Source of the DNA: Caballeronia turbans | Lineage (GTDB): Bacteria; Pseudomonadota; Gammaproteobacteria; Burkholderiales; Burkholderiaceae | Direction of reading: 5' to 3' | NCBI GenBank assembly: GCA_001544655.2 | Contig: FCOD02000016.1 | Span: 99,016 to 163,015, forward strand | Length of the DNA stretch: 64,000 nucleotides | In this document: piece after piece, positions 1 through 64,000 of the stretch | How positions within the stretch are numbered: position 1 is the stretch's first letter | Layout: each line of letters starts with the position of its first letter | The notes under the pieces: model-generated | What the model saw: the letters and a program-made list of their open reading frames with translations, nothing else | Database searches by the model: none | What the model was told of the DNA's origin: nothing | Made by a program: the position numbers and the translations under genes

Positions 1-61
1 TGGTGCGTTTGCTGGCGCGCGTGTAGCGCCAGCCGATCTGCCATTCGTACGGAAGTTTCAA
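1..61 (-). CDS. lolC: LolC/LolE-family lipoprotein-releasing permease, N-terminal fragment
   Basis: Only the first 20 codons lie in the window; the gene runs off the left edge. Read on the minus strand from a TTG at 61-59, the peptide begins LKLPYEWQIGWRYTRA, which matches the opening of LolC/LolE inner-membrane permeases that extract lipoproteins for the outer membrane together with the LolD ATPase. The TTG is preceded at good spacing by an AAAGGA ribosome site (about 66-72), and no ATG is available nearby, so TTG is the likely start. It diverges from the recJ-linked genes. LolC rather than LolE is inferred from its place next to recJ in Burkholderiaceae. Confidence 0.7.
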   Translation of the reverse strand, partial: MKLPYEWQIGWRYTRASKRT

Positions 62-339
62 GCGATTCCTTTCTGCTGCTGTCCAGCGTTGTTATGCCCC
101 GGTGGCGCGGTGGTCGCTCTTTGCGCGGCATCGCCGGCATCGTCTGAAATGACGCGGCGATCTTCGCGGATGCATGGCGACGGCGGCGAAGCGCGCCGGC
201 TTGCCACGACCAAGCGTGAAATCTGCGAAAGTTTGCCATATATGGAGAAAGCGACGCATGAGCACGCGTCGATCGCGGGGCAAAACCGGCATGGCGGGCG
301 TCATCGCCCCACCCGCTTTGCCCTACAATGCCGAGCATC

Positions 340-1422
340 ATGCCCGTTCACGACCTCCATCTCCTGCTGCCGTTCGCCCTGCCGTCGGCCGCGGACGCCG
401 CCATCGCCCTGCACGGCCTGGAGAGCGCGGCGCTCGACAAGCTGCTCGCCCGCGCGACGCTCGAGGAACGCGTCATCGGCGAGGACTTCCAGCGCACGCT
501 GCCGCACGAACGCTGGATCGCCCGGCGCTTCAACGCCGTCACGCCCGCCGATCAACGCTACGCCGACGATGCCCCGCTCGCCCCCTTCATGCTGCTCGCC
601 GACGGCGGCACGCCCGGCAATGCGCCCTGGGCCTGCATCGAGCCGGTTCACGTGCGCATCGCGCACGATCATCTGGTGCTGATCGATCCCGAGACGCTCG
701 GCGTGCATACGGAAGAAGCGCGCGCACTGCTTCAGACGGCGCGGCCGGTGATCGAAGACCTCGGCGTGACGCTGCAAGCGCCGACGCCGTTGCGCTGGTA
801 TGTCTCGGGCGAGGCGCTCGGCTCGCTCGCGGGCGCATCGCCGCTGCGGGCGACGGGCCGCAACATCGAAATCTGGCTGCCCCACGAAGCCCGCACCGGC
901 GAGCGCTCGCGCGCGTGGATGAAGCTGCAGAACGAAGTGCAGATGGCGTGGTTCGAGCACCCGCTGAATCTCGAACGCGAATCGCGCGGCCTGCCCGCGA
1001 TCAACTCGATCTGGCTCCACGGACAAGGCACGATGCGGCCCGTGGCGAGACCGTTCGCACGCGTGATGTCAGACGCCGCGGCGACGCGCGGTCTCGCGCT
1101 CGCGTCGGGCGTCAAGCCGTCGACGCCGCCCGAGTCGTTTGCATCGGTGTCGAAAGACGGCTCGCAAGGCGCGACGCTCGTCGAGCTGAATCCGTTCTCC
1201 GCGCCGTTCATCGAGCAGGACTGGGCGCGCTGGAACGCGTCGCTCAAGGAACTCGAAGCCGCGTGGTTCGCCCCCGCGCTGCAGGCGCTCGGCGATGGCT
1301 CGCTCGGCCGCCTGAGCCTTACGCTCTGCGGCGACACCGGCTCGGTCACGCTTTCCGTCACGCGCGCCGATCTGCGCAAGTTCTGGCGGCGCCGTCCGAT
1401 CGCGGCGCTCTTCATCGAATAA
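340..1422 (+). CDS. RecJ-linked phosphoglycerate-mutase-like protein
   Basis: A 360-residue protein (364 if the in-frame ATG at 328 is used) lying 13 nt before recJ, with which it is probably co-transcribed. From memory, homologues in this position in Burkholderiaceae are annotated as cofactor-independent phosphoglycerate mutase-related or as conserved hypothetical proteins. I cannot see the usual phosphoglycerate mutase metal-site motifs, so the enzymatic name is weak. No membrane segment or signal peptide is evident. A TACAAT sequence at 324-329 overlaps the upstream ATG and could be a -10 box; if so, the message would begin close to the ATG at 340 and be nearly leaderless. No Shine-Dalgarno is seen before either ATG. 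Confidence 0.7.
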   Translation: MPVHDLHLLLPFALPSAADAAIALHGLESAALDKLLARATLEERVIGEDFQRTLPHERWIARRFNAVTPADQRYADDAPLAPFMLLADGGTPGNAPWACIEPVHVRIAHDHLVLIDPETLGVHTEEARALLQTARPVIEDLGVTLQAPTPLRWYVSGEALGSLAGASPLRATGRNIEIWLPHEARTGERSRAWMKLQNEVQMAWFEHPLNLERESRGLPAINSIWLHGQGTMRPVARPFARVMSDAAATRGLALASGVKPSTPPESFASVSKDGSQGATLVELNPFSAPFIEQDWARWNASLKELEAAWFAPALQALGDGSLGRLSLTLCGDTGSVTLSVTRADLRKFWRRRPIAALFIE

Positions 1423-1435
1423 GGCATACCCTGCA

Positions 1436-3136
1436 ATGACGCGAATCGTTACGCGCGCCTCTTCTCCCGCCGACGCCGAAGCGCTGATGCGCCACGGCCT
1501 GCATCCCGTCATTGCGCGCCTCTATGCATCGCGCGGCGTGAGCTCGCCCGATGAAGTCGAAACCGAGTTCAAGCGCCTGCACGCGCCCGCCGGCCTGAAA
1601 GGCTGCGACGATGCCGCCGTCGTGCTCGCCGATGCGCTCGCCGCGGGCAAGCGCATGCTCGTCGTCGCCGATTACGACTGCGACGGCGCCACCGCCTGCG
1701 CGGTCGCCGTGCGCGGCCTGCGCATGTTCGGCGCGACCATCGACTATCTGGTGCCGAATCGCTTCGAATACGGCTACGGGCTCACGCCGGAAATCGTCGA
1801 GTTGGCGGCGCGTTCGAAAGCCGGCCTGCCGGATCTGCTGATTACCGTCGATAACGGTATCGCGAGCGTGGACGGCGTCGCCGCGGCGAATGCCCTCGGC
1901 ATCGACGTGCTCGTCACCGATCACCACCTGCCCGGCGACGAACTGCCCGCCGCGCGCGCGATCGTCAATCCGAACCAGCCGGGCTGCGAGTTTCCGAGCA
2001 AGTGCATCGCGGGCGTGGGCGTGATGTTCTATGTGCTGCTCGCGTTGCGCGCGGAGTTGCGCAAGCGCGGCGCTTACACGGACGCGCCCGAGCCGCGTCT
2101 CGACGGCCTGCTCGATCTCGTCGCGCTCGGCACCGTCGCCGATGTCGTCAAGCTCGACTGCAACAACCGGATTCTCGTCGCACAAGGCTTGAAGCGGATT
2201 CGCTCGGGCCGCATGCAGCCGGGCGTCGCGGCGCTCTTCCGCGCCGCCGGCCGCGATGCGCGCGCGGCGTCGGGCTTCGATCTCGGCTTCGCGCTCGGCC
2301 CGCGCCTGAACGCGGCGGGACGGCTGTCCGACATGTCGCTCGGCATCGAATGCCTGACGACCGACGACATCGGCCGCGCGTGGGAACTCGCGCAGCAACT
2401 CGATTCGATGAACCGCGAGCGTCGCGAAATCGAAGCGGGCATGCAGCAGCAGGCGCTCGCCGAGCTGCAGACGATCGATCCCGGCGAGCGCGCGACGCTC
2501 ACGCTCTACGATGCGAGCTGGCACCAGGGCGTGATCGGCATCGTCGCGGGACGGCTCAAGGAGCGGTTCCATCGGCCGTCCTTCACGTTCGCGCACGCCG
2601 ACGACAGCGGCACGCTCTGCAAGGGCTCCGGCCGTTCGATTCCCGGCTTTCATCTGCGCGATGCCGTCGATCTCATCAGCAAGCGCGAGCCCGGCCTCAT
2701 CCACAAGTTCGGCGGCCACGCGATGGCCGCGGGCCTGACGATTTCCACCGCCGACATTCCGCGCTTCACCGAAGCGTTCGAAGCAGTCGGACGCGAATGG
2801 CTGACGCCCGAAGCGCTTTCGCGCACGCTCGAAACCGATGGCGAGCTGGAAGACGCGTATTTCACGCCGCAGTTCGTCGACCTGCTCGACGCCGCCGTCT
2901 GGGGACAAGGCTTTCCCGCGCCCACGTTTTCTGGCGAGTTCGAAGTCGCGTCGCAGGCACTCGTGAAAGAGAAGCACCTGAAGCTGTCGCTGTTGCGCGG
3001 GCGTCAGCGCTTCAACGCGATCTGGTTCAACCACGTCGATCCGCTGCCGCCGCGTGCGACTGTCGCGTACCGGCTCGTCAGCGATTCGTGGAATGGTGTC
3101 GCGCGGGTGCAATTGATTGTCGAGCATGCAGACTGA
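1436..3136 (+). CDS. recJ: Single-stranded-DNA-specific 5'-3' exonuclease RecJ
   Basis: RecJ degrades 5'-ended single strands in RecF-type recombination repair, base excision repair and mismatch repair. At 566 residues it has the usual length. DHH phosphoesterase motifs are visible: motif I DYDCDG at about residues 79-84, VDNG near 138-141, and the family-defining DHH at about 162-164 (VTDHHLPGDE). The DHHA1 and OB-type parts follow, with a conserved GRSIPGFHLRDA and a glycine-rich KFGGHAMAAG stretch. It starts 13 nt after the upstream gene and ends before an AT-centred palindrome. Large open frames on the opposite strand are GC-driven shadows. Confidence 0.96.
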   Translation: MTRIVTRASSPADAEALMRHGLHPVIARLYASRGVSSPDEVETEFKRLHAPAGLKGCDDAAVVLADALAAGKRMLVVADYDCDGATACAVAVRGLRMFGATIDYLVPNRFEYGYGLTPEIVELAARSKAGLPDLLITVDNGIASVDGVAAANALGIDVLVTDHHLPGDELPAARAIVNPNQPGCEFPSKCIAGVGVMFYVLLALRAELRKRGAYTDAPEPRLDGLLDLVALGTVADVVKLDCNNRILVAQGLKRIRSGRMQPGVAALFRAAGRDARAASGFDLGFALGPRLNAAGRLSDMSLGIECLTTDDIGRAWELAQQLDSMNRERREIEAGMQQQALAELQTIDPGERATLTLYDASWHQGVIGIVAGRLKERFHRPSFTFAHADDSGTLCKGSGRSIPGFHLRDAVDLISKREPGLIHKFGGHAMAAGLTISTADIPRFTEAFEAVGREWLTPEALSRTLETDGELEDAYFTPQFVDLLDAAVWGQGFPAPTFSGEFEVASQALVKEKHLKLSLLRGRQRFNAIWFNHVDPLPPRATVAYRLVSDSWNGVARVQLIVEHAD

Positions 3137-3159
3137 ACGACGTGTCGGGCATCGCACGG

Positions 3160-3183
3160 GAGGCCGAATTTAAATTCCGCCTC
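3160..3183. repeat. 24-bp palindrome after recJ
   Basis: GAGGC and GCCTC arms flank a GAATTTAAATTC core, with a single c opposite c on each side, making a near-perfect inverted repeat centred on TTTAAA. It starts 23 nt after the recJ stop and lacks a T run, so it is not a clear intrinsic terminator. It could be a transcript-end hairpin or an operator for the DUF5672 gene that starts at 3267. Confidence 0.5.
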
Positions 3184-3266
3184 GTCTCATTTATCGAAAA
3201 ATCTGATCGTCCTGAGATGAAGGACATCAATGCCAGGGCGCGGCCGCCAGGTTTTCCTCGATCCTC

Positions 3267-4139
3267 ATGCCAAAAGAAAAAATAGATCTGCGCAACGTCA
3301 CGCTTTGCGCGGTGGACTGTCTGAACCCTGTGCTCGCATCGAGAGCACTCGCTCTTTCAGAGAAACACTGCCTCTTCGGGGAGACCATTCTGCTCACGGA
3401 CAAGCAGATCGACACCCATGCGAGACTCGTTTCCATTCCTTCGATTAGCTCGGCGGCACAGTACAGCGCCTTCATCCTGAAAGAGCTCGCCAAGCACATC
3501 AGCACGCCGTGGGTGCTCATCGTTCAGTGGGACGGCTTCGTTCTGGATGGCGGACTATGGACGGACCACTTTCTCGAATACGACTACATCGGCGCACGCT
3601 GGCCGAATTCCCCCAATGGCATGGCTGTTGGAAACGGCGGGTTCTCCTTGCGTTCTACCCGGCTTTTGCACATCTTGGCAAACGATCCACGATTCCAGCC
3701 TGATCCTGCCATCGCGGAAGACGTACTCATCTGTCGAAACTTTCGCCCGGTGCTCGAAACGGAATATGCAATCCGCTTTGCGCCGGAAAGCATCGCCGAC
3801 CGATTTTCCATCGAGCTGACCGAACCGGCAGGTCCGACATTTGGCTTTCATGCGCTGTTCAACATGGCTCGTCTCGTCGACGTCGACGAGCTCCGGTTCC
3901 TTGCGCAAAACGCTCATCCCGCCACGGTCGCTTCGGGCGAATTCTTCGCCCTCTGGATATACTGTTTTCCGCCGGAAAAAGTCGCTGTCGCACATGAACT
4001 GTATGCGCGAATGCGAGAGGTGAGTCCTCCACGGCATATCGAGCAAATCCTTATTCACAACGGCGTTAGTCGACCAGACGCCGCGGCACTCGTTGCATTC
4101 TTCGAATCGAAGCGCGCTCGCGCCCCGATCTCCGTCTGA
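3267..4139 (+). CDS. DUF5672 family protein (glycosyltransferase-like)
   Basis: A 290-residue protein recognised as DUF5672 by its N-terminal NVTLCAVDCLNPVLASRAL segment and the VLIVQWDGFVL...YDYIGARWP block in the first half, a pattern shared with proteins found in surface-polysaccharide contexts. The QWDGF segment resembles a nucleotide-sugar metal-binding acidic motif, so a glycosyltransferase role is likely but not proven. No membrane segment is evident. The start at 3267 is supported because the decayed copy downstream aligns from the same methionine (MPKEKID against MPKKIN). Its base composition looks more AT-rich than its neighbours, and it interrupts the recJ-prfB order, which suggests acquisition by transfer. 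Confidence 0.75.
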   Translation: MPKEKIDLRNVTLCAVDCLNPVLASRALALSEKHCLFGETILLTDKQIDTHARLVSIPSISSAAQYSAFILKELAKHISTPWVLIVQWDGFVLDGGLWTDHFLEYDYIGARWPNSPNGMAVGNGGFSLRSTRLLHILANDPRFQPDPAIAEDVLICRNFRPVLETEYAIRFAPESIADRFSIELTEPAGPTFGFHALFNMARLVDVDELRFLAQNAHPATVASGEFFALWIYCFPPEKVAVAHELYARMREVSPPRHIEQILIHNGVSRPDAAALVAFFESKRARAPISV

Positions 4140-4295
4140 CGAAACAAGCAGGCTGGCTTCGGCGAAACGATCGCATGCGGAAGCCAGCCGGCACGACTCA
4201 ATCAATTGTCATTTTCACGGACGTGCTCACGCATCCCGCGCCGGCGCAACTAAAATCACGCGATTACGGAAGCCGACGTTTTCTTCTCTCGATGA

Positions 4296-4857
4296 ATGCC
4301 GAAAAAAATTAACTTGCGCAATGTCACGCTTTGCGCGGTGGGTTGCCTGAATCCCGCGCTTACCGCCCGCGCACTGGATATTTCGAAAAGACATTGCCTC
4401 TTCGGCGACTCGTTCTCCTGACCGACCAGCGAATCGAAGCGAATGCGCGAATCGGTTGGATACCGCCATCAAATCGCGAGAAGAATATAGCGTCTTCGTC
4501 ATGACGCAAGTGCTCGAATATATTTCGACGCCCCGGGTGCTGCTATATCGCCGACCGGTTTTCAGCCGGATTTCATCGTGCAGCGCGACCGGACCTTCGG
4601 TTTCACGGCGTGTTCAATATGTATCGCCATGTCGAAGACGACGATCTGATTTTCTTCGCGCAAAAAACGCCCAGCGAAGCTCGGCGCTCCCTATCGATTT
4701 CATCGGTCTTTGTCTGAGTTGCCTCAAAGCAAGATTGCGGACTTTCGTCTGCGTACAGAAAATCGAAAAGACTTTCTGCGACAGGAAAATCGGCGCGAAG
4801 CCGGAAAAATCCGCGCAGCACGTCGCGGCGCTCGAAGCGCTGCGCGAGGCGCGGTAG
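4296..4857 (+). pseudogene. Decayed tandem copy of the DUF5672 gene
   Basis: Conceptual translation restores a second DUF5672 protein in pieces. It begins MPKKINLRNVTLCAVGCLNPAL from 4296, in register with the intact gene. A frame loss near 4410-4415 follows, where the intact gene reads ETILLTDKQ. The reading then resumes as TDQRIEANARI, EEYSVFVMTQVLEYISTPRVL and, after a large deletion that removes the central QWDGF region, FHGVFNMYRHVEDDDLIFFAQK, corresponding to FHALFNMARLVDVDELRFLAQN upstream. The C-terminus ends VAALEALREAR at 4857. At least two frame changes and one internal deletion rule out a functional product. The homology is direct within the window; the mechanism, tandem duplication then decay, is inferred. 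Confidence 0.85.
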
Positions 4858-4928
4858 GCAGGTCCGTGTCGCCTGCAAGGCGCGCATCCGCGTGCGCCGT
4901 CGCCAGCGGGCGGAAGGCGTCGATCGGC

Positions 4929-4934
4929 TATAAT
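4929..4934 (+). promoter_or_regulatory. -10 box for prfB-lysS
   Basis: A perfect TATAAT lies 30 nt before the prfB ATG. I do not see a good -35 at 16-18 nt upstream, so this is a candidate only. Confidence 0.45.
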
Positions 4935-4964
4935 TTCATCTTTTTACGAAGCCGAAGATCGACA

Positions 4965-6069
4965 ATGGAAGCGGAACGTCTCAACGCGATCGAAAGCCTT
5001 CTGGCCGACCTGCGCCGCCGCGCGGCCGAGCTACGGGGGTATCTTTGACTACGACGCCAAGTCCGCGCGTCTAGCCGAAGTCAACAAGGAACTCGAAGAC
5101 CCGAACGTCTGGAACGACTCGAAGAACGCCCAGGCGCTCGGTCGTGAAAAGAAGCTGCTCGACGGCGTGGTCTCGACCATCACCGCGCTCGACAACGACC
5201 TGCGCGACGCCAGCGATCTCTTCGACATGGCGCGCGACGAACAGGACGAAGACACGCTCGTCGCCTGCGAATCCGACGCCGCCGCGCTGCGGGCCCGCGT
5301 CGAGGACATGGAATTCCGCCGGATGTTCTCGAACCCGGCCGATCCGAACAACTGCTTCATCGACATTCAGGCGGGCGCGGGCGGCACCGAAGCGTGCGAC
5401 TGGGCGTCCATGCTGCTGCGCCAGTACCTGCGTTACTGCGAGCGCAAGGGCTTCAAGACCGAAGTTCTAGAAGAATCCGAAGGCGATGTCGCCGGCATCA
5501 AGAGCGCGACGATCAAGGTCGAAGGTGAATACGCGTACGGCTATCTGCGCACCGAAACGGGCATTCACCGCCTCGTGCGCAAGTCGCCGTTCGATTCGTC
5601 GGGCGGCCGGCATACGTCGTTTTCGTCGGTGTTCGTGTATCCGGAGATCGACGATTCGATCGAGATCGAAATCAATCCCGCCGACATCCGCACGGACACG
5701 TATCGCGCATCGGGCGCGGGCGGCCAGCACATCAACAAGACCGATTCCGCGGTTCGTCTGACGCACGCGCCCACGGGCATCGTCGTGCAGTGCCAGAACG
5801 ACCGCTCGCAGCACCGCAACCGCGCGGAAGCCATGCAGATGCTGAAGGCGCGTCTCTACGAGTTCGAGATGCGCAAGCGCCAGGCCGAACAGGACAAGCT
5901 CGAATCCAGCAAGACCGACGTGGGCTGGGGCCATCAGATCCGCTCCTACGTGCTCGACCAGAGCCGCGTGAAGGACCTGCGCACCAACGTGGAAATGAGC
6001 AACACGCGCGCCGTGCTCGACGGCGACCTCGACGACTTCATCGGCGCGAGCCTGAAACAAGGCGTTTAA
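4965..6069 (+). CDS. prfB: Peptide chain release factor 2 (programmed +1 frameshift)
   Basis: RF2 recognises UGA and UAA stop codons and triggers peptide release. The gene is in two frames: 4965-5045 (27 codons) and 5047-6069, joined by a +1 shift at CUU-UGA, giving 367 residues against 365 in E. coli. The stop-recognition tripeptide SPF falls at about 207-209 and the catalytic GGQ at about 252-254, both where expected. The in-frame UGA at 5046-5048 is the normal RF2 autoregulatory stop: low RF2 favours frameshifting and so more RF2. lysS follows 85 nt downstream, the usual prfB-lysS arrangement. Confidence 0.97.
5035..5049 (+). promoter_or_regulatory. RF2 programmed frameshift site
   Basis: A GGGGG stimulator (5035-5039) acts as an internal Shine-Dalgarno, followed by the UAU CUU UGA C slippery stop. 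The peptidyl-tRNA slips from CUU into the +1 frame and T5046 is skipped. The layout matches the classical prfB element. Confidence 0.95.
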
Positions 6070-6154
6070 GTCTTTCGGCGCGGATATCCATCGGCGATAT
6101 CCGCGCTTCGCTTCGTTTCGCCGCGCATCCGCGCATTAAAAGCCAAGAATCATC

Positions 6155-7681
6155 ATGACCGAACCGACTCAACCGGGCGCCGCTCCCGAACTGGAAGAGA
6201 ACCAGATCATCGCCGAGCGACGCGAAAAGCTGCGCGCGCTGCGCGAGCAAGGCGTCGCCTATCCGAACGATTTCCGCCCGACGCATCAGGCCGCGGCACT
6301 TCAGAGCGAATACGCCGAAACGGACAAGGACGCGCTCGAGGCGAATCCTCTGCCCGTCGCGATCGCCGGCCGGATGATGCTCAAGCGCGTAATGGGCAAG
6401 GCCAGCTTCGCGACGGTTCAGGACGGCAGCGGCCAGATCCAGTTTTTCGTGACGCCCGCCGATGTCGGCGTCGAAACGTACGACGCCTTCAAGAAGTGGG
6501 ATCTGGGCGACATCATCGCCGCGAAAGGCGTGCTGTTCCGCACGAACAAGGGCGAACTGTCGGTGCGCTGCACGGAATTGCGTCTTTTGTCGAAGGCGCT
6601 GCGTCCGCTGCCGGACAAGTTTCACGGCCTGGCCGATCAGGAAATGCGCTATCGCCAGCGCTATGTCGATCTGATCGTCACGCCGGAGTCCCGCAAGACG
6701 TTCATGGCGCGCACGAAGGCCGTCACGTCAATCCGCAATTTCATGTCGCAGGCGAACTTCATGGAAGTCGAAACGCCGATGCTGCACCCGATTCCGGGCG
6801 GCGCGGCGGCGAAGCCTTTCGTCACGCATCACAACGCGCTCGACATGCAGATGTTCCTGCGCATCGCGCCCGAGCTGTATCTGAAGCGGCTGATCGTCGG
6901 CGGCTTCGAGCGCGTGTTCGAGATCAACCGTAATTTCCGGAACGAAGGCGTGTCGCCGCGTCACAATCCGGAATTCACGATGATGGAGTTCTACGCCGCG
7001 TACACCGATTACCGCTGGCTGATGGACTTCACCGAGCAACTGATCCGCCAGGCCGCCATCGATGCACTCGGCACAGCGACCATCACGTATCAAGGCCGCG
7101 AGCTCGATCTGAGCAAGCCGTTCCATCGCCTGACGATCAATCAGGCGATTCAGAAATTCGCACCTCAGTACACCGACGGGCAGCTCTCCGACGCCGCGTT
7201 CCTGCGCACGGAACTGAAGAAGTTCGGCGTCGATACGACGCAGCCGGCTTTCCTGAACGCGGGTCTCGGTTCGCTGCAACTCGCGCTGTTCGAAGAGACG
7301 GCGGAATCGCAATTGTGGGAACCGACATATATCGTCGATTACCCGATCGAAGTGTCGCCGCTCGCGCGCGCGTCGGATTCCGTGCCGGGCATCACCGAGC
7401 GCTTCGAATTGTTCATCACGGGGCGCGAAATCGCCAATGGCTTCTCGGAGCTGAACGATCCGGAAGATCAGGCCGCACGCTTTCAGAAGCAGGTCGATCA
7501 GAAAGACGCCGGCGACGAGGAAGCGATGTACTTCGACGCCGACTACATTCGCGCGCTCGAGCACGGCATGCCGCCGACGGGCGGCTGCGGCATCGGCGTG
7601 GATCGTCTGGTCATGTTGCTGACCGATAGCCCGAGCATCCGCGATGTGATTCTGTTCCCGCATCTGCGTCGCGAAGACTGA
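6155..7681 (+). CDS. lysS: Lysyl-tRNA synthetase, class II
   Basis: This enzyme charges tRNA-Lys in the cytoplasm. The 508-residue length is typical. An N-terminal OB-fold anticodon-binding domain (about 60-180) is followed by the class II catalytic core: motif 1 around residues 200-220 ([22 protein letters not shown]), motif 2 with [20 protein letters not shown], and motif 3 near the C-terminus ([15 protein letters not shown]). It is the second gene of the prfB-lysS pair and is closed by a strong terminator about 25 nt downstream. Confidence 0.97.
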
Positions 7682-7704
7682 GTTTCTGGCTCGATCGAAA
7701 AGCG

Positions 7705-7737
7705 AAAAAAGCGCGCCCCCGCGGCGCGCTTTTTTTT
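7705..7737 (+). terminator. Intrinsic terminator of prfB-lysS
   Basis: The arms GCGCGCC (7711-7717) and GGCGCGC (7723-7729) flank a 5-nt loop, with an A run before and eight T after. It should stop transcription out of lysS. Confidence 0.9.
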
Positions 7738-7975
7738 CGGCCCCAGATTTTGTTGTAACCGCTGGTAAAAGTTTCAAGTCCGGATTGGCGGCGGGGGCCC
7801 ATGGGTGCGCGCTGCAATGGTTGGCACCGGTCGTGCTTTTATCAAAGCACGATGCGCCCGCAAATTGTTACAAGCCGAAAAGCGAAAATCCCGGGCTCGC
7901 CCAGAATTGTGTTGCGGACATGTTGTAACAGCGGACATTGGTAGCAGCATTTCGCCTCGAAACGGAGGTTCAACA

Positions 7976-8716
7976 ATGGATAACGGAACCAACAAACTCA
8001 GCACGTCGCCCTCTTCCGGCGGCGCTCAGCCGCCGCAGCGGCGCCTGCATCCGCTCGTCGCGACGGCAGCGGGCGCTGTGATCGTCGCGAGCCTTGCGGC
8101 CACTGCCGCGATGACGGGACTGTTCCCGAAGGCATCGAGCAATCTGGCACAGAATCCGCAGACGCAGACGGCGGCGGTTGCGCAGCAGCCGGTGGTCGAA
8201 TCCGCGGCGCCCAGTGCGGCGCAGCAGCGCACCGCCGCGCAACAACAGGCGGCTCAGCAACAAGCGGCTCAACAACGAGCGGTTGAACAACAAGCAGCCC
8301 AGCAGCAGGCGCAACAGGTGCCCGCACAGCCGCAGCCCCTGCAGCCATCGTACGCGCAGCAGCCGCAGCAGCACCCCGCGTATTGCTCCGCCTGCGGAAC
8401 CGTCGAGGCGATCTCCGCCGTCAAGCAGGAAGGCCACGGAACGGGGATCGGCGCGGTCGGTGGCGCGGTGGCGGGCGGTGTTGTCGGCAATCAGTTCGGG
8501 CGCGGCGGCGGCCGCACCGCGATGACGCTGCTCGGCGCGCTCGGCGGCGGCCTGGCGGGTAACTCGGTCGAAAAGCATCTGCGCAGCGAAACCGATTATT
8601 CGGTGCGCGTCCGGATGGAAAACGGCAAGACACGCACGTTCACGTACAAGAACCCGCCGCCGTTCGCGCAGGGTCAGCGCGTGCACATTCAGAACGGGAC
8701 GCTGGTCGCGGGTTGA
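7976..8716 (+). CDS. Glycine-zipper 2TM-domain envelope protein with Q/A-rich linker
   Basis: A 246-residue membrane protein. A hydrophobic helix at about residues 26-48 is followed by a low-complexity Gln/Ala-rich stretch (about 58-125), then a CSACG motif and a glycine-zipper region (GIGAVGGAVAGGVVGNQFG and GALGGGLAGNSVE, about 155-200) like the SlyB/17-kDa antigen family. A short C-terminal domain ends in a basic, charged tail. There is no lipobox, so it is probably anchored by the N-terminal helix rather than lipid. The start is set by an AACGGAGG ribosome site ending at 7968; the longer frame back to 7805 is not supported. Function unknown; members of the family maintain envelope integrity. 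Confidence 0.8.
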   Translation: MDNGTNKLSTSPSSGGAQPPQRRLHPLVATAAGAVIVASLAATAAMTGLFPKASSNLAQNPQTQTAAVAQQPVVESAAPSAAQQRTAAQQQAAQQQAAQQRAVEQQAAQQQAQQVPAQPQPLQPSYAQQPQQHPAYCSACGTVEAISAVKQEGHGTGIGAVGGAVAGGVVGNQFGRGGGRTAMTLLGALGGGLAGNSVEKHLRSETDYSVRVRMENGKTRTFTYKNPPPFAQGQRVHIQNGTLVAG

Positions 8717-8737
8717 TCGACGCGCATGGAGAAACAA

Positions 8738-8771
8738 AAAAGGCGGCAATCCGGGAGGGTTGCCGCCTTTT
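8738..8771. terminator. Bidirectional terminator between the glycine-zipper gene and pssA
   Basis: The perfect arms AAAAGGCGGCAA (8738-8749) and TTGCCGCCTTTT (8760-8771) flank a 10-nt loop. A and T runs on both sides allow it to serve the plus-strand gene and pssA, which converge here. Confidence 0.9.
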
Positions 8772-8793
8772 CTTTGCTTGAACGGATTCCGCT

Positions 8794-9660
8794 CTAATGC
8801 TCCCGCTGCGAACTGCGCGCCGGATTCGGCCTGCCGCGCACCGCGAGATATCCCCACCAGATGTAGCCCGAAAAGCCGTACAGCACGAACAGGCAGAACA
8901 GCATGACCGGCGGATCGGACGATACGAGCACGAACGCCACCACGATCAGCAGCACGCCCGCGAACGGCACGCGATAGCGCACGTCGAGCGCCTTGCCGCT
9001 GTAAAACGGCGCGTTCGACACCATCGTCACGCCCGCATAAACGGTCAGCGCGAACGCAACCCACGGCAGCCACACGAGCTTGAGCGGCACGCGGTTATCC
9101 GTCGCGAGCCACACGAATCCGGCGATGAGCGCCGCCGCGGCCGGCGACGGCAAGCCCTGAAAGTAGCGCTTGTCGACCACGCCGACGTTCGTATTGAAGC
9201 GCGCGAGCCGCAACGCCGCACCCGAGCAATACACGAACGCCGCGAGCCAGCCCCAGCGCCCGAGGTCCTTCAATACCCATTCGTACATCACGAGCGCCGG
9301 CGCGACGCCGAACGACACCATGTCCGACAGACTGTCGAACTGCTCGCCGAACGCGCTCTGCGTGTGCGTCATGCGCGCGACGCGCCCGTCCATGCCGTCG
9401 AGCACCATCGCGACGAAAATGGCGATGGCCGCAATCTCGAAACGGACGTTCATCGCCTGAACCACGGCGAAGAAGCCACAGAACAAGGCCGCCGTGGTGA
9501 ACGCATTGGGCAGCAAATAAATGCCGCGCTTGCGCAGAAACTGCTGCCGCTTCGCGCGACGCGTCTCCACGGCGCCGACGTCCTGAGCCGCCTTGTTGCG
9601 GCGGAACGCGCGCGGAGGCGTCGCGGGCGCGCGGTTACGGCGCGGTTTAAATGCCGCCAT
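8794..9660 (-). CDS. pssA: CDP-diacylglycerol-serine O-phosphatidyltransferase
   Basis: PssA makes phosphatidylserine from CDP-diacylglycerol and serine, the step before phosphatidylethanolamine. The 288-residue integral membrane protein carries the CDP-alcohol phosphotransferase signature, DGRVAR...G...D...D, with the Asp residues at about 91, 109 and 113, and several hydrophobic segments to the C-terminus. The start MAAFKPRRN at 9660 is chosen over a longer frame because the extra N-terminus would overlap psd coding sequence. It begins 13 nt after psd ends, so psd-pssA is an operon for PE synthesis. Confidence 0.95.
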   Translation of the reverse strand: MAAFKPRRNRAPATPPRAFRRNKAAQDVGAVETRRAKRQQFLRKRGIYLLPNAFTTAALFCGFFAVVQAMNVRFEIAAIAIFVAMVLDGMDGRVARMTHTQSAFGEQFDSLSDMVSFGVAPALVMYEWVLKDLGRWGWLAAFVYCSGAALRLARFNTNVGVVDKRYFQGLPSPAAAALIAGFVWLATDNRVPLKLVWLPWVAFALTVYAGVTMVSNAPFYSGKALDVRYRVPFAGVLLIVVAFVLVSSDPPVMLFCLFVLYGFSGYIWWGYLAVRGRPNPARSSQREH

Positions 9661-9673
9661 CGCGTCCTCCGCG

Positions 9674-10318
9674 TTATTGCGCGAACTCGGCGAGGATCGT
9701 CGACGAAGCCGAAACTTTCTCGCCGATCGACACACGCGGGCGGCTGCCCATCGGCAGATAGACGTCGACGCGCGACCCGAAGCGGATGAAGCCGTAGCGC
9801 TGTCCGCGCGTGAGCGGCTCGCCGACGTGCACGTAGCACAGAATGCGTCGCGCGATGAGGCCCGCGATCTGCACCGACGTCACGGTATGCCCGCTCGCCG
9901 TCTGCAGCACGACCGCATTGCGCTCGTTTTCGGTGGACGCCTTGTCGACGGCCGCATTCAGATACGCGCCCGGAAAGTACTGAACCTTCGTGATGGCGCC
10001 GTCCACCGGCGAGCGCTGCGAGTGCACGTTGAACACGTTCATGAACACGCTGATCTTGAGCGCCTCGCGTCCCACGTACGGATCGTGCGCGGTTTCGACC
10101 GCGACGATGCGCCCATCGGCCGGACACAGCACCGCGTTGGGCTGGGTCGGAATCGGGCGGGCCGGATCGCGGAAGAACTGGACGACGAAAATCACGATCA
10201 GCCAGAAGAACCAGGCGAAGCCGAAGCCGCCCGTCGCTTGCACGAGGATGGCGACGACAGCCGCGATGGCAATGAACGGCCAGCCTTCGCGGGCAATGAT
10301 CGGATGAGGATAGTTCAT
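9674..10318 (-). CDS. psd: Phosphatidylserine decarboxylase proenzyme
   Basis: Psd converts phosphatidylserine to phosphatidylethanolamine and is self-cleaved to form a pyruvoyl group. At 214 residues it has the length of the short proteobacterial form. Two hydrophobic helices lie at about 13-48; the conserved ADGRIVAVE and [15 protein letters not shown] blocks follow, and the processing site is the FGS motif with Ser at about 182. The start [13 protein letters not shown] at 10318 is family-like. Only about 13-18 nt of non-intron DNA lies before it and no Shine-Dalgarno is visible, because a group II intron sits directly upstream. Confidence 0.95.
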
Positions 10319-10336
10319 GAACGGGTTCTGTGTTTT

Positions 10337-10412
10337 AGGAGGGTAGCCCCCCTTCTTCGCAGAAGGAGAGCCCCCTAAGAACCGTACGTGCGAGTTTCCC
10401 CGCATACGGCTC
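10337..10412 (-). ncRNA. Group II intron domains V and VI
   Basis: Domain V is a 34-nt hairpin beginning GAGCCGTATG and ending GTACGGTTC, with a GAAA tetraloop and the catalytic AGC triad. Domain VI follows: TAGGGGG pairs with CCCTCCTA, an inner CCTTCT/AGAAGG stem carries a GCGA loop, and an unpaired A in GCTACCC is the likely branch point. These are the active-site RNA elements for splicing. Confidence 0.9.
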
Positions 10413-10435
10413 CAATCTACGTACAAAGCCCAGCT

Positions 10436-12136
10436 TTATGACCGGGCCGGCTTAGTTAGCGCAATTTTACCTACATGCACTTGTCGGTGGCAGTCGGGAT
10501 GCAATAGCACTCGATTGAAGAGGGCGTCGGAACCACCATGCATCCGGTACTCCAGATGATGATCGTGCCAACCGGTCTCTCGTGTCAGAGCACAGCCGCA
10601 GTGCGCACACAGCCCGCCTTGCAATAGGTATAGCGAAACCCATTGCTTGCGATGTCGCATTGATGCTTCCATGCGCGCTTGTCGCAGTTGTTCGCCATAC
10701 TGCTCCCAATCAGGATCAAAAGGATTGAAGTCGCCTTTGATCTTGCGATGCCGCCTGATCGATGTACCGCGAAGCTGGTACAACTCTGTCAAGCCGTTAC
10801 TGCCATCGTCTCGAACTACAGGAACAGCAAAAATCCAGTGTCGGGCGCCATCTGAATGAAAGTATTTCTTCCTCACCCATTCAGCACCCTTGTTTGGATG
10901 TCGCCGTTTTGACCACCACCAAAGTCTCCGGAAGATCAGAGACTCCATGCGGCTATACGCCTGCTTGGCTACGACGGGGCTGTGATACTGCGCCCAACCC
11001 CGTAGCATCTGGTTCAGCAATCGGATCAAATCCTCGTGCGTTACCGTCTTGTTGCCACTGATCGTTTCCGACACCTTTCGATAGAACGTCTGCACGTTCT
11101 TCTTGCTCGGCTTGATGAGCAGCTTTTCCGAATACTTCCGGAAATTCCACCCAAGGAAATCGAAGCCTTCGTCAATGTGGGTGATCCGCGTTTTTGTCTC
11201 GGACAGTTGCAAGCCCCGAACAGCAAGGAATGCTTCCACCCAAGGCCTGACCTCGTTTTCCAGAATCTCTTTCGAGTCGCCGGTGATCACAAAGTCATCC
11301 GCGTATCGCACCACATTCACTTTCAGCTTCTTGGCTTTCGCGATTCCCAACGTCGCACCGAGGTGCGCGATCAGTTCACGCTCCAGCCCGTTCAGCGTCA
11401 CGTTTGCCAGCGTCGGGGAGATGATGCCTCCCTGCGGCGTACCGGCCTCAGTCGCCTGTAGCTGCCCCTTGTGAATCAGGCCAGCCTTCAACCACTTCCG
11501 GAGGATCTCCTTGTCCATCGGGACATGGCTTTCCAACCAGTCGTGGTTGATCCAGTCAAAGCAGCCTTTGATATCCGCTTCCAGCACCCATCGGGCCGAG
11601 CCCTTCTGGGACATTGCGACGAATATCTGCGACATGGCATCGGCTGTCGAGCGATTGAGTCTGAATCCATAAGAGTTCGGATCACTCGTCGATTCCGACA
11701 CCGGCTCCAAGGCCAGCAGATACAGGGCTTGCATCGCCCTGTCCCGCATGGTCGGAATGCCCAGAGGGCGCTCGTTTCCATTGGCCTTGGGGATAAAGAC
11801 TCTCCGTAATGGCAAAGGCTTATATCCACGCCGCTTCAACCTGCCGATGGCTTCCCACCGGCTCTCAGGCGAATCCCACAGTTCGCGATCGACTCCGGCC
11901 GTTCGCGCACCTTGGTTCTGCGTAACACGTCGTACCGCGTACAGCTTTGCGGACAACGTGCGGGTAAGCATCCGTTGCAAGGCTTTCACCCTGCGCCAGT
12001 CGCCTTCCCGCGTCGCCTTCGCAATTCGTATCTGCATCCCTCTCACGTTCCGTCCGACGCGACGCCAATCTACGGCGTGCCAGTTGTCAGGCACGTGGGA
12101 AAGCGCAGATCCATCCTTTCGGACAGATACTCTCAT
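10436..12136 (-). CDS. ltrA: Group II intron reverse transcriptase/maturase with HNH endonuclease
   Basis: This 566-residue protein helps the intron RNA splice and copies it into new DNA sites. Domains in order: RT-0 and fingers-palm, with IPKANGNERPLGIPTMRDR near 115-133, ADIKGCFDWINH near 187-198, GTPQGGIISP near 232-241 and the catalytic YADD at 278-281; then the maturase X domain (about 350-440, RGWAQYHSP); then an HNH endonuclease at about 500-545 (CAHCG...DHHLEYRMHGG...HPDCHRQVH). All key residues are present and the frame is open, so the intron is probably mobile. The HNH domain argues against the terminator-targeting class C introns. Confidence 0.95.
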   Translation of the reverse strand: MRVSVRKDGSALSHVPDNWHAVDWRRVGRNVRGMQIRIAKATREGDWRRVKALQRMLTRTLSAKLYAVRRVTQNQGARTAGVDRELWDSPESRWEAIGRLKRRGYKPLPLRRVFIPKANGNERPLGIPTMRDRAMQALYLLALEPVSESTSDPNSYGFRLNRSTADAMSQIFVAMSQKGSARWVLEADIKGCFDWINHDWLESHVPMDKEILRKWLKAGLIHKGQLQATEAGTPQGGIISPTLANVTLNGLERELIAHLGATLGIAKAKKLKVNVVRYADDFVITGDSKEILENEVRPWVEAFLAVRGLQLSETKTRITHIDEGFDFLGWNFRKYSEKLLIKPSKKNVQTFYRKVSETISGNKTVTHEDLIRLLNQMLRGWAQYHSPVVAKQAYSRMESLIFRRLWWWSKRRHPNKGAEWVRKKYFHSDGARHWIFAVPVVRDDGSNGLTELYQLRGTSIRRHRKIKGDFNPFDPDWEQYGEQLRQARMEASMRHRKQWVSLYLLQGGLCAHCGCALTRETGWHDHHLEYRMHGGSDALFNRVLLHPDCHRQVHVGKIALTKPARS

Positions 12137-13170
12137 GCTGCTCTCCTACCTTGGGTTGATCATTCCCGCAGCAGAAGGCGCATCTTCCCCAGCGGGGTAG
12201 ACACACCCCGCTGGGAAACAACAGTTGAACAAATATGGACGCATGCGCCCATATGTCATCCTGGTACTACGCACGAACGCGAGCGCTCGTGTCTCACCAA
12301 GTCACAAGGTCTGTCAGCCATCTTGCGACGGTAGACCAGACGGAAGTCTGCCCGCTTTCGCGTGGGATGATGTCTCAATCCCTATCCGGACCATTACAGC
12401 CCGTCATTCGCTTTCTCCGTCATCCTCTACCCGCATCGTCAACAGCGTTCCTTGCGGGCCGCCTGCCAGCCCAACTGCACTGGCAACGATACGGGCTTAC
12501 CGTGTTCCCGGCCTGCCACATGACTGACGTAGGTTCTGCCTTTCCCCCGGCGGTCCTCAGACGACGTAACCCGAATTTCAAGCGAGTTATCCGACCGCAC
12601 ACCGTTTTGGTTAATGCCTATCAGCAGCTTTGGCATCGTCCTACTTACGAGGTTTATCAGCAGTTCACTTCCGTTAACCGTATCAGCCAGCCTAGCGCCT
12701 CAACCCCCTTGCTGCTAGGAGTCTCCGAATACCTGTTTCACAACAGGCAGTCACCCAAACTTCGGGGGCTACATTGTCAGAGAAGCTTCACACCCCACCG
12801 TTGCCAGTGACGCATGTCCTCTTAGGCTACTGCTGGTCGTACAGCAGGTTCTCTACCTCATAGGGACTAATCCCGTGAGGTTGAACAATGACAAACCGAG
12901 CTTGCGCTCGACCTTCCCTGAAATCACATACGCCAATCCGCTTTGTTAGCGGAGTTGAAGCCGCTAACTGGGCGGAACCTGACGGTAATCAGGTCAATGC
13001 AATTACGCGCAAGGGTCCGAAGACTCCTGCGCATCTACAGCTACGATTCCAAGCCAAACGGCGCTCGGTTTCGTTTGCTACACAAGGGGTGGCCCAAGGT
13101 GCCACCAATGGGACGGCTTGCGCCGTCCAGTCGATGCGACTCACGTCGCACTAAAAACCGTAGGATAGCA

Positions 13171-13206
13171 AAAGCCGCCCGGCGCACAGGGCTGCCGGAC
13201 GGCTTT
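13171..13206 (-). terminator. Terminator after ilvC
   Basis: The arms AAAGCCG-n-CCGGC and GCCGG-n-CGGCTTT with one mismatch form a strong hairpin starting 24 nt beyond the ilvC stop, followed on the minus strand by TTTT. The group II intron begins about 20 nt further on. If efficient, the terminator uncouples psd-pssA from ilvIHC. Confidence 0.8.
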
Positions 13207-13229
13207 CGATTCAGCAAAAATCGTGACGC

Positions 13230-14809
<1,580 letters not shown>

Positions 14810-14919
14810 TGTCGTGATTCCCGAATGTGTCCAGAAGTGGCGTGTGTTCGAAAAACCCGCGCGCAGCGCATGTCCTTTGTGAAGACAGGCGCGCGCGAGC
14901 CTCGCGAGACAAAGCCGCG

Positions 14920-16683
14920 TTATAGATCCTCAGAGCCGAGCAGCATTTCCGTGATGCCTTTGCCTGCCTGCACCATTGGGAATACGTTTTCGGTCGGATC
15001 GGTCTGGAAGTCGAGAAATACGGTGCGATCCTTCAAACGCAGCGCTTCTTTCAGCGCCGGTTCGACGTCCGCGGTTTTTTCGACACGAATGCCGACATGG
15101 CCATACGCTTCAGCCAGCTTCACGAAGTCGGGCAGCGCGTCCATGTACGAACTGGAATAGCGCTTCTTGTACTCGATCTGCTGCCACTGGCGCACCATGC
15201 CGAGATAGCGGTTGTTCAGCGAGATGATCTTGACGGGCGTGTTGTACTGCTTGCACGTCGAGAGCTCCTGAATGCACATCTGGATGGAGCCTTCGCCGGT
15301 GATGCAGACGACTTCGTCGTCCGGAAAGGCCATCTTCACGCCCATCGCCGCCGGCAGGCCGAAGCCCATCGTGCCGAGGCCGCCCGAGTTGATCCAGCGG
15401 CGCGGCTTGTTGAACGGATAGAACTGCGCCGCCCACATCTGGTGCTGGCCGACGTCCGAGCACACGAACGCGTTGCCGTCGGTGAGCTCCCAGAGCTTCT
15501 CGACGACGTACTGCGGCTTGATGATCTCGCTCTTGCGGTCGTAGGACAGACAGTCCTTCGCGCGCCAGCCTTCGATCTCGTCCCACCATTGCTTGAGCGC
15601 CTGCGCGTCCGGGCCGTGCTCGGCGTGCTGAAGCTGCTCGATCAGCTCCTTCAGCACTTCCTTCACGTCGCCGACGATCGGAATATCGACCTTCACGCGC
15701 TTGGAAATGGACGACGGATCGATATCGATATGGATGATCTTGCGCGGCGACGACGCGAAGTGCTTCGGATCGCCGATCACGCGGTCGTCGAAGCGCGCGC
15801 CGATCGCGATCAGCACGTCGCAGTTCTGCATCGCCATGTTGGCTTCGTACGTGCCGTGCATGCCGAGCATGCCAAGGAATTTCTTGTCGGACGCGCGATA
15901 GCCGCCGAGGCCCATCAGCGTATTGGTGACCGGATAGCCGAGCAGATCGGCGAACTGGTTCAGCTCGCGCGAGGCATCCGCGAGAATGATGCCGCCGCCC
16001 GTATAGATGTACGGACGCTTCGCCGACAAAAGCAGTTGCACCGCCTTGCGGATCTGGCCCGAATGACCCTTCGTGACCGGGTTGTACGAACGCAGCGACA
16101 CGCTCTTGATCGGCTCGTACTTGCACGGCGCCTTCGACACGTCCTTCGGAATGTCGATCAGCACCGGGCCGGGACGGCCGGTACGCGCGATATAGAACGC
16201 CTTCTTGACCGTCGCGGCGAGGTCGCGCACGTCCTTCACGAGGAAGTTGTGCTTCACGCACGGGCGCGTGATGCCGACGGTATCGCACTCCTGGAATGCG
16301 TCGAGGCCGATGGCCGCGGTGGGCACCTGGCCGCTGATGACGACGAGCGGAATCGAATCCATGTAGGCCGTGGCGATGCCGGTGACGGCATTGGTGACGC
16401 CCGGGCCCGATGTCACGAGGCACACGCCCACATTGCCCGTCGAGCGCGCGTAGGCGTCGGCGGCATGCACGGCGGCCTGTTCGTGACGCACGAGGATGTG
16501 CTGAATCTGGTCCTGCTTGTACAGCTCGTCGTAGATGTAGAGTACCGAGCCGCCGGGATAGCCCCAGATGAATTCGACGTTCTCGTCAGCGAGCGCGCGC
16601 ATGAGCACGGTGCCGCCGATGGAGTCAGCTTCGTGAGGGGGTGTGGTATCCGACGTGGAGAATTCCGCGCTAGGCATGTTCAT
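14920..16683 (-). CDS. ilvI: Acetolactate synthase large (catalytic) subunit
   Basis: IlvI is the thiamine diphosphate enzyme that condenses pyruvate with pyruvate or 2-oxobutyrate. At 587 residues it has a ThDP-pyrimidine domain with EFIWGYPGGSVLYIYDEL and the catalytic Glu in VRHEQAAVHAADAYAR, a central FAD/CoA-like domain, and a ThDP-pyrophosphate domain with GEGSIQMCIQELSTCKQYN. A second in-frame ATG two codons in (16677) is an alternative start. The operon is driven from a promoter at 16833-16861 with a structured leader of about 140 nt. Confidence 0.97.
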   Translation of the reverse strand: MNMPSAEFSTSDTTPPHEADSIGGTVLMRALADENVEFIWGYPGGSVLYIYDELYKQDQIQHILVRHEQAAVHAADAYARSTGNVGVCLVTSGPGVTNAVTGIATAYMDSIPLVVISGQVPTAAIGLDAFQECDTVGITRPCVKHNFLVKDVRDLAATVKKAFYIARTGRPGPVLIDIPKDVSKAPCKYEPIKSVSLRSYNPVTKGHSGQIRKAVQLLLSAKRPYIYTGGGIILADASRELNQFADLLGYPVTNTLMGLGGYRASDKKFLGMLGMHGTYEANMAMQNCDVLIAIGARFDDRVIGDPKHFASSPRKIIHIDIDPSSISKRVKVDIPIVGDVKEVLKELIEQLQHAEHGPDAQALKQWWDEIEGWRAKDCLSYDRKSEIIKPQYVVEKLWELTDGNAFVCSDVGQHQMWAAQFYPFNKPRRWINSGGLGTMGFGLPAAMGVKMAFPDDEVVCITGEGSIQMCIQELSTCKQYNTPVKIISLNNRYLGMVRQWQQIEYKKRYSSSYMDALPDFVKLAEAYGHVGIRVEKTADVEPALKEALRLKDRTVFLDFQTDPTENVFPMVQAGKGITEMLLGSEDL

Positions 16684-16767
16684 TCATCACCTTTCGAATT
16701 TTCGGCAAAAAATTGATCGGGTGCTCTCTGCCGGGCTTGTGGCTCGGGTTCAAGCGGCGCGTCTAGG

Positions 16768-16800
16768 TTTGACAGGCGAACTTCATGGGCTCGCCTCAAA
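16768..16800 (-). repeat. Stem-loop in the ilvI leader
   Basis: The arms TTTGA-GGCGA and TCGCC-TCAAA form a 10-bp stem with a 2-nt bulge and an 11-nt loop in the predicted ilvI 5' leader. Overlapping it on the minus strand is a 7-codon open frame (16786-16763) beginning in the loop. It contains no Ile, Val or Leu codons, so it is not a classical attenuator peptide. Function unknown. Confidence 0.5.
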
Positions 16801-16832
16801 GCAGACATTTCACTGATGATGCGAGTCAGAAA

Positions 16833-16861
16833 ATGTAACAGCGCGGCGCGCGGCGGGTCAA
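16833..16861 (-). promoter_or_regulatory. Sigma-70-like promoter of ilvIHC
   Basis: On the minus strand TTGACC (16861-16856) and TTACAT (16838-16833) are separated by exactly 17 nt. The predicted start near 16826 gives a leader of about 140 nt to the ilvI ATG. The rest of the 409-nt gap (16684-17092) holds no convincing gene; an 83-codon minus-strand frame across it is not supported. Confidence 0.6.
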
Positions 16862-17092
16862 GCAAAAAGTTACCGAATTCGCCGATCGCACCGACGGCGC
16901 GCCCCCAAGGGTGAAAGCGGCTTGCAAGCACAACCTGTCGAATGAACGGTCAATCGGTCGTGCGAAGGTCGGAAGTGGCAACAAAACCTCTCAATCGCTC
17001 CGGATGCGGCGAAACTTTGCTAGGATTCGCAGGTTTTCCCAGAACTCCACGATCCCTTTCGACGCAAGTTCGTTGCGCCGGGTCCCCAACGG

Positions 17093-17656
17093 ATGGCATC
17101 AGACAAGGAACTCGCCGACTTCCTGGCGAGCGTCGAAAGACGCGCGTTCAAGCAGACCGTGTACACCGTTCGCGACGACGACGCGGCGCTCGACATCGTG
17201 CAAGACGCGATGATCAAGCTGGCGGAGAAGTACGGCGACCGCCCATCGAGCGAGCTTCCGCTTTTATTCCAGCGTATCCTTCAGAACGCGACGCACGATT
17301 ATTTCCGTCGCCAGAAGGTGCGCAACACCTGGGTCAGCCTCTTCTCGTCCTTCGGCAACGCCGACGACGACGAATTCGACCCACTCGAAACCTTCGAATC
17401 CGAGGACAGCGCGGTCGGCAGCGAAAGCAGCGAGAGCCGTCTGGAGCGCGAGCAGGTATTGAATCTGATCGACGCCGAAATCCAGAAACTGCCGGCGCGT
17501 CAACGGGAAGCGTTTCTCATGCGTTACTGGGAAGACATGGATGTCGCTGAGACGGCCGCCGCGATGGGGTGCTCCGAGGGCAGCGTGAAGACACATTGCT
17601 CACGCGCTACGCACGCTCTCGCACAAGCCCTGAAAGCCAAAGGGATCACGCTATGA
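17093..17656 (+). CDS. ECF-type RNA polymerase sigma factor
   Basis: A 187-residue sigma-70-family protein with region 2 at about residues 10-75 (DDDAALDIVQDAMIKLAEKYGD and LLFQRILQNATHDYFRRQKVRN) and region 4 at about 120-180 (LPARQREAFLMRYWEDMDVAETAAAMGCSEGSVKTHCSRATHAL, a clear helix-turn-helix). Regions 1 and 3 are absent, as in extracytoplasmic-function sigmas. An acidic Ser/Glu-rich linker joins the domains. Its stop overlaps the ATG of the DUF3619 gene, implying translational coupling and co-regulation with that small membrane protein. Confidence 0.9.
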   Translation: MASDKELADFLASVERRAFKQTVYTVRDDDAALDIVQDAMIKLAEKYGDRPSSELPLLFQRILQNATHDYFRRQKVRNTWVSLFSSFGNADDDEFDPLETFESEDSAVGSESSESRLEREQVLNLIDAEIQKLPARQREAFLMRYWEDMDVAETAAAMGCSEGSVKTHCSRATHALAQALKAKGITL

Positions 17657-18105
17657 GTTCCGCTCTTGAAACGAAGGAAAACGAGTTCGCGCTGAAGGTC
17701 GTGCGCGCGCTGGACGAGAACACGTCGAATATTCCGGCTGCCGCCGTCGACCGGCTGCGCGAGGCGCGCCGTGCCGCGATCGCGCGCAAGAAGCCGGAGA
17801 AAGTGGCCGTGGCGATGGCCGCGCCCGCGTTCGCGCCGGCTCTAGCAGGCGCGGGCGCCACGCTCACGACGGGCGGCACCGACGACGATCGTCGTCCGAA
17901 GGGACTGCTCGCACGCCTTGGCGGGCTGGGCCTCGCTTGGCCGCTCGCGGCGCTCGTCATCGGGCTGGCGGGCATCGCGTATTGGGAAGATCAGCAGCGT
18001 AAGGCGGAACTCGCCGATATCGACGCGGCCATGATGAGCGACAGCCTGCCGATCGACGCCTATCTGGATCACGGGTTCAACGCGTATCTGACGCGCAATC
18101 ATTAA
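17653..18105 (+). CDS. DUF3619 family single-pass membrane protein (possible anti-sigma)
   Basis: A 150-residue protein that starts inside the sigma gene's stop (ATGA overlap). The N-terminal half is soluble and charged (ENEFALKVVRALDENTSNIPAAAVDRLREARR), one transmembrane segment lies at about residues 97-115 (LAWPLAALVIGLAGIAYW), and a short C-terminal tail ends SLPIDAYLDHGFNAYLTRNH. The cytosolic-helix, single-TM, short-periplasmic-tail plan and the coupling to an ECF sigma are what an anti-sigma factor would look like. I see no ZAS zinc motif, so this role is inference. Confidence 0.8.
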   Translation: MSSALETKENEFALKVVRALDENTSNIPAAAVDRLREARRAAIARKKPEKVAVAMAAPAFAPALAGAGATLTTGGTDDDRRPKGLLARLGGLGLAWPLAALVIGLAGIAYWEDQQRKAELADIDAAMMSDSLPIDAYLDHGFNAYLTRNH

Positions 18106-18133
18106 GCACTGAGTACAGCGGGGGAATTTTCGG

Positions 18134-18904
18134 GTGAGTTACAAGCGCGGTCTCGCGATTGTCTTCGGTTGCGCGATTGCGGGCCTGGTTGCCTTCGCCG
18201 CGACCTATCCGCGCTTTTATTCCCCCGCCGCCGTCCCGCCTTCATCCGCCGCGGCGCCGAGCGGCGGCTCCGGCACGACGGCCGATTCGAACGCCTCGAC
18301 GCTGTCCGCGCTGGCGTCCACCGGCCCGCTCTCCTGGAGCCGCCTCACCGAAGCGCAGCATGCGGCGCTCGCACCCTTCGCGTCGCAATGGGATTCGTTC
18401 TCCGACGAGCGCAAGCAGAAGTGGCTGAAGATCGCGTCACGATTTCATCGGATGTCGCCCGAGGCTCAGAAGCATCTGCATCAGCGCATGGAGGAATGGG
18501 TGCGCCTCACGCCCGACCAGCGCAAGGTCGCGCGCGAGAACTATCAGGTTTCCAAATCGGTGCCGCCGGACAAGCGCGAAAAGGCGTGGGACGCCTATCA
18601 GAAGCTCTCCGAAGAGCAGAAGAAAAAACTGGCCGCGAGCGAGCACGTGCGCCGGCCGACGATCGTCTCCGCGCCGCCTACGGGCAAGACCGAAGTGAAG
18701 GACATCAATCGCCTCGTCACGGCGCGCGAGCAAGGGCACGCTCCCGGACATGCGGAAGGCGGATCGGGTGCGGCAGCCGCGCCGTCGGCGCCCATCTCCG
18801 GCGTGCCGACCCAACCCGCTATTCCGAACGCCGCGAGCATCGTCCCGGCCACACCGATTCCGGTATCGCCGCAACAGGCGCCTTCGATGTACAACGGCTC
18901 GTGA
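18134..18904 (+). CDS. DUF3106 family exported or membrane-anchored protein
   Basis: A 256-residue protein starting with GTG, with an N-terminal hydrophobic segment (about 7-24) acting as signal or anchor. Its middle repeats a helical theme typical of DUF3106: W-x-x-L-x(6)-A-P, W-D-x-F-x(6)-W, MSPEAQKHLHQRMEEW, LTPDQRKVARENYQ, LSEEQKKKL. The C-terminal third is Pro/Ala-rich and probably disordered. Its stop overlaps the GTG start of the RDD gene. Function unknown; the family travels with ECF sigma and DUF3619 genes in beta-proteobacteria. Confidence 0.8.
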   Translation: MSYKRGLAIVFGCAIAGLVAFAATYPRFYSPAAVPPSSAAAPSGGSGTTADSNASTLSALASTGPLSWSRLTEAQHAALAPFASQWDSFSDERKQKWLKIASRFHRMSPEAQKHLHQRMEEWVRLTPDQRKVARENYQVSKSVPPDKREKAWDAYQKLSEEQKKKLAASEHVRRPTIVSAPPTGKTEVKDINRLVTAREQGHAPGHAEGGSGAAAAPSAPISGVPTQPAIPNAASIVPATPIPVSPQQAPSMYNGS

Positions 18905-19422
18905 GCGCTCAGCCCGCAGTCGTCACCGTCGACCCGATGCGCGCGCCCACGCTGCGCCGCCGCCTCGCAACGATGCTCTACGAAAGCGTGATCCTCTTCG
19001 GCGTGGTGTTCCTCGCCGGCTATCTTTTCAGCACGCTCACGCAGCAACGCAACGGCCTCACGCATCACAACTGGCTGATGTCGTGGATCGGCATCGTGCT
19101 CGCGGCCTACTTCGTGTATTTCTGGACGCACGGCGGCCAGACCCTGCCGATGAAGACCTGGCGCGTCAAGGTCGTCGATGCGCAGGGCCAGCCCGTCGGA
19201 CCCGCGCGCGCGTTCGCGCGCTACGTGCTCGCGTGGCTGTGGTTCCTGCCGCCGCTCGCGCTGCATCCGCTCTTCTCCCTCGCCGTACCGCAGACGCTCG
19301 CCGTCTTCGCGGCGTGGGTCGCGCTGTGGGCCGCCGCCGTGTGGCTCGATCCGGCGCGCCAGTTCCTCCATGATCGCCTCGCCGGCACGCGCATCGTCGC
19401 AGTACAACGTCCTGCCAAGTAA
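18901..19422 (+). CDS. RDD family integral membrane protein
   Basis: A 173-residue membrane protein with an early Arg residue (TLRRRLATMLYESVILFG) and paired Asp residues near the end (WLDPARQFLHDRLAGTRIV), the RDD pattern, and four to five hydrophobic segments between. The GTG at 18901 overlaps the DUF3106 stop by 4 nt, so it is fourth in the sigma/DUF3619/DUF3106/RDD operon. Some RDD proteins act as ion antiporters, but no substrate can be assigned. Confidence 0.85.
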   Translation: MSAQPAVVTVDPMRAPTLRRRLATMLYESVILFGVVFLAGYLFSTLTQQRNGLTHHNWLMSWIGIVLAAYFVYFWTHGGQTLPMKTWRVKVVDAQGQPVGPARAFARYVLAWLWFLPPLALHPLFSLAVPQTLAVFAAWVALWAAAVWLDPARQFLHDRLAGTRIVAVQRPAK

Positions 19423-19438
19423 TAAGAACTTCTCGTGA

Positions 19439-19456
19439 CTGTCACGGCTCGGTCAC
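19439..19456 (+). promoter_or_regulatory. Candidate Pho box (PhoB site)
   Basis: Two direct repeats, CTGTCAC (19439-19445) and CGGTCAC (19450-19456), are separated by 4 nt and so repeat with the 11-bp period of PhoB sites. The second differs from the first by one base. The site stands just before the lipid-phosphoesterase/glycosyltransferase/diacylglycerol-kinase operon. A transcript started at PhoB geometry would begin near 19480, favouring the internal starts of the next gene. Function is inferred from sequence only. Confidence 0.6.
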
Positions 19457-19501
19457 AGCCGCATGGCGCAATGCGCATACCGAAACCCGATGCGCGAGCC
19501 A

Positions 19502-20482
19502 ATGGCCTTCAACTCGTCAGTTCACCCGGCAATCGACCCGCCCTCCCCCTTCAGCTTCGACAATAGCGAGCGCACCGGTCCCTTCGCACTGCGATCCGAG
19601 TCCACCGAATCATCCGAGTCTGCTTCCGCTGGCGCGCCGGGCTTGTCCGACTCGCGCGCCACGGCGTCCGTCCATCACGACGATCTCGCTGATTCGGCCG
19701 ATAAGCCGCACCGGTATCGCACGATCTGGCTCTCGGACATCCATCTCGGTTCCGGCGGCTGCCAGGCGCACTATCTCCTCGATTTCCTTCGGCACCACGA
19801 ATCGGAATATCTGTACCTCGTCGGCGACATCATCGACGGATGGCAATTGCGCAAAGGCTGGTTCTGGCCGCAGGCGCATAACGACGTCGTGCAGAAGATC
19901 CTGCGCAAGGCGCGCAAGGGCACGCAGGTCGTCTACATCCCCGGCAACCACGATGAAGCCGCGCGGCAGTTCTGCGATCTCGCGTTCGGCGACATCCACG
20001 TGCGCGGCGAGGCCTTCCACACGACCCTTGCGGGCAAGCGCCTGTGGATCGTACACGGCGATCTCTTCGACGGCGTGATCCAGCACGCAAAATGGCTCGC
20101 CTATCTCGGCGACACCGCCTACACGGCGATCCTGCTGCTCAACCGCTGGTTCAATCGCGTGCGCACGAGGCTCGGCTTCAATTACTGGTCGCTGTCGCAG
20201 TACCTGAAGCATCAGGTGAAGAACGCGGTGAACTTCATTTCCCAGTTCGAACGCGTGATGACCGACGAAGCACGCCGCCGCGGCTGCGACGGCGTCGTAT
20301 GCGGGCACATCCACAAGGCCGAGATCCGCGACATCGACGGCATTCTCTACTGCAACGACGGCGACTGGGTCGAGAGTCTCTCGGCGCTCGTCGAAACCTA
20401 TGACGGCGAACTGAAGGTCGTCTACTGGACCGTGATGCGCTCGCCGGAAGCGCGCCTGACGCGCACACGCGCGACCGTCTAG
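19502..20482 (+). CDS. PlcP/LpxH-like metallophosphoesterase (COG2908)
   Basis: A calcineurin-fold phosphoesterase. The metal-site motifs are complete: SDIHLGSGGCQ, GDIIDGW, GNHDE, HGDLFDG and CGHIHKAEI. Annotation pipelines usually name this family UDP-2,3-diacylglucosamine diphosphatase (LpxH). However, the WFWPQAHNDVVQKILRKARKGTQVVYIPGNHDE stretch and an adjacent GT4 gene match the PlcP phospholipase C family, which releases diacylglycerol from phospholipids under phosphate stress. About 60-75 low-complexity residues precede the domain. ATGs at 19463, 19490 and 19502 are in frame; 19502 is chosen because it follows a GCGAG and lies downstream of the expected PhoB-type transcript start. Substrate remains inferred. 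Confidence 0.85.
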   Translation: MAFNSSVHPAIDPPSPFSFDNSERTGPFALRSESTESSESASAGAPGLSDSRATASVHHDDLADSADKPHRYRTIWLSDIHLGSGGCQAHYLLDFLRHHESEYLYLVGDIIDGWQLRKGWFWPQAHNDVVQKILRKARKGTQVVYIPGNHDEAARQFCDLAFGDIHVRGEAFHTTLAGKRLWIVHGDLFDGVIQHAKWLAYLGDTAYTAILLLNRWFNRVRTRLGFNYWSLSQYLKHQVKNAVNFISQFERVMTDEARRRGCDGVVCGHIHKAEIRDIDGILYCNDGDWVESLSALVETYDGELKVVYWTVMRSPEARLTRTRATV

Positions 20483-20530
20483 CCATCGCGCCACGCCATG
20501 ACAGGCAACACCAACTCTGGGCCGCATCCG

Positions 20531-21562
20531 ATGAAAATCATGATCGTTACCGACGCATGGGAGCCGCAGGTCAATGGCGTCGTGCGCACTCTCACGCAAA
20601 CGACGAAGGAACTCACCGCGCTCGGTCATCGCGTGGAGTTGCTCACGCCGCTCGAATTCAGAACGATTCCTTGCCCGACCTATCCCGAGATTCGCCTGTC
20701 GCTGCTGCCGGGCCGGCGCGTCGCCGAGCGTATCGACGCATTCGCGCCGGACGCGCTGCATATCGCGACGGAAGGCCCGCTCGGGCTCGCTGCGCGCTCG
20801 TATGCGCTGCGTCACAAGCTGCCGTTCACGACCGCATATCACACGCGTTTTCCGGAGTATGTGAAAGCGCGCTTCGGCATTCCGCTCGCGATGACGTATC
20901 GCTTTCTGCACTGGTTCCATCGCGACTCGCAGGCGGTGATGGCGCCGACGCCCGTCGTCAAGAGCGACCTCGAACGCTTCGGCTTCGATAACGTCGTGCT
21001 GTGGACGCGCGGCGTCGATCTCGACATCTTTCGTCCAATGGACTCGAAGGTGCTCGACACCGCGCGGCCGATCTTTTTGTATGTCGGGCGCGTCGCGGTC
21101 GAGAAGAACGTCGAGGCGTTTCTGAAGCTCGATCTGCCCGGTTCGAAGTGGGTCGCGGGCGAAGGCCCGGCGCTCGCGGAGCTGAAGTCGCGCTACACGA
21201 ACGTCAACTATCTCGGCGTGCTGTCGCAGCCGGAGCTGGCGAAAGTCTACGCGGCGGCGGACGTATTCGTCTTTCCGAGCCGCACCGATACCTTCGGCCT
21301 GGTGCTGCTCGAAGCGATGTCCTGCGGCACGCCGGTCGCGGCGTATCCGGTGACGGGCCCGATCGACGTGCTCGGCGAACACGGCCCGGGCGCGCTCGAC
21401 GAGGATCTGCGCGAAGCCTGCCTGCAAGCGCTGAAGATCGAGCGCGCCGATGCGCGCGCGTGGGCCGAGCGCTTCTCGTGGCGCGCGGCGTCGGAGCAGT
21501 TCGCCTCGCATCTTCGGCAGTTCGAGTCGCGCGCCGCCAGTTCGGACCGGGCGGCCGCATGA
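20531..21562 (+). CDS. GT4-family glycosyltransferase, candidate diacylglycerol glycosyltransferase
   Basis: A 343-residue GT-B glycosyltransferase. The N-terminal acceptor domain opens MKIMIVTDAWEPQVNGVVRTL, the glycine loop of this family, and the C-terminal donor domain holds the FPSRTDTFGLVLLEAMSCGTPVAAYPVTGP block with the E-x7-E motif. It resembles GDP-mannose or UDP-sugar dependent GT4 enzymes, including Agt, which glycosylates the diacylglycerol released by PlcP. A start at 20498 is possible; MKIM is preferred. It follows the phosphoesterase within about 50 nt and overlaps the diacylglycerol kinase start. Confidence 0.85.
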   Translation: MKIMIVTDAWEPQVNGVVRTLTQTTKELTALGHRVELLTPLEFRTIPCPTYPEIRLSLLPGRRVAERIDAFAPDALHIATEGPLGLAARSYALRHKLPFTTAYHTRFPEYVKARFGIPLAMTYRFLHWFHRDSQAVMAPTPVVKSDLERFGFDNVVLWTRGVDLDIFRPMDSKVLDTARPIFLYVGRVAVEKNVEAFLKLDLPGSKWVAGEGPALAELKSRYTNVNYLGVLSQPELAKVYAAADVFVFPSRTDTFGLVLLEAMSCGTPVAAYPVTGPIDVLGEHGPGALDEDLREACLQALKIERADARAWAERFSWRAASEQFASHLRQFESRAASSDRAAA

Positions 21563-22113
21563 CGCGACGCGCCGTGGCGCAGGAGAAAGCCGAAGCGAAC
21601 GCGCGCGCCGGGTCGTACGCGGCGGCCCGCGCGCACGATCCGTTCGACGACGACATTGAAGAGATCGACGATACGCCGTCTCAGCCGACCGAGCCGCTCG
21701 GCCCCGACGACCTGCCCTTCAATCCGTACAAGGGCAACCGCGGCTTCACGCGCGCGTGGCACGCGATGAAGAATTCGCTCTACGGCTTTCGCGTCGCGAT
21801 CCGCGAGGAAAGCGCGTTTCGGCAGGAGCTGACGCTGGCCGCGATCCTGCTGCCATGCAGCCTCTTCGTACCGGTCGCGCCGGTCGAGCGCGCGGCGCTG
21901 ATCGCGTCGGTGCTGCTGGTGCTCATCGTCGAATTGCTCAACTCGAGCGTCGAGGCGGCGATCGACCGCATTTCGCTCGAACGCCACGAACTGTCGAAGC
22001 GGGCCAAGGATTTCGGCAGCGCGGCGGTGATGGTCGCGCTCGGCGTCTGCGTCATCACGTGGGGCCTGATTGTGTGGCCGCTTGCATCCGCGTGGCTCGC
22101 GCGTATCTTATAA
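21559..22113 (+). CDS. dgkA: Diacylglycerol kinase
   Basis: DgkA phosphorylates diacylglycerol to phosphatidic acid, returning it to phospholipid synthesis. The catalytic C-terminal part (about residues 62-184) has three membrane helices and the signature ELLNSSVEAAIDRISLERHELSKRAKDFGSAAV. An acidic, probably disordered N-terminal extension of about 60 residues (HDPFDDDIEEIDDTPSQ) is unusual against the roughly 120-residue E. coli enzyme. The ATG overlaps the glycosyltransferase stop (ATGA), implying coupled translation. In context it could compete with, or recycle from, the glycolipid branch. Confidence 0.93.
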   Translation: MTRRAVAQEKAEANARAGSYAAARAHDPFDDDIEEIDDTPSQPTEPLGPDDLPFNPYKGNRGFTRAWHAMKNSLYGFRVAIREESAFRQELTLAAILLPCSLFVPVAPVERAALIASVLLVLIVELLNSSVEAAIDRISLERHELSKRAKDFGSAAVMVALGVCVITWGLIVWPLASAWLARIL

Positions 22114-22164
22114 AAGAGAGGAGCCGCGCGCAAAGCCCGCGTCCGTGCAGCCGAACGACCGGTT

Positions 22165-22170
22165 TATAAT
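22165..22170 (+). promoter_or_regulatory. -10 box for the TetR-LOG-SDR genes
   Basis: A perfect TATAAT 86 nt before the TetR-family ATG, after dgkA ends. No strong -35 is obvious. Confidence 0.4.
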
Positions 22171-22256
22171 CGTCCGACATTCTCAAAAATAGCAACGGAG
22201 CGGCCGCGCGAACGCTCATCCCGAGCCGACGCGGCCCGATCCCAAGGTCGGACGAC

Positions 22257-22982
22257 ATGGAAGCCAAACCACCCCGCCGCACCCGCGAACGGATACTCGA
22301 GCTGTCGCTGAAGTTGTTCAACGATATCGGCGAGCCGAACGTCACCACGACGACGATCGCCGAAGAGATGGAAATCAGTCCGGGTAACCTGTACTACCAT
22401 TTCCGCAACAAAGACGACATCATCAACAGCATCTTCGCGCAGTTCGAGCAGCAGATTCAGAAGCGCCTGCGCTTTCCTGACGATCATCGCCCGACGATCG
22501 ACGAGATGTGGTCGTATCTGCAATACATGGCGGATTTCCTCTGGACTTACCGCTTCCTGTATCGCGACCTGAACGACCTGCTCGCGCGCAACCGCACGCT
22601 GGAAACGCACTTTAAGCAGATCATCACGCACAAGGTGCACTTCGCGAGCCAGTTGTGCGAGGCGCTCGTCGCCGATCAGGAAATGGTCGCGACGCCCGAA
22701 GAGATCAAGGTGATCGCGACCAATATCGGCGTGATCGCCACGTACTGGCTTTCGTACCAGTACGTGATGAATCCGCGCAAGTACAACGATCAGGAAGCGA
22801 TCCGCGCCGAGCTGCATCAGGCGAGCCTGCATATCATCTCGATCATGGCGCCGTATCTGCGCGGACGCTCGCGCCAGTTATTCGATGACCTCGTTTCCGG
22901 TAAGCTTCCGAAGCGCGAGTATGCGGACTTCCTGCCGCCGCGCGACGAGGTATCGAAGACCGAAACAAAGGATTCCAGATAA
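22257..22982 (+). CDS. TetR family transcriptional regulator
   Basis: A 241-residue regulator. The N-terminal helix-turn-helix (about 8-55) reads RERILELSLKLFNDIGEPNVTTTTIAEEMEISPGNLYYHFRNKDDII, the classic TetR_N pattern. The C-terminal ligand domain is helical and large. The ligand is unknown. The LOG gene starts at the base after its stop, so the two are co-transcribed. Confidence 0.92.
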   Translation: MEAKPPRRTRERILELSLKLFNDIGEPNVTTTTIAEEMEISPGNLYYHFRNKDDIINSIFAQFEQQIQKRLRFPDDHRPTIDEMWSYLQYMADFLWTYRFLYRDLNDLLARNRTLETHFKQIITHKVHFASQLCEALVADQEMVATPEEIKVIATNIGVIATYWLSYQYVMNPRKYNDQEAIRAELHQASLHIISIMAPYLRGRSRQLFDDLVSGKLPKREYADFLPPRDEVSKTETKDSR

Positions 22983-23567
22983 ATGAAGGCAGTATGTGTC
23001 TATTGCGGCTCCTCGAACGGAGCCCGCCCCGTCTATGCGCAAGCGGCCAAGGCGTTCGGCCGCGCGCTCGTCGAGAACGATCTTTCGCTCGTGTATGGCG
23101 GCGGCCGCGTCGGACTGATGGGCCTCATCGCCGATGAAGTGCTCGCCGCGGGCGGCCGCGCAGTGGGCGTGATTCCCGAGCTGCTGCTCGCGAAGGAAGT
23201 CGGCCATACCGATCTTACCGAACTGCACGTCGTGCCCGATATGCACGAGCGCAAGAAGAAAATGGCCGACCTCTCCGATGCGTTCGTCGCGATGCCGGGC
23301 GGCGTCGGCACGTTCGAGGAGTTTTTCGAGGTCTACACGTGGGCGCAGCTCGGATATCACCAGAAGCCGGTCGGCCTGCTGGACGTGAACGGCTACTTCG
23401 ATCCCCTTTTGGCGATGCTGCGCCATACCGTCGAAGAAGGTTTCATGCGGGCGCCGTATCTCGACATGATCCAGGTCGCCGCCGAACCCGCCGAGATGAT
23501 CGGCAAACTCGCGCGCTACATTCCGCCCGCGAACGACAAGTGGTCCGAAAAGCGCAACGCCGTCTAA
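22983..23567 (+). CDS. LOG family protein (nucleotide 5'-monophosphate phosphoribohydrolase-like)
   Basis: A 194-residue Rossmann-type protein of the TIGR00730 family. The hallmark PGGVGTFEE lies at about residues 105-113 and the paired Arg/Lys segment MHERKKKMAD just before it; together they form the active site that cleaves cytokinin riboside or other nucleoside monophosphates to base and ribose 5-phosphate. The usual annotation is cytokinin riboside 5'-monophosphate phosphoribohydrolase. The physiological substrate in bacteria is not settled. It abuts the TetR gene and precedes the SDR gene by 10 nt. Confidence 0.92.
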   Translation: MKAVCVYCGSSNGARPVYAQAAKAFGRALVENDLSLVYGGGRVGLMGLIADEVLAAGGRAVGVIPELLLAKEVGHTDLTELHVVPDMHERKKKMADLSDAFVAMPGGVGTFEEFFEVYTWAQLGYHQKPVGLLDVNGYFDPLLAMLRHTVEEGFMRAPYLDMIQVAAEPAEMIGKLARYIPPANDKWSEKRNAV

Positions 23568-23577
23568 GGAACAGCGA

Positions 23578-24324
23578 ATGTCCAAAGTCATCCTGATTAC
23601 CGGCGCAAGCCGTGGCATCGGCCGCTCGGCCGCGGTGCTCGCGGGCGCGCGCGGCTGGTCCGTCGGCGTGAACTATGCGTCGAACGCGGCCGCCGCCGAT
23701 GAAACCGTCGCAGCCGTGCAGGCGGCGGGCGGCAAGGCGATCGCCATCCACGGCGACGTGAGCGACGAAGCCGCGATCATCGCGATGTTCGATGCGACCG
23801 AAAAGGCGTTCGGCAAGATCGATGGCGTCGTGAACAACGCGGGCATCGTCGCGCCCGGATCGGCGCTCGCGGACATGGACATCGCGCGCATGAAGCGCAT
23901 CTTCGACATCAACGTGCTCGGCGCGTACCTGTGCGCGCGCGAGGCGGCGCGCCGCATGTCGAGTTCGCGCGGCGGCAGGGGCGGATCGCTCGTGAACGTT
24001 TCGTCGGCAGCGGCGCGGCTGGGCGGTGCCGGTGAATACGTGGACTACGCGGGATCGAAAGGCGCGATCGATACGCTGACCATCGGGCTCGCGAAGGAAT
24101 TGGGACGTGAAGGCGTGCGCGTCAACGCCATCCGTCCGGGCCTGATCGAAACGGACATTCACGCGAGCGGCGGCAAGCCCGACCGCGCCCAGGTGCTCGG
24201 TGTGACGACGCCCATCGGCCGTCCGGGCACGGCGGATGAAGTCGGCGAGTCGATCGTGTGGCTGCTTTCGGATGCGTCGTCGTATGTGACGGGGGCGCTG
24301 CTCGACGTCGCGGGCGGGCGCTGA
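23578..24324 (+). CDS. SDR family NAD(P)-dependent oxidoreductase
   Basis: A 248-residue classical short-chain dehydrogenase. The cofactor glycine motif GASRGIG is at residues 9-15, NNAG near 86-89, the catalytic Ser near 142-143, and Tyr157-x3-Lys161 in YAGSK. The sequence looks FabG-like, but fatty-acid genes are not nearby, so the substrate is unassigned. It is third in the TetR-LOG-SDR group. Confidence 0.9.
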   Translation: MSKVILITGASRGIGRSAAVLAGARGWSVGVNYASNAAAADETVAAVQAAGGKAIAIHGDVSDEAAIIAMFDATEKAFGKIDGVVNNAGIVAPGSALADMDIARMKRIFDINVLGAYLCAREAARRMSSSRGGRGGSLVNVSSAAARLGGAGEYVDYAGSKGAIDTLTIGLAKELGREGVRVNAIRPGLIETDIHASGGKPDRAQVLGVTTPIGRPGTADEVGESIVWLLSDASSYVTGALLDVAGGR

Positions 24325-24398
24325 TCGAATCAAAGCCGACTCAGACTAAGCGGATGCGCGACGAAAGACTCTCGACGGAGTTCTAGAACGCGCGACGC

Positions 24399-24977
24399 TC
24401 AGAACCCGCCGTGCTTCGCCAGCCACGCTTCTTCCTCAGCCGACATCTGCCGCCCGAGAATCCGGTTGCGATGCGGAAAGCGTCCGAATCGTTCGATCAC
24501 CTCCGCGTGCTCCAGCGCCGATTCGTAAAAACTCGAAACGCCCGTCTCGTCTTTTAGTTTTCTGAAGAGCCGCAACGATTCGCGTTGGCTTTCGGGCGCT
24601 TCGTCATGCTCGAACGGCATGTAGGCGAACGCGCGGTGATACGCGCTCGGCAGGCGCAGATCGTCGCCGCGCTCGACCAGCGTCCGCGCCAGCGCAAGCG
24701 CGCGGCTGTCGCCCGCAAACGCGCGCGGCGTGTTCCGATAGCAATTGCGCGACAGTTGATCGAGCAGCACGATCAACGCGAGCGTGCCGAGCGGCGTGCG
24801 CTCCCAATCCTGCAAGCCGCCCACCTGCGCCGCTTCCAGCAACGAGCCGAACCGCTCGGCAAGCAGCGAATCGAAAGCGCGCTTTTTCCGCCACCACAGT
24901 TTGCGATCCGCTCCGAACTCCGCAGAACCCGGCTCACCAAACCAGAGATCGAGCACCGCCTGAGCGCGCGGATCCAT
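24399..24977 (-). CDS. DUF924 family protein
   Basis: A 192-residue all-helical cytosolic protein recognised by LDLWFGEPGS at the start, the WWRKKRAFD segment, LLDQLSRNCYRNTPRAFAGD in the middle and YMPFEHDEAPESQ toward the end. The family has no established biochemical role. The start at 24977 lies 2 nt after the AlaX-type gene's stop, so the two are probably co-transcribed. Confidence 0.88.
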   Translation of the reverse strand: MDPRAQAVLDLWFGEPGSAEFGADRKLWWRKKRAFDSLLAERFGSLLEAAQVGGLQDWERTPLGTLALIVLLDQLSRNCYRNTPRAFAGDSRALALARTLVERGDDLRLPSAYHRAFAYMPFEHDEAPESQRESLRLFRKLKDETGVSSFYESALEHAEVIERFGRFPHRNRILGRQMSAEEEAWLAKHGGF

Positions 24978-24979
24978 GC

Positions 24980-25711
24980 TCAAACCAGTTCGAGCACGAG
25001 ACGCCGCGTGCGCGCGCTCTTCTTCTCCAGTTTCGCGATGCGCAGTGCGCCGATCTCCCCGGTATTGCGCACATGCGTGCCGCCGCACGGCTGCAAATCC
25101 ACATTCTCGATGCGCAACAGGCGCACGCGGCCGAGGCCCATCGGCGGCTTCACGCTCATCGTGCGCACGAGTTCGGGGCGCGCGGCCATCTCGTCGTCGG
25201 TGATCCATTCGGTCTGCACGTCGTGCGCGCCGCCGACCAGTGCGTTCAGCTTCGCTTCCACGGCTTCGCGTTCGATTGGCTCGACCGTCGCCAGATCGAG
25301 GCGCGCGTAATCGGTCGTGATGCTGCAGCCGTCGACCGGAAACGGCAGCACCGCGCAGATCAGATGGCTCGCGGTATGCAGGCGCATATGCCGATAACGC
25401 CGCGCCCAGTCGACCTCCGCGCTCACCGTGTCGCCGACCGCGAACTTCGCCAGCGCGTCGTCCTGACCCGGCGCGGGCACATGCACGGCGTCATCCGGCG
25501 TCGCGCCTTCGAACTTCGCCTTGCGCGTATCGGCAATGGCGATGACCGTGCCGTCCGCGAGCGTCAGCGTGCCGGCGTCGCCGGCCTGCCCCCCGCCGAG
25601 CGGATAGAACACGGTCCGATCGAGGTGGATGCCCTGCTCGTCGATGGCGGTGACGGTCGCGTCGCAACGCGTCAGATAGGCATCCTCGCGAAAGAGTGCG
25701 CGTGTGCTCAT
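24980..25711 (-). CDS. Alanyl-tRNA editing protein (AlaX type)
   Basis: A free-standing editing domain related to the AlaRS editing module, which hydrolyses Ser- or Gly-mischarged tRNA-Ala. The 243 residues show the zinc site HTASH (His112 and His116) and CGGTH (Cys209 and His213), plus the N-terminal beta domain with DRTVFYPLGGGQAGD. MSTRALF at 25711 is preferred over a longer frame to 25771 that has no ribosome site. Confidence 0.92.
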   Translation of the reverse strand: MSTRALFREDAYLTRCDATVTAIDEQGIHLDRTVFYPLGGGQAGDAGTLTLADGTVIAIADTRKAKFEGATPDDAVHVPAPGQDDALAKFAVGDTVSAEVDWARRYRHMRLHTASHLICAVLPFPVDGCSITTDYARLDLATVEPIEREAVEAKLNALVGGAHDVQTEWITDDEMAARPELVRTMSVKPPMGLGRVRLLRIENVDLQPCGGTHVRNTGEIGALRIAKLEKKSARTRRLVLELV

Positions 25712-25817
25712 GTCTCTTATTCCTTGCTGTATTCGGGGATGGGCGCCTCCAGCACGCCGCCGACCGAACATGATGCAGCAGATACGGCCCCGTCGAACCG
25801 ATACAAAACGGCGCGAA

Positions 25818-26231
25818 TCAACCGGGACGGTTGCGCATCCAGTCGGCGGTGTCGAAGAAGGACGTCAGAAGGCGCTCGCGCAAGGATTCGTCGAGGCCGA
25901 TGTCCTCCATCGCCCACGCCATGCAGCGCAGCCACTGATCGCGCTCGCCCGATGCAATCGCGAACGGCAGATGCCGCGCCCGCAATCGCGGATGCCCGAA
26001 GCGGTCGATGTAGTGATCCGGCCCGCCCATCCAGCCGCACAGGAACCAGAAGGTCTTGTTGCGGGAATTGTCGAGCGTGGGCGGATGCAGCGCGCGAATG
26101 CCCGCGAATTCGGGCTCGAGATCCATCAGGTCGTAGAAACGGTCGACGAGCGCGCGCACGCGCTCCTCGCCGCCGATCAGCTCGAAAGCGGTCGGCTTTT
26201 GCCCTTCGTCTTCAGGAGTTACGTCGGTCAT
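25818..26231 (-). CDS. Group 2 truncated haemoglobin
   Basis: A 137-residue 2-on-2 globin. The B-helix FYDLMD, the proximal-His region HPRLRARHLPFAIAS, and a Trp at the G8 position (ERDQWLRCM) fit group II (trHbO) globins, which bind oxygen and can detoxify NO or peroxides. About 11 variable residues precede the globin fold. It lies 17 nt after the FtsX-like permease gene, in the same direction. Confidence 0.9.
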   Translation of the reverse strand: MTDVTPEDEGQKPTAFELIGGEERVRALVDRFYDLMDLEPEFAGIRALHPPTLDNSRNKTFWFLCGWMGGPDHYIDRFGHPRLRARHLPFAIASGERDQWLRCMAWAMEDIGLDESLRERLLTSFFDTADWMRNRPG

Positions 26232-26248
26232 TGCTCAGATTCGGAAAA

Positions 26249-28765
26249 CTAGGCGTCGCGCAGGGATTGCAGCGCGGGCCGCGCCAGCACGCGCCGCAGG
26301 CTCAGCCAGCCGCCGAGCGCGGCGCATGCGACGCCCGCGACGATGCCCGTCGGCACGAGCCACGGATTGAAATCGATATGAAACTCGAACACGCGCGCTG
26401 CGAGCACATAGCCGATGGCCTGCGCACCGATCGCCGCCATCAGGCCCGAAAGCGCGCCCACAGCCACGAACTCCGCGACCTGCACCGAGCGCACCTGTTT
26501 GTGCGATGCGCCGAGCGCGCGCAGAAGCGCCGACTCGCGCACGCGTTCGTCGCGCGTGCCGGCGAGCGCCGCGTACAGCACGAGCACACCCGCCGCGAGC
26601 GTGAAGAGGAACAGGAACTGCACGGCGCCGATCACCTGCGCGAGCGTGCGATGGATCTGCGCGAGAATCGGCGCGATATCGATGGCCGTCACGTTCGGAT
26701 AACGCGCGACCAGGCCGTCGATCACGCGCTGTTCTTCCGCCGGCAGATGGAAGCTCGTGATGAAGGTCGCCGGAAGATCGGCGAGCGCCTCGGGCGGCAT
26801 CAGCACGAAGAAGTTGACCTTGAACGAGTTCCAGTCGACCTTGCGCACGCTCGTCACGCTCGCTTCGACGGGCAGGCCGGCGACGTCGAAACGCAGCGTG
26901 TCGCCCATCTTCACGCGGATGGTCTTCGCGATGCCCTCCTCGATCGACACCTGCGGCTTGCCGTCCTTGCCGAACCACGCGCCTTGCGTCACGCGGTTGT
27001 CGCCGGGCAACTCGGTCGTGTACGACAGATTGAATTCGCGGTCGACGAGGCGCTTCGCATCGGCCTTGTCATAGTTGTCCGGATTCACCGGCTTGCCGTT
27101 GATCGCGACGAGACGCGCGCGGACCATCGGCGAGAGCCCGGCGTCGGGCTGGCCGTGCGTGTGCAGATAGTCGAGCACGCCCTGACGCTGGTCGGGCTGA
27201 ATGTCGATGAGGAACTGATTCGGCGCATCAGGCGGCGTCGCGTCGCGCCAGCCCTTGATGAGATCGTTGCGCGTCATGCCGATGAGCAACAGGCACATCA
27301 GGCCTATGCCGAGCGCGGTGATCTGCAGCGCGCTCGATCCACTGCGCCGCTCCAGCGACGCGAGCGCATAACGCCAGCCGACGCCCGCGCGGCTGCGTTC
27401 GCGGCGCACGAAGCGCGCTGCGGCCCAAAGCGCCGCCCGCGCGATCACGCCGAACACGAGTAGTCCGGCCGCGAAGCCGCCCGCGACGATGCCGCCCAGC
27501 TTCACTTCTCCCGCCGCGACGATCAGCAGCGCCGCGAACAGCAGCACGCCGACGCCATACGCCGCATGCGCGACGCGTTGCGCATCGCCGAGTTCACGGC
27601 GGATCACGTGGACCGGCGGCACTCGCGTGATCGGCAGAAGCGGCGGCAGCGCGAAACCGAGCAAAAGCACGAGGCCCATCGCGATGCCCTGCAACGCCGG
27701 CCACACGCTCGGCTGCGGCAACTCGACATCGACGAGCGAACCGAGCCAGTTCAGCAAGACGAGATGACCGCCGAAACCCAGCACGATGCCGACCGCGCTG
27801 CCGATCACGCCGATCGCGAGGAATTCGTTCAGAAAGAGCGCGCGCAGCGTGCGCTGGCTGACGCCGAGACAGCGCATTGCCGCGCAGCCGTCGAGATGCC
27901 GGCGCGCGAAACGATGCGCCGCCATCGCGATCGCGACCGCCGCGAGCAGCGCCGTCAGCAGCGAGACGAGCGTGAGAAAGTGGCTCGCGCGATCGATCGT
28001 CTGGCGCACCTGCGGCTGCCCGTCGGAGAGCGATTCCAGGCCGACGCCGCGCAGCTTGCCGCCGTCGACCTGCTCGCGCGCGAATCTTGCGAACCGCTCG
28101 ACGTTGCTGTCGGAACCGGCGACGAGCAATCGGTACGTCACACGGCTGCCATACCCGATCAGTCCCGTGCCCGCGATCTCGTCGGCGCGCATCATGAGGC
28201 GCGGCGAAAAGTTGACGAACGAGAAGCCGCGATCCAGTTCGCGCGTGATGACGCCCGCGACCGTGAACGTGCGCGTGCCGACCTTGACCGCGCCGCCGAC
28301 GCGGGTCTTGAGCGCATCGAGCAAGGCAGGATCGACCCAGACGGTGCCGGGCGCGGGAATGCCATGCGCAGGCGCATCGGCGGCATCCGTGCCGGGCGCG
28401 ATGCGCAGCGCGCCGCGCAACGGATAACCTTGCGTCACGCCCTTGATCGCCGCGAGCCTCGAAAGCGGCTCCGCGGCCGTCGAGCTGATCATGCTCGGAA
28501 AAATCGTGGTGCCCGCCGTCTCCAGTCCGAGCGATTTCGCCTCTTTCGCGAACATCGGATCGACGGGATGATCCGCGCGCACGACGAAATCGGCGGCGAT
28601 CATCTGACGGCCGTCGCGCGCGAGCCCCTGACGCATGCGATCCGCGAGGAACCCCACGCTCGAGAGCGCCGCCACTGCGAGCACCAGCGCGAGCAGGAGC
28701 ATCGTGAGTTCGCCCGCGCGCCAGTCACGCGCGGTCATGCGCCATGCCTGACGCACCGTCTGCAT
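26249..28765 (-). CDS. FtsX-like ABC permease (YbbP type), no ATPase nearby
   Basis: An 838-residue protein with an N-terminal TM helix (about 20-40), a large periplasmic MacB-PCD-like domain, then FtsX permease blocks in the middle (MAAHRFARRHLDGCAAMRCLGVSQRTLRALF, a coupling-helix motif) and near the end (TRDERVRESALLRALGASHKQVRSVQ). This duplicated permease plan is that of YbbP. The partner ATPase YbbA is normally adjacent; none is seen within several kb. MQTVRQAWRMTARDW at 28765 is taken as start; the open frame continues to 29248 only by overlapping DUF4126. Confidence 0.88.
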   Translation of the reverse strand: MQTVRQAWRMTARDWRAGELTMLLLALVLAVAALSSVGFLADRMRQGLARDGRQMIAADFVVRADHPVDPMFAKEAKSLGLETAGTTIFPSMISSTAAEPLSRLAAIKGVTQGYPLRGALRIAPGTDAADAPAHGIPAPGTVWVDPALLDALKTRVGGAVKVGTRTFTVAGVITRELDRGFSFVNFSPRLMMRADEIAGTGLIGYGSRVTYRLLVAGSDSNVERFARFAREQVDGGKLRGVGLESLSDGQPQVRQTIDRASHFLTLVSLLTALLAAVAIAMAAHRFARRHLDGCAAMRCLGVSQRTLRALFLNEFLAIGVIGSAVGIVLGFGGHLVLLNWLGSLVDVELPQPSVWPALQGIAMGLVLLLGFALPPLLPITRVPPVHVIRRELGDAQRVAHAAYGVGVLLFAALLIVAAGEVKLGGIVAGGFAAGLLVFGVIARAALWAAARFVRRERSRAGVGWRYALASLERRSGSSALQITALGIGLMCLLLIGMTRNDLIKGWRDATPPDAPNQFLIDIQPDQRQGVLDYLHTHGQPDAGLSPMVRARLVAINGKPVNPDNYDKADAKRLVDREFNLSYTTELPGDNRVTQGAWFGKDGKPQVSIEEGIAKTIRVKMGDTLRFDVAGLPVEASVTSVRKVDWNSFKVNFFVLMPPEALADLPATFITSFHLPAEEQRVIDGLVARYPNVTAIDIAPILAQIHRTLAQVIGAVQFLFLFTLAAGVLVLYAALAGTRDERVRESALLRALGASHKQVRSVQVAEFVAVGALSGLMAAIGAQAIGYVLAARVFEFHIDFNPWLVPTGIVAGVACAALGGWLSLRRVLARPALQSLRDA

Positions 28766-28836
28766 AAAACCGAGTTTGATGGCCGGGTGAGAATGTCCAG
28801 CCTTGAGTGCAGCCTGATCGTTCCTGAATGCGGTGC

Positions 28837-29463
28837 TCAATCGTGCTTGCTCCGCAGCCGGTTCATGCGATCGGAACTCGGCAGCATGTGCTTCGCCATG
28901 CGCGACACGCCACCATGCACGCCGCGCGCGAGACGCGGCAGCGCCCAGCCGGCGAGCACCAGAAACGCGAGCAAGAGCACGAGAAACAGGAACGGGACGA
29001 AAAGCGCGAGCGTGATGCCCGCGAGGGCGCCGACGTCCTCGGTCGCCGATGCCGCCCAGTTCGACACGGGCTCCGGCGACAGATTGATGAGCGCGCGCGT
29101 GCCCGCCTTCGCAAAATGCGATGCCCCGGCGAGCGTGCCGCCCGCGAGCGCCGCGACGGTGAGCAGGGCCGGATCGGCGTGGCCGAGCGAGCCGGCCGCG
29201 AGCACGGCGCCCGCCGGAATGCGGATGAAGGTGTGGACCGCGTCCCACAAGGAATCGACGGCGGGAATTTTATCGGCGAGAAATTCGACGAGCGCGAGCA
29301 CCGCCGCCGCGCCGATCACCCACGGCGAGCCGAGCACCGCAAGCGTATCCGGCAGATGGACAAGTCCCATGCGCTGGAACATGCCGGCGATGAAGACGGT
29401 GAGATACAGGCGCAGCCCGCTCGCCCATGACAGGCCCGCTGCGAGCGAAAGTGACTCAAGCAT
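28837..29463 (-). CDS. DUF4126 integral membrane protein
   Basis: A 208-residue polytopic membrane protein. The start SLSLAAGLSWASGLRLYLTVFIAGMFQRMG and the LADKIPAVDSLWDAVHTFIRIPAGAVLA block identify DUF4126. A basic C-terminal tail follows the last helix. Function unknown. The 280-nt stretch upstream (29464-29744) holds no gene I can support. Confidence 0.88.
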   Translation of the reverse strand: MLESLSLAAGLSWASGLRLYLTVFIAGMFQRMGLVHLPDTLAVLGSPWVIGAAAVLALVEFLADKIPAVDSLWDAVHTFIRIPAGAVLAAGSLGHADPALLTVAALAGGTLAGASHFAKAGTRALINLSPEPVSNWAASATEDVGALAGITLALFVPFLFLVLLLAFLVLAGWALPRLARGVHGGVSRMAKHMLPSSDRMNRLRSKHD

Positions 29464-29744
29464 TGCCGCCTCCCTTGTGCTGCCTGCTGCCGGCGTTCGT
29501 CGCTGGCGGACGATTTGCCGGCTGAAAAAAGCGGCCTGACCGAAAATCTCGAAAGAAGGTGCCTACATCCACGAAGATAGTGCAAAAAAACGGAATATAG
29601 GAATCAGACGAAAACGGATGACCTCAGACCATTATATCCACCCAAATACGCGCGGTGCAGCAACGGTTCGAGCGAATGCCCTTCCCGGTGCGCCGGCGCA
29701 CGTCGGGGTGGCGCCGACGCAACGGGCGAGACCTCGATGAAGCC

Positions 29745-30065
29745 TTAGTGCCCCGACGAAATCTTGAGCCCGACGAGCCCAGCGACGATCAGCACCGCGC
29801 TCACGATGCGCGCCGCCGAAAAGGCCTCGCCCAGGAAGACGATGCCGAACACGAATGCGCCGAGCGCGCCGATGCCCGTCCATACGGCATAGGCCGTGCC
29901 GAGCGGCAACTGTTTCATGGCGATGGCGAGCAAAACGAAACTGCCGATAGCCGTGATGATCGTGAAGATGGACGGTCCGAGCCGAGTGAAGCCCTCGGAC
30001 GATTTGAGACCTGCGGCCCACGCAACTTCGAGCAGACCGGCGATGAAAAGAAGAATCCAGGACAT
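29745..30065 (-). CDS. sugE: Guanidinium exporter of the SMR family (SugE/Gdx)
   Basis: A 106-residue four-helix small multidrug resistance protein that works as an antiparallel dimer exchanging guanidinium for protons. The essential Glu is residue 13 in GLLEVAWA, and [21 protein letters not shown] is typical of the SugE/Gdx branch rather than the EmrE drug exporters. Assignment to guanidine is strengthened by the guanidine-II riboswitch in its leader. An AAAGGGAG ribosome site (30080-30073) lies directly after the second riboswitch hairpin. Confidence 0.95.
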
Positions 30066-30086
30066 CGGGCGACTCCCTTTAAAAAT

Positions 30087-30130
30087 GGGGCCGTCCCCGA
30101 TGAAACGAGGCGCATGCGGTCGTCCACATG
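30087..30130 (-). ncRNA. Guanidine-II (mini-ykkC) riboswitch
   Basis: On the minus strand two short hairpins each carry the diagnostic ACGR tetraloop. Hairpin 1 (30130-30113) has CATGTGG and CCGCATG arms around ACGA. Hairpin 2 (30098-30087) has GGGG and CCCC arms around ACGG. They are separated by 14 nt. Guanidine binding brings the two loops together and frees the ribosome site seven bases downstream, turning on sugE translation. The structure is seen directly; the ligand follows from the known class and the downstream gene. Confidence 0.92.
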
Positions 30131-30150
30131 GCCTTAAGAGCAGACCTGCG

Positions 30151-30156
30151 ATTGTA
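30151..30156 (-). promoter_or_regulatory. -10 box of the sugE riboswitch transcript
   Basis: Minus-strand TACAAT lies 20 nt before the first riboswitch hairpin, consistent with transcription starting about 15 nt before it. No clear -35 was found. Confidence 0.5.
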
Positions 30157-30240
30157 TCAAACTGGTGCATGCGCGGCCCGGTGCATGCAGGGCCGCGTCG
30201 CGCGGCGCGTGGCCGCGTTCATGAAAACCGTGTATTAAGT

Positions 30241-30262
30241 AAAAAGCGCCCACGCGGGGCGC
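30241..30262 (-). terminator. Leftward terminator-like hairpin before cydA
   Basis: GCGCCC and GGGCGC arms with a 5-nt loop are followed on the minus strand by TTTTT. It points away from cydA and toward sugE, with no minus-strand gene feeding it. It may insulate sugE from antisense transcription, or simply form a hairpin upstream of cydA. Confidence 0.45.
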
Positions 30263-30308
30263 GCCGTTCGACATAGCCGCTGCAAAAAGCCTGAACAAAG
30301 GAGCGTTC

Positions 30309-31766
30309 ATGGATGTCGATTCCGTCCTGCTCTCCCGCTTCCAGTTCGCGTGGGTCGTCGCGTTCCACATTCTGCTTCCGGCGTTCACGGTCGGCCTGTC
30401 GTGCTATATCGCGACGCTCGAATTCAACTGGTGGATCACGAAGCGCGACGTCTACCGGCGGCTCTCGGCGTTCTGGCTGAAGATCTTCGCGGTGTCTTTC
30501 GGGATGGGCGTGGTATCGGGCATCGTGATGCCCTTCCAGTTCGGCACCAACTGGAGCCGCTTTTCGGACGCGACCGCCAACGTCGTCGGCCCGCTGATGG
30601 GCTATGAAGTGCTGACGGCGTTCTTCCTCGAATCGGCGTTTCTCGGCGTGCTGCTTTTCGGGCGCAAGCTCGTGCCGCAATGGGCGCACGTGATGTCCGC
30701 GATTTTCGTCGCCGCCGGCACGGTGATCTCGTCGTTCTGGATACTCGCCGTCAATAGCTGGATGCAGACGCCGCAGGGCCATCGCATGCTGCCCGACGGC
30801 CGCTTCGAAGTGGTGAGCTTTTTTGACGTGATCTTCACGCCGTCGTTTCCGTACCGGCTCGGGCATACGGTGAGCGCGTTTCTCGTGACGGCGGGCTTCG
30901 TCATTCTCGGCGTCGGCGCGATGTACCTGCGCCAGCGCCGCGCACTCGAGGAAAGCCGCGTGATGGTGAAAATGTCGCTGATCTTTCTCATCATCATGGT
31001 GCCGGTCCAGATGGTGATCGGCGACGCGCACGGCCTCAACACGCTGCAACATCAGCCCGCCAAGCTCGCGGCGATGGAAGGCCTCTGGGAATCAGGCACG
31101 CGCATCCCCGCCAATCTCTTTTCGATTCCCGATCAGGAGGAAGAGCGCAATCACTTCGAGATCTCGATTCCGGTGCTCGGCAGCCTGTATCTGACGCACG
31201 ATCCGAACGGCTTCGTGCGCGGGCTGAAGGACTTCCCGCGCGAGGACCGTCCGCCCGTGGCCGTCGTGTTCTTCGCGTTTCACATCATGGTCGGCATCGC
31301 GCTTCTCATGTTCGCGCTCGTGCTGTGGGGCATCGTGCAGTTCGCACGCGGCAGAATCGAGACGAGCCCGCGCTGGCTGCGCGCGGCCACCTGGGCGATG
31401 CCGCTCGGCTTCATCGCGGTGGTCGCAGGCTGGACGACGACCGAAGCCGGCCGCCAGCCGTGGACCGTGTACGGCATCCTGCGCACGAAGGATTCGGTGA
31501 CGCCATCGCTCACCGCGGCCGATGTCGGCCTCTCGTGGCTGCTCTACATGCTGGCTTATGTCGTCATCTTCGGCGCGGGCTTCTTCCTGCTGCGGCGCCT
31601 CGTGCGCGTGGGGCCGGCGGAAGTCGCGCATGCGCACGAGAAGGACGAACTGGACGCGAAGACACGCGCGGCGCGTCCGCTCTCGGCGGTATCGGCCAGT
31701 GCGGGCGGCGCGACGCGGCCCGTCAGCGACGACGATATCGTGCCGCCTGGCCGCGGGCGCCATTAA
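30309..31766 (+). CDS. cydA: Cytochrome bd-type ubiquinol oxidase subunit I (CioA-like)
   Basis: Subunit I carries haems b558, b595 and d and oxidises ubiquinol in the inner membrane. At 485 residues with a short Q-loop it resembles the cyanide-insensitive CioA form rather than the 522-residue E. coli CydA. Visible signatures include LLSRFQFAWVVAFHILLPAFTVG at the N-terminus, the GRQPWTVYGILRT loop, and multiple TM helices. A basic C-terminal tail follows. AAAGGAG precedes the ATG. cydB starts 20 nt after it ends. Confidence 0.95.
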   Translation: MDVDSVLLSRFQFAWVVAFHILLPAFTVGLSCYIATLEFNWWITKRDVYRRLSAFWLKIFAVSFGMGVVSGIVMPFQFGTNWSRFSDATANVVGPLMGYEVLTAFFLESAFLGVLLFGRKLVPQWAHVMSAIFVAAGTVISSFWILAVNSWMQTPQGHRMLPDGRFEVVSFFDVIFTPSFPYRLGHTVSAFLVTAGFVILGVGAMYLRQRRALEESRVMVKMSLIFLIIMVPVQMVIGDAHGLNTLQHQPAKLAAMEGLWESGTRIPANLFSIPDQEEERNHFEISIPVLGSLYLTHDPNGFVRGLKDFPREDRPPVAVVFFAFHIMVGIALLMFALVLWGIVQFARGRIETSPRWLRAATWAMPLGFIAVVAGWTTTEAGRQPWTVYGILRTKDSVTPSLTAADVGLSWLLYMLAYVVIFGAGFFLLRRLVRVGPAEVAHAHEKDELDAKTRAARPLSAVSASAGGATRPVSDDDIVPPGRGRH

Positions 31767-31786
31767 CGTCGAAAACGGAGAACGCG

Positions 31787-32791
31787 ATGCTCGATCTCGT
31801 GCCGCTGTGGGCCGCCATTCTCGCGCTGGCGGTGTTCATGTATGTGCTGCTCGACGGCTTCGATCTCGGCGTCGGCATGATGTTCCTGCTGCGTCGCGAC
31901 CCCGAATCGCGCAATCTCATGATCAACTCCGTCGCGCCGGTCTGGGACTTCAACGAAACGTGGCTGATCCTCGGCGGCGGCGGGCTCTTCGCGGTGTTCC
32001 CGCTTGCGTTCGCGATCATCGTGCCGGCCGTGTACTTCCCGATTCTCTTCATGCTGCTCGGGCTGATATTTCGCGGCGTCGCGTTCGAGTTCCGCGAGGT
32101 GATCGGCGCGCGCAAGTGGCTCTGGGACGGCGCGTTCGGCTGCGGCTCGCTCGTCGCGACGTTTTCGCAGGGCATCGTGCTCGGCATGTTCATTCAGGGC
32201 TTCCCGATCGAAGGCCGCGTCTATGTGGGCACGAGCTGGAACTGGGTCGCGCCGTTTCCGCTGCTGGTCGGCGTAGGGCTGATCTTCGGTTATGCGCTGC
32301 AAGGCACGACCTGGCTCGTGCTCAAGACCGAAGGCGAACTGCAGCAATGGAGCCGCCGCATGGCGCGCTACGCGCTCTTCGGCGTGATCGTGTTCATTCT
32401 GCTCATCAGCCTGTGGACGCCGCTCAAGGATGCGCGCATCGCGGCGCGCTGGTTCGGCTTTCCGCAGAGCTTCGTGTTCGCGCCGGTGCCGGTGCTCACC
32501 GCGCTGCTCGCGTGGACGCTGTGGTCGAGCCTTGCAAAAGGCCGGGAAGTGATGCCGTTCCTGTGCTCGATCGGCCTCTTCTTTCTTGCCTTCACGGGGC
32601 TCGTGATCAGCCTGTGGCCGTTCATTGCGCCGCCTTCCGTTACGCTCTGGGATGCGTCCGCCGCGCCGCTATCGCATCAGTTTCTGCTGATCGGGACGAT
32701 GTTCCTGCTGCCCGTGCTGATGATTTATGTGATCTGGTCGTATTGGGTGTTTCGCGGGAAGGTGCGCGGGGATATCGGGTATCACGCGTGA
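31787..32791 (+). CDS. cydB: Cytochrome bd-type ubiquinol oxidase subunit II (CioB-like)
   Basis: A 334-residue polytopic protein that pairs with CydA. The N-terminal LDLVPLWAAILALAVFMYVLLDGFDLGVGMMFLL is diagnostic, with NSVAPVWDFNETWLILGGGGLFAVFP following. Length matches CioB. The start MLDLVP at 31787 has an ACGGAGAA ribosome site; the frame running further upstream overlaps cydA. No CydX-like small subunit frame was recognised downstream. Confidence 0.95.
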   Translation: MLDLVPLWAAILALAVFMYVLLDGFDLGVGMMFLLRRDPESRNLMINSVAPVWDFNETWLILGGGGLFAVFPLAFAIIVPAVYFPILFMLLGLIFRGVAFEFREVIGARKWLWDGAFGCGSLVATFSQGIVLGMFIQGFPIEGRVYVGTSWNWVAPFPLLVGVGLIFGYALQGTTWLVLKTEGELQQWSRRMARYALFGVIVFILLISLWTPLKDARIAARWFGFPQSFVFAPVPVLTALLAWTLWSSLAKGREVMPFLCSIGLFFLAFTGLVISLWPFIAPPSVTLWDASAAPLSHQFLLIGTMFLLPVLMIYVIWSYWVFRGKVRGDIGYHA

Positions 32792-32852
32792 GAGCTTTTA
32801 GGCTTTCGCCCGGCGAAGCCCAGGACAACATCCCAACGCACTCCGAGCCGCA

Positions 32853-33335
32853 TCAGAGCTTCTGCTGCGTCGCGAGGGACAGTATCCGCGCCCACTTGCG
32901 CGCCTCGCCGCGATCGCGCATCGGCAGATTCCATGCGCCATGGTTCGCATCCTGCACGTCGAGCACCACCTGCCACACGCCGCTTGCGCCGCCCGGCTCC
33001 TGCATGCGCGCGCCGCGCAGGTCCGCGAAGATATAGCTGCCGCGCTCGTCGCCGACGCGCACATCGCACAGACGCTTGCCCGCCGCGACCCGCACGCCGC
33101 CCCAGTCGCGTTTGAGCTCATGCGTCCAGTCGCCGCTCTCCCCCTTGCGCAGGTTCGGCGCGATCTCGCGGCGGCTCGCGAGCCAGCGCATTACGCCGGC
33201 GGCGATCGCGAGCAATACGACGACCGCCACGGCGACGGCCACTCCCAGCCCGAAATGCGCATGAAGCGCGTTGAACGACCAGATCGCGCCGTAAATCAGC
33301 AATCCGAGGGCGATCAATCCGACGACGATGGGCAT
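32853..33335 (-). CDS. Small membrane protein of unknown function
   Basis: A 160-residue protein with two predicted membrane helices at the N-terminus (about 2-22 and 30-50) and a soluble C-terminal domain rich in charged residues (WTHELKRDWGGVRVAAGKRLCDVRVGDERGSYIFADLRGARM) that would face the cytoplasm if both helices cross. I do not recognise the family. It converges with cydB and follows the peroxiredoxin gene in the same direction. Confidence 0.65.
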   Translation of the reverse strand: MPIVVGLIALGLLIYGAIWSFNALHAHFGLGVAVAVAVVVLLAIAAGVMRWLASRREIAPNLRKGESGDWTHELKRDWGGVRVAAGKRLCDVRVGDERGSYIFADLRGARMQEPGGASGVWQVVLDVQDANHGAWNLPMRDRGEARKWARILSLATQQKL

Positions 33336-33374
33336 GGCGTCTCCCGCGCGCTCAACCGGTGAAACAGAAACGTA

Positions 33375-33938
33375 TCACTGCGCCTTGTGCTTCGCGTTCC
33401 AGTCACGCAGCGCCTGCAGCGTGTTCGCGACATGCTGGTCCGGCGACAGGCTCGTGTATTCGTAGATGACCTTGCCGTCAGGCGCGATCACGTAGGACAC
33501 GCGATTGGCCATCGTGCTTTTCATCGGCATGGAGGCGTCGTAGGAACGGATGATCTTCGAGTCCGCGTCCGCCGCGACCGGGAATTTGCTGCGGCACTCG
33601 CTCACGGAGAACTTCTTCAATGTGTCGATGTTGTCATGCGACACGCCGATGACCGTCGCGCCCTCGGCCTTGTACTGATCGACCGCTTCGGCGAATTCGT
33701 GCGCCTCGATCGTACAGCCCTTGGTGAACGCAGCCGGATAGAAGTACAGGACTACCGGGCCTTTCCTGAGCGCGTCGGCGAGCGAATAGTCGTACACGTT
33801 GCCGCCGAGCGATGCCTGCGCGGTGAAGTCGGGCGCGGGATCGCCGGGCTTGAGCGTCGCGCCTGCCGTGAGCGGATGCACCGCCGCCGCGATCGCAAAG
33901 GCACCACCCACCATAAAGCTGGAAAGCCTGCTCTTCAT
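33375..33938 (-). CDS. Exported peroxiredoxin (BCP/AhpC-TSA type)
   Basis: A 187-residue thiol peroxidase with a cleavable signal peptide (MKSRLSSFMVGGAFAIAAAVHPLTAGA, cleavage near residue 26), so it should act in the periplasm. The thioredoxin-fold catalytic site is VVLYFYPAAFTKGCTIEAHEF, with the peroxidatic Cys at about 75. The BCP-type resolving Cys five residues later is absent; Cys115 in SECRSKF is the only other candidate, so it may be a 1-Cys or atypical 2-Cys enzyme. Confidence 0.9.
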   Translation of the reverse strand: MKSRLSSFMVGGAFAIAAAVHPLTAGATLKPGDPAPDFTAQASLGGNVYDYSLADALRKGPVVLYFYPAAFTKGCTIEAHEFAEAVDQYKAEGATVIGVSHDNIDTLKKFSVSECRSKFPVAADADSKIIRSYDASMPMKSTMANRVSYVIAPDGKVIYEYTSLSPDQHVANTLQALRDWNAKHKAQ

Positions 33939-33980
33939 GCGCGCTCCTTTCGATGACCTCGTTCATGCGAAGACGGCGTG

Positions 33981-35279
33981 CTACGCGTCGTCCGCGCCCT
34001 GATCCATGCGATGTCCGGCGAACCACGCCGCCGCATCGAACTGCAGTTTCGCGAGCACGGCGGGCGTGAGCGCCTCGAACGATGGCCGGGCGTGCCGGCT
34101 CGCGTCGATCGCGGACGCATCGCCCCGCTCCGCCGCCCGTGCGATACCGAGCAGCGCGCCGAGCGGCCCCTCGCCCGCCAGGATGGCGCCGCGGATTTCC
34201 GCCGCCAGATGGAGCTTATCGAGAATTTCCACCGGCTGCATGTCGAGCACCACATGCACGAGCGAGAAGATGCCGGTCATGAACGCGGCATCGGAGAAGG
34301 CTTCGTCGGCGGGACGCAGCATTTCGGCGGCGAGCTCCAGAAAGCGCGCACGCGTGCCGACGAGCTGCAGGAGCGGGTCCGAGCGCCACGGCAGGCCGCT
34401 GCCGTCGGCGTAGAGCAGCAACTGTGTCCAACGCATCAACTGGCGCGTGCCGGTCGCCGCGATCGCCTCGCGCAGCGACGACACGCGCCGCCCGCGCGTC
34501 TGCGCACTCGAATTGGCGAGGCGCATCAACTGCACGACGATGTCCGGGTTGCGCTTCAGCTCCGCCTCCAGCTCGCGCATGCCGGGCTCCCCCGCGAGCA
34601 CGGCCATCAGGCGCAGCAGCGAGCCGCGCGCGGGACTGGCGCGACGCGCCGACAGCACCTGCGGCCGCGCGAAGAAATAGCCCTGGAAGAAGTCGAAGCC
34701 GAGCTTGCGCGCTTGCGTGAAATCGTCGGGCGTCTCGACCTTCTCGGCCACGAGCAGCTTGCCGCGCCGTTTCACCGCCGCCGCGAGTTCGGGCAGATGG
34801 TCATGATCCGCCGCCAGAAAATCGACCTTGACGATATCCACCGATGGCAGTGCGCCGAGCAGCGCATCGTCGAGCCGCACGACATCGTCGAGCGCGAAGC
34901 GAAAGCCCGCGTTGCGCAATTGCGCGCAGCGCTTGAAGAGCGTCTCGTCGAAGGCGATGTTCTCCAGCAATTCCAGCACGAAGCGCTCGGGCTGCATGAT
35001 GTGGACGATGTCGTCGAACAGCAGCTCGCGGCTCATGTTCACGTAGCCCGGATGCGGCCCGAGGACCGCCGGCACGCCGATCTCGCCGATCGTGCGCGCG
35101 ACGACATGCGCGGTCGCCTGCATGTCGTCGTGAACGCGCGCGCGATTGTCGGGACTGTCGCGAAAGAGCAGTTCGTAAGCGACGAGCACGCCGTCGCCGT
35201 CGAGGATCGGCTGGCGCCCGACATATACGCGCTGTCCGCGCCTCGCCGGCGCCGCGCGCTTTACGGACGAATCGGGCAT
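33981..35279 (-). CDS. Degenerate EAL plus HDOD signalling protein
   Basis: A 432-residue protein. Its N-terminal half is an EAL fold with YELLFR instead of EAL-L-R and FALDDVVRLDD instead of the DDFG-TGY metal site, so c-di-GMP phosphodiesterase activity should be lost. Its C-terminal half (about 215-420) is an HDOD domain (LMRLANSSAQTRGRRVSSLREAIAATG). This is the YuxH arrangement, thought to act as a protein scaffold or ligand sensor. MPDSSVKRA at 35279 is used; longer starts are not supported. It diverges from the GGDEF-EAL gene. Confidence 0.9.
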   Translation of the reverse strand: MPDSSVKRAAPARRGQRVYVGRQPILDGDGVLVAYELLFRDSPDNRARVHDDMQATAHVVARTIGEIGVPAVLGPHPGYVNMSRELLFDDIVHIMQPERFVLELLENIAFDETLFKRCAQLRNAGFRFALDDVVRLDDALLGALPSVDIVKVDFLAADHDHLPELAAAVKRRGKLLVAEKVETPDDFTQARKLGFDFFQGYFFARPQVLSARRASPARGSLLRLMAVLAGEPGMRELEAELKRNPDIVVQLMRLANSSAQTRGRRVSSLREAIAATGTRQLMRWTQLLLYADGSGLPWRSDPLLQLVGTRARFLELAAEMLRPADEAFSDAAFMTGIFSLVHVVLDMQPVEILDKLHLAAEIRGAILAGEGPLGALLGIARAAERGDASAIDASRHARPSFEALTPAVLAKLQFDAAAWFAGHRMDQGADDA

Positions 35280-35515
35280 GGCACGGACCGCTCGGAGGCG
35301 CGCCGCGGCGCTGTAAAGCCTTGCGTGAAGGCCGGCTCCGGAATTCTGGCGATGGCGCAGGCCGGCTGCATGGTGAATTCGATCATGGGGCGGAAACGGG
35401 GCGAACGGAATGCTGGTGGTCAACAGCGCGACGAAGGCCCGGCAACGATCGCACGCGCGGGGAAACCGTTCTCACTGAAAACGCGCCACTGTAACCGAAT
35501 TCGCCTGACCAGATA

Positions 35516-35531
35516 ATATGAAACTTCATAT
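35516..35531. repeat. 16-bp operator-like palindrome
   Basis: ATATGAA and TTCATAT, perfect inverted arms separated by 2 nt, lie mid-way between two divergent signalling genes, 57 nt upstream of the sigma-28 promoter. It stands out as AT-rich in GC-rich DNA. Likely a dimeric regulator site; the regulator is unknown. Confidence 0.5.
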
Positions 35532-35588
35532 CGACAATTCCTGGACAAACTTGATCTCTCTCGGAATTGTTGCACCTTCGTGACGGGT

Positions 35589-35615
35589 TAAAGAAATCGC
35601 TCACCACGCCGATAA
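35589..35615 (+). promoter_or_regulatory. Sigma-28 (FliA) promoter of the GGDEF-EAL gene
   Basis: TAAAGAAA, an 11-nt spacer, then GCCGATAA: the -10 half matches the flagellar sigma consensus at all 8 positions and the -35 half at TAAAG. The spacing is exact. Transcription would start near 35622, about 120 nt before the ATG. Confidence 0.8.
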
Positions 35616-35629
35616 CTCGCCTGATAGAG

Positions 35630-35652
35630 CGTGCCGCGCGCATTGCGGCACG
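35630..35652 (+). repeat. Hairpin at the 5' end of the GGDEF-EAL transcript
   Basis: CGTGCCGC and GCGGCACG, a perfect 8-bp GC-rich stem with a 7-nt loop, begins about 8 nt after the predicted sigma-28 start. It may stabilise or regulate the message. Confidence 0.5.
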
Positions 35653-35740
35653 TCCCGGCCGGAACCCGCGAGACGCGGCGTTTCGCGCGCCGCCGTTCGT
35701 CCGACGAAGGGGAGCGCAGCCGCCAGAACCCTACGAGACC

Positions 35741-37630
35741 ATGCAAGCGAACCGGATCAATGTCTCCCGCCGTGCACCGTGGCGCATCGCGCTCGATGTG
35801 CTCGCGCGCGCATGGGGAAGCACCGCGCGCAAGGAGCACGACCGCGCGCCCGACGCGCATCCCGAAGCAAGCCCGCCGGAGCCGTCCGGCGACGCCGTGA
35901 CGAGCGCGGCGACTGCCGTAACCGCCGCACCCGCCCTGGCCGGCGCAACCGAAGCGACGCTCGGCGCGGTCGATTTCCTCGCGCAGCTCGACGACGCGCT
36001 GCGCTTTCAATATGTATCGGATGCGAGCATCGAGTTCATCGGCTATCACCGTGACTATCTGAGCATGCTGACGCTGCACGATCTCGTCGCGTCCGAAGAG
36101 GCCGACGAACTGCACGCGCTCGTCGCCCGGGCGCGCGCGAGCGGCAGGCTCGAATCGGCGACGCTGACCGTCGTGAAGTCGCTCACCTATCCCGTCTGCG
36201 TCGAGCTGCGGCTCGTATCGACGGCCGCGCGCGGCGCGCCCGGTTTCGCGCTCGCCGCGTTCGACGTGGCGCACTGGCGGGAGCGCGAGGCATCGCTCAC
36301 GCACGCGCTCAACCACGATCCGCTGACAGGCCTCGACAACCTCGTTGCGCTCAAGACGGCGATCAGCGCGGCGCAGGATGAGGCCGAGCTCATGCGCACG
36401 CACGCCGGACTCGTGCTGCTCGACATCGACGATTATCAGCGCATCAACCGCGCGCTCGGCTACGACGCCGGCGACGAGCTTCTGCGCGAGACCGCGCGCC
36501 GCATCCAGCACACGGCCGGGCACGGGGAGCGCGTGGCCCGCGTGTCCGGCGACGAATTCGCCGTGCTCCTGCCCGCCGGCACCACGGCGGAACTCGCCGA
36601 GGGTCTCGGGCGGCGCCTGCTCACCGCGATCGCGCAGCCGTATCGGCATCGCGGGCAGCACACGCATTTGTCGGCGAGCGTGGGGGTCGCGCTGTATCCG
36701 GATCAGAGCGGCAAGAACGCGAAGAGCGGCGCGCAAACGAGTCTGCTGCGCATGGCCGACCAGGCGCTCGCGCAGGCGAAGGAATCGGGCGGCAACGCGC
36801 TCGTCTTCCACACGATCGACGACAACCCCGCCGACGCCGAGCGCCTGAAGCTCGAAGCGGATCTGTACGAAGCCGTGCGCAACGGCGAGTTCTCGCTGTA
36901 CTTCCAGCCGATCACGAAGATCCGCACGGGCGCGGTGGTCGGCGTGGAAGCGCTGATGCGCTGGAATCATCCGGTGCACGGGCTCGTGCCGCCGTCGACG
37001 TTCATCCCGCTCGCGGAATCGATCGGCCTCATCAACTATCTGGGCAACTGGGTGCTGAAGGCCGCGTGCATGCAGATCACGCAGTGGGATGCGATCGGCA
37101 TCCGGCTCGATTACGTGTCGGTGAACGTGTCGCCGCAGCAGTTCCGCGACAAGCGCTTCACCGCGGCCGTGAAGGAAGCGCTCGCGCTCACCGGCATCGA
37201 CGCGCGCCGGCTCGTCTTCGAGATCACCGAGAGCCTCCTGATGCACGATCCGGAAGAAGCGACGCGCCTTCTGGAAGCGCTGAGGTCGATCGGCATTCGC
37301 TTCGCCGTGGACGATTTCGGCACCGGGTATTCGAGCCTCGCGTATTTACAACGTTTTCCGCTTTCGAAGCTCAAGATCGACCGCAGCTTTGTCGAGAACC
37401 TGATTACGTCCCGCAACAACCGCGCGATCGTGAGCGCGGTCGTCGGGCTCGCGCAGTCGCTCGGGCTGGAACTGGTCGCCGAAGGGGTGGAGACCGAAGC
37501 GCAGCGCGATTTGCTGGCGGACCTCGGCTGCGACCATATTCAGGGCTGGCTCATCAGCCACGCGATGCCGTCGGACGAGCTGGCGCGCTCGTTCCAGTCG
37601 AATACGCTCGTGCTGCATGAGTCATCATGA
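35741..37630 (+). CDS. GGDEF-EAL c-di-GMP turnover protein
   Basis: A 629-residue protein. A disordered N-terminus is followed by a PAS-like sensor segment (about 75-175), a GGDEF domain with SGDEF at about 269-273, and a C-terminal EAL domain (about 370-620). The EAL catalytic set looks complete: EALMRW, VNVSPQQF, FEITES, VDDFGTGYSSLAYL, KIDRSF and EGVETEAQ. The GGDEF site has Ser for the first Gly, which many active or GTP-binding domains tolerate. I expect phosphodiesterase activity, perhaps GTP-modulated. The start MQANRIN follows the sigma-28 leader; a longer frame from 35567 would begin before the promoter. Confidence 0.93.
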   Translation: MQANRINVSRRAPWRIALDVLARAWGSTARKEHDRAPDAHPEASPPEPSGDAVTSAATAVTAAPALAGATEATLGAVDFLAQLDDALRFQYVSDASIEFIGYHRDYLSMLTLHDLVASEEADELHALVARARASGRLESATLTVVKSLTYPVCVELRLVSTAARGAPGFALAAFDVAHWREREASLTHALNHDPLTGLDNLVALKTAISAAQDEAELMRTHAGLVLLDIDDYQRINRALGYDAGDELLRETARRIQHTAGHGERVARVSGDEFAVLLPAGTTAELAEGLGRRLLTAIAQPYRHRGQHTHLSASVGVALYPDQSGKNAKSGAQTSLLRMADQALAQAKESGGNALVFHTIDDNPADAERLKLEADLYEAVRNGEFSLYFQPITKIRTGAVVGVEALMRWNHPVHGLVPPSTFIPLAESIGLINYLGNWVLKAACMQITQWDAIGIRLDYVSVNVSPQQFRDKRFTAAVKEALALTGIDARRLVFEITESLLMHDPEEATRLLEALRSIGIRFAVDDFGTGYSSLAYLQRFPLSKLKIDRSFVENLITSRNNRAIVSAVVGLAQSLGLELVAEGVETEAQRDLLADLGCDHIQGWLISHAMPSDELARSFQSNTLVLHESS

Positions 37631-37771
37631 GCGGGCGATCGTTCGTGTTCTAATCGAAGGACGCGCCGTAACTCCCTAATAACGTGTACATTTCGTTGTC
37701 AGGGTGGATTGAATTTGTTGGGCCGCCTCGGGTCAGCCGTCGCGTAACGAACAGGCTTCTTACTTTTAGCA

Positions 37772-39244
37772 ATGGCACGCACCAAGGCCGAATTACTGGA
37801 CAAGTTGTGGGCACGCATGAGCGAGCGCGGGGACTTCCCCATGCTGTCTCAGGCGCTGCGCTCGACCGTGTCCGCGATGAGCGATGACGACCTCGACTTC
37901 ACGTCGCTCGTGCAAGTCGTGCTGTCGGACGTCGGGCTCACGCAGAAGGTGCTGCGCCTCGCCAATTCGGCCATGTACATCGCGTTCGGCGGCAATATCA
38001 CCACCGTCACGCGCGCGCTGATGGTCCTCGGCATGGACGCGGTCGGCCATCTCGTCGTGGGACTGAAGCTCGTCGATCACTTCCATCAGAGCGCGCCGCG
38101 CCGTATCGACGCGAAGCTCGAACTGAACCGCACCCTGCTCTCGGGCGCGGTCGCGCGGCAGCTCACCGAGCACAAGGATTTGCGCTCCGCCGAGGAAGCG
38201 GTCGTCTGCACGCTGATGCGGCAGATCGGCAAGCTGCTCGTCGCGTTCTATCTCGAACACGAGTGGGATCAGTTGCGGCGCAAGGCGGCCTCGGAGAACA
38301 TTCCGGACAGCGATGCGTGCGCCGCGCTTCTGGGCGTCACCTTCGATGAGATCGGCCTCGAAGCGGCGGATCGCTGGCGCCTGCCCGAGACGATCCGCGA
38401 GGGCATGCGCGCGACCGATCCCAACGCGCCCGTCGACGAAACCGTGCCGAAGCACGTGCGCTGGCTGCGCGCCATCTCCAACTATTCGACCGAAGTCGCC
38501 GACGCGCTCACCACGCAGAACGTGGCCGTGGACGGCCGCGAATCGGCGCTCGTCGATATCGCCAGCCGCTACAGCGGCCCGCTCCAGACGGACGCCGAGA
38601 CGCTCACGGCAATGAGCCTCGCGCTCGCGAACGAGGAAGCGAGCGACGGCGTGATCCGCGAGATCTCCGAGCTGCAGGCAAACGCCGATGCCATGGCTCG
38701 CGCGAATGTATCGGCGCAAGCGCGCATCGGTGCGAGCGTCGAAGACTTGCGCGCGTTGCCATCGAAAAATGCCCTCGCGCCCGCGCTCTCGATGGCCTCG
38801 GAGTCGATTCTCGGGAGCCTGCACCTGTCGCGCACCGTGGTGTTCGTGCGCCAGGCCAACAACGAGTTCCACGCGCGTCTCGCGCTCGGCGGGGGCGTCG
38901 GGCCGATGCTGCCGCAACTGCGCTTCTCCGCGGATTTCCGGCCGGACGTGTTCCATCTCGCGATCACGAATCCGGTCGGCATCTTCATCGAGAATGCGCA
39001 CGACGCGCGCATCGACGCGCGCCTGCCGCGCTGGTACAAGGACACACTCGGCGAGGCGCAGGCTTTCGTGCTGCTGCCGGTGAAATCGAACGATTCGACG
39101 GTCGCGCTCATCTACGGCGACTGGACTTCCCCGCAGCACGTGCGCAAGATCTCGGCACCCGAGATGAGCGCGCTGAACGAGCTTACGAAGGAACTGAGCC
39201 GTTTTTTTCTTAGCGCGAACTGGAAGGAAGTCGAGCTGATCTGA
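37772..39244 (+). CDS. HDOD domain protein with C-terminal GAF-like region
   Basis: A 490-residue cytosolic protein. The HDOD domain (about 15-210) shows LPMLSQALRS-type start, VQVVLSDVGLTQKVLRLANSAMY, VTRALMVLGMDAVGHLVVGLKL and a helical remainder. The last 170 residues (SESILGSLHLSRTVVFVRQANNEFHARLALGGG...AFVLLPVKSNDSTVALIYGDW) have the look of a GAF sensor. HDOD lacks the HD phosphohydrolase metal site, so it is probably a signalling scaffold. It follows the GGDEF-EAL gene by 141 nt, in the same direction. Confidence 0.9.
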   Translation: MARTKAELLDKLWARMSERGDFPMLSQALRSTVSAMSDDDLDFTSLVQVVLSDVGLTQKVLRLANSAMYIAFGGNITTVTRALMVLGMDAVGHLVVGLKLVDHFHQSAPRRIDAKLELNRTLLSGAVARQLTEHKDLRSAEEAVVCTLMRQIGKLLVAFYLEHEWDQLRRKAASENIPDSDACAALLGVTFDEIGLEAADRWRLPETIREGMRATDPNAPVDETVPKHVRWLRAISNYSTEVADALTTQNVAVDGRESALVDIASRYSGPLQTDAETLTAMSLALANEEASDGVIREISELQANADAMARANVSAQARIGASVEDLRALPSKNALAPALSMASESILGSLHLSRTVVFVRQANNEFHARLALGGGVGPMLPQLRFSADFRPDVFHLAITNPVGIFIENAHDARIDARLPRWYKDTLGEAQAFVLLPVKSNDSTVALIYGDWTSPQHVRKISAPEMSALNELTKELSRFFLSANWKEVELI

Positions 39245-39279
39245 TCGGCTTCCTTCTTGCGCGCATCAGCCTTTCTGCC

Positions 39280-39723
39280 TCATTCCCGCTTGAGAATCGC
39301 CACGGCCTGCTCGCCGTATCGCACGATATAGCCGCCGTGTGCACGCTGCCATTCCCGCGCGTCCGCCTCGTTCGCAAACCAGTTCTTTTCGTAGTCGTTG
39401 AACGCGCCGGCGTCGAGCCGATAGCGGTCGATAATCGCGCCCGCTCGTTCGTCGATATCGGGCTTACAGACGTCCCAGCTCGCGTAGCCGAGTTCGGCGG
39501 CGAGCATCGCAAGAAGATGCTTCAGTTGCAGATCGCCGCGCATCGCGTGCAGATCCGCGAGACGTTCCGCTCGCGTGACTTTTGCCGCGAGCAGGCGGCG
39601 CAAGACGGGCATGGATGCGCTCGTGTCGCCGTCGCGCGCATGGCGAAGCAGACGCCGCGCGTGTTCGCGCAGAAAGTCGCTGTTGGAAACGGAAGAAGAA
39701 ATCGGACAGGATGTGGACCACAT
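39280..39723 (-). CDS. Hypothetical protein, glyoxalase-related domain-like
   Basis: A 147-residue soluble protein. The middle, KHLLAMLAAELGYASWDVCKPDID, resembles the short helical ...LAR..G..SW motif of the glyoxalase-related family seen in plasmid and phage proteins, but my confidence in that link is low. The end reads EKNWFANEADAREWQRAHGGYIVRYGEQAVAILKRE. No membrane segment. It converges with the HDOD gene. Confidence 0.6.
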   Translation of the reverse strand: MWSTSCPISSSVSNSDFLREHARRLLRHARDGDTSASMPVLRRLLAAKVTRAERLADLHAMRGDLQLKHLLAMLAAELGYASWDVCKPDIDERAGAIIDRYRLDAGAFNDYEKNWFANEADAREWQRAHGGYIVRYGEQAVAILKRE

Positions 39724-39879
39724 GACGTTGTTCCTTTGTTGCGCCGTTCTCGCTGCGGCTGTAAAGGTCGACGTTGCGGTTCGATCCGGAGTTGATGCAA
39801 GGCGTGGCAGGTGCGTAAGACTTTCGCGAGACCGGGCGCCCTGCCGCGCCCGTCCGCGATTCTATATCGACGTAATGCG

Positions 39880-41544
39880 TCAGGCCAACTGGAATTTGCC
39901 CACCAGCGACTTCAGCGCGCGCGCCTGATCGTCGAGCGATTGCGCCGCCGCTGCCGCCTCTTCGACGAGCGCGGCGTTCTGCTGCGTGTTCGCGTCCATC
40001 TTCGTGACGGCTTCGCCAATCGACTCGATGCCCGTCTTCTGCTCCGCCGATGCCGCCGAAATCTCGCCCATGATGTCCGTGACGCGGCGCACCGCCTTCA
40101 CGACTTCCTCCATCGTCGCGCCGGCTTCCTGCGCGTAGGCCGAGCCGTCCGACACGCGCGACACCGACGTATCGATCAGGCCTTTGATCTCCTTCGCCGC
40201 CGACGACGAGCGCTGCGCGAGACTGCGCACCTCGCCCGCGACGACCGCGAAGCCGCGCCCCTGCTCGCCCGCGCGCGCGGCCTCGACCGCCGCATTCAGC
40301 GCGAGGATGTTGGTCTGAAACGCGATGCCCTCGATCACGCCGATGATGTCGCCGATACTCTTCGCGCTGGCATCGATGCGCTGCATCGTCTCGACGACGC
40401 GGCCGACGACGGCACCGCCCTTCTCCGCGATCGCCGATGCGTTTGCGGCGAGCGTGCTCGCCTGCTTCGCGTTGTCCGCGTTCTGACGCACCGTCGATGT
40501 GAGCTGCTCCATGCTGGCCGCGGTCTTCTCCAGCGCGACGGCCTGCTCCTCGGTGCGGCGCGACAGGTCGACGTTGCCCGTGGAAATCTCGCTCGACGCC
40601 GATGCGATCGCCTCCGCGCTCGCGGCGATATCGCCGACGGTCGACGAAAGGCCCGCCTGCATTTCGGAGAGCGCGTGCAGCATCGAGGCATCGTCGCGGC
40701 GCTTGAGCTTGACCGGATACGCGAGATCGCCCGACGCGATGCGCCGCGCGATGTCCTTCGCGTAGCCGGGCTCGCCGCCGAGCTGTCCGGCGAGACGGCG
40801 CACGACCCATTCGGAGACGACGATCGCGAGCACGAGCAAGCCGAGCGTCAGCACCGAGACCATCACGAACGACGAATGGAAGATGAACGCGGCGGAATCG
40901 ATCGTCGCCTTGGCCGCGGCGCCACGGCGCGCGACGAGATCGTCGACCATCTTTTCGAGCTTGCCCGTTTCGACGAGCAGCGACACGTCCTGCGTGCCGA
41001 CTTGCCAGTTCATCTGCGAAAGATCGAGCGGCTGCTCTTTCACGAGCTTGACGAAGGTGCGCAGGTTGTCGCTCCACTTCGCGAGCGCCGTGGAGAAACT
41101 CTTTTGCTGCGCGAGCGCGTCCTTGTCGGCGTGATCGATATATTGCGCGAGCTGCGTCTGCTCCTTCACGATGTCCGCGAGCGACTGCTCGATCTGCGCG
41201 CCAAGATCGTCGCGCTCTTTCGCGGTGGACGCGGTGAGCAGCATCTTCTGCGAGCGGCTCGCACGCAGCAGATAACCGCGCGTTTCCTCGGCCGCGCGGC
41301 TCGCGACGTAGCCTTGCGTGTAAATGGATTCGGTCGCGCCGTTCAGACGGCTGATCTGCGTGAGCGAAATCGCGCCGATGGCAAGCGTCCCGGCGAGCAC
41401 GAGCCCGAACGCGAGCCTGAGCGATGCCTTGACGGACAGCGCGCGCCTCGTCGTGTGCTCGTGCGTATGTGCTTCAGCCGCCGCGGCGTCGGCGTGCGCC
41501 ACGAAGCCCGCGTCTTTTGCGGTGCGTAGCGAAAACAGTTTCAT
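39880..41544 (-). CDS. Methyl-accepting chemotaxis protein (Tar/Tsr type)
   Basis: A 554-residue receptor. After a cytosolic start, TM1 (about 42-64) leads to a periplasmic four-helix-bundle ligand domain (about 65-225), then TM2, a HAMP domain, and a long cytoplasmic coiled coil. The signalling tip ([45 protein letters not shown]) is fully conserved. Methylation helices flank it. There is no NWETF-like CheR-binding tail. It is preceded by a possible sigma-28 promoter. The ligand is unknown. Confidence 0.95.
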
Positions 41545-41613
41545 CGATCGATCCCCGAATTGATCTGCGGGCGAAGCCGTCGTGCGGCGAGCCCTGGTCT
41601 GGTCCCCACCGGG

Positions 41614-41640
41614 AGTACGGCAAGTTTGCCGGCTTCTTGA
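41614..41640 (-). promoter_or_regulatory. Sigma-28-like promoter of the chemotaxis receptor
   Basis: Minus-strand TCAAG (41640-41636) and GCCGTACT (41621-41614) with the correct sigma-28 spacing (14 nt between them) lie 70-96 nt before the ATG. The -10 half matches the consensus GCCGATAA only in part. The 341-nt gap to the next gene (41545-41885) holds nothing else I recognise. Confidence 0.45.
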
Positions 41641-41885
41641 GCCTTTTTATTGCGAAGCGAACACGCGTTCGCCATTCGCGCTTTTTTATAACCGGCCAAA
41701 AATCGTTGCGTAAGACGAAACAACCGCGACACGCGCCGGTTATCGTGTCCGATTCGCGACAAAGCTTGGCAGGACAACGCAACGGGGACAGCCTAAACTT
41801 GTCAGAAATTCAGCTTGCGCATAAATGTCGCACTGAAAGAGATCAAAAACCTGGGACGTTTTCCGCTTCTTTTCTGCCATTCATC

Positions 41886-43142
41886 ATGCAAACGAGCATC
41901 GACAAGGGCGCTTTGTCGCCTTCCGGCGCATCGGCCGGCGCCGCCGCCGCGGGTTCCGCGAGCACGGGCACGCAACGCACCGTGTATTCCGTTCTGGGCG
42001 CGATCAGCTTCTCGCACCTTTTGAACGACATGATCCAGTCGCTGATTCTGGCGATCTATCCGATGTTCAAGAGCGAGTTCGCGCTCTCGTTCGGACAGAT
42101 CGGCCTCATCACGCTGGTGTATCAGGTCACGGCTTCGCTCCTGCAACCGCTCGTCGGGTTATATACGGACAAGCACCCGAAGCCTTACTCGCTGCCCGTC
42201 GGCATGGGCTTCACGCTGTCGGGTCTCTTGCTGATGTCGGTCGCGGGCAATTTCGGCACGCTGCTGATCGCCGCGGCGCTGGTCGGTTGCGGATCGTCGG
42301 TGTTTCATCCGGAGTCGTCGCGGGTCGCGCGCATGGCGTCGGGCGGCAGGCACGGCCTCGCGCAGTCGCTCTTTCAGGTCGGCGGCAACGCGGGCTCGTC
42401 GCTCGGGCCGCTGCTCGCCGCACTGATCGTCATCCCGCACGGGCAGAAGAGCATCGCGTGGTTTTCGGCGGCGGCGCTCGTCGCGATGTTCGTGCTGGCC
42501 AACATCGGCCGCTGGTACAAGCGTCATCCGGCGACGAAGAAGGGCCGCGCGCAGGTCGCGCATGCCACGCTGCCGCGCAACAAGGTCATCATGGCAATGA
42601 GCGTGCTCGTGCTGCTCGTGTTCTCGAAGTACTTCTATCTCGCGAGCATCACCAGTTACTTCACGTTCTATCTGATCAGCAAGTTCGGCCTGTCGGTGCA
42701 GGCCGCGCAGATTCACCTGTTCGTGTTCCTCGCCGCAGTGGCGGCGGGCACGATCATCGGCGGGCCGGTCGGCGACAAGGTCGGGCGCAAGGCGGTGATC
42801 TGGGTATCGATTCTCGGCGTCGCGCCGTTCACGCTGCTGATGCCTTATGCGAATCTCTTCTGGACGGGCGTGCTGTCGGTGATCATCGGGCTCGTGCTGG
42901 CCTCGGCGTTCTCGGCGATTCTCGTATATGCGCAGGAGTTGATTCCGGGCAAGGTCGGAATGGTCGCGGGCCTGTTCTTCGGCTTCGCCTTCGGGATGGG
43001 CGGTGTCGGCGCGGCGGTGCTCGGGCATCTCGCCGATACCACCAGCATCGACTACGTGTACAAGGTTTGCGCGTTCCTGCCGTTGCTCGGCGTGCTGACA
43101 GTGTTGCTGCCGAAGACGCATGAGGCGCATGCGAAGGGCTGA
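41886..43142 (+). CDS. MFS transporter, fosmidomycin-resistance (Fsr) type
   Basis: A 418-residue major facilitator with 12 predicted helices. AISFSHLLNDMIQSLILAIYPMFKSEFALSFGQIGLITLVYQVTASLLQPLVG is characteristic of the Fsr branch, as is GCGSSVFHPESSRVARMASGGRHGLAQSLFQVGGNAGSS. Members export fosmidomycin-like or other small acids; the natural substrate is not known. The ATG at 41886 is used; the frame continuing further upstream into the receptor region is not supported. It converges with prpE. Confidence 0.9.
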   Translation: MQTSIDKGALSPSGASAGAAAAGSASTGTQRTVYSVLGAISFSHLLNDMIQSLILAIYPMFKSEFALSFGQIGLITLVYQVTASLLQPLVGLYTDKHPKPYSLPVGMGFTLSGLLLMSVAGNFGTLLIAAALVGCGSSVFHPESSRVARMASGGRHGLAQSLFQVGGNAGSSLGPLLAALIVIPHGQKSIAWFSAAALVAMFVLANIGRWYKRHPATKKGRAQVAHATLPRNKVIMAMSVLVLLVFSKYFYLASITSYFTFYLISKFGLSVQAAQIHLFVFLAAVAAGTIIGGPVGDKVGRKAVIWVSILGVAPFTLLMPYANLFWTGVLSVIIGLVLASAFSAILVYAQELIPGKVGMVAGLFFGFAFGMGGVGAAVLGHLADTTSIDYVYKVCAFLPLLGVLTVLLPKTHEAHAKG

Positions 43143-43218
43143 TCGCAACATGGCGTGATGCATCGCGGCGGGCGCGCCGGTCCTTCAGCGGATCGCGCGC
43201 CCTTCGCGTTTCAGGCAC

Positions 43219-45111
43219 TCAGTTTCCCAGCGCTTCTCTCACCTGCATCAACGCGCCCGGATCTTCGATGGTCGGCAACTCGCCCGGATCGCGCCCTTCG
43301 GCGAGCGCCGCGATCGCTCTTCGCAGCAGCTTCCCCGAGCGCGTCTTGGGCAGCATCGTCACGAAATGGACTCTGGCCGGACGCGCGATCGCCCCGAGCT
43401 GCGAATCCACCGCGTGACAGAGCTCCGCCTCCATGCCCTCGCGCGCGCCCGGCGCATTGATGCGATCCGCATCGCGCAGCACGACGAACGCCGCCGCGGC
43501 CTGGCCCTTCACCGAATCCGCAATTCCGACGACCGCGACTTCGGCCACGGCCGGATGCGCCGACAGCGCCTCCTCGATCTCGCGCGTCCCGAGTCTATGC
43601 CCCGCGACATTGATCACGTCGTCGGTGCGCCCGAGAATCGACACGTAGCCGTCTTCATCCTGCACGCCCCAGTCGAAGGTCGAGTAGACCATCTGATCCG
43701 GCACGCTCTTCCAGTACGTATCGACGAAACGCTTGTCATCGCGCCACACGGTCTGCATGCAGCCCGGCGGCAACGGATACGACAGCGTGACGACGCCCTT
43801 CTCGCCCGGCGCGCATGTATCGCCCGTTGCTTCGTTGCGCAGCTTGAGGTCGAAGCCCATCGACGGCACGCCCGGCGAGCCGAGCTTCGTCGGCAATTCC
43901 TCGATGCCGCGCGGAATCGCGATCATCGGCCAACCGGTTTCCGTCTGCCAGTAGTTGTCGATGACGGGCTTCTTCAACGCGCTCTGGATCCACTGCGCGG
44001 TCGGCTCGTCGAGCGGCTCGCCCGCGAGAAACAGCGTGCGCAGACTCGACAGATCGTATTTCTCCATCAGCGCCGGGTCCTGCTTCTTGAGCACGCGAAT
44101 CGCAGTCGGCGCGGTGAACATCAGGTTGATTTTGTACTGCTCGACGAGCCGCCACCAGACGCCGCCGTCGGGACGGATCGGCGTGCCTTCGTACATCACC
44201 GTCGTCAGTCCGGCGATCAGCGGCGCATAGATGATGTAGCTGTGCCCGACGACCCAGCCGACATCCGATGCGGTGAACATCGTGTCGCCCGGCGCGCCCT
44301 GAAAAATGTGCTCCATCGATGCGGCGAGCGCCACCGCGTAACCGCCGACATCGCGCTGCACGCCCTTCGGCCTGCCCGTCGTGCCGGACGTGTAAAGCAC
44401 GTACGAAGGCTCGTTGGATTCGAGCCATTCGCAGGGGACGTGGGCATCGAAGAATTGCTCGCGCAGCGGCTCGTACGAGACGAGATAGCTCGCCTGCAGA
44501 CGCTCGGGCGCGAGCTGACGGTCGATCAGGAGCACCTGCGGCACCTTGTATTCGGCGCGAGACAGGGCTTCGTCGACGAGCGGCGTGTAGTCGATCACCT
44601 TGCCCGCGCGCGCGCCGGCATCGGCGGTGACGATGAGCGCAGGCTCGGCGTCATCGATGCGTGCCGCGAGATTCGGCGCCGCGAAGCCGCCGAACACGAC
44701 CGAATGAATTGCGCCGATACGCGCGCACGCGAGCATCGCGAAGAGCGCTTCGGGGATCATCGGCAGATAGATGAGCACGCGGTCGCCCTTCGCCACATGC
44801 AGCGAACGCATGACGGCGGCCATCCGGTTCACTTCCGCATGCAGCTCGGCGTAGGTGTAGCGGCGCTCGATGCCCGTTTCCGTCGAGACATAGACGAGCG
44901 CGTCCTGTTGCGCGCGCGAGGCCAGATGCCGGTCCACCGCGTTATGGCACAGATTCGTCTTGCCGCCGACGAACCAGCGCGCGAACGGCGGCTTGCTGCG
45001 GTCGAGCACCTGATCGAATGGCGTCTGCCAATGAATGCGTCGGGCCTGTTCGGCCCAAAACGCTTCGGGCTCCTCGATCGACCGTCGATACGCTTCCTGG
45101 TAAGTCGGCAT
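43219..45111 (-). CDS. prpE: Propionyl-CoA synthetase (PrpE-like)
   Basis: A 630-residue acyl-CoA ligase that activates propionate (or acetate) with ATP and CoA. The N-terminal ACAS domain opens YQEAYRRSIEEPEAFWAEQARRIHW; the AMP-binding core has YTSGTTGRPKGVQRDVGG and DNYWQTETGWPMIA; the C-terminal domain has GRTDDVINVAGHRLGTREIEEAL and the acylatable Lys in TRSGKLLRR. PRDVGG following PKG fits PrpE more than Acs. It stands alone without prpBCD. MPTYQEA at 45111 is taken as start; a 703-residue frame upstream has no support. Confidence 0.92.
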   Translation of the reverse strand: MPTYQEAYRRSIEEPEAFWAEQARRIHWQTPFDQVLDRSKPPFARWFVGGKTNLCHNAVDRHLASRAQQDALVYVSTETGIERRYTYAELHAEVNRMAAVMRSLHVAKGDRVLIYLPMIPEALFAMLACARIGAIHSVVFGGFAAPNLAARIDDAEPALIVTADAGARAGKVIDYTPLVDEALSRAEYKVPQVLLIDRQLAPERLQASYLVSYEPLREQFFDAHVPCEWLESNEPSYVLYTSGTTGRPKGVQRDVGGYAVALAASMEHIFQGAPGDTMFTASDVGWVVGHSYIIYAPLIAGLTTVMYEGTPIRPDGGVWWRLVEQYKINLMFTAPTAIRVLKKQDPALMEKYDLSSLRTLFLAGEPLDEPTAQWIQSALKKPVIDNYWQTETGWPMIAIPRGIEELPTKLGSPGVPSMGFDLKLRNEATGDTCAPGEKGVVTLSYPLPPGCMQTVWRDDKRFVDTYWKSVPDQMVYSTFDWGVQDEDGYVSILGRTDDVINVAGHRLGTREIEEALSAHPAVAEVAVVGIADSVKGQAAAAFVVLRDADRINAPGAREGMEAELCHAVDSQLGAIARPARVHFVTMLPKTRSGKLLRRAIAALAEGRDPGELPTIEDPGALMQVREALGN

Positions 45112-45256
45112 GCGCGTCCTCTGCAAAGCGGCGTTGGCTGGCTTGAATGCGGTGCATGGGACCGGAACAGGCGCTGAAGCGCCGGCTCCGGTCGACACAG
45201 GATAGAGCAGCCATCGAACGCTTGCTAGACAGGGCGCGCCCTGATCGGTCCGCTCG

Positions 45257-45736
45257 TCAGATCGCCCGGCTGCGCGTGGCGGGAACGGGCGCGGGCCCGG
45301 CGGCCGCATGCTTGAGCAGCACCGGCGCAAGCTCGCCCGCGACCCGGATGCTCGACACGACGACCATGCGCACGCCGCTGCCCTCGGTCAGCGTGCGCAG
45401 CGTTTCGCGCGTCGTTGCGCGCGCCGCGATGCGCGGCTCGATCACGATCAGGCCGCGGCAATATGCGGCGAGCATCGCGCGATGCGTGCGCATCCAGGCG
45501 GCGCGCAGACGCGCGTCGTCGGCGGTTTCGTTCTCGTCGTGCTCGGCCACCAGCACGAAGGGCGTCGCGAGCGCCAGGAGGCGTCGCATCTGCGCACTCC
45601 ATGCGAACGCGTAACCAGGTTTCACGGCGCGAGGACGCAGGCGCACGAGCGGGAATCGGCTCGCATCGAAAAGGCGCTCGTCGAGTGCGAGCGAGGGCAG
45701 CGTGACGGGTGTCGAAGTGGAATCGGCGGCGTTCAC
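45257..45736 (-). CDS. Small protein of unknown function, second gene of a Fur-box pair
   Basis: A 159-residue protein starting with a GTG at 45736 that overlaps the stop of the upstream gene (GTGA), so its translation is probably coupled. The sequence has a folded core (FPLVRLRPRAVKPGYAFAWSAQMRRLLALATPFVLVAEHDENE...RGLIVIEPRIAARATTRETLRTLTEG..RMVVVSS) with alternating beta strands and helices and no membrane segment. I do not recognise the family. A longer 224-codon frame exists, but its extra part lies in the overlapping upstream gene. Confidence 0.65.
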   Translation of the reverse strand: MNAADSTSTPVTLPSLALDERLFDASRFPLVRLRPRAVKPGYAFAWSAQMRRLLALATPFVLVAEHDENETADDARLRAAWMRTHRAMLAAYCRGLIVIEPRIAARATTRETLRTLTEGSGVRMVVVSSIRVAGELAPVLLKHAAAGPAPVPATRSRAI

Positions 45737-45999
45737 AGCGGTTTCGGGCTCCAGTAGTTCAGCGCGGCGACGAGCGACGGCCAGCGCGAACGCCGCGGCG
45801 TCACGCGTTTCCTGGGCTGCGTGACGCGCGGCGGACGACGCGTCGCTTCCTTCGGCGCCTGAGTGGCCGCTTCGCTCCATGCGCGGCGCGTGGTTTCGAG
45901 AACCTTGGCGGCGTTCGTCGAAATCGCGCAACGCTCGTCCATCTCGCGCGGCGGACGCTCTTTACCCGTGATGCCGCTGGCGGTGAAATCGTTGGTCAT
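45733..45999 (-). CDS. Small basic protein behind a Fur box
   Basis: An 88-residue protein with an acidic-to-neutral N-terminal half (MTNDFTASGITGKERPPREMDERCAIST) and a very basic C-terminal half (RRPPRVTQPRKRVTPRRSRWPSLVAALNYWSPKPL). GGGAGGT precedes the ATG at a good distance, and a Fur box lies 55-73 nt upstream. Family unknown; HemP was considered because of iron control, but its motif is absent. First gene of a two-gene unit. Confidence 0.6.
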   Translation of the reverse strand: MTNDFTASGITGKERPPREMDERCAISTNAAKVLETTRRAWSEAATQAPKEATRRPPRVTQPRKRVTPRRSRWPSLVAALNYWSPKPL

Positions 46000-46053
46000 G
46001 TCGTCGGACCTCCCGTTTGCTCGATGACTGCCTCACGTCGAGCGACTCATTGT

Positions 46054-46072
46054 ATTGAGAATCATTCTCAAC
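46054..46072 (-). promoter_or_regulatory. Fur box
   Basis: A TGAGAAT-C-ATTCTCA palindrome (46056-46070), flanked by matching T and A to give a 17-bp perfect inverted repeat, fits the 7-1-7 ferric-uptake-regulator site. It stands just before the two-gene unit and about 60 nt past the end of mtnN. Iron-replete repression of the small genes is predicted. Confidence 0.85.
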
Positions 46073-46131
46073 TACAAGCGGGAATTTTCGATGAAAACCA
46101 GGACTACCGGAAGGCGAGCGTTGGCGATGAA

Positions 46132-46890
46132 TCAGGCGGCGGCGCGCAAGAACCGCGACAAGATGCCCGACGAGTAAGTCGCGGCGATCGACGTCAGGAA
46201 TTCGGCGAAGGATGCGGGCGCGGCAGCGTCGGCCGTATCGGAAATCGTGCGCACGACCGCGCACGGCACGTCGTGCTCGTAGCAGACCTGCGCGATGGCC
46301 GCGCCTTCCATTTCGACCGCGAGCGCGTCCGGCAAGGCAGCGCGCAATGCGAAGAGCGCGTCGTGGCTCGCGATGAAGCGATCGCCGCTCACAACGAGCC
46401 CGCGATGCACGCGCGGCGCGGCGACGGCGAAGCGTTCCGACAGCGCGCCGCCCTCCTCGGCGATGAACGCGCCGGCGGCCGCGGCGAGTACGTCGGAAAG
46501 CGGGCGATCGGCGTCGAACCCGGCGCGGTCGAGCAGCGGCACTTCGTAGCGCGCAAAGAGCGGCGATGCATCGAGATCGTGCTGCATCAACGCATCCGCG
46601 ACGACGACGTCGCCTACCTGCACATCCGCCCGCACGCCGCCCGCGACGCCGGTGAAGACGATGGCATCGGCCTCGAAGACGTGGATCAGCGCGCTCGCGG
46701 TCGCCGCCGCGGCGACCTTGCCGATGCGCGCCAGTGTGACCACGACGGCCCGGCCATGCGCCTCGCCGACGTAGTACTCGCGCCGCCCGAGCGTGACCGT
46801 GCGAACCTCGCCCGCCGCCTGCATCTGCGCGATCAGATCACCTAGTTCCTGCGGCAGCGCCGCCATGATCCCGAGCCGCTTCATGCTCAT
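46132..46890 (-). CDS. mtnN: 5'-methylthioadenosine/S-adenosylhomocysteine nucleosidase
   Basis: MtnN cleaves MTA and SAH to adenine and the thio-ribose, clearing by-products of polyamine and methylation reactions. The 252-residue PNP-fold protein shows MKRLGIMAALPQELGDL at the start, VFTGVAGGVRADVQVGDVVVAD, the substrate motif VEMEGAAIAQVCYEHDVPCAVVRTISDTAD with the catalytic Glu and Asp. ATG at 46890 overlaps the uvrD stop by 4 nt, so it is translated from the uvrD message. Confidence 0.93.
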   Translation of the reverse strand: MSMKRLGIMAALPQELGDLIAQMQAAGEVRTVTLGRREYYVGEAHGRAVVVTLARIGKVAAAATASALIHVFEADAIVFTGVAGGVRADVQVGDVVVADALMQHDLDASPLFARYEVPLLDRAGFDADRPLSDVLAAAAGAFIAEEGGALSERFAVAAPRVHRGLVVSGDRFIASHDALFALRAALPDALAVEMEGAAIAQVCYEHDVPCAVVRTISDTADAAAPASFAEFLTSIAATYSSGILSRFLRAAA

Positions 46891-49253
46891 TCCACGGCCT
46901 GGAGCTTCGCGACCGAGAGCGCGAGCCATTTTTCGCCGTGGCGCTTGAAGCGCACTTGCGCGCGCGCGTCGCCGCCGGAGCCTTCGAGCGCCGTCACGGT
47001 GCCTTCGCCGAACTTCGTGTGAAACACGGCCTGGCCGACCTTGAAGCCGGACTCGGCCGCGCGCTGCTCGTTCGCGAACGCGGGCAGCGTGGCGCTCGCC
47101 TGGCTGCCGCCGTAGGTCGAACCCCCGCGTTCCTGGCCGGGACGCGCGAACCAGTCGCGGCCCCAGCCGGCGTTGTCGGCGCGTCCGCCCCAGCGCGCGC
47201 CCGCCTCGATCTTCGGCGTGAGCCACTTGAGCGAGCCTTCCGGCAGTTCATCGAAGAATCGCGAGCGGATGTTGTAGCGCGTCTGACCGTGCAGCATGCG
47301 GCTCTGCGCGAACGACAGATAAAGCCGCTCCTTCGCCCGCGTGATCGCCACGTACATGAGACGCCGCTCCTCCTCCAGCCCGTCCGATTCCTGCGCGCTG
47401 TTCTCGTGCGGGAACAAACCTTCTTCCAGCCCGGTGATGAACACCGCCGTGAACTCGAGGCCCTTCGCCGCGTGCACCGTCATGAGTTGCACGGCGTCCT
47501 GGCCGGCCTGCGCCTGGTTGTCGCCGGCTTCGAGCGACGCGTGCGACAGAAAACCGGCGAGCGGCGTCATCGTGTCGGGATTCTGCGCGGGATCGGCGAT
47601 GCCGGGCGCATCGAGCACTTCGATCTCGCCGTCCTCGCTCACCGCCGCGATCTCCGGCGCCGATGTCGCGCCCGGGCGCAGCGGAATCGAGCGCGCGGGC
47701 GTGTCGAGGCCGTACCCTTCCTCGCTGACGAACGCAGCCGCGGCGTTCACGAGTTCCTGCAAGTTCTCGAGACGATCCTGCCCTTCGCGCTCGGTTTCAT
47801 AGAATGCGGCGAGACCGCTCGCGCGCACGACGTATTCGACCGTTTCCGACAGGCTCATCTGCTGCGTCTCGGCGCGCATCTTTGCGATGAGCGTCGCGAA
47901 CGCGCCGAGGCTCGAGCCCGCCTTGCCGGTGACATACGGCACGGCGGCGGCCATCGAACAGTTGTAGAGACGCGCCGCGTCGGCCAGTTGCTCGATGGAA
48001 CGCGCACCGATGCCGCGCGTCGGGAAATTGACGACGCGCGCGAACGCGGTGTCGTCGTTCGGGTTGTCGATCAGACGCAGATACGCGAGCGCATGCTTCA
48101 CTTCCTGACGCTCGAAAAAGCGCAGGCCGCCATACACGCGATACGGAATGCCCGCGTTCACGAGCGTATGCTCGATGGTCCGCGACTGCGCGTTGCTGCG
48201 ATAAAGCACCGCGACCTCGCCGCGCGACACGCCCGTATTGATGAGCGCCTTGATCTCCTCGACGATCCAGCCCGCTTCCTGCGAATCCGTGGCGGCCTCG
48301 TAGACGCGCACCGGCTCGCCGTGGCCCGCGTCGGTGCGCAGATTCTTGCCGAGCCGCCGCGCGTTGTTCGCGATGAGATAGTTCGCCGTATCGAGAATGT
48401 GGCCGTGCGAGCGGTAGTTCTGCTCCAGCTTGATGAGATTGCGCACGCGAAACTCGCGCTCGAAGTCGTGCATGTTGCCGACGTTCGCGCCGCGGAATGC
48501 GTAGATCGACTGGTCGTCGTCGCCGACCGCGAAGATCGCGTTGTGCTCGCCCGCGAGCTGTTTCAGCCACGCATATTGCAGCTTGTTCGTGTCCTGAAAC
48601 TCGTCGACGAGAATGTTGCGAAAGCGCGCCTGATAGTGCGCGCGCAGCGGCGGATTGTGCGCGAGCAGCTCATGACAGCGCAGCAGCAGCTCCGGAAAGT
48701 CGACGACGCCCTCGCGCTGGCATTGCTGATCGTAAGCTTCGTAGAGCTCGACGAACTTGCGGTTGAACGCGTCGGTGGCATCGACGTCTTTCGGACGCAA
48801 GCCCTGCTCCTTCGCGTTGTTGATGAAGTACTGGAGGTTCTTCGCCGGATACTTTTCGTCGTCGACGTTCAGGCCCTTCATCAGACGCTTGATGGCCGAA
48901 AGCTGGTCGGCCGTATCGAGGATCTGGAAGGCCTGCGGCAGGCCGGCGTCGCGGTAATGCGCGCGCAGCATGCGGTTGCACAGGCCGTGAAAGGTGCCGA
49001 TCCACATCCCGCGCGTGTCGATCGGCAGAAGCGCGGAGAGACGCGCCATCATTTCGCGCGCGGCCTTGTTCGTGAAGGTGACGGCCAGCACCGTCGGCGG
49101 CGACGCATAGCCCTGCTGGATCAGCCATGCGATGCGTGTGATGAGCACGCGCGTCTTGCCGCTGCCGGCGCCCGCGAGAATGAGCGCGGGCTCGTTCGGC
49201 AGCGTCACGGCGGCAAGTTGTTCGGGGTTCAGATTCGCGAGCAGGTCGGGCAT
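46887..49253 (-). CDS. uvrD: UvrD/Rep-type DNA helicase (superfamily 1)
   Basis: A 788-residue 3'-5' helicase for nucleotide excision and mismatch repair. Motif I is AGAGSGKTRVLITRI (about 28-42), motif II VDEFQDTN, motif III FAVGDDDQSIYAFRGA, motif IV QNYRSHGHILDTAN, motif V VQLMTVHAAKGLEFTAVFITGLEEGLFPHE and motif VI EERRLMYVAITRAKERLYLS. The C-terminal Tudor-like piece (GQAVFHTKFGEGTVTALEGSG) that binds RNA polymerase is present. It begins a uvrD-mtnN unit. Confidence 0.95.
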   Translation of the reverse strand: MPDLLANLNPEQLAAVTLPNEPALILAGAGSGKTRVLITRIAWLIQQGYASPPTVLAVTFTNKAAREMMARLSALLPIDTRGMWIGTFHGLCNRMLRAHYRDAGLPQAFQILDTADQLSAIKRLMKGLNVDDEKYPAKNLQYFINNAKEQGLRPKDVDATDAFNRKFVELYEAYDQQCQREGVVDFPELLLRCHELLAHNPPLRAHYQARFRNILVDEFQDTNKLQYAWLKQLAGEHNAIFAVGDDDQSIYAFRGANVGNMHDFEREFRVRNLIKLEQNYRSHGHILDTANYLIANNARRLGKNLRTDAGHGEPVRVYEAATDSQEAGWIVEEIKALINTGVSRGEVAVLYRSNAQSRTIEHTLVNAGIPYRVYGGLRFFERQEVKHALAYLRLIDNPNDDTAFARVVNFPTRGIGARSIEQLADAARLYNCSMAAAVPYVTGKAGSSLGAFATLIAKMRAETQQMSLSETVEYVVRASGLAAFYETEREGQDRLENLQELVNAAAAFVSEEGYGLDTPARSIPLRPGATSAPEIAAVSEDGEIEVLDAPGIADPAQNPDTMTPLAGFLSHASLEAGDNQAQAGQDAVQLMTVHAAKGLEFTAVFITGLEEGLFPHENSAQESDGLEEERRLMYVAITRAKERLYLSFAQSRMLHGQTRYNIRSRFFDELPEGSLKWLTPKIEAGARWGGRADNAGWGRDWFARPGQERGGSTYGGSQASATLPAFANEQRAAESGFKVGQAVFHTKFGEGTVTALEGSGGDARAQVRFKRHGEKWLALSVAKLQAVE

Positions 49254-49309
49254 GGGAAAGTGCAGCGGCAGGAGAGCGGGCCAGAAATAATTCTGGCGAC
49301 GGGCCGGTC

Positions 49310-49315
49310 ATTATA
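49310..49315 (-). promoter_or_regulatory. -10 box of uvrD-mtnN
   Basis: Minus-strand TATAAT 57 nt before the uvrD ATG. It diverges from the valS -10 box; no clear -35 is seen. Confidence 0.45.
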
Positions 49316-49395
49316 AGACCGCGCTGATGGAGTCGCCGGCTGCCGCAGCGCGCCCGCCCACGGCCCGAATTCGTCCGACGGACCGCGCGGAACCT

Positions 49396-49401
49396 TATAA
49401 T
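49396..49401 (+). promoter_or_regulatory. -10 box of valS
   Basis: TATAAT 49 nt before the valS ATG in the gap shared with uvrD. No strong -35 is seen. Confidence 0.45.
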
Positions 49402-49449
49402 TGGGGATTCCCCCGCATTTTTTCACGCATTTTTCGGCAGATTCCACAA

Positions 49450-52317
49450 ATGAGCGACAGCACGCTTGCGAAGAGCTTCGAGCCTCAAAAGATCGAGTCC
49501 CAATGGGGCCCGGAATGGGAAAAACGCGGCCTTTGCGCGCCCACGTTCAAAGAAGGCGCGAAGAATTTCTCCATCCAGTTGCCGCCTCCGAACGTCACCG
49601 GGACGCTGCACATGGGGCATGCGTTCAACCAGACCATCATGGACGGTCTCACGCGCTATCACCGCATGCTCGGCGAGAACACGCTGTGGGTGCCGGGCAC
49701 GGACCACGCGGGCATCGCGACGCAGATCGTCGTCGAGCGCCAGCTCGACGCGCAGGGCGTCTCGCGCCACGACCTCGGCCGCGAGGAATTCCTGAAGCGC
49801 GTCTGGGCATGGAAGCAGCAGTCCGGCTCGACGATCACGAATCAGGTGCGCCGCCTCGGCGCGTCGATCGACTGGTCGCGCGAGTACTTCACGATGGACG
49901 ACAAGATGTCGGCCGCCGTGCGTGACGTATTCGTCACGCTCTACAAGCAAGGCCTCATCTACCGGGGCAAGCGTCTCGTGAACTGGGACCCGGTGCTCGG
50001 CACGGCCGTGTCGGATCTCGAAGTGGTGAGCGAGGAAGAGAACGGCAGCCTGTGGCATATCCGCTATCCGCTGCCGGACGGCTCCGGCCATCTGACGGTT
50101 GCGACGACGCGCCCCGAAACCATGCTCGGCGACGTCGCCGTGATGGTGCATCCGGATGACGAGCGCTATCAGCATCTGATCGGCAAGACGGTCGTGCTGC
50201 CGCTTTGCGATCGCGAAATCCCCGTCATCGCCGATGAATACGTCGATCGCGAATTCGGCACCGGCGTCGTGAAGGTCACGCCCGCCCACGATTTCAACGA
50301 CTACGCCGTCGGCCAGCGCCACAAGCTGCCGCAGATCGAGATCCTCACGCTCGACGCGAAGATCAACGACAACGCGCCCGAGAAGTATCGCGGCATGGAC
50401 CGCTTCGATGCGCGCAAGGAGGTCGTGAAGGATCTCGAAGCGCTCGGCCTGCTCGAATCCGTCAAGCCGCACAAGCTGATGGTGCCGCGCGGCGATCGCA
50501 CGCAGGTCGTGATCGAGCCGATGCTCACGGACCAATGGTTCGTCGCGATGACCAAGCCCGCGCCCGAAGGCACGTTCAATCCTGGCAAGTCGATCACGGA
50601 GACGTCGCTCGATGTCGTGAGAAGCGGCAGGATCAAGTTCGTGCCGGAGAACTGGACCACGACGTACTATCAGTGGCTCGAGGACATTCAGGACTGGTGC
50701 ATCTCGCGTCAGTTGTGGTGGGGCCATCAGATTCCCGCGTGGTACGGCGAGAACGGCGAGATCTTCGTCGCGAAGACCGAGGAAGAGGCCCGCGCCGATG
50801 CCGACGCGCAAGGCTACAAAGGGCCGCTCAAGCGCGATGAAGACGTGCTCGACACGTGGTTCTCCTCCGCGCTCGTGCCGTTCTCGTCGCTCGGCTGGCC
50901 GAACAAGACGAAGGAGCTCGAGGCATTCCTGCCCTCTTCCGTGCTCGTGACCGGTTTCGACATCATCTTCTTCTGGGTCGCCAGAATGGTGATGATGACG
51001 ACGCATTTCACCGGAAAGGTGCCGTTCGACACCGTCTATGTGCACGGCCTCGTGCGTGACGCCGAAGGTCAGAAGATGTCGAAGAGCAAGGGCAACACGC
51101 TCGACCCGATCGACATCGTGGACGGCATCGATCTCGAATCGCTCGTCGCGAAGCGCACGACGGGCCTCATGAACCCGAAGGCCGCCGCGCAGATCGAGAA
51201 GAAGACGCGCAAGGAATTCCCCGAAGGCATTCCGTCGTTCGGCACGGATGCGCTGCGCTTCACGATGGCGTCGATGGCCACGCTCGGCCGCAACGTGAAC
51301 TTCGACCTCGCGCGCTGCGAGGGCTATCGCAACTTCTGCAACAAGCTGTGGAACGCCACGCGTTTCGTGTTGATGAATTGCGAAGGCCACGATTGCGGCT
51401 TCGCGAATCCGGGCGCGTGCAAGCCGGGCGATTGCGGTCCGGGCGGCTACACCGATTTCTCGCAGGCCGACTTCTGGATCGTGTCGCTGCTTCAGCGCGT
51501 GGAGGCGGAAGTCGAGAAGGGCTTCGCGGACTATCGATTCGACAACGTAGCGAACGCGATTTACAAGTTCGTGTGGGATGAATACTGCGACTGGTATCTC
51601 GAACTCGCGAAGGTGCAAATCCAGAACGGCACGCCGGAACAGCAGACCGCGACGCGCCGCACGCTGTTGCGCGTGCTGGAAACGGTGCTGCGCCTTGCAC
51701 ATCCGATCATTCCGTTCATCACCGAGGCGCTGTGGCAGAAGGTCGCTCCGCTGACCGACGCGTTCCCGTCGGGCGCGAAGGAAGGCGACGTTTCGATCAT
51801 GACGCAGCCCTACCCGCGCGCCGAGCAGAAAAAGATCGACGAATCCGCGGAACAGTGGGCCGCCGAACTGAAGAGTGTCATCGATGCATGTCGTAATCTG
51901 CGTGGCGAAATGAATCTGTCGCCCGCGGTGAAGGTGCCGTTGCTCGCGCACGGCGACGCGGCGCGCCTCACCACGTTCGCGCCGTATATCGCCGCCCTCG
52001 CGCGTCTTTCCGAAGTGAAGATCATCGACGACGAAGCCGCCCTCGACAAAGAGGCTCATGGCGCGCCGGTCGCGATCGTCGGCACGAGCAAGCTCGTGCT
52101 GAAAGTCGAGATCGATGTCGCCGCGGAGCGTGAGCGTCTGACGAAGGAAGTGGACCGGCTGAATGCCGAGATCGCTAAATGTAACGCGAAGCTGGGGAAT
52201 GAAAGCTTTGTTGCAAAAGCACCGGCGGCCGTCGTTGAACAGGAGCGCAAAAGGCTGGCAGAATACGGAACCACCATCGAGAAACTTCAGGCCCAATTAT
52301 TGCGTCTGCCCGCCTGA
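49450..52317 (+). CDS. valS: Valyl-tRNA synthetase, class I
   Basis: A 955-residue enzyme that charges tRNA-Val and edits Thr. The HIGH motif is in [16 protein letters not shown], the KMSKS motif in [15 protein letters not shown], and the CP1 editing domain lies between ([19 protein letters not shown]). The anticodon-binding domain and a C-terminal coiled coil ([24 protein letters not shown]) follow. [10 protein letters not shown] at 49450 is the family-like start; the frame upstream to 49327 is not supported. Confidence 0.97.
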
Positions 52318-52395
52318 AATTGGGGGTTCGAATCATTTATCGATCCGTTCCGGTTGTCTCGACGTTTCAATGATTAAGAGGATCAGGGTCATCAC

Positions 52396-53277
52396 ATGCT
52401 AAAAGTTACCAAAGCGGTTTTTCCCGTCGCGGGTCTGGGCACGCGGTTCCTACCGGCGACCAAGGCAAGCCCGAAGGAAATGCTGCCTGTCGTGGACAAG
52501 CCGCTGATTCAGTACGCGGTCGAGGAAGCGATGGCGGCCGGCATTACAGAAATGATCTTCGTGACGGGTCGCAGCAAGCGTGCCATCGAAGACCATTTCG
52601 ACAAGTCCTATGAGATCGAAGCGGAACTCGAGGCGCGCGGCAAGGACAAGCTGCTCGAACTCGTGCGCAGCATCAAGCCGAGCCACGTGGACTGCTTCTA
52701 TGTTCGTCAGGCCGAAGCACTCGGTCTCGGCCACGCGGTGCTGTGCGCCGAGAAGCTCGTCGGCGACAACCCGTTCGCCGTGATCCTCGCGGACGACTTG
52801 CTGTACGGCAAGCCGCCCGTCATGACGCAGATGATCGAAGTGTTCGACCACTATCACAGCTCGGTGATCGGCGTCGAAGAAATCCCGCCTGAGGAATCGA
52901 AGTCTTACGGGGTCATCGACGGCAAGGAGTGGGAAGACAATATCTTCAAGCTCGCGGGCATCGTCGAGAAGCCGGAACCGGCCGTGGCGCCGTCGAACCT
53001 GGGCGTGGTCGGCCGTTACGTGCTCAAGCCGCGCATCTTCGATCACATCCGCGCGCTGAAGCCGGGCGCGGGCGGCGAACTGCAACTGACGGACGCGATC
53101 CAATCGCTGCTGTCGGACGAGCAAGTGCTCGCGTACAAGTACCACGGCACCCGTTTCGATTGCGGCAGCAAGCTGGGCTATCTGAAGGCCACGGTGGAGT
53201 TCGCCCTGCGTCATCCGGAAGTGAAGGCCGATTTCGAGGAATACCTGCGCAACCGCGCGCCGATTCTCGAAGGCTGA
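52396..53277 (+). CDS. galU: UTP-glucose-1-phosphate uridylyltransferase
   Basis: GalU makes UDP-glucose for LPS core, exopolysaccharide and glycolipids. The 293-residue protein has the nucleotide loop VFPVAGLGTRFLPATKASPKEMLPVVDKPLIQYAVEEA, the ILADDLLYG metal site and the GIVEKPEPAVAPSNLGVVGRY segment. It may supply UDP-glucose to glycolipid synthesis of the kind proposed near 20 kb, but nothing ties the two loci directly. Closed by a strong terminator. Confidence 0.96.
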   Translation: MLKVTKAVFPVAGLGTRFLPATKASPKEMLPVVDKPLIQYAVEEAMAAGITEMIFVTGRSKRAIEDHFDKSYEIEAELEARGKDKLLELVRSIKPSHVDCFYVRQAEALGLGHAVLCAEKLVGDNPFAVILADDLLYGKPPVMTQMIEVFDHYHSSVIGVEEIPPEESKSYGVIDGKEWEDNIFKLAGIVEKPEPAVAPSNLGVVGRYVLKPRIFDHIRALKPGAGGELQLTDAIQSLLSDEQVLAYKYHGTRFDCGSKLGYLKATVEFALRHPEVKADFEEYLRNRAPILEG

Positions 53278-53301
53278 AGCACTGGCCGATCCGGTTGAAC
53301 A

Positions 53302-53333
53302 AAAATGCCCGTCACCTGCGTGACGGGCATTTT
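53302..53333 (+). terminator. Terminator after galU
   Basis: AAAATGCCCGTCA and TGACGGGCATTTT, perfect 13-nt arms with a 6-nt loop, lie 25 nt past the galU stop. The symmetric A/T ends allow it to serve tusA, which converges from the right. Confidence 0.92.
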
Positions 53334-53358
53334 GTCTTTGGACGCCTGTTTGTCTCTT

Positions 53359-53586
53359 TCAGCGACGACGCATCAGAAAAATAAACGTCTTGTCCTGCGA
53401 CGTCGACTCGACGATCTCGTTGCCGGTCTGCTTGGCGAACGCCGCGAAATCGCGCTGCGATCCCGGGTCGGTTGCGAGCACTTTCAGAATCTGACCGCTC
53501 GTCATGTCGGCGAGCGCCTTCTTGGCCCGCAGAATCGGCAACGGACAGTTGAGCCCGCGCGCGTCGACTTCCTTGTGAACTTCCAT
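53359..53586 (-). CDS. TusA-family sulfurtransferase
   Basis: A 75-residue protein with the TusA/SirA fold. The active Cys is residue 14 in RGLNCPLPILRAKKAL. TusA relays sulfur for 2-thiouridine in tRNA and for other pathways. Length and motif are typical. The start at 53586 is close to the only sensible one. Confidence 0.93.
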   Translation of the reverse strand: MEVHKEVDARGLNCPLPILRAKKALADMTSGQILKVLATDPGSQRDFAAFAKQTGNEIVESTSQDKTFIFLMRRR

Positions 53587-53650
53587 CGCGATTGAACCTT
53601 TCTTTGCCTGTGGGTGAGCGCTCGGTGAAGGTTCGATTCTAGCGCAGCAG

Positions 53651-54667
53651 TCACAACTCCACCGCCCGCCCGCTTTCATAAGCCTGCCGCATCGCGATGC
53701 CGATACGCGTCGCTTCCCGCGCATCTTCCAGTGTGAGCCCGGTCGGTCTCCCGTCCGCGAGCAACGCCACGAACGCCTGTGTCTCGCGCAAAAACGCATC
53801 CTCGAAGCGCTCGAAGAACGTCGGCGTGCAGGCATTGCGCATACCGTTTGCATCGGCGATCTCGACGCGGTTCGCGCGCGGATTGCGCCCCACCGACAGC
53901 GCGCCCGCCGTGCCGATCACCTCCGTCTGCGTGTCGTGCCCATGCGCCATCGTGCGCGATGCGTACAACACCGCAATCCGCCCGTCCTCGAACTCGATGG
54001 TGCCCACGCCGTTGTCGATGTCGCCGCACTCGCGCAAGCCGTCGTGAATCGCAATGGTGCCGCTCGCATATACGCGCCGGGCGCGCGGATTGCCGAGCAG
54101 CCAGCGCGCGAGATCGATGTCATGCACGCTGCAATCGAGAAAGAGCCCGCCCGATGTCGGCGCGAATCGCACGAAGAAGCCGTCCGGATCGTTCTTGTCG
54201 CAGGTCTGCGAGCGCACCATGAAGGGCCGGCCGATCGCCCCTTTCGCGATGCTGTCGAACGCATCGCGATAGCTCGCATCGAAGCGCCGCACGAAGCCGA
54301 TCATCACATGCAGATGCGCATGACGCGCATGTTCTTCCAGCACGGCGTCGCATTCGGCGAGATCGAGCGACAGCGGCTTCTCGCAGAACACGTGCTTGCC
54401 CGCGCGCAATGCGGCGATGATCTGCCGCGCATGCAGCGACGTGGGCGTGACGAGCCACACCGCGTCGATGGAAGCGTCCGCGAGCAGTTCATCGTAGTCC
54501 GCATGTAGCGACAACTCGGGCAACGACGCCTCCGCCCACGCACGCTCTTCCTTCACCGGGCTGCACGCCGCGACGAGTCTCGCGCCCGGCACGTGCCACG
54601 CGAGATTTTCCGCATGCCGGCGCCCGAGCCGCCCCAGTCCGACGATACCGACGCGCAACGGATTCAT
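53651..54667 (-). CDS. Gfo/Idh/MocA family oxidoreductase (inositol 2-dehydrogenase-like)
   Basis: A 338-residue NAD(P)-dependent sugar/polyol dehydrogenase. The Rossmann motif GIVGLGRLGRRHAENL opens the protein, and GKHVFCEKPLSLDLAECD supplies the catalytic Lys of the EKP motif. The C-terminal part has GGLFLDCSVHDIDLARWLLG with the conserved Asp-x3-Asp. Its ATG overlaps the iolG stop by 4 nt. It may act on scyllo-inositol or another isomer; the substrate is inferred from its neighbours. Confidence 0.9.
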   Translation of the reverse strand: MNPLRVGIVGLGRLGRRHAENLAWHVPGARLVAACSPVKEERAWAEASLPELSLHADYDELLADASIDAVWLVTPTSLHARQIIAALRAGKHVFCEKPLSLDLAECDAVLEEHARHAHLHVMIGFVRRFDASYRDAFDSIAKGAIGRPFMVRSQTCDKNDPDGFFVRFAPTSGGLFLDCSVHDIDLARWLLGNPRARRVYASGTIAIHDGLRECGDIDNGVGTIEFEDGRIAVLYASRTMAHGHDTQTEVIGTAGALSVGRNPRANRVEIADANGMRNACTPTFFERFEDAFLRETQAFVALLADGRPTGLTLEDAREATRIGIAMRQAYESGRAVEL

Positions 54668-55674
54668 GCGACGTTCTCCCCAAGCGTGACGATGCGCTTC
54701 TCGCGCCACGACAACGTCGCGGCTTCGGCCAGTTCCAGCGCCTTCAATCCGTCCGCGACCGTCGTACGCACCGGCTTGCCCGACTCGACCGCATCGAAGA
54801 AATGCGCGATTTCCGCCGCGTAGGCCGCGCGATAGCGCTCCAGAAAGAACGCTTCGGGCTTGTCGCTCGAGACCGCCGCTGTCGTATAGGCGGTGACTTC
54901 CGTCGGCCGCACGTTGCCCGCTTGCAGCATGCCGGCGCTGCCGAGCAACTCGAAGCGCTGATCGTAGCCATACGCCGCGCGCCGCGCCGTGTTGATCTGG
55001 CACAGACGCCCGCGCTTCGTGCGAATCGTCACTGCCGTCGAATCGATATCGCCCGCATCGGCGATGGCCGGATCGCTCAGGCAACTGCCCGTCGCGTGCA
55101 GCGTGTCGGCTTCGTCGTCGAGAATCCAGCGGAAGATATCGAAGTCGTGGATCAGCATGTCCTTGAAGATGCCGCCCGAATGCTTGATGTACTCGACCGG
55201 CGGCGCGCCCGGATCGCGGCTCGTGACGATCAGCATCTCCGGCTCGCCGATCTCGCCCGCATCGATGCGCGTCTTCAGCGCCGAAAACGTGGGATCGAAG
55301 CGGCGCTGAAAGCCGATCATGCAGACGACGCCCGCTTGCGCGACAGCATCGGCGCACGCACGCGCGCGCTCGATCGTGAGATCGACGGGCTTCTCGCAGA
55401 ACACATGCTTCTTCTGCGCCGCGGAGGCGAGAATCAGATCCGCATGCGTGTCCGTGCTCGAACATACGACGGTCGCAGCGACGGAGGCATCGCCCATCGC
55501 GCCGTCGACGTCGGCGACCTGCGCTCCATATAAAGCCGCCAACGCGCACGCCGCGTTACGATTCACATCGACGACGTATTTCAAACGCACGCCCGGCTGC
55601 CGCGCGAGATTGGCCGCGTGGATCTTGCCGATGCGCCCTGCCCCGAACACCGCCACATCAATCGTCATAGCCAC
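54664..55674 (-). CDS. iolG: Inositol 2-dehydrogenase
   Basis: IolG oxidises myo-inositol to 2-keto-myo-inositol (scyllo-inosose), the first catabolic step. The 336-residue protein has VFGAGRIGKIHAANLARQPG, KKHVFCEKPVDLTIERA with the catalytic Lys, and GGIFKDMLIHDFDIFRWILDDEAD with the acid pair used for substrate and proton relay. It lies between a paralogous dehydrogenase and the RpiR-type regulator, whose stop it overlaps. Confidence 0.92.
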   Translation of the reverse strand: MAMTIDVAVFGAGRIGKIHAANLARQPGVRLKYVVDVNRNAACALAALYGAQVADVDGAMGDASVAATVVCSSTDTHADLILASAAQKKHVFCEKPVDLTIERARACADAVAQAGVVCMIGFQRRFDPTFSALKTRIDAGEIGEPEMLIVTSRDPGAPPVEYIKHSGGIFKDMLIHDFDIFRWILDDEADTLHATGSCLSDPAIADAGDIDSTAVTIRTKRGRLCQINTARRAAYGYDQRFELLGSAGMLQAGNVRPTEVTAYTTAAVSSDKPEAFFLERYRAAYAAEIAHFFDAVESGKPVRTTVADGLKALELAEAATLSWREKRIVTLGENVA

Positions 55675-56536
55675 CTGTCTCCTTGGATTCCTCGACGTTC
55701 AACTCCAGCCGGTACGCGAGCGCGATGAACAACGCCTGGCACAGGCAAATGGTGCTCGTGAGCGAACGGAACGCGAACGCGCTGCCTTCCTTCACGAACA
55801 GGCTCGCGCTCGCGTGACGCGCGAGCGGCGAAAGCTGGCTATCGGTGATGACGAGGGTCTTCGCACCGTGATGCTGCGCGGCGCGCACGCAGTACTGCGT
55901 TTCCTTGCCGTAGGGCGCGAAGCTGATCGCGACCACCACATCCCCCTTCTTCACGCTGCGGACCTGCTCGCGGAACATGCCGCCGAAGCCCGAAATCAGA
56001 TGCACGCGCTTCTTCGTGTGCTGCAATGCATAGACGATGTAGCTTGCCACCGCGAACGACCGGCGCACGCCGATCACATAGATGTTCTCGGCCTGCGAAA
56101 GCATGTCGACGGCGGCTTCGAACTGCGCGTCGTCGAGGCCGGCTTCGAGCTCGTCGAGACCCGTGCGGCTCGCCGCGATGAACTCGCGCGCCACCGACAG
56201 GCCCGACGCCTCGCCCGCCTTCTCGTCGATGAGCTTGCGGATGCGCTGCTGATAGCTCTGCTGCGAGCCGCCCGCGCCCGTGTAGGCCTGCCTGAACACG
56301 GCCTGCAAGTCGGAGAAGCCGGAGAAGCCGAAGCGCTGCGCAAAACGCACGACCGCGGACGCGTGCACGCCGCATGCACTCGCGATATCGCTCGTGCGAT
56401 CCATCATCACGCTCTGGCGATGCTGTTCGATGTAGCTCGCGACGCTCTTCAACTGGCGCGGCAGGGAGTCGTACGCGTCGGTGATCCGCTGCATGAGTTC
56501 GTCGACGCTTTGTACGTCGGTGCTGGCGTCATCCAT
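55658..56536 (-). CDS. MurR/RpiR family regulator, probable inositol regulator
   Basis: A 292-residue regulator. The N-terminal HTH_6 domain (about 15-90: YDSLPRQLKSVASYIEQHRQSVMMDRTSDIASACGVHASAVVRFAQRFGFSGFSDLQ) is followed by a SIS sugar-phosphate binding domain (about 130-265, AENIYVIGVRRSFAVASYIVYAL). RpiR-type IolR proteins repress iol genes and are relieved by a phosphorylated intermediate. It overlaps iolG by 17 nt, heads a minus-strand unit and faces the ABC transporter gene across a palindromic operator. Confidence 0.9.
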   Translation of the reverse strand: MDDASTDVQSVDELMQRITDAYDSLPRQLKSVASYIEQHRQSVMMDRTSDIASACGVHASAVVRFAQRFGFSGFSDLQAVFRQAYTGAGGSQQSYQQRIRKLIDEKAGEASGLSVAREFIAASRTGLDELEAGLDDAQFEAAVDMLSQAENIYVIGVRRSFAVASYIVYALQHTKKRVHLISGFGGMFREQVRSVKKGDVVVAISFAPYGKETQYCVRAAQHHGAKTLVITDSQLSPLARHASASLFVKEGSAFAFRSLTSTICLCQALFIALAYRLELNVEESKETGGYDD

Positions 56537-56568
56537 CAGAGGCTCTTTCGATGTTCGTCGTAGAACCG

Positions 56569-56574
56569 ATTATA
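56569..56574 (-). promoter_or_regulatory. -10 box of the RpiR-iolG unit
   Basis: Minus-strand TATAAT is 33 nt before the regulator's ATG. Its -35 position (TTCCAA, 17 nt away) falls inside the GGAA-N6-TTCC operator, which suggests autorepression. Confidence 0.55.
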
Positions 56575-56592
56575 GGAACGCGGCAAGCAAAT

Positions 56593-56608
56593 TGGAATGT
56601 ATTTTCCA
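56593..56608. promoter_or_regulatory. RpiR/IolR operator, GGAA-N6-TTCC
   Basis: TGGAA and TTCCA are exact inverted arms around a 6-nt spacer. This equals the GGAA-N6-TTCC site described for the RpiR-type IolR of Sinorhizobium meliloti. It sits between the divergent regulator and transporter genes, overlaps the -35 of the regulator and lies 24 nt upstream of the -35 of the transporter promoter. Confidence 0.7.
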
Positions 56609-56632
56609 TTTGCTGAACCAATAAAATATCTG

Positions 56633-56661
56633 TTGCAGACCACCGAAAACTGACCTACTCT
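56633..56661 (+). promoter_or_regulatory. Promoter of the inositol transport operon
   Basis: TTGCAG and TACTCT are separated by 17 nt; transcription would begin near 56668, about 70 nt before the substrate-binding protein ATG. Confidence 0.5.
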
Positions 56662-56737
56662 TGGTCCTGAGCAAGGCACATCAAAAGGTCGGCTCGCGAG
56701 ACATCACACCAAACAACAACCGAGATAGGTGGAGACA

Positions 56738-57790
56738 ATGACCCTTTGCAACGGTCGGGCCGCGCTGCGCGCGCTGGTGGCTGCTGCTGCGTTGTGCAGC
56801 GCAACGTTGATGGCGGCGAGTCCCGCTCACGCGGCGCCCGACGCGAAGTTCGTGCTGATCAGCCACGCGCCGGATTCGGATTCCTGGTGGAACACCATCA
56901 AGAACGCGATCAAGCAGGCGGATGAAGACTTCAACGTGCAGACGGACTACCGCAATCCGCCGAACGGCGATATCGCGGACATGTCGCGTCTGATCGAGCA
57001 GGCCGCCGCGCGCAACTACGACGGCGTCATCACCACCATCGCCGACTTCGACGTGCTGAAGAGTTCGCTCAACAAGGTCACCGCGAAGAAAATTCCACTC
57101 GTTACGATCAACTCGGGCACCGAAGAACAAAGCGCGCAACTGGGCGCGATCATGCACGTCGGCCAGCCCGAATATGTCGCGGGCAAGGCGGCGGGCGAAA
57201 AGGCGAAGGCCGCGGGCATCAAATCGTTTCTGTGCGTGAACCACATCGCGACGAACACGGTTTCGTTCGATCGCTGCCGCGGTTTCGCCGATGCGCTCGG
57301 TGTCGACTACAAGGCCGCGACGCTCGATTCGGGCCAGGACCCGACCGAGATCCAGTCGAAAGTCTCGGCGTTCCTGCGCAATCATCCGGACACGCAAGCG
57401 ATCCTCACGCTCGGACCGACGCCCGCTTCCGCGACGCTCAAGGCAGTCGCCCAAATGGGCCTGCAAAACAAGGTCTATTTCGTCACCTTCGACTTCTCCG
57501 ATGACATCGCGAAAGCGATCAAGGACGGCACGATCAAGTTCGCGATCGATCAGCAGCCGTATCTGCAAGGCTATATCCCGGTGGCGGTACTCGCGATCGT
57601 CCACAAGGAGCACACCACCGATCCGGCGAAGATCCGCCAGATTCTCGAAGCGAATCCGAAGTTCAAGGCACGCCTCGCAACCTACGGATTGGAACCGTCG
57701 TACGGCCCCAGGAACATTCGTTCGGGTCCGGGCTTCATCACCAAAGAAAATCTCGACAAGGTCGTGAAGTACGCCGGTCAATATCGTTGA
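56738..57790 (+). CDS. ABC sugar transporter periplasmic binding protein, probable inositol binder
   Basis: A 350-residue type I periplasmic binding protein with a signal peptide ending in AHAAPDAKF (cleavage near residue 27). DSDSWWNTIKNAIKQADEDFNV and LTLGPTPASATLKAVAQMG are typical of ribose/inositol binding proteins. AGGTGGAG decides for ATG 56738; an in-frame GTG 9 nt upstream is itself part of that ribosome site. Inositol as ligand is inferred from the locus. Confidence 0.9.
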   Translation: MTLCNGRAALRALVAAAALCSATLMAASPAHAAPDAKFVLISHAPDSDSWWNTIKNAIKQADEDFNVQTDYRNPPNGDIADMSRLIEQAAARNYDGVITTIADFDVLKSSLNKVTAKKIPLVTINSGTEEQSAQLGAIMHVGQPEYVAGKAAGEKAKAAGIKSFLCVNHIATNTVSFDRCRGFADALGVDYKAATLDSGQDPTEIQSKVSAFLRNHPDTQAILTLGPTPASATLKAVAQMGLQNKVYFVTFDFSDDIAKAIKDGTIKFAIDQQPYLQGYIPVAVLAIVHKEHTTDPAKIRQILEANPKFKARLATYGLEPSYGPRNIRSGPGFITKENLDKVVKYAGQYR

Positions 57791-57944
57791 TCCCGGCATG
57801 ACCTTCTTCGGGCGGCTTCGGTAAGCCAGGAACCGCCCGCTTTTCTCAAGTCCACTGTGTCCTTACTGCGTCCGTTCGCGGACGCGGCAGGGGCGCGCGC
57901 ATCGCCGCTGAACTGAACTTCGTCTCGAGTCTCAAGGAGCCATC

Positions 57945-59111
57945 ATGGGCGTAGCCGGCAAGCATTACCCTCCCCACGTGAATCCTCAGCAGGACACCGC
58001 TGACACACCTGACAACGCGAAGCCCTCGGATGAGCGCGTACGCCGGCAATCGTGGTTCGGTCATTTGCTGAATCGCCCTGAATTCGCGGCCATTTCGGGC
58101 ACGGTGCTCGTGTTCCTCGTGTTCGGCTTCGGCGCGGGTTCGTCGGGCATGTTCAACCTCGACGGCGTCATGAACTGGTCGCAGGTCGCCGCCTATCTCG
58201 GGCTGCTCGCGGTCGGCGCGTGTCTTCTCATGATCGCGGGCGAGTTCGACCTGTCCATCGGTTCGATGATCGGTTTCGCGGGCATGATGGTAGCGTTGCC
58301 CTCGGTCTACTTTCACTGGCCGTTGTCGCTTTCCATTCTCTTCGCCTTCGTGATGTCGATGCTGCTCGGCGCATTGAACGGCTATCTCGTGATGAGGACG
58401 CGGCTGCCTTCGTTCATCGTCACGCTCGCCTTCCTGTTCATCCTGCGCGGCCTGACGCTCGCGCTGTCGATCATGTTCGCGGACCGCACCATCATCTCCG
58501 GCGTGGGCGATCTCGCGCAGGCCGATCCGATCGCCAACACGCTCTTTCATGGCGTCGCCCTCCACGGCGTGTTCACCTGGCTCGCGCACATGGGCATCGG
58601 CAAGTTGCTCGATAGCGGCGAGCCGCTCGTGCCGGGCATTCCGAAGGTCATCATCTGGTGGCTCGTGCTCGCGGCAATCGGCGCGTTCGTGCTCGCCAAG
58701 ACGCGCTACGGCAACTGGATTCTCGCGGTCGGGGGCGATGCGAATGCCGCGAAGAACGTCGGCGTGCCGGTGAAGCGCGTGAAGATTTCGCTGTTCGTGC
58801 TGACCGCGTTCTGCTCGTGCCTGTTCGCCGTGCTGCAAGTGTGCGACATCGGTTCCGCGGCGGCCGACCGCGGCCTGCAGAAGGAATTCGAGGCGATCAT
58901 CGCGGCGGTCATCGGCGGCACATTGCTGACGGGCGGTTACGGCTCGGTGGTCGGCGCATGCTTCGGCGCACTGATCTTCGGCGTCGTGCAGATCGGCATC
59001 ACTTATACGAACGTGAGCTCGGACTGGTTCCGTGTGTTCCTCGGCGTGATGCTGCTGATCGCCGTGCTCTTCAACCACTACGTGCGCCGCCGCGTCTCGC
59101 AGGCTCAATGA
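57945..59111 (+). CDS. ABC sugar transporter permease
   Basis: A 388-residue inner-membrane permease of the RbsC/FrcC type. About 45 soluble N-terminal residues precede some ten hydrophobic segments. The [35 protein letters not shown] and [44 protein letters not shown] blocks are diagnostic. AAGGAGCC precedes the ATG. It lies 154 nt after the binding-protein gene and 13 nt before the ATPase gene. Confidence 0.93.
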
Positions 59112-59124
59112 GAGGAGAACCGAC

Positions 59125-59913
59125 ATGAACGACGACAACATCCTCGCACTCGAGAACGTCAGCAAGTTTTTCGGCAAGGTGATCGCCCTCAACGGCGTCA
59201 CGTTGCGGCTCAAGCGCGGCGAAGTGCATTGCCTGCTCGGCGACAACGGCGCGGGCAAGTCCACGCTCATCAAGACGCTCGCGGGCGTGCATGCGCCCTC
59301 TTCCGGCGACTATCTGGTCGATGGCAAGCCGGTCCATTTCGAATCGCCGAAGGAAGCGCTGGATCTCGGCATCGCGACCGTGTATCAGGATCTCGCGCTC
59401 GTGCCACTGCTTTCGGTGGCGCGTAATTTTTTCATGGGTCGCGAACCGCAGAAGAAGCGCTTCGGCCTCTTCAGCGTGATGGATCTCGATCTCGCCGCCG
59501 AAACCTCGCGCGCCAAGCTTGCGGAAATGGGCATCAACGTGCGCGATCCGCATCAGCCCATCGGCACGATGTCCGGCGGCGAGAAGCAATGCCTTGCGAT
59601 CGCGCGTGCGATCCACTTCGGCGCACGCGTGCTGATCCTCGACGAACCGACCGCCGCGCTCGGCGTGAAGCAGAGCTTCAACGTGCTGAAGCTGATCCAC
59701 AAGGCGCGCGAAAAAGGCATCTCGGTGATCTTCATCACGCACAACGTGCATCACGCCTATCCGATCGGCGATTCGTTCACGCTGCTCAATCGCGGCCGCT
59801 CGATGGGCACGTTCACGAAGGACACCATCAGCAAGAACGAAGTGCTCGACATGATGGCGGGCGGCGCCGAAATGCAGCAGATGATGACCGAACTCGAAGG
59901 CGCGACGATCTGA
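59125..59913 (+). CDS. ABC sugar transporter ATP-binding protein
   Basis: A 262-residue single ATPase domain. Walker A is [11 protein letters not shown], the signature [19 protein letters not shown], Walker [13 protein letters not shown] and the switch His in [14 protein letters not shown]. The single-domain form is the FrcA type rather than the duplicated RbsA type, so a dimer is needed. GAGGAGA precedes the ATG. Confidence 0.93.
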
Positions 59914-59926
59914 GGACATTCAAGCC

Positions 59927-61921
59927 ATGCCAACACAAACCACCTCTCGCTTCGCGCCGGACCGAACACGCGATATCGTGTGCCTCGGACGTCTCGCTGT
60001 CGATCTCTATGCGCAGCAGGTCGGCGCGCGCCTCGAAGACGTATCGACGTTCGCGAAATATCTCGGCGGCTCGTCCGCGAACATCGCGTTCGGCTGCGCA
60101 CGGCTCGGTCTCGCTTCGTCGATGCTCGCGCGCGTCGGCAACGATCACATGGGGCGCTTTCTCACCGAGACGCTCCAGCGCGAAGGTTGCGACGTGAGCC
60201 ATGTGCGCATCGATCGTGAACGGCTCACCGCCCTCGTGCTGCTCGGCCTCGAAGACCGCGACACGTTTCCGCTCGTGTTCTATCGCGAGAACTGCGCGGA
60301 CATGGCCGTCGATGAAGCCGATTTCGACGAAGCGTTTATCGCGTCGTCGAAGGCATTGCTCATCACGGGCACGCACTTCTCGACCGAGCAGGTGAACCGC
60401 ACGAGCCGCCGCGCGCTCGACTATGCGCGGCGCAACGACGTGCGCACGATCCTCGACATCGACTATCGGCCGGTGCTGTGGGGTCTCACGGGCAAGGCCG
60501 ATGGCGAAACGCGCTTCATCGCGAACGAAGGCGTTACCGCGCATCTTCAGCGCATCCTGCCGCTGATCGATCTCGTGATCGGCACGGAAGAAGAGTTTCG
60601 CATCGCGGGCGGCAAGGACCATCTGATCAACGCGCTCGCGATGGTCCGCAAAGTCACGAACGCGACGCTCGTGGTGAAGCGCGGGCCGCTCGGCTGCTCG
60701 ATCATCGAGGGCGCGGTGCCCGCCTCCATCGACGATGCGCCGATACACGGCGGCGTCGAAGTGGAGGTGCTCAACGTGCTCGGCGCGGGCGATGCGTTCG
60801 CGTCCGGCTTCCTCTCTGGCTGGCTGCGCGACGAGCCGCTCGAAGCCTGTGCGCGAACGGCCAATGCATGCGGCGCGCTCGTCGTGTCGCGTCACGGCTG
60901 CGCGCCCGCAATGCCCACGCCTGCCGAACTGGATTACTTCCTCGCCGCGGCCAGCGAAGATCCCGCACGCATGCGCCGACCGGATCGCGATGCGACGCTC
61001 GCGCGGCTGCACCGCGTGAGCCCGAAGCGCAAGCAATGGGATGAAGTGCTCGGCTTTGCGTTCGATCATCGCAACCAGTTCTTCGATCTCGCGCAGCAGA
61101 CGGGCGCGAGCGAAACGCGCATCGCCACATTGAAAAACCTGTTCGTCGATGCCGTCGCGCAGACCGAAAAGGAACTCGGGGTCGAAGGACGCATCGGCGT
61201 GCTGATCGACGACCGCTACGGCCAGGATGCGCTGAACGCCGCCACGGGCCGCGGCTGGTGGGTCGGACGTCCGGTCGAATTGCCGGGCTCGATGCCGCTC
61301 GTGTTCGATCACGGCCGCTCGATCGGCACGACGCTCGTGCAATGGCCGCGCGAGCAGGTTGCGAAGTGTCTCGTGCAATATCACCCCGATCATCCGCATG
61401 ACGTGCGGCTCGAACAGGAAGCACAGTTGCGCGCGCTCTACGATGCCGTGCAGGAAAGCGGCAACGAGCTTTTACTCGAAGTGATCGTGCCGAAGAACGG
61501 TCCGCCCGTGGACGATGACACCGTGTATCGCGCGTTGAAGCGTCTCTACAACCTCGGCATCTATCCGGAATGGTGGAAGCTCGAACCGATGAGCGCGAAG
61601 CAGTGGCAGTCGATCGATGCGCTGATCGCCGAACGCGATCCGTATTGCCGCGGCGTCGTGCTGCTCGGGCTGTCGGCGGCCGTCGATCAGTTGCGCGACG
61701 GGTTCAAGGCTGCGGCATCGTCGAAGACCTGCAAGGGCTTCACCGTCGGACGCACGATTTTTCATGAACCGAGCCATGCGTGGCTCGCAAACGAGATCGA
61801 CGACCGCGAATTGATCGCGCGCGTGCGCCGTACCTTCGAAACTTTGATCGGCGCATGGCGCGAAGCGCGTGGCGCGTCGCATGTGGACGATCGCCAGATC
61901 AAACAGGAGCAAGCCGCATGA
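59927..61921 (+). CDS. iolC: 5-dehydro-2-deoxygluconokinase fused to a DUF2090 aldolase-like domain
   Basis: A 664-residue bifunctional protein. The N-terminal PfkB kinase (about 15-340) has DIVCLGRLAVDLYAQQVG, the GGSSANIAFG substrate loop and the catalytic GAGDAFASGFLSG near 285. It phosphorylates 5-dehydro-2-deoxygluconate. The C-terminal DUF2090 domain (about 355-650: LGFAFDHRNQFFDLAQQTGA...YPEWWKLEPM) has an aldolase fold and probably cleaves the product, the IolJ step. The ORF ends overlapping iolD. Confidence 0.95.
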   Translation: MPTQTTSRFAPDRTRDIVCLGRLAVDLYAQQVGARLEDVSTFAKYLGGSSANIAFGCARLGLASSMLARVGNDHMGRFLTETLQREGCDVSHVRIDRERLTALVLLGLEDRDTFPLVFYRENCADMAVDEADFDEAFIASSKALLITGTHFSTEQVNRTSRRALDYARRNDVRTILDIDYRPVLWGLTGKADGETRFIANEGVTAHLQRILPLIDLVIGTEEEFRIAGGKDHLINALAMVRKVTNATLVVKRGPLGCSIIEGAVPASIDDAPIHGGVEVEVLNVLGAGDAFASGFLSGWLRDEPLEACARTANACGALVVSRHGCAPAMPTPAELDYFLAAASEDPARMRRPDRDATLARLHRVSPKRKQWDEVLGFAFDHRNQFFDLAQQTGASETRIATLKNLFVDAVAQTEKELGVEGRIGVLIDDRYGQDALNAATGRGWWVGRPVELPGSMPLVFDHGRSIGTTLVQWPREQVAKCLVQYHPDHPHDVRLEQEAQLRALYDAVQESGNELLLEVIVPKNGPPVDDDTVYRALKRLYNLGIYPEWWKLEPMSAKQWQSIDALIAERDPYCRGVVLLGLSAAVDQLRDGFKAAASSKTCKGFTVGRTIFHEPSHAWLANEIDDRELIARVRRTFETLIGAWREARGASHVDDRQIKQEQAA

Positions 61922-63804
61922 ACCAGCGTGCTACACAAACGGAGACGGCCGCGACTTCGGCGACCGTTCGACTGACCGCCGCGCAGGCCGTCGTGCGCTA
62001 TCTCGCGGCGCTTCGTACCGGTAACGGAGAAGCGCTTTTCGGCGGCGTGTTCGCGATCTTCGGGCACGGCAATGTCGCGGGAATCGGCGAGGCGCTGTAT
62101 CGGCATCGGGATGAATTGCCGACGTATCGCGCGCACAACGAGCAGGCGATGGCGCATGGCGCGATCGCGTATGCGAAGGCGCACATGCGCCGCCGCATGA
62201 TGGCGGTGACGACGTCCATCGGCCCGGGCGCGACCAATCTCGTGACCGCCGCCGCGCTCGCGCATGTGAATCGCTTGCCTGTTCTTCTGTTGCCTGGCGA
62301 TATCTTCGTGTCGCGCGCGCCGGACCCTGTGCTGCAGCAAGTCGAGGACGGTCAAGATGGCGGCGTGTCTGCGAACGATGCATTGAAAGCGGTCTCGCGA
62401 TACTTCGATCGCATCGTGCATCCCGCGCAGTTGTTGAGCGCATTGCCGCGCGCGATTCGCGTGCTCACCGACGCGGCCTTGTGCGGCCCCGTCACGCTCG
62501 CGTTGCCACAGGACGTGCAGGCGATGGCCTATGACTATCCTGCATCGTTCTTCGCGCCGCCCGTCGTCGAGTTCCATGCACCCGCGCCGATTCCCCGCGA
62601 GATCGAACGCGCCGCCGCGATGCTGCGCGAAGCACGTGAACCGATGATCGTATCGGGCGGCGGCGTGCTGTACGGACTCGCGACCGATGCCTTGCGCACC
62701 TTCGCGCACAGGCACGGCATTCCCGTTGCGGAGACGCAGGCGGGCAAAGGTGCGCTGGCGTGGGACGATGCGTTGAACGTCGGCGGCATCGGCGTGACGG
62801 GCGGATCGGGCGCGAACGAACTCGCCCATGCGAGCGATTGCGTGCTCGCTGTCGGCACGCGCTTGCAGGATTTCACGACGGGATCGAACACGCTTTTCAC
62901 GCAGGCGCGGCTCGTGGCGATCAACGCGAATCCGTTCGATGCGTTGAAGCAGAACGCCGTTGCCGTGCAGGCGGATGCGCGTGTCGCGCTCGATGCGTTG
63001 TCGGCGGCGCTCGGCGACTGGCGCGCATCGCCGCAATGGACGACGCGTGCGCACCGGCTCGCGAACGAGTGGCGCGAGACCGTCGCGCATGTGACGAACA
63101 CGCCACTCGCGGACGGCGTGTTGCCGCGCGAGGCCGATGTCATCGGCGCGGTGCAGCGTTCGGACGATGCATCGCCCGAGAACGATATCGTCGTGTGTGC
63201 GGCCGGCACCTTGCCTGCGGATTTGCAGAAGCTCTGGCGCACCGGACGACCGGGCGGTTATCACGTCGAATACGGTTATTCGTGCATGGGCTATGAGATC
63301 GCAGGCGGTCTGGGCGTGAAGCTCGCGCGGCCCGAGCGCGAGGTGATCGTGATTGTCGGCGACGGCAGCTATCTGATGATGAATAGCGAACTTGCGACTT
63401 CGGTGATGCTGGGCGCAAAAATCATCGTGGTGCTGCTCGACAATCGCGGCTTCGGGTGCATCAATCGATTGCAGCAGGCTTGTGGCGGGGCGCCGTTCAA
63501 CAATCTCATCGACGATTGCAGGCAAGGCGCGCCCGGTGCGCCCGAGATCGATTTCGCGATGCATGCGCGCGCGCTTGGGGCTTTGTCGGAGCATGTGTCG
63601 AGCATCGACGAGCTGCAAGCCGCGATGAAGCGCGCGCGGGCCGCAGATCGAAGTTATCTGATTTCGATTGATACCGATCCGGCTCGGCCCACTGAGGAAG
63701 GTGGATGGTGGTGGGAAGTCGCCGTGCCGGAAGTATCGGACCGCGCGGCGGTCGTCGTTGCTCGTGAGGCTTATGAGCGGGCGCTCGAGGCTAGGGGACT
63801 TTAA
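61918..63804 (+). CDS. iolD: 3D-(3,5/4)-trihydroxycyclohexane-1,2-dione acylhydrolase
   Basis: IolD hydrolyses the ring dione to 5-deoxyglucuronate with thiamine diphosphate. The 628-residue protein has the ThDP-pyrimidine region (VFAIFGHGNVAGIGEALYRH, with the catalytic Glu in YRAHNEQAMAHGA) and the ThDP-pyrophosphate motif VGDGSYLMMNSELATSVMLG near residue 480. The ATG overlaps the iolC stop (ATGA). iolE and iolB are expected beyond the edge but not seen. Confidence 0.95.
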   Translation: MNQRATQTETAATSATVRLTAAQAVVRYLAALRTGNGEALFGGVFAIFGHGNVAGIGEALYRHRDELPTYRAHNEQAMAHGAIAYAKAHMRRRMMAVTTSIGPGATNLVTAAALAHVNRLPVLLLPGDIFVSRAPDPVLQQVEDGQDGGVSANDALKAVSRYFDRIVHPAQLLSALPRAIRVLTDAALCGPVTLALPQDVQAMAYDYPASFFAPPVVEFHAPAPIPREIERAAAMLREAREPMIVSGGGVLYGLATDALRTFAHRHGIPVAETQAGKGALAWDDALNVGGIGVTGGSGANELAHASDCVLAVGTRLQDFTTGSNTLFTQARLVAINANPFDALKQNAVAVQADARVALDALSAALGDWRASPQWTTRAHRLANEWRETVAHVTNTPLADGVLPREADVIGAVQRSDDASPENDIVVCAAGTLPADLQKLWRTGRPGGYHVEYGYSCMGYEIAGGLGVKLARPEREVIVIVGDGSYLMMNSELATSVMLGAKIIVVLLDNRGFGCINRLQQACGGAPFNNLIDDCRQGAPGAPEIDFAMHARALGALSEHVSSIDELQAAMKRARAADRSYLISIDTDPARPTEEGGWWWEVAVPEVSDRAAVVVAREAYERALEARGL

Positions 63805-63839
63805 GGGGTTTTTCGTGGAAGCCTGCTTTGTTGTTGGTT

Positions 63840-64000
63840 TATTGGCGTTGCCCCTGTGCGGGGCGGCAGTCACTTTCTTTGCTGCTGCAAAGAAAGTAAC
63901 CAAAGAAAGCAGCTCGAGACGCCCGCGGTCACACGCAGTTTGGCCATGCTTGCCAGCCCATCGTGGGCTCAGTAGCGAGTGCCCTCATAGGCCCCATCGG
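63840..64000. repeat. Intergenic repeat with perfect 11-bp hairpin
   Basis: GCGGGGCGGCAGTCACTTTC leads into ACTTTCTTTGC (63872-63882), a TGCT loop, then GCAAAGAAAGT (63887-63897), an exact stem. This module, ending in AAGTAACCAAAGAAAG, is one I associate with abundant intergenic repeats of Burkholderia and Paraburkholderia genomes. The tail (63900-64000) shows no gene. The copy number cannot be checked here because only one copy lies in the window. Confidence 0.6.

Follow-up and report, generated by a model that had tools for sequence, protein, structure and literature searches.

Phosphate-free glycolipid pathways and the Caballeronia locus

The synthesis of phosphate-free glycolipids is known from Alphaproteobacteria and Pseudomonas. 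The P. aeruginosa plcP-agt1 copy compared here lies on plasmid pPALO11 and, judging from its neighbours cyaB and azoR3, we take it to be PA3219-PA3218. It shares with the Caballeronia locus the plcP-agt order, identities of 52% and 50% in the two proteins and tandem Pho half-sites upstream but, unlike that locus, shows no DgkA match in its 12.7-kb stretch. For S. meliloti PlcP, identified like that of P. aeruginosa by gene order, we used LZK74_26085 (presumably SMc00171), whose gene has those of a LuxR regulator and an AHL synthase as neighbours; it is 51.8% identical over 255 aa to the Caballeronia phosphoesterase and joins it, away from LpxH, in the tree, but roughly 5 kb of flanking DNA on each side of its gene showed no match to GT4 or DgkA. 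PA3219 is reported to be up 4.6-fold in low phosphate and PA3218 to produce MGDG (PMC8528852). In P. putida BIRD-1, PlcP and a diacylglycerol kinase are named jointly as PHO-dependent proteins of lipid remodelling in a PlcP-DagK-OlsAB response, for which the sections of the source concerned describe neither an operon linkage of plcP and the kinase nor a fusion, and list PlcP, and not DagK, among the proteins lost in the Pseudomonas mutant (PMC5082522). For Paraburkholderia xenovorans in low phosphate, the relevant part of a further source reports ornithine lipids as "data not shown" and mentions no glycolipid (PMC7814305).

Against this background, we analysed a 64-kb stretch of DNA (the window) from Caballeronia, a relative of Burkholderia, in which the plcP and agt genes are followed by dgkA (Table 1). 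For comparison, we used 30 aligned genus loci (the best-scoring of 57 genus genomes with a match), 20 family loci chosen from 269 matches (19 from other genera, plus G034 of the same genus) and 20 class-wide loci chosen from 76 matches, 12 of the 76 being LpxH-like or fragments; relative searches confirmed at least 577 and at least 585 relatives, the best 80 of each being kept.

Table 1. Features of the plcP-agt-dgkA unit, in window coordinates
Feature	Position	Strand	Basis or remark
Conserved promoter and leader block	19423..19501	+	Column identity, 30 genus loci
Third PhoB-like half-site ACTTCTC, weaker	19428..19434	+	One 11-bp turn upstream of box
Pho box, half-sites CTGTCAC-GGCT-CGGTCAC	19439..19456	+	13/14 to consensus
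-10-like hexamer CGCAAT	19467..19472	+	10 bp past box
plcP, COG2908-type metallophosphoesterase, putative intracellular phospholipase C	19502..20482	+	Start by conservation
agt, GT4 glycosyltransferase, putative diacylglycerol glucosyltransferase	20531..21562	+	In-frame upstream ATG 20498 possible
dgkA, prokaryotic diacylglycerol kinase, about 55-60 extra N-terminal residues	21559..22113	+	Pfam DAGK_prokar; ATGA overlap

The promoter and the gene starts

The initial annotation had pointed to a PhoB-type direct repeat, CTGTCAC-N4-CGGTCAC, and this lies where it was claimed to be (19439-19456), with the phosphoesterase, GT4 and dgkA genes downstream on the same strand, although the spacing described around it needs correction. 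The repeat is upstream of the phosphoesterase gene but does not directly abut it, since the plcP start, ATG 19502 (ATG in 30/30 aligned genus loci), places the box 45 bp upstream of the gene. An ATG at 19490 is present in 26/30 genus loci; a start at 19463 was rejected, being ATG in only 10/30. The claim of near-zero gene spacing with one ATGA holds for the overlap of agt and dgkA at 21559-21562, which is kept in 28/30 genus loci (L013 and L026 differ), but best fits that junction alone, because the most likely agt start, 20531, leaves a gap of 48 bp after plcP (15 bp if ATG 20498 is used).

The box agrees with 13/14 informative positions of CTGTCAYNNNNCTGTCAY, and the next 14 sites in the window (64 kb, both strands) reach 11/14. 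The genome-wide search for PhoB sites that had been proposed places it among five sites with at most one mismatch in the 7.35-Mb genome; two of the five overlap. One other site belongs to a phosphonate operon, where the phnF and phnG matches flank it, and one is inside rpsC. This rpsC-internal site, together with 85 genome sites at up to two mismatches against 52 with a reversed control, makes the match in a single genome weak; strong evidence for a Pho box comes from its conservation. The tandem site stands 13 bp ahead of AAT in all 30 aligned genus loci, where the box scores 13/14 in 25, 12/14 in four and 10/14 in L022, which has lost exactly one 11-bp unit. Column identity in these loci is 97.5% at 19423-19438, 95.2% in the box, 83.0% in the 10-bp spacer (19457-19466) and 95.8% at 19467-19501, against 80.1% and 79.7% in the flanks (19343-19419 and 19505-19537). 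Eighteen of the 20 family loci reach at least 11/14, and L100 and L101 only 10/14.

The third half-site takes the form ANNTCTY in 12/20 family loci (L087-L098; counted by eye). With a matrix built from the pstS and phnG boxes, the register 19428-19445 tops 127,966 window positions, and the box in its own register, with its GC-rich spacer, ranks sixth. Three 11-bp half-sites are followed by 10 bp and a -10-like hexamer, a layout found also at pstS of the same genome, where the spacing from box to TATATT, read by eye, is likewise 10 bp. The hexamer itself is poor, and a sigma-70 consensus scan of 19380-22260 gave no match. PhoB is encoded in the genome (352 bits, over a cut-off of 296.2) on the same contig as pstS. 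The conserved block fits a PhoB promoter, and we predict the unit to belong to the Pho regulon. Beyond the two Burkholderiaceae sets (the family loci and the named Burkholderia-type, Ralstonia and Cupriavidus loci), many plcP genes are without a recognisable box: a score of at least 11/14 is found in 8/20 class-wide loci and 24/63 other named loci listed, the position of the box being left free in these counts (the Ralstonia and Cupriavidus boxes, L195-L197, sit elsewhere), and boxes beating 95% of shuffles (first-order Markov samples, 200 per locus) in 8/20 and 19/63. A candidate hairpin was noticed in the leader, and a search of 17000-23500 for tandem repeats found none.

Enzyme identities and competing explanations

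The sequence outcome named in advance as contrary to PlcP identity, a grouping with LpxH and the lack of a separate lpxH gene, was not found. The alternative that this phosphoesterase acts on lipid A precursors, either as LpxH or as an additional LpxH, with the unit serving lipopolysaccharide synthesis, draws on the UDP-2,3-diacylglucosamine diphosphatase label carried by its relative in 24/32 records of the plasmid collection and on weak LpxH profile matches within the metallophosphoesterases; but these matches (36.5 and 32.4 bits) fall well under the curated cut-offs (134 and 190.35), a true LpxH is encoded 54 kb upstream (222 bits, over cut-off), and the tree separates 53 PlcP-like from nine LpxH-like rows by a branch at 100/100, with both characterised relatives, the P. 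aeruginosa and S. meliloti PlcP, on the PlcP side. The window protein carries GNHD, as do 53/53 PlcP-like rows, against GNRD in 8/9 LpxH-like rows, a count in which the seven weak hits from the class are represented by frames selected for containing GNR or GNH. We accordingly reject LpxH identity as extremely improbable. The trees omit L081, for which start finding yielded 6 residues, and L179, which is 99 residues long, and use the last 290 residues of L068; L175, a spurious antisense frame, is absent from the tree of 53 and nine rows. The residues of the DxH, GDxxD, GNHD and GHxH motifs are invariant in 21 aligned sequences, save I/N in GHxH (alignment A1, the window protein plus 20 of the 40 chosen loci). 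The protein is 52% identical to P. aeruginosa PlcP over 242 aa (50.4% over 262 in another alignment) and the sole PlcP match in the genome (runner-up E 0.29), and a PDB sequence search returned no chain at E 0.001. It is most likely a putative PlcP, predicted to hydrolyse phospholipid to diacylglycerol. The GT4 enzyme had been likened to Agt, and it is indeed the clear best genome match of P. aeruginosa Agt1 (350 bits, next GT4 40; 50% identity over 325 aa); its assignment draws on GT4 family membership, this match and its position adjoining plcP, the reverse search having covered the plasmid collection only, with no P. aeruginosa chromosome. That it takes another sugar or acceptor, so that the product is not monoglucosyldiacylglycerol, we regard as unlikely. 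Such a specificity would accord with scores under every cut-off among the 23 NCBIfam families listed, where the GlcN-phosphatidylglycerol synthase model leads (86.7 bits against 480), ahead of a monoglucosyldiacylglycerol synthase model (53 against 400; diacylglycerol glucosyltransferase models NF049988 and NF049987, 53 against 400 and 18.5 against 500), and with the use of glucuronic acid by P. aeruginosa Agt2, but the closest characterised relative found is Agt1, which matches this GT4 310 bits better than any other in the genome and is reported to accept only UDP-glucose (PMC8528852). The GT4 is most likely a putative Agt making a glycosyldiacylglycerol, with glucose the most likely sugar.

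The third gene encodes a DgkA (Pfam DAGK_prokar, 109.8 bits against a cut-off of 22.3) that is 50% identical over 115 aa to E. coli DgkA, from which it differs in its N-terminal extension and operon partners; E84, E125, N128, E132, K150 and D151, which we take to be the catalytic residues, are invariant between the two. Its linkage in the unit, claimed from the outset, is supported by the conserved overlap, by synteny and by a natural fusion. GT4 and DgkA both lie downstream of plcP in 20/20 family loci and in 17/17 named Burkholderia-type, Ralstonia and Cupriavidus loci listed, and form a single polypeptide beside plcP in 4/4 listed loci titled SAR116 (Pfam run on one). A further fusion, suggested in G068 by open-frame length, proved on checking to be two genes. 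It is nonetheless conceivable, if rather unlikely, that PlcP and Agt remodel lipids while dgkA is a passenger serving other diacylglycerol, e.g., from periplasmic glucan decoration: the genome has a second dgkA, none is found downstream in 20/20 class-wide loci or in 54/63 other named loci listed (7 of the 54 have less than 2 kb downstream, and two bins titled Burkholderiaceae, L212 and L233, are among those without it), and in several Paraburkholderia-type loci the matched DgkA part starts 350-430 bp past agt. Against this stand its presence downstream in 37/37 loci of the two Burkholderiaceae sets, the ATGA overlap in 28/30 genus loci and the SAR116 fusion, which argue for DgkA as a probable member of the unit. 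Very unlikely, in turn, is the reading of the unit as the tail of an upstream ECF sigma-DUF3619-DUF3106-RDD operon without phosphate control, as might be imagined from the shared strand of all the genes and the 79 bp between the RDD stop and the plcP start. In 5/20 family loci (L102-L106), 1.25-1.47 kb separate the end of the RDD match from the PlcP match, against 0.16-0.34 kb elsewhere, yet plcP, agt and dgkA remain together there. L099 gave no RDD match, L101 gave none to any of the four genes of the upstream operon, and the promoter block is kept wherever RDD ends.

A predicted lipid-remodelling operon

Gene identities, promoter architecture and three-gene linkage are the parts that can be read from the DNA itself, and from them we consider it highly probable that this is a PhoB-activated PlcP-Agt-DgkA operon for lipid remodelling during phosphate starvation in Caballeronia, in support of the interpretation first proposed. 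In low phosphate, phosphorylated PhoB would bind the half-sites at 19428-19456 and activate plcP-agt-dgkA. By analogy with characterised relatives, PlcP would split membrane phospholipid into diacylglycerol and the phosphate head group, and Agt would join diacylglycerol to a sugar, most likely glucose, to give a phosphate-free glycolipid. Least certain is the step of DgkA, which may convert diacylglycerol unused by Agt to phosphatidic acid, preventing its accumulation and permitting a return to phospholipid once phosphate is back; against the operon model, a kinase that re-adds phosphate to lipid during scarcity could possibly make a futile cycle, and the omission of DagK from the list of lost Pseudomonas proteins and the ornithine lipids reported for P. 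xenovorans, with no mention of a glycolipid, also count against it. The psd-pssA link, by which the initial annotation made phosphatidylethanolamine the would-be substrate, is one of genomic neighbourhood alone and adds nothing to the interpretation; psd, whose presumed start was located by eye, is on the opposite strand about 9 kb off, and a group II intron separates presumed psd from presumed ilvC.

The pathway is already known, and the coupling of PlcP-Agt to DgkA is a variant that we did not find described in our literature searches, though a B. cenocepacia phosphorus-stress proteome may already list these proteins. We propose tentatively, as a reading that could well prove wrong, that DgkA is a dedicated third enzyme at an agt-dgkA branch point for diacylglycerol and, separately, that there are phage plcP-agt pairs without the kinase. 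If so, the agt-dgkA branch would set whether diacylglycerol is channelled into glycolipid or returned to phospholipid, a coupling that would reach one bifunctional polypeptide in SAR116, and the phage pairs would drive one-way remodelling, freeing host membrane phosphate for phage DNA. With agt and dgkA overlapping here and combined in a single polypeptide in SAR116, the way back from glycolipid to phospholipid can be put to a direct test.

PlcP, the first enzyme of the pathway, is present in 269/299 Burkholderiaceae genomes sampled, some of the matches being fragments, while most plasmid-collection records (24/32) annotate its relative as a lipid A enzyme. The conserved three-gene unit behind an apparent phosphate-starvation switch probably swaps lipid phosphate for sugar.

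Identity of the genes in the plcP-agt-dgkA unit

We found that the first gene of the unit encodes a phosphoesterase that, as judged by homology, is PlcP-like and not LpxH. As an LpxH it was rejected: its scores with the two LpxH models, 36.5 and 32.4 bits, lie far under the respective cut-offs, 134 and 190.35, and in a 62-row tree a 100/100 branch separates 53 PlcP-like from nine LpxH-like proteins. With the phosphoesterase outside the LpxH group and a single LpxH above cut-off elsewhere in the genome (at 222 bits; its gene lies in the same contig, 54 kb upstream, and the protein matches nine distinct solved LpxH sequences), the PlcP assignment of the initial annotation, for which such a phylogeny had been proposed as a check, stands. 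The PlcP-like side of the tree includes an S. meliloti protein whose gene has those for an AHL synthase and a regulator of the LuxR type as neighbors, a place that we take to be that of SMc00171 (51.8% identity to the window PlcP over 255 aa), and a P. aeruginosa protein whose gene precedes those for a GT4 and CyaB (52% over 242 aa; 50.4% over 262 in a second comparison), a plcP-GT4 pair assumed from gene order to be PA3219-PA3218. Among the matches listed, the closest named relative is from Caballeronia temeraria (92% identity), which points to Caballeronia as the most likely genus, and the next best PlcP match in the genome has an E-value of 0.29. In a P. aeruginosa plasmid, pPALO11 (CP075839.1), plcP-agt1, cyaB and azoR3 lie on a segment that resembles chromosomal DNA.

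The second gene product is an Agt-like GT4 by similarity: P. aeruginosa Agt1, as query against the genome, retrieves it with 350 bits, compared with 40 bits for the GT4 ranked second, the reverse search being restricted to a plasmid collection. Agt1 is reported to form monoglucosyldiacylglycerol, with UDP-glucose the sole donor taken (PMC8528852). Since the window GT4 lies under all 23 listed NCBIfam cut-offs, with a GlcN-phosphatidylglycerol synthase as top model, we can only infer its sugar and acceptor. The dgkA product matches Pfam DAGK_prokar at 109.8 bits and shows 50% identity with E. coli DgkA across 115 aa, the presumed catalytic residues being invariant; it differs by about 55-60 additional N-terminal residues (21559-21740). 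A second dgkA lies on another contig (G000:C50:22696-22995), where the genome search gave no plcP match nearby.

Features of the unit and its surroundings (window positions)
Feature	Position	Strand	Remark
Group II intron	10338-12848	minus	Rfam RF02012, RF00029
ECF sigma, DUF3619, DUF3106, RDD genes	17093-19422		row upstream of unit, common to most family loci read
Pho-box-like site	19439-19456	plus	CTGTCAC-GGCT-CGGTCAC
-10-like hexamer	19467-19472		CGCAAT
Leader repeat	19472-19497		
plcP	19502-20482	plus	
agt (GT4)	20531-21562	plus	
agt/dgkA overlap	21559-21562		ATGA
dgkA	21559-22113	plus	

Gene starts are supported by the 30 genus loci, which are the best-scoring among 57 genomes with a match: the plcP ATG at 19502 is present in 30/30 and an ATG at 19490 in 26, and ATG 19463, present in only ten, was rejected as the start. 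The GT4 alignment with P. aeruginosa Agt1 begins at ATG 20531, and the ATGA overlap reported initially is kept in 28/30. The unit is separable from the row of genes upstream: five of 20 family loci (L102-L106) have the RDD match ending 1.25-1.47 kb before the PlcP match with the unit intact; among the same 20, RDD was not found in L099, nor any of the four upstream genes in L101. The group II intron separates presumed ilvC and psd genes, both identified by eye; psd is outside the unit.

Promoter anatomy and conservation of the Pho-box-like site

The repeat CTGTCAC-N4-CGGTCAC claimed in the initial annotation is present and agrees with CTGTCAYNNNNCTGTCAY at 13/14 positions, the next 14 sites in the 64 kb (both strands) reaching 11/14. 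Across the 7.35-Mb, 120-contig genome, five sites, of which two overlap, deviate at no more than one position; those elsewhere lie in the phnF-phnG region, inside rpsC and, as a pair, between genes for an AraC-type regulator and a gluconate-type transporter. Because the rpsC site and this pair are among the matches, a single match proves little; a tolerance of two mismatches yields 85 sites versus 52 for the reversed control. By eye, plcP shares its order of box, 10 bp and hexamer with the genome's pstS promoter (AAGTCATATTACTGTCAC-10 bp-TATATT). A matrix built from the pstS and phnG boxes places 19428-19445 at the top of 127,966 window positions and the box itself sixth; the PhoB-like site is therefore best read, from sequence, as three half-sites, ACTTCTC, CTGTCAC and CGGTCAC. 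PhoB is encoded on the same contig as pstS (352 bits; cut-off 296.2). In the leader, ATGCGCAT and ATGCGCGA recur 18 bp apart as a direct repeat, possibly forming a small hairpin.

Column identity in the genus loci is 97.5% at 19423-19438, 95.2% in the box, 83.0% in the 10-bp spacer and 95.8% at 19467-19501, with 80.1% and 79.7% in the flanks of this conserved block. The box scores 13/14 in 25 loci, 12/14 in four and 10/14 in one (L022, from genome G027), in which exactly 11 bp, equivalent to one Pho half-site, are deleted and the distance from the remaining box to the AAT of the hexamer is unchanged, as a tandem 11-bp architecture predicts. Scores of at least 11/14 are found in 18/20 chosen family loci (shuffle value <=0.05 in 17), the other two being without a box, and in 17/17 named Burkholderia, Paraburkholderia, Caballeronia, Ralstonia and Cupriavidus loci (<=0.05 in 16), which belong to the best 80 of at least 577 relatives; in Ralstonia and Cupriavidus (L195-L197) the box is at another distance. 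Only 8/20 class-wide loci and 24/63 other named loci of the same best 80 reach this score, so a clear box is absent from most loci there.

Linkage of DgkA and distribution of the unit

DgkA lies downstream of agt in 20/20 family loci, in 17/17 named Burkholderia-type, Ralstonia and Cupriavidus loci and in 0/20 class-wide loci. Among the 63 other named loci (from the best 80 of at least 577) it is downstream in nine (two Polynucleobacter, four SAR116, three metagenome bins); seven of the 54 without it have less than 2 kb of downstream sequence, and two bins titled Burkholderiaceae (L212, L233) have no downstream DgkA. All four SAR116-titled loci (L223, L224, L225, L227), which are four assemblies of one lineage, encode directly after plcP a single frame of 467-468 residues with GT4 and DgkA domains (e.g., L225:6789-8183, the one locus of the four run against Pfam, with GT4 and DAGK_prokar both above cut-offs). 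SAR116 PlcP groups with Polynucleobacter at 91/61 in the first tree, a weak hint of transfer.

plcP is matched in 57/58 genus genomes (seven as fragments only), 269/299 family genomes and 76/229 class genomes (12 of the 76 LpxH-like or fragments). It is absent or broken in six of eight genus genomes below 5 Mb (G003, G009, G019, G026, G045, G051) versus two of 49 larger ones (G040, G056; Fisher p 2e-5), a count that excludes the 60%-complete G027; PstS is matched in 58/58. The frameshifts could be assembly errors, and the small genomes may, at a guess, be those of host-bound symbionts.

Virus-collection contigs (L261-L350) also carry plcP relatives, with a GT4 in 41 of the best 80 of at least 585 plcP loci and plcP in 10/10 loci found via GT4; DgkA was found in 0/90 of these loci. 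We checked ten proteins, encoded in three of these loci. The pair in L262 (178.7 kb) is flanked by genes for a phage DNA primase and ThyX, a ribonucleotide reductase following; in L278 (200.6 kb) a PstS-like gene matches a phage family and two other proteins match nothing; L270 gave an endonuclease/UvdE match only. These contigs may include host stretches.

Prior knowledge and proposed function

For other bacteria, both the PlcP-Agt pathway and control of it by Pho have already been published (PMC8528852, PMC4796936), and a Pseudomonas study has named PlcP and DagK jointly as PHO-dependent, its mutant passage listing PlcP and not DagK (PMC5082522). For P. xenovorans in low phosphate, the accessible portion of a report describes ornithine lipids and leaves glycolipids unmentioned (PMC7814305). 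The literature searched described neither the unit in Burkholderiaceae nor the GT4-DgkA fusion, most subscription papers lying outside it, including, for the unit, a directly relevant B. cenocepacia proteome.

A kinase inside a phosphate-saving operon could constitute a futile cycle. Sequence establishes the identity of the genes, their linkage and the anatomy of the promoter. The function that we infer for the unit, covering PhoB binding, expression, chemistry and flux, is that under low phosphate PhoB would bind and plcP, agt and dgkA would be made; PlcP would release diacylglycerol from phospholipid, with phosphatidylethanolamine a plausible substrate, Agt would glucosylate this diacylglycerol, and DgkA would convert what is left unused to phosphatidic acid.
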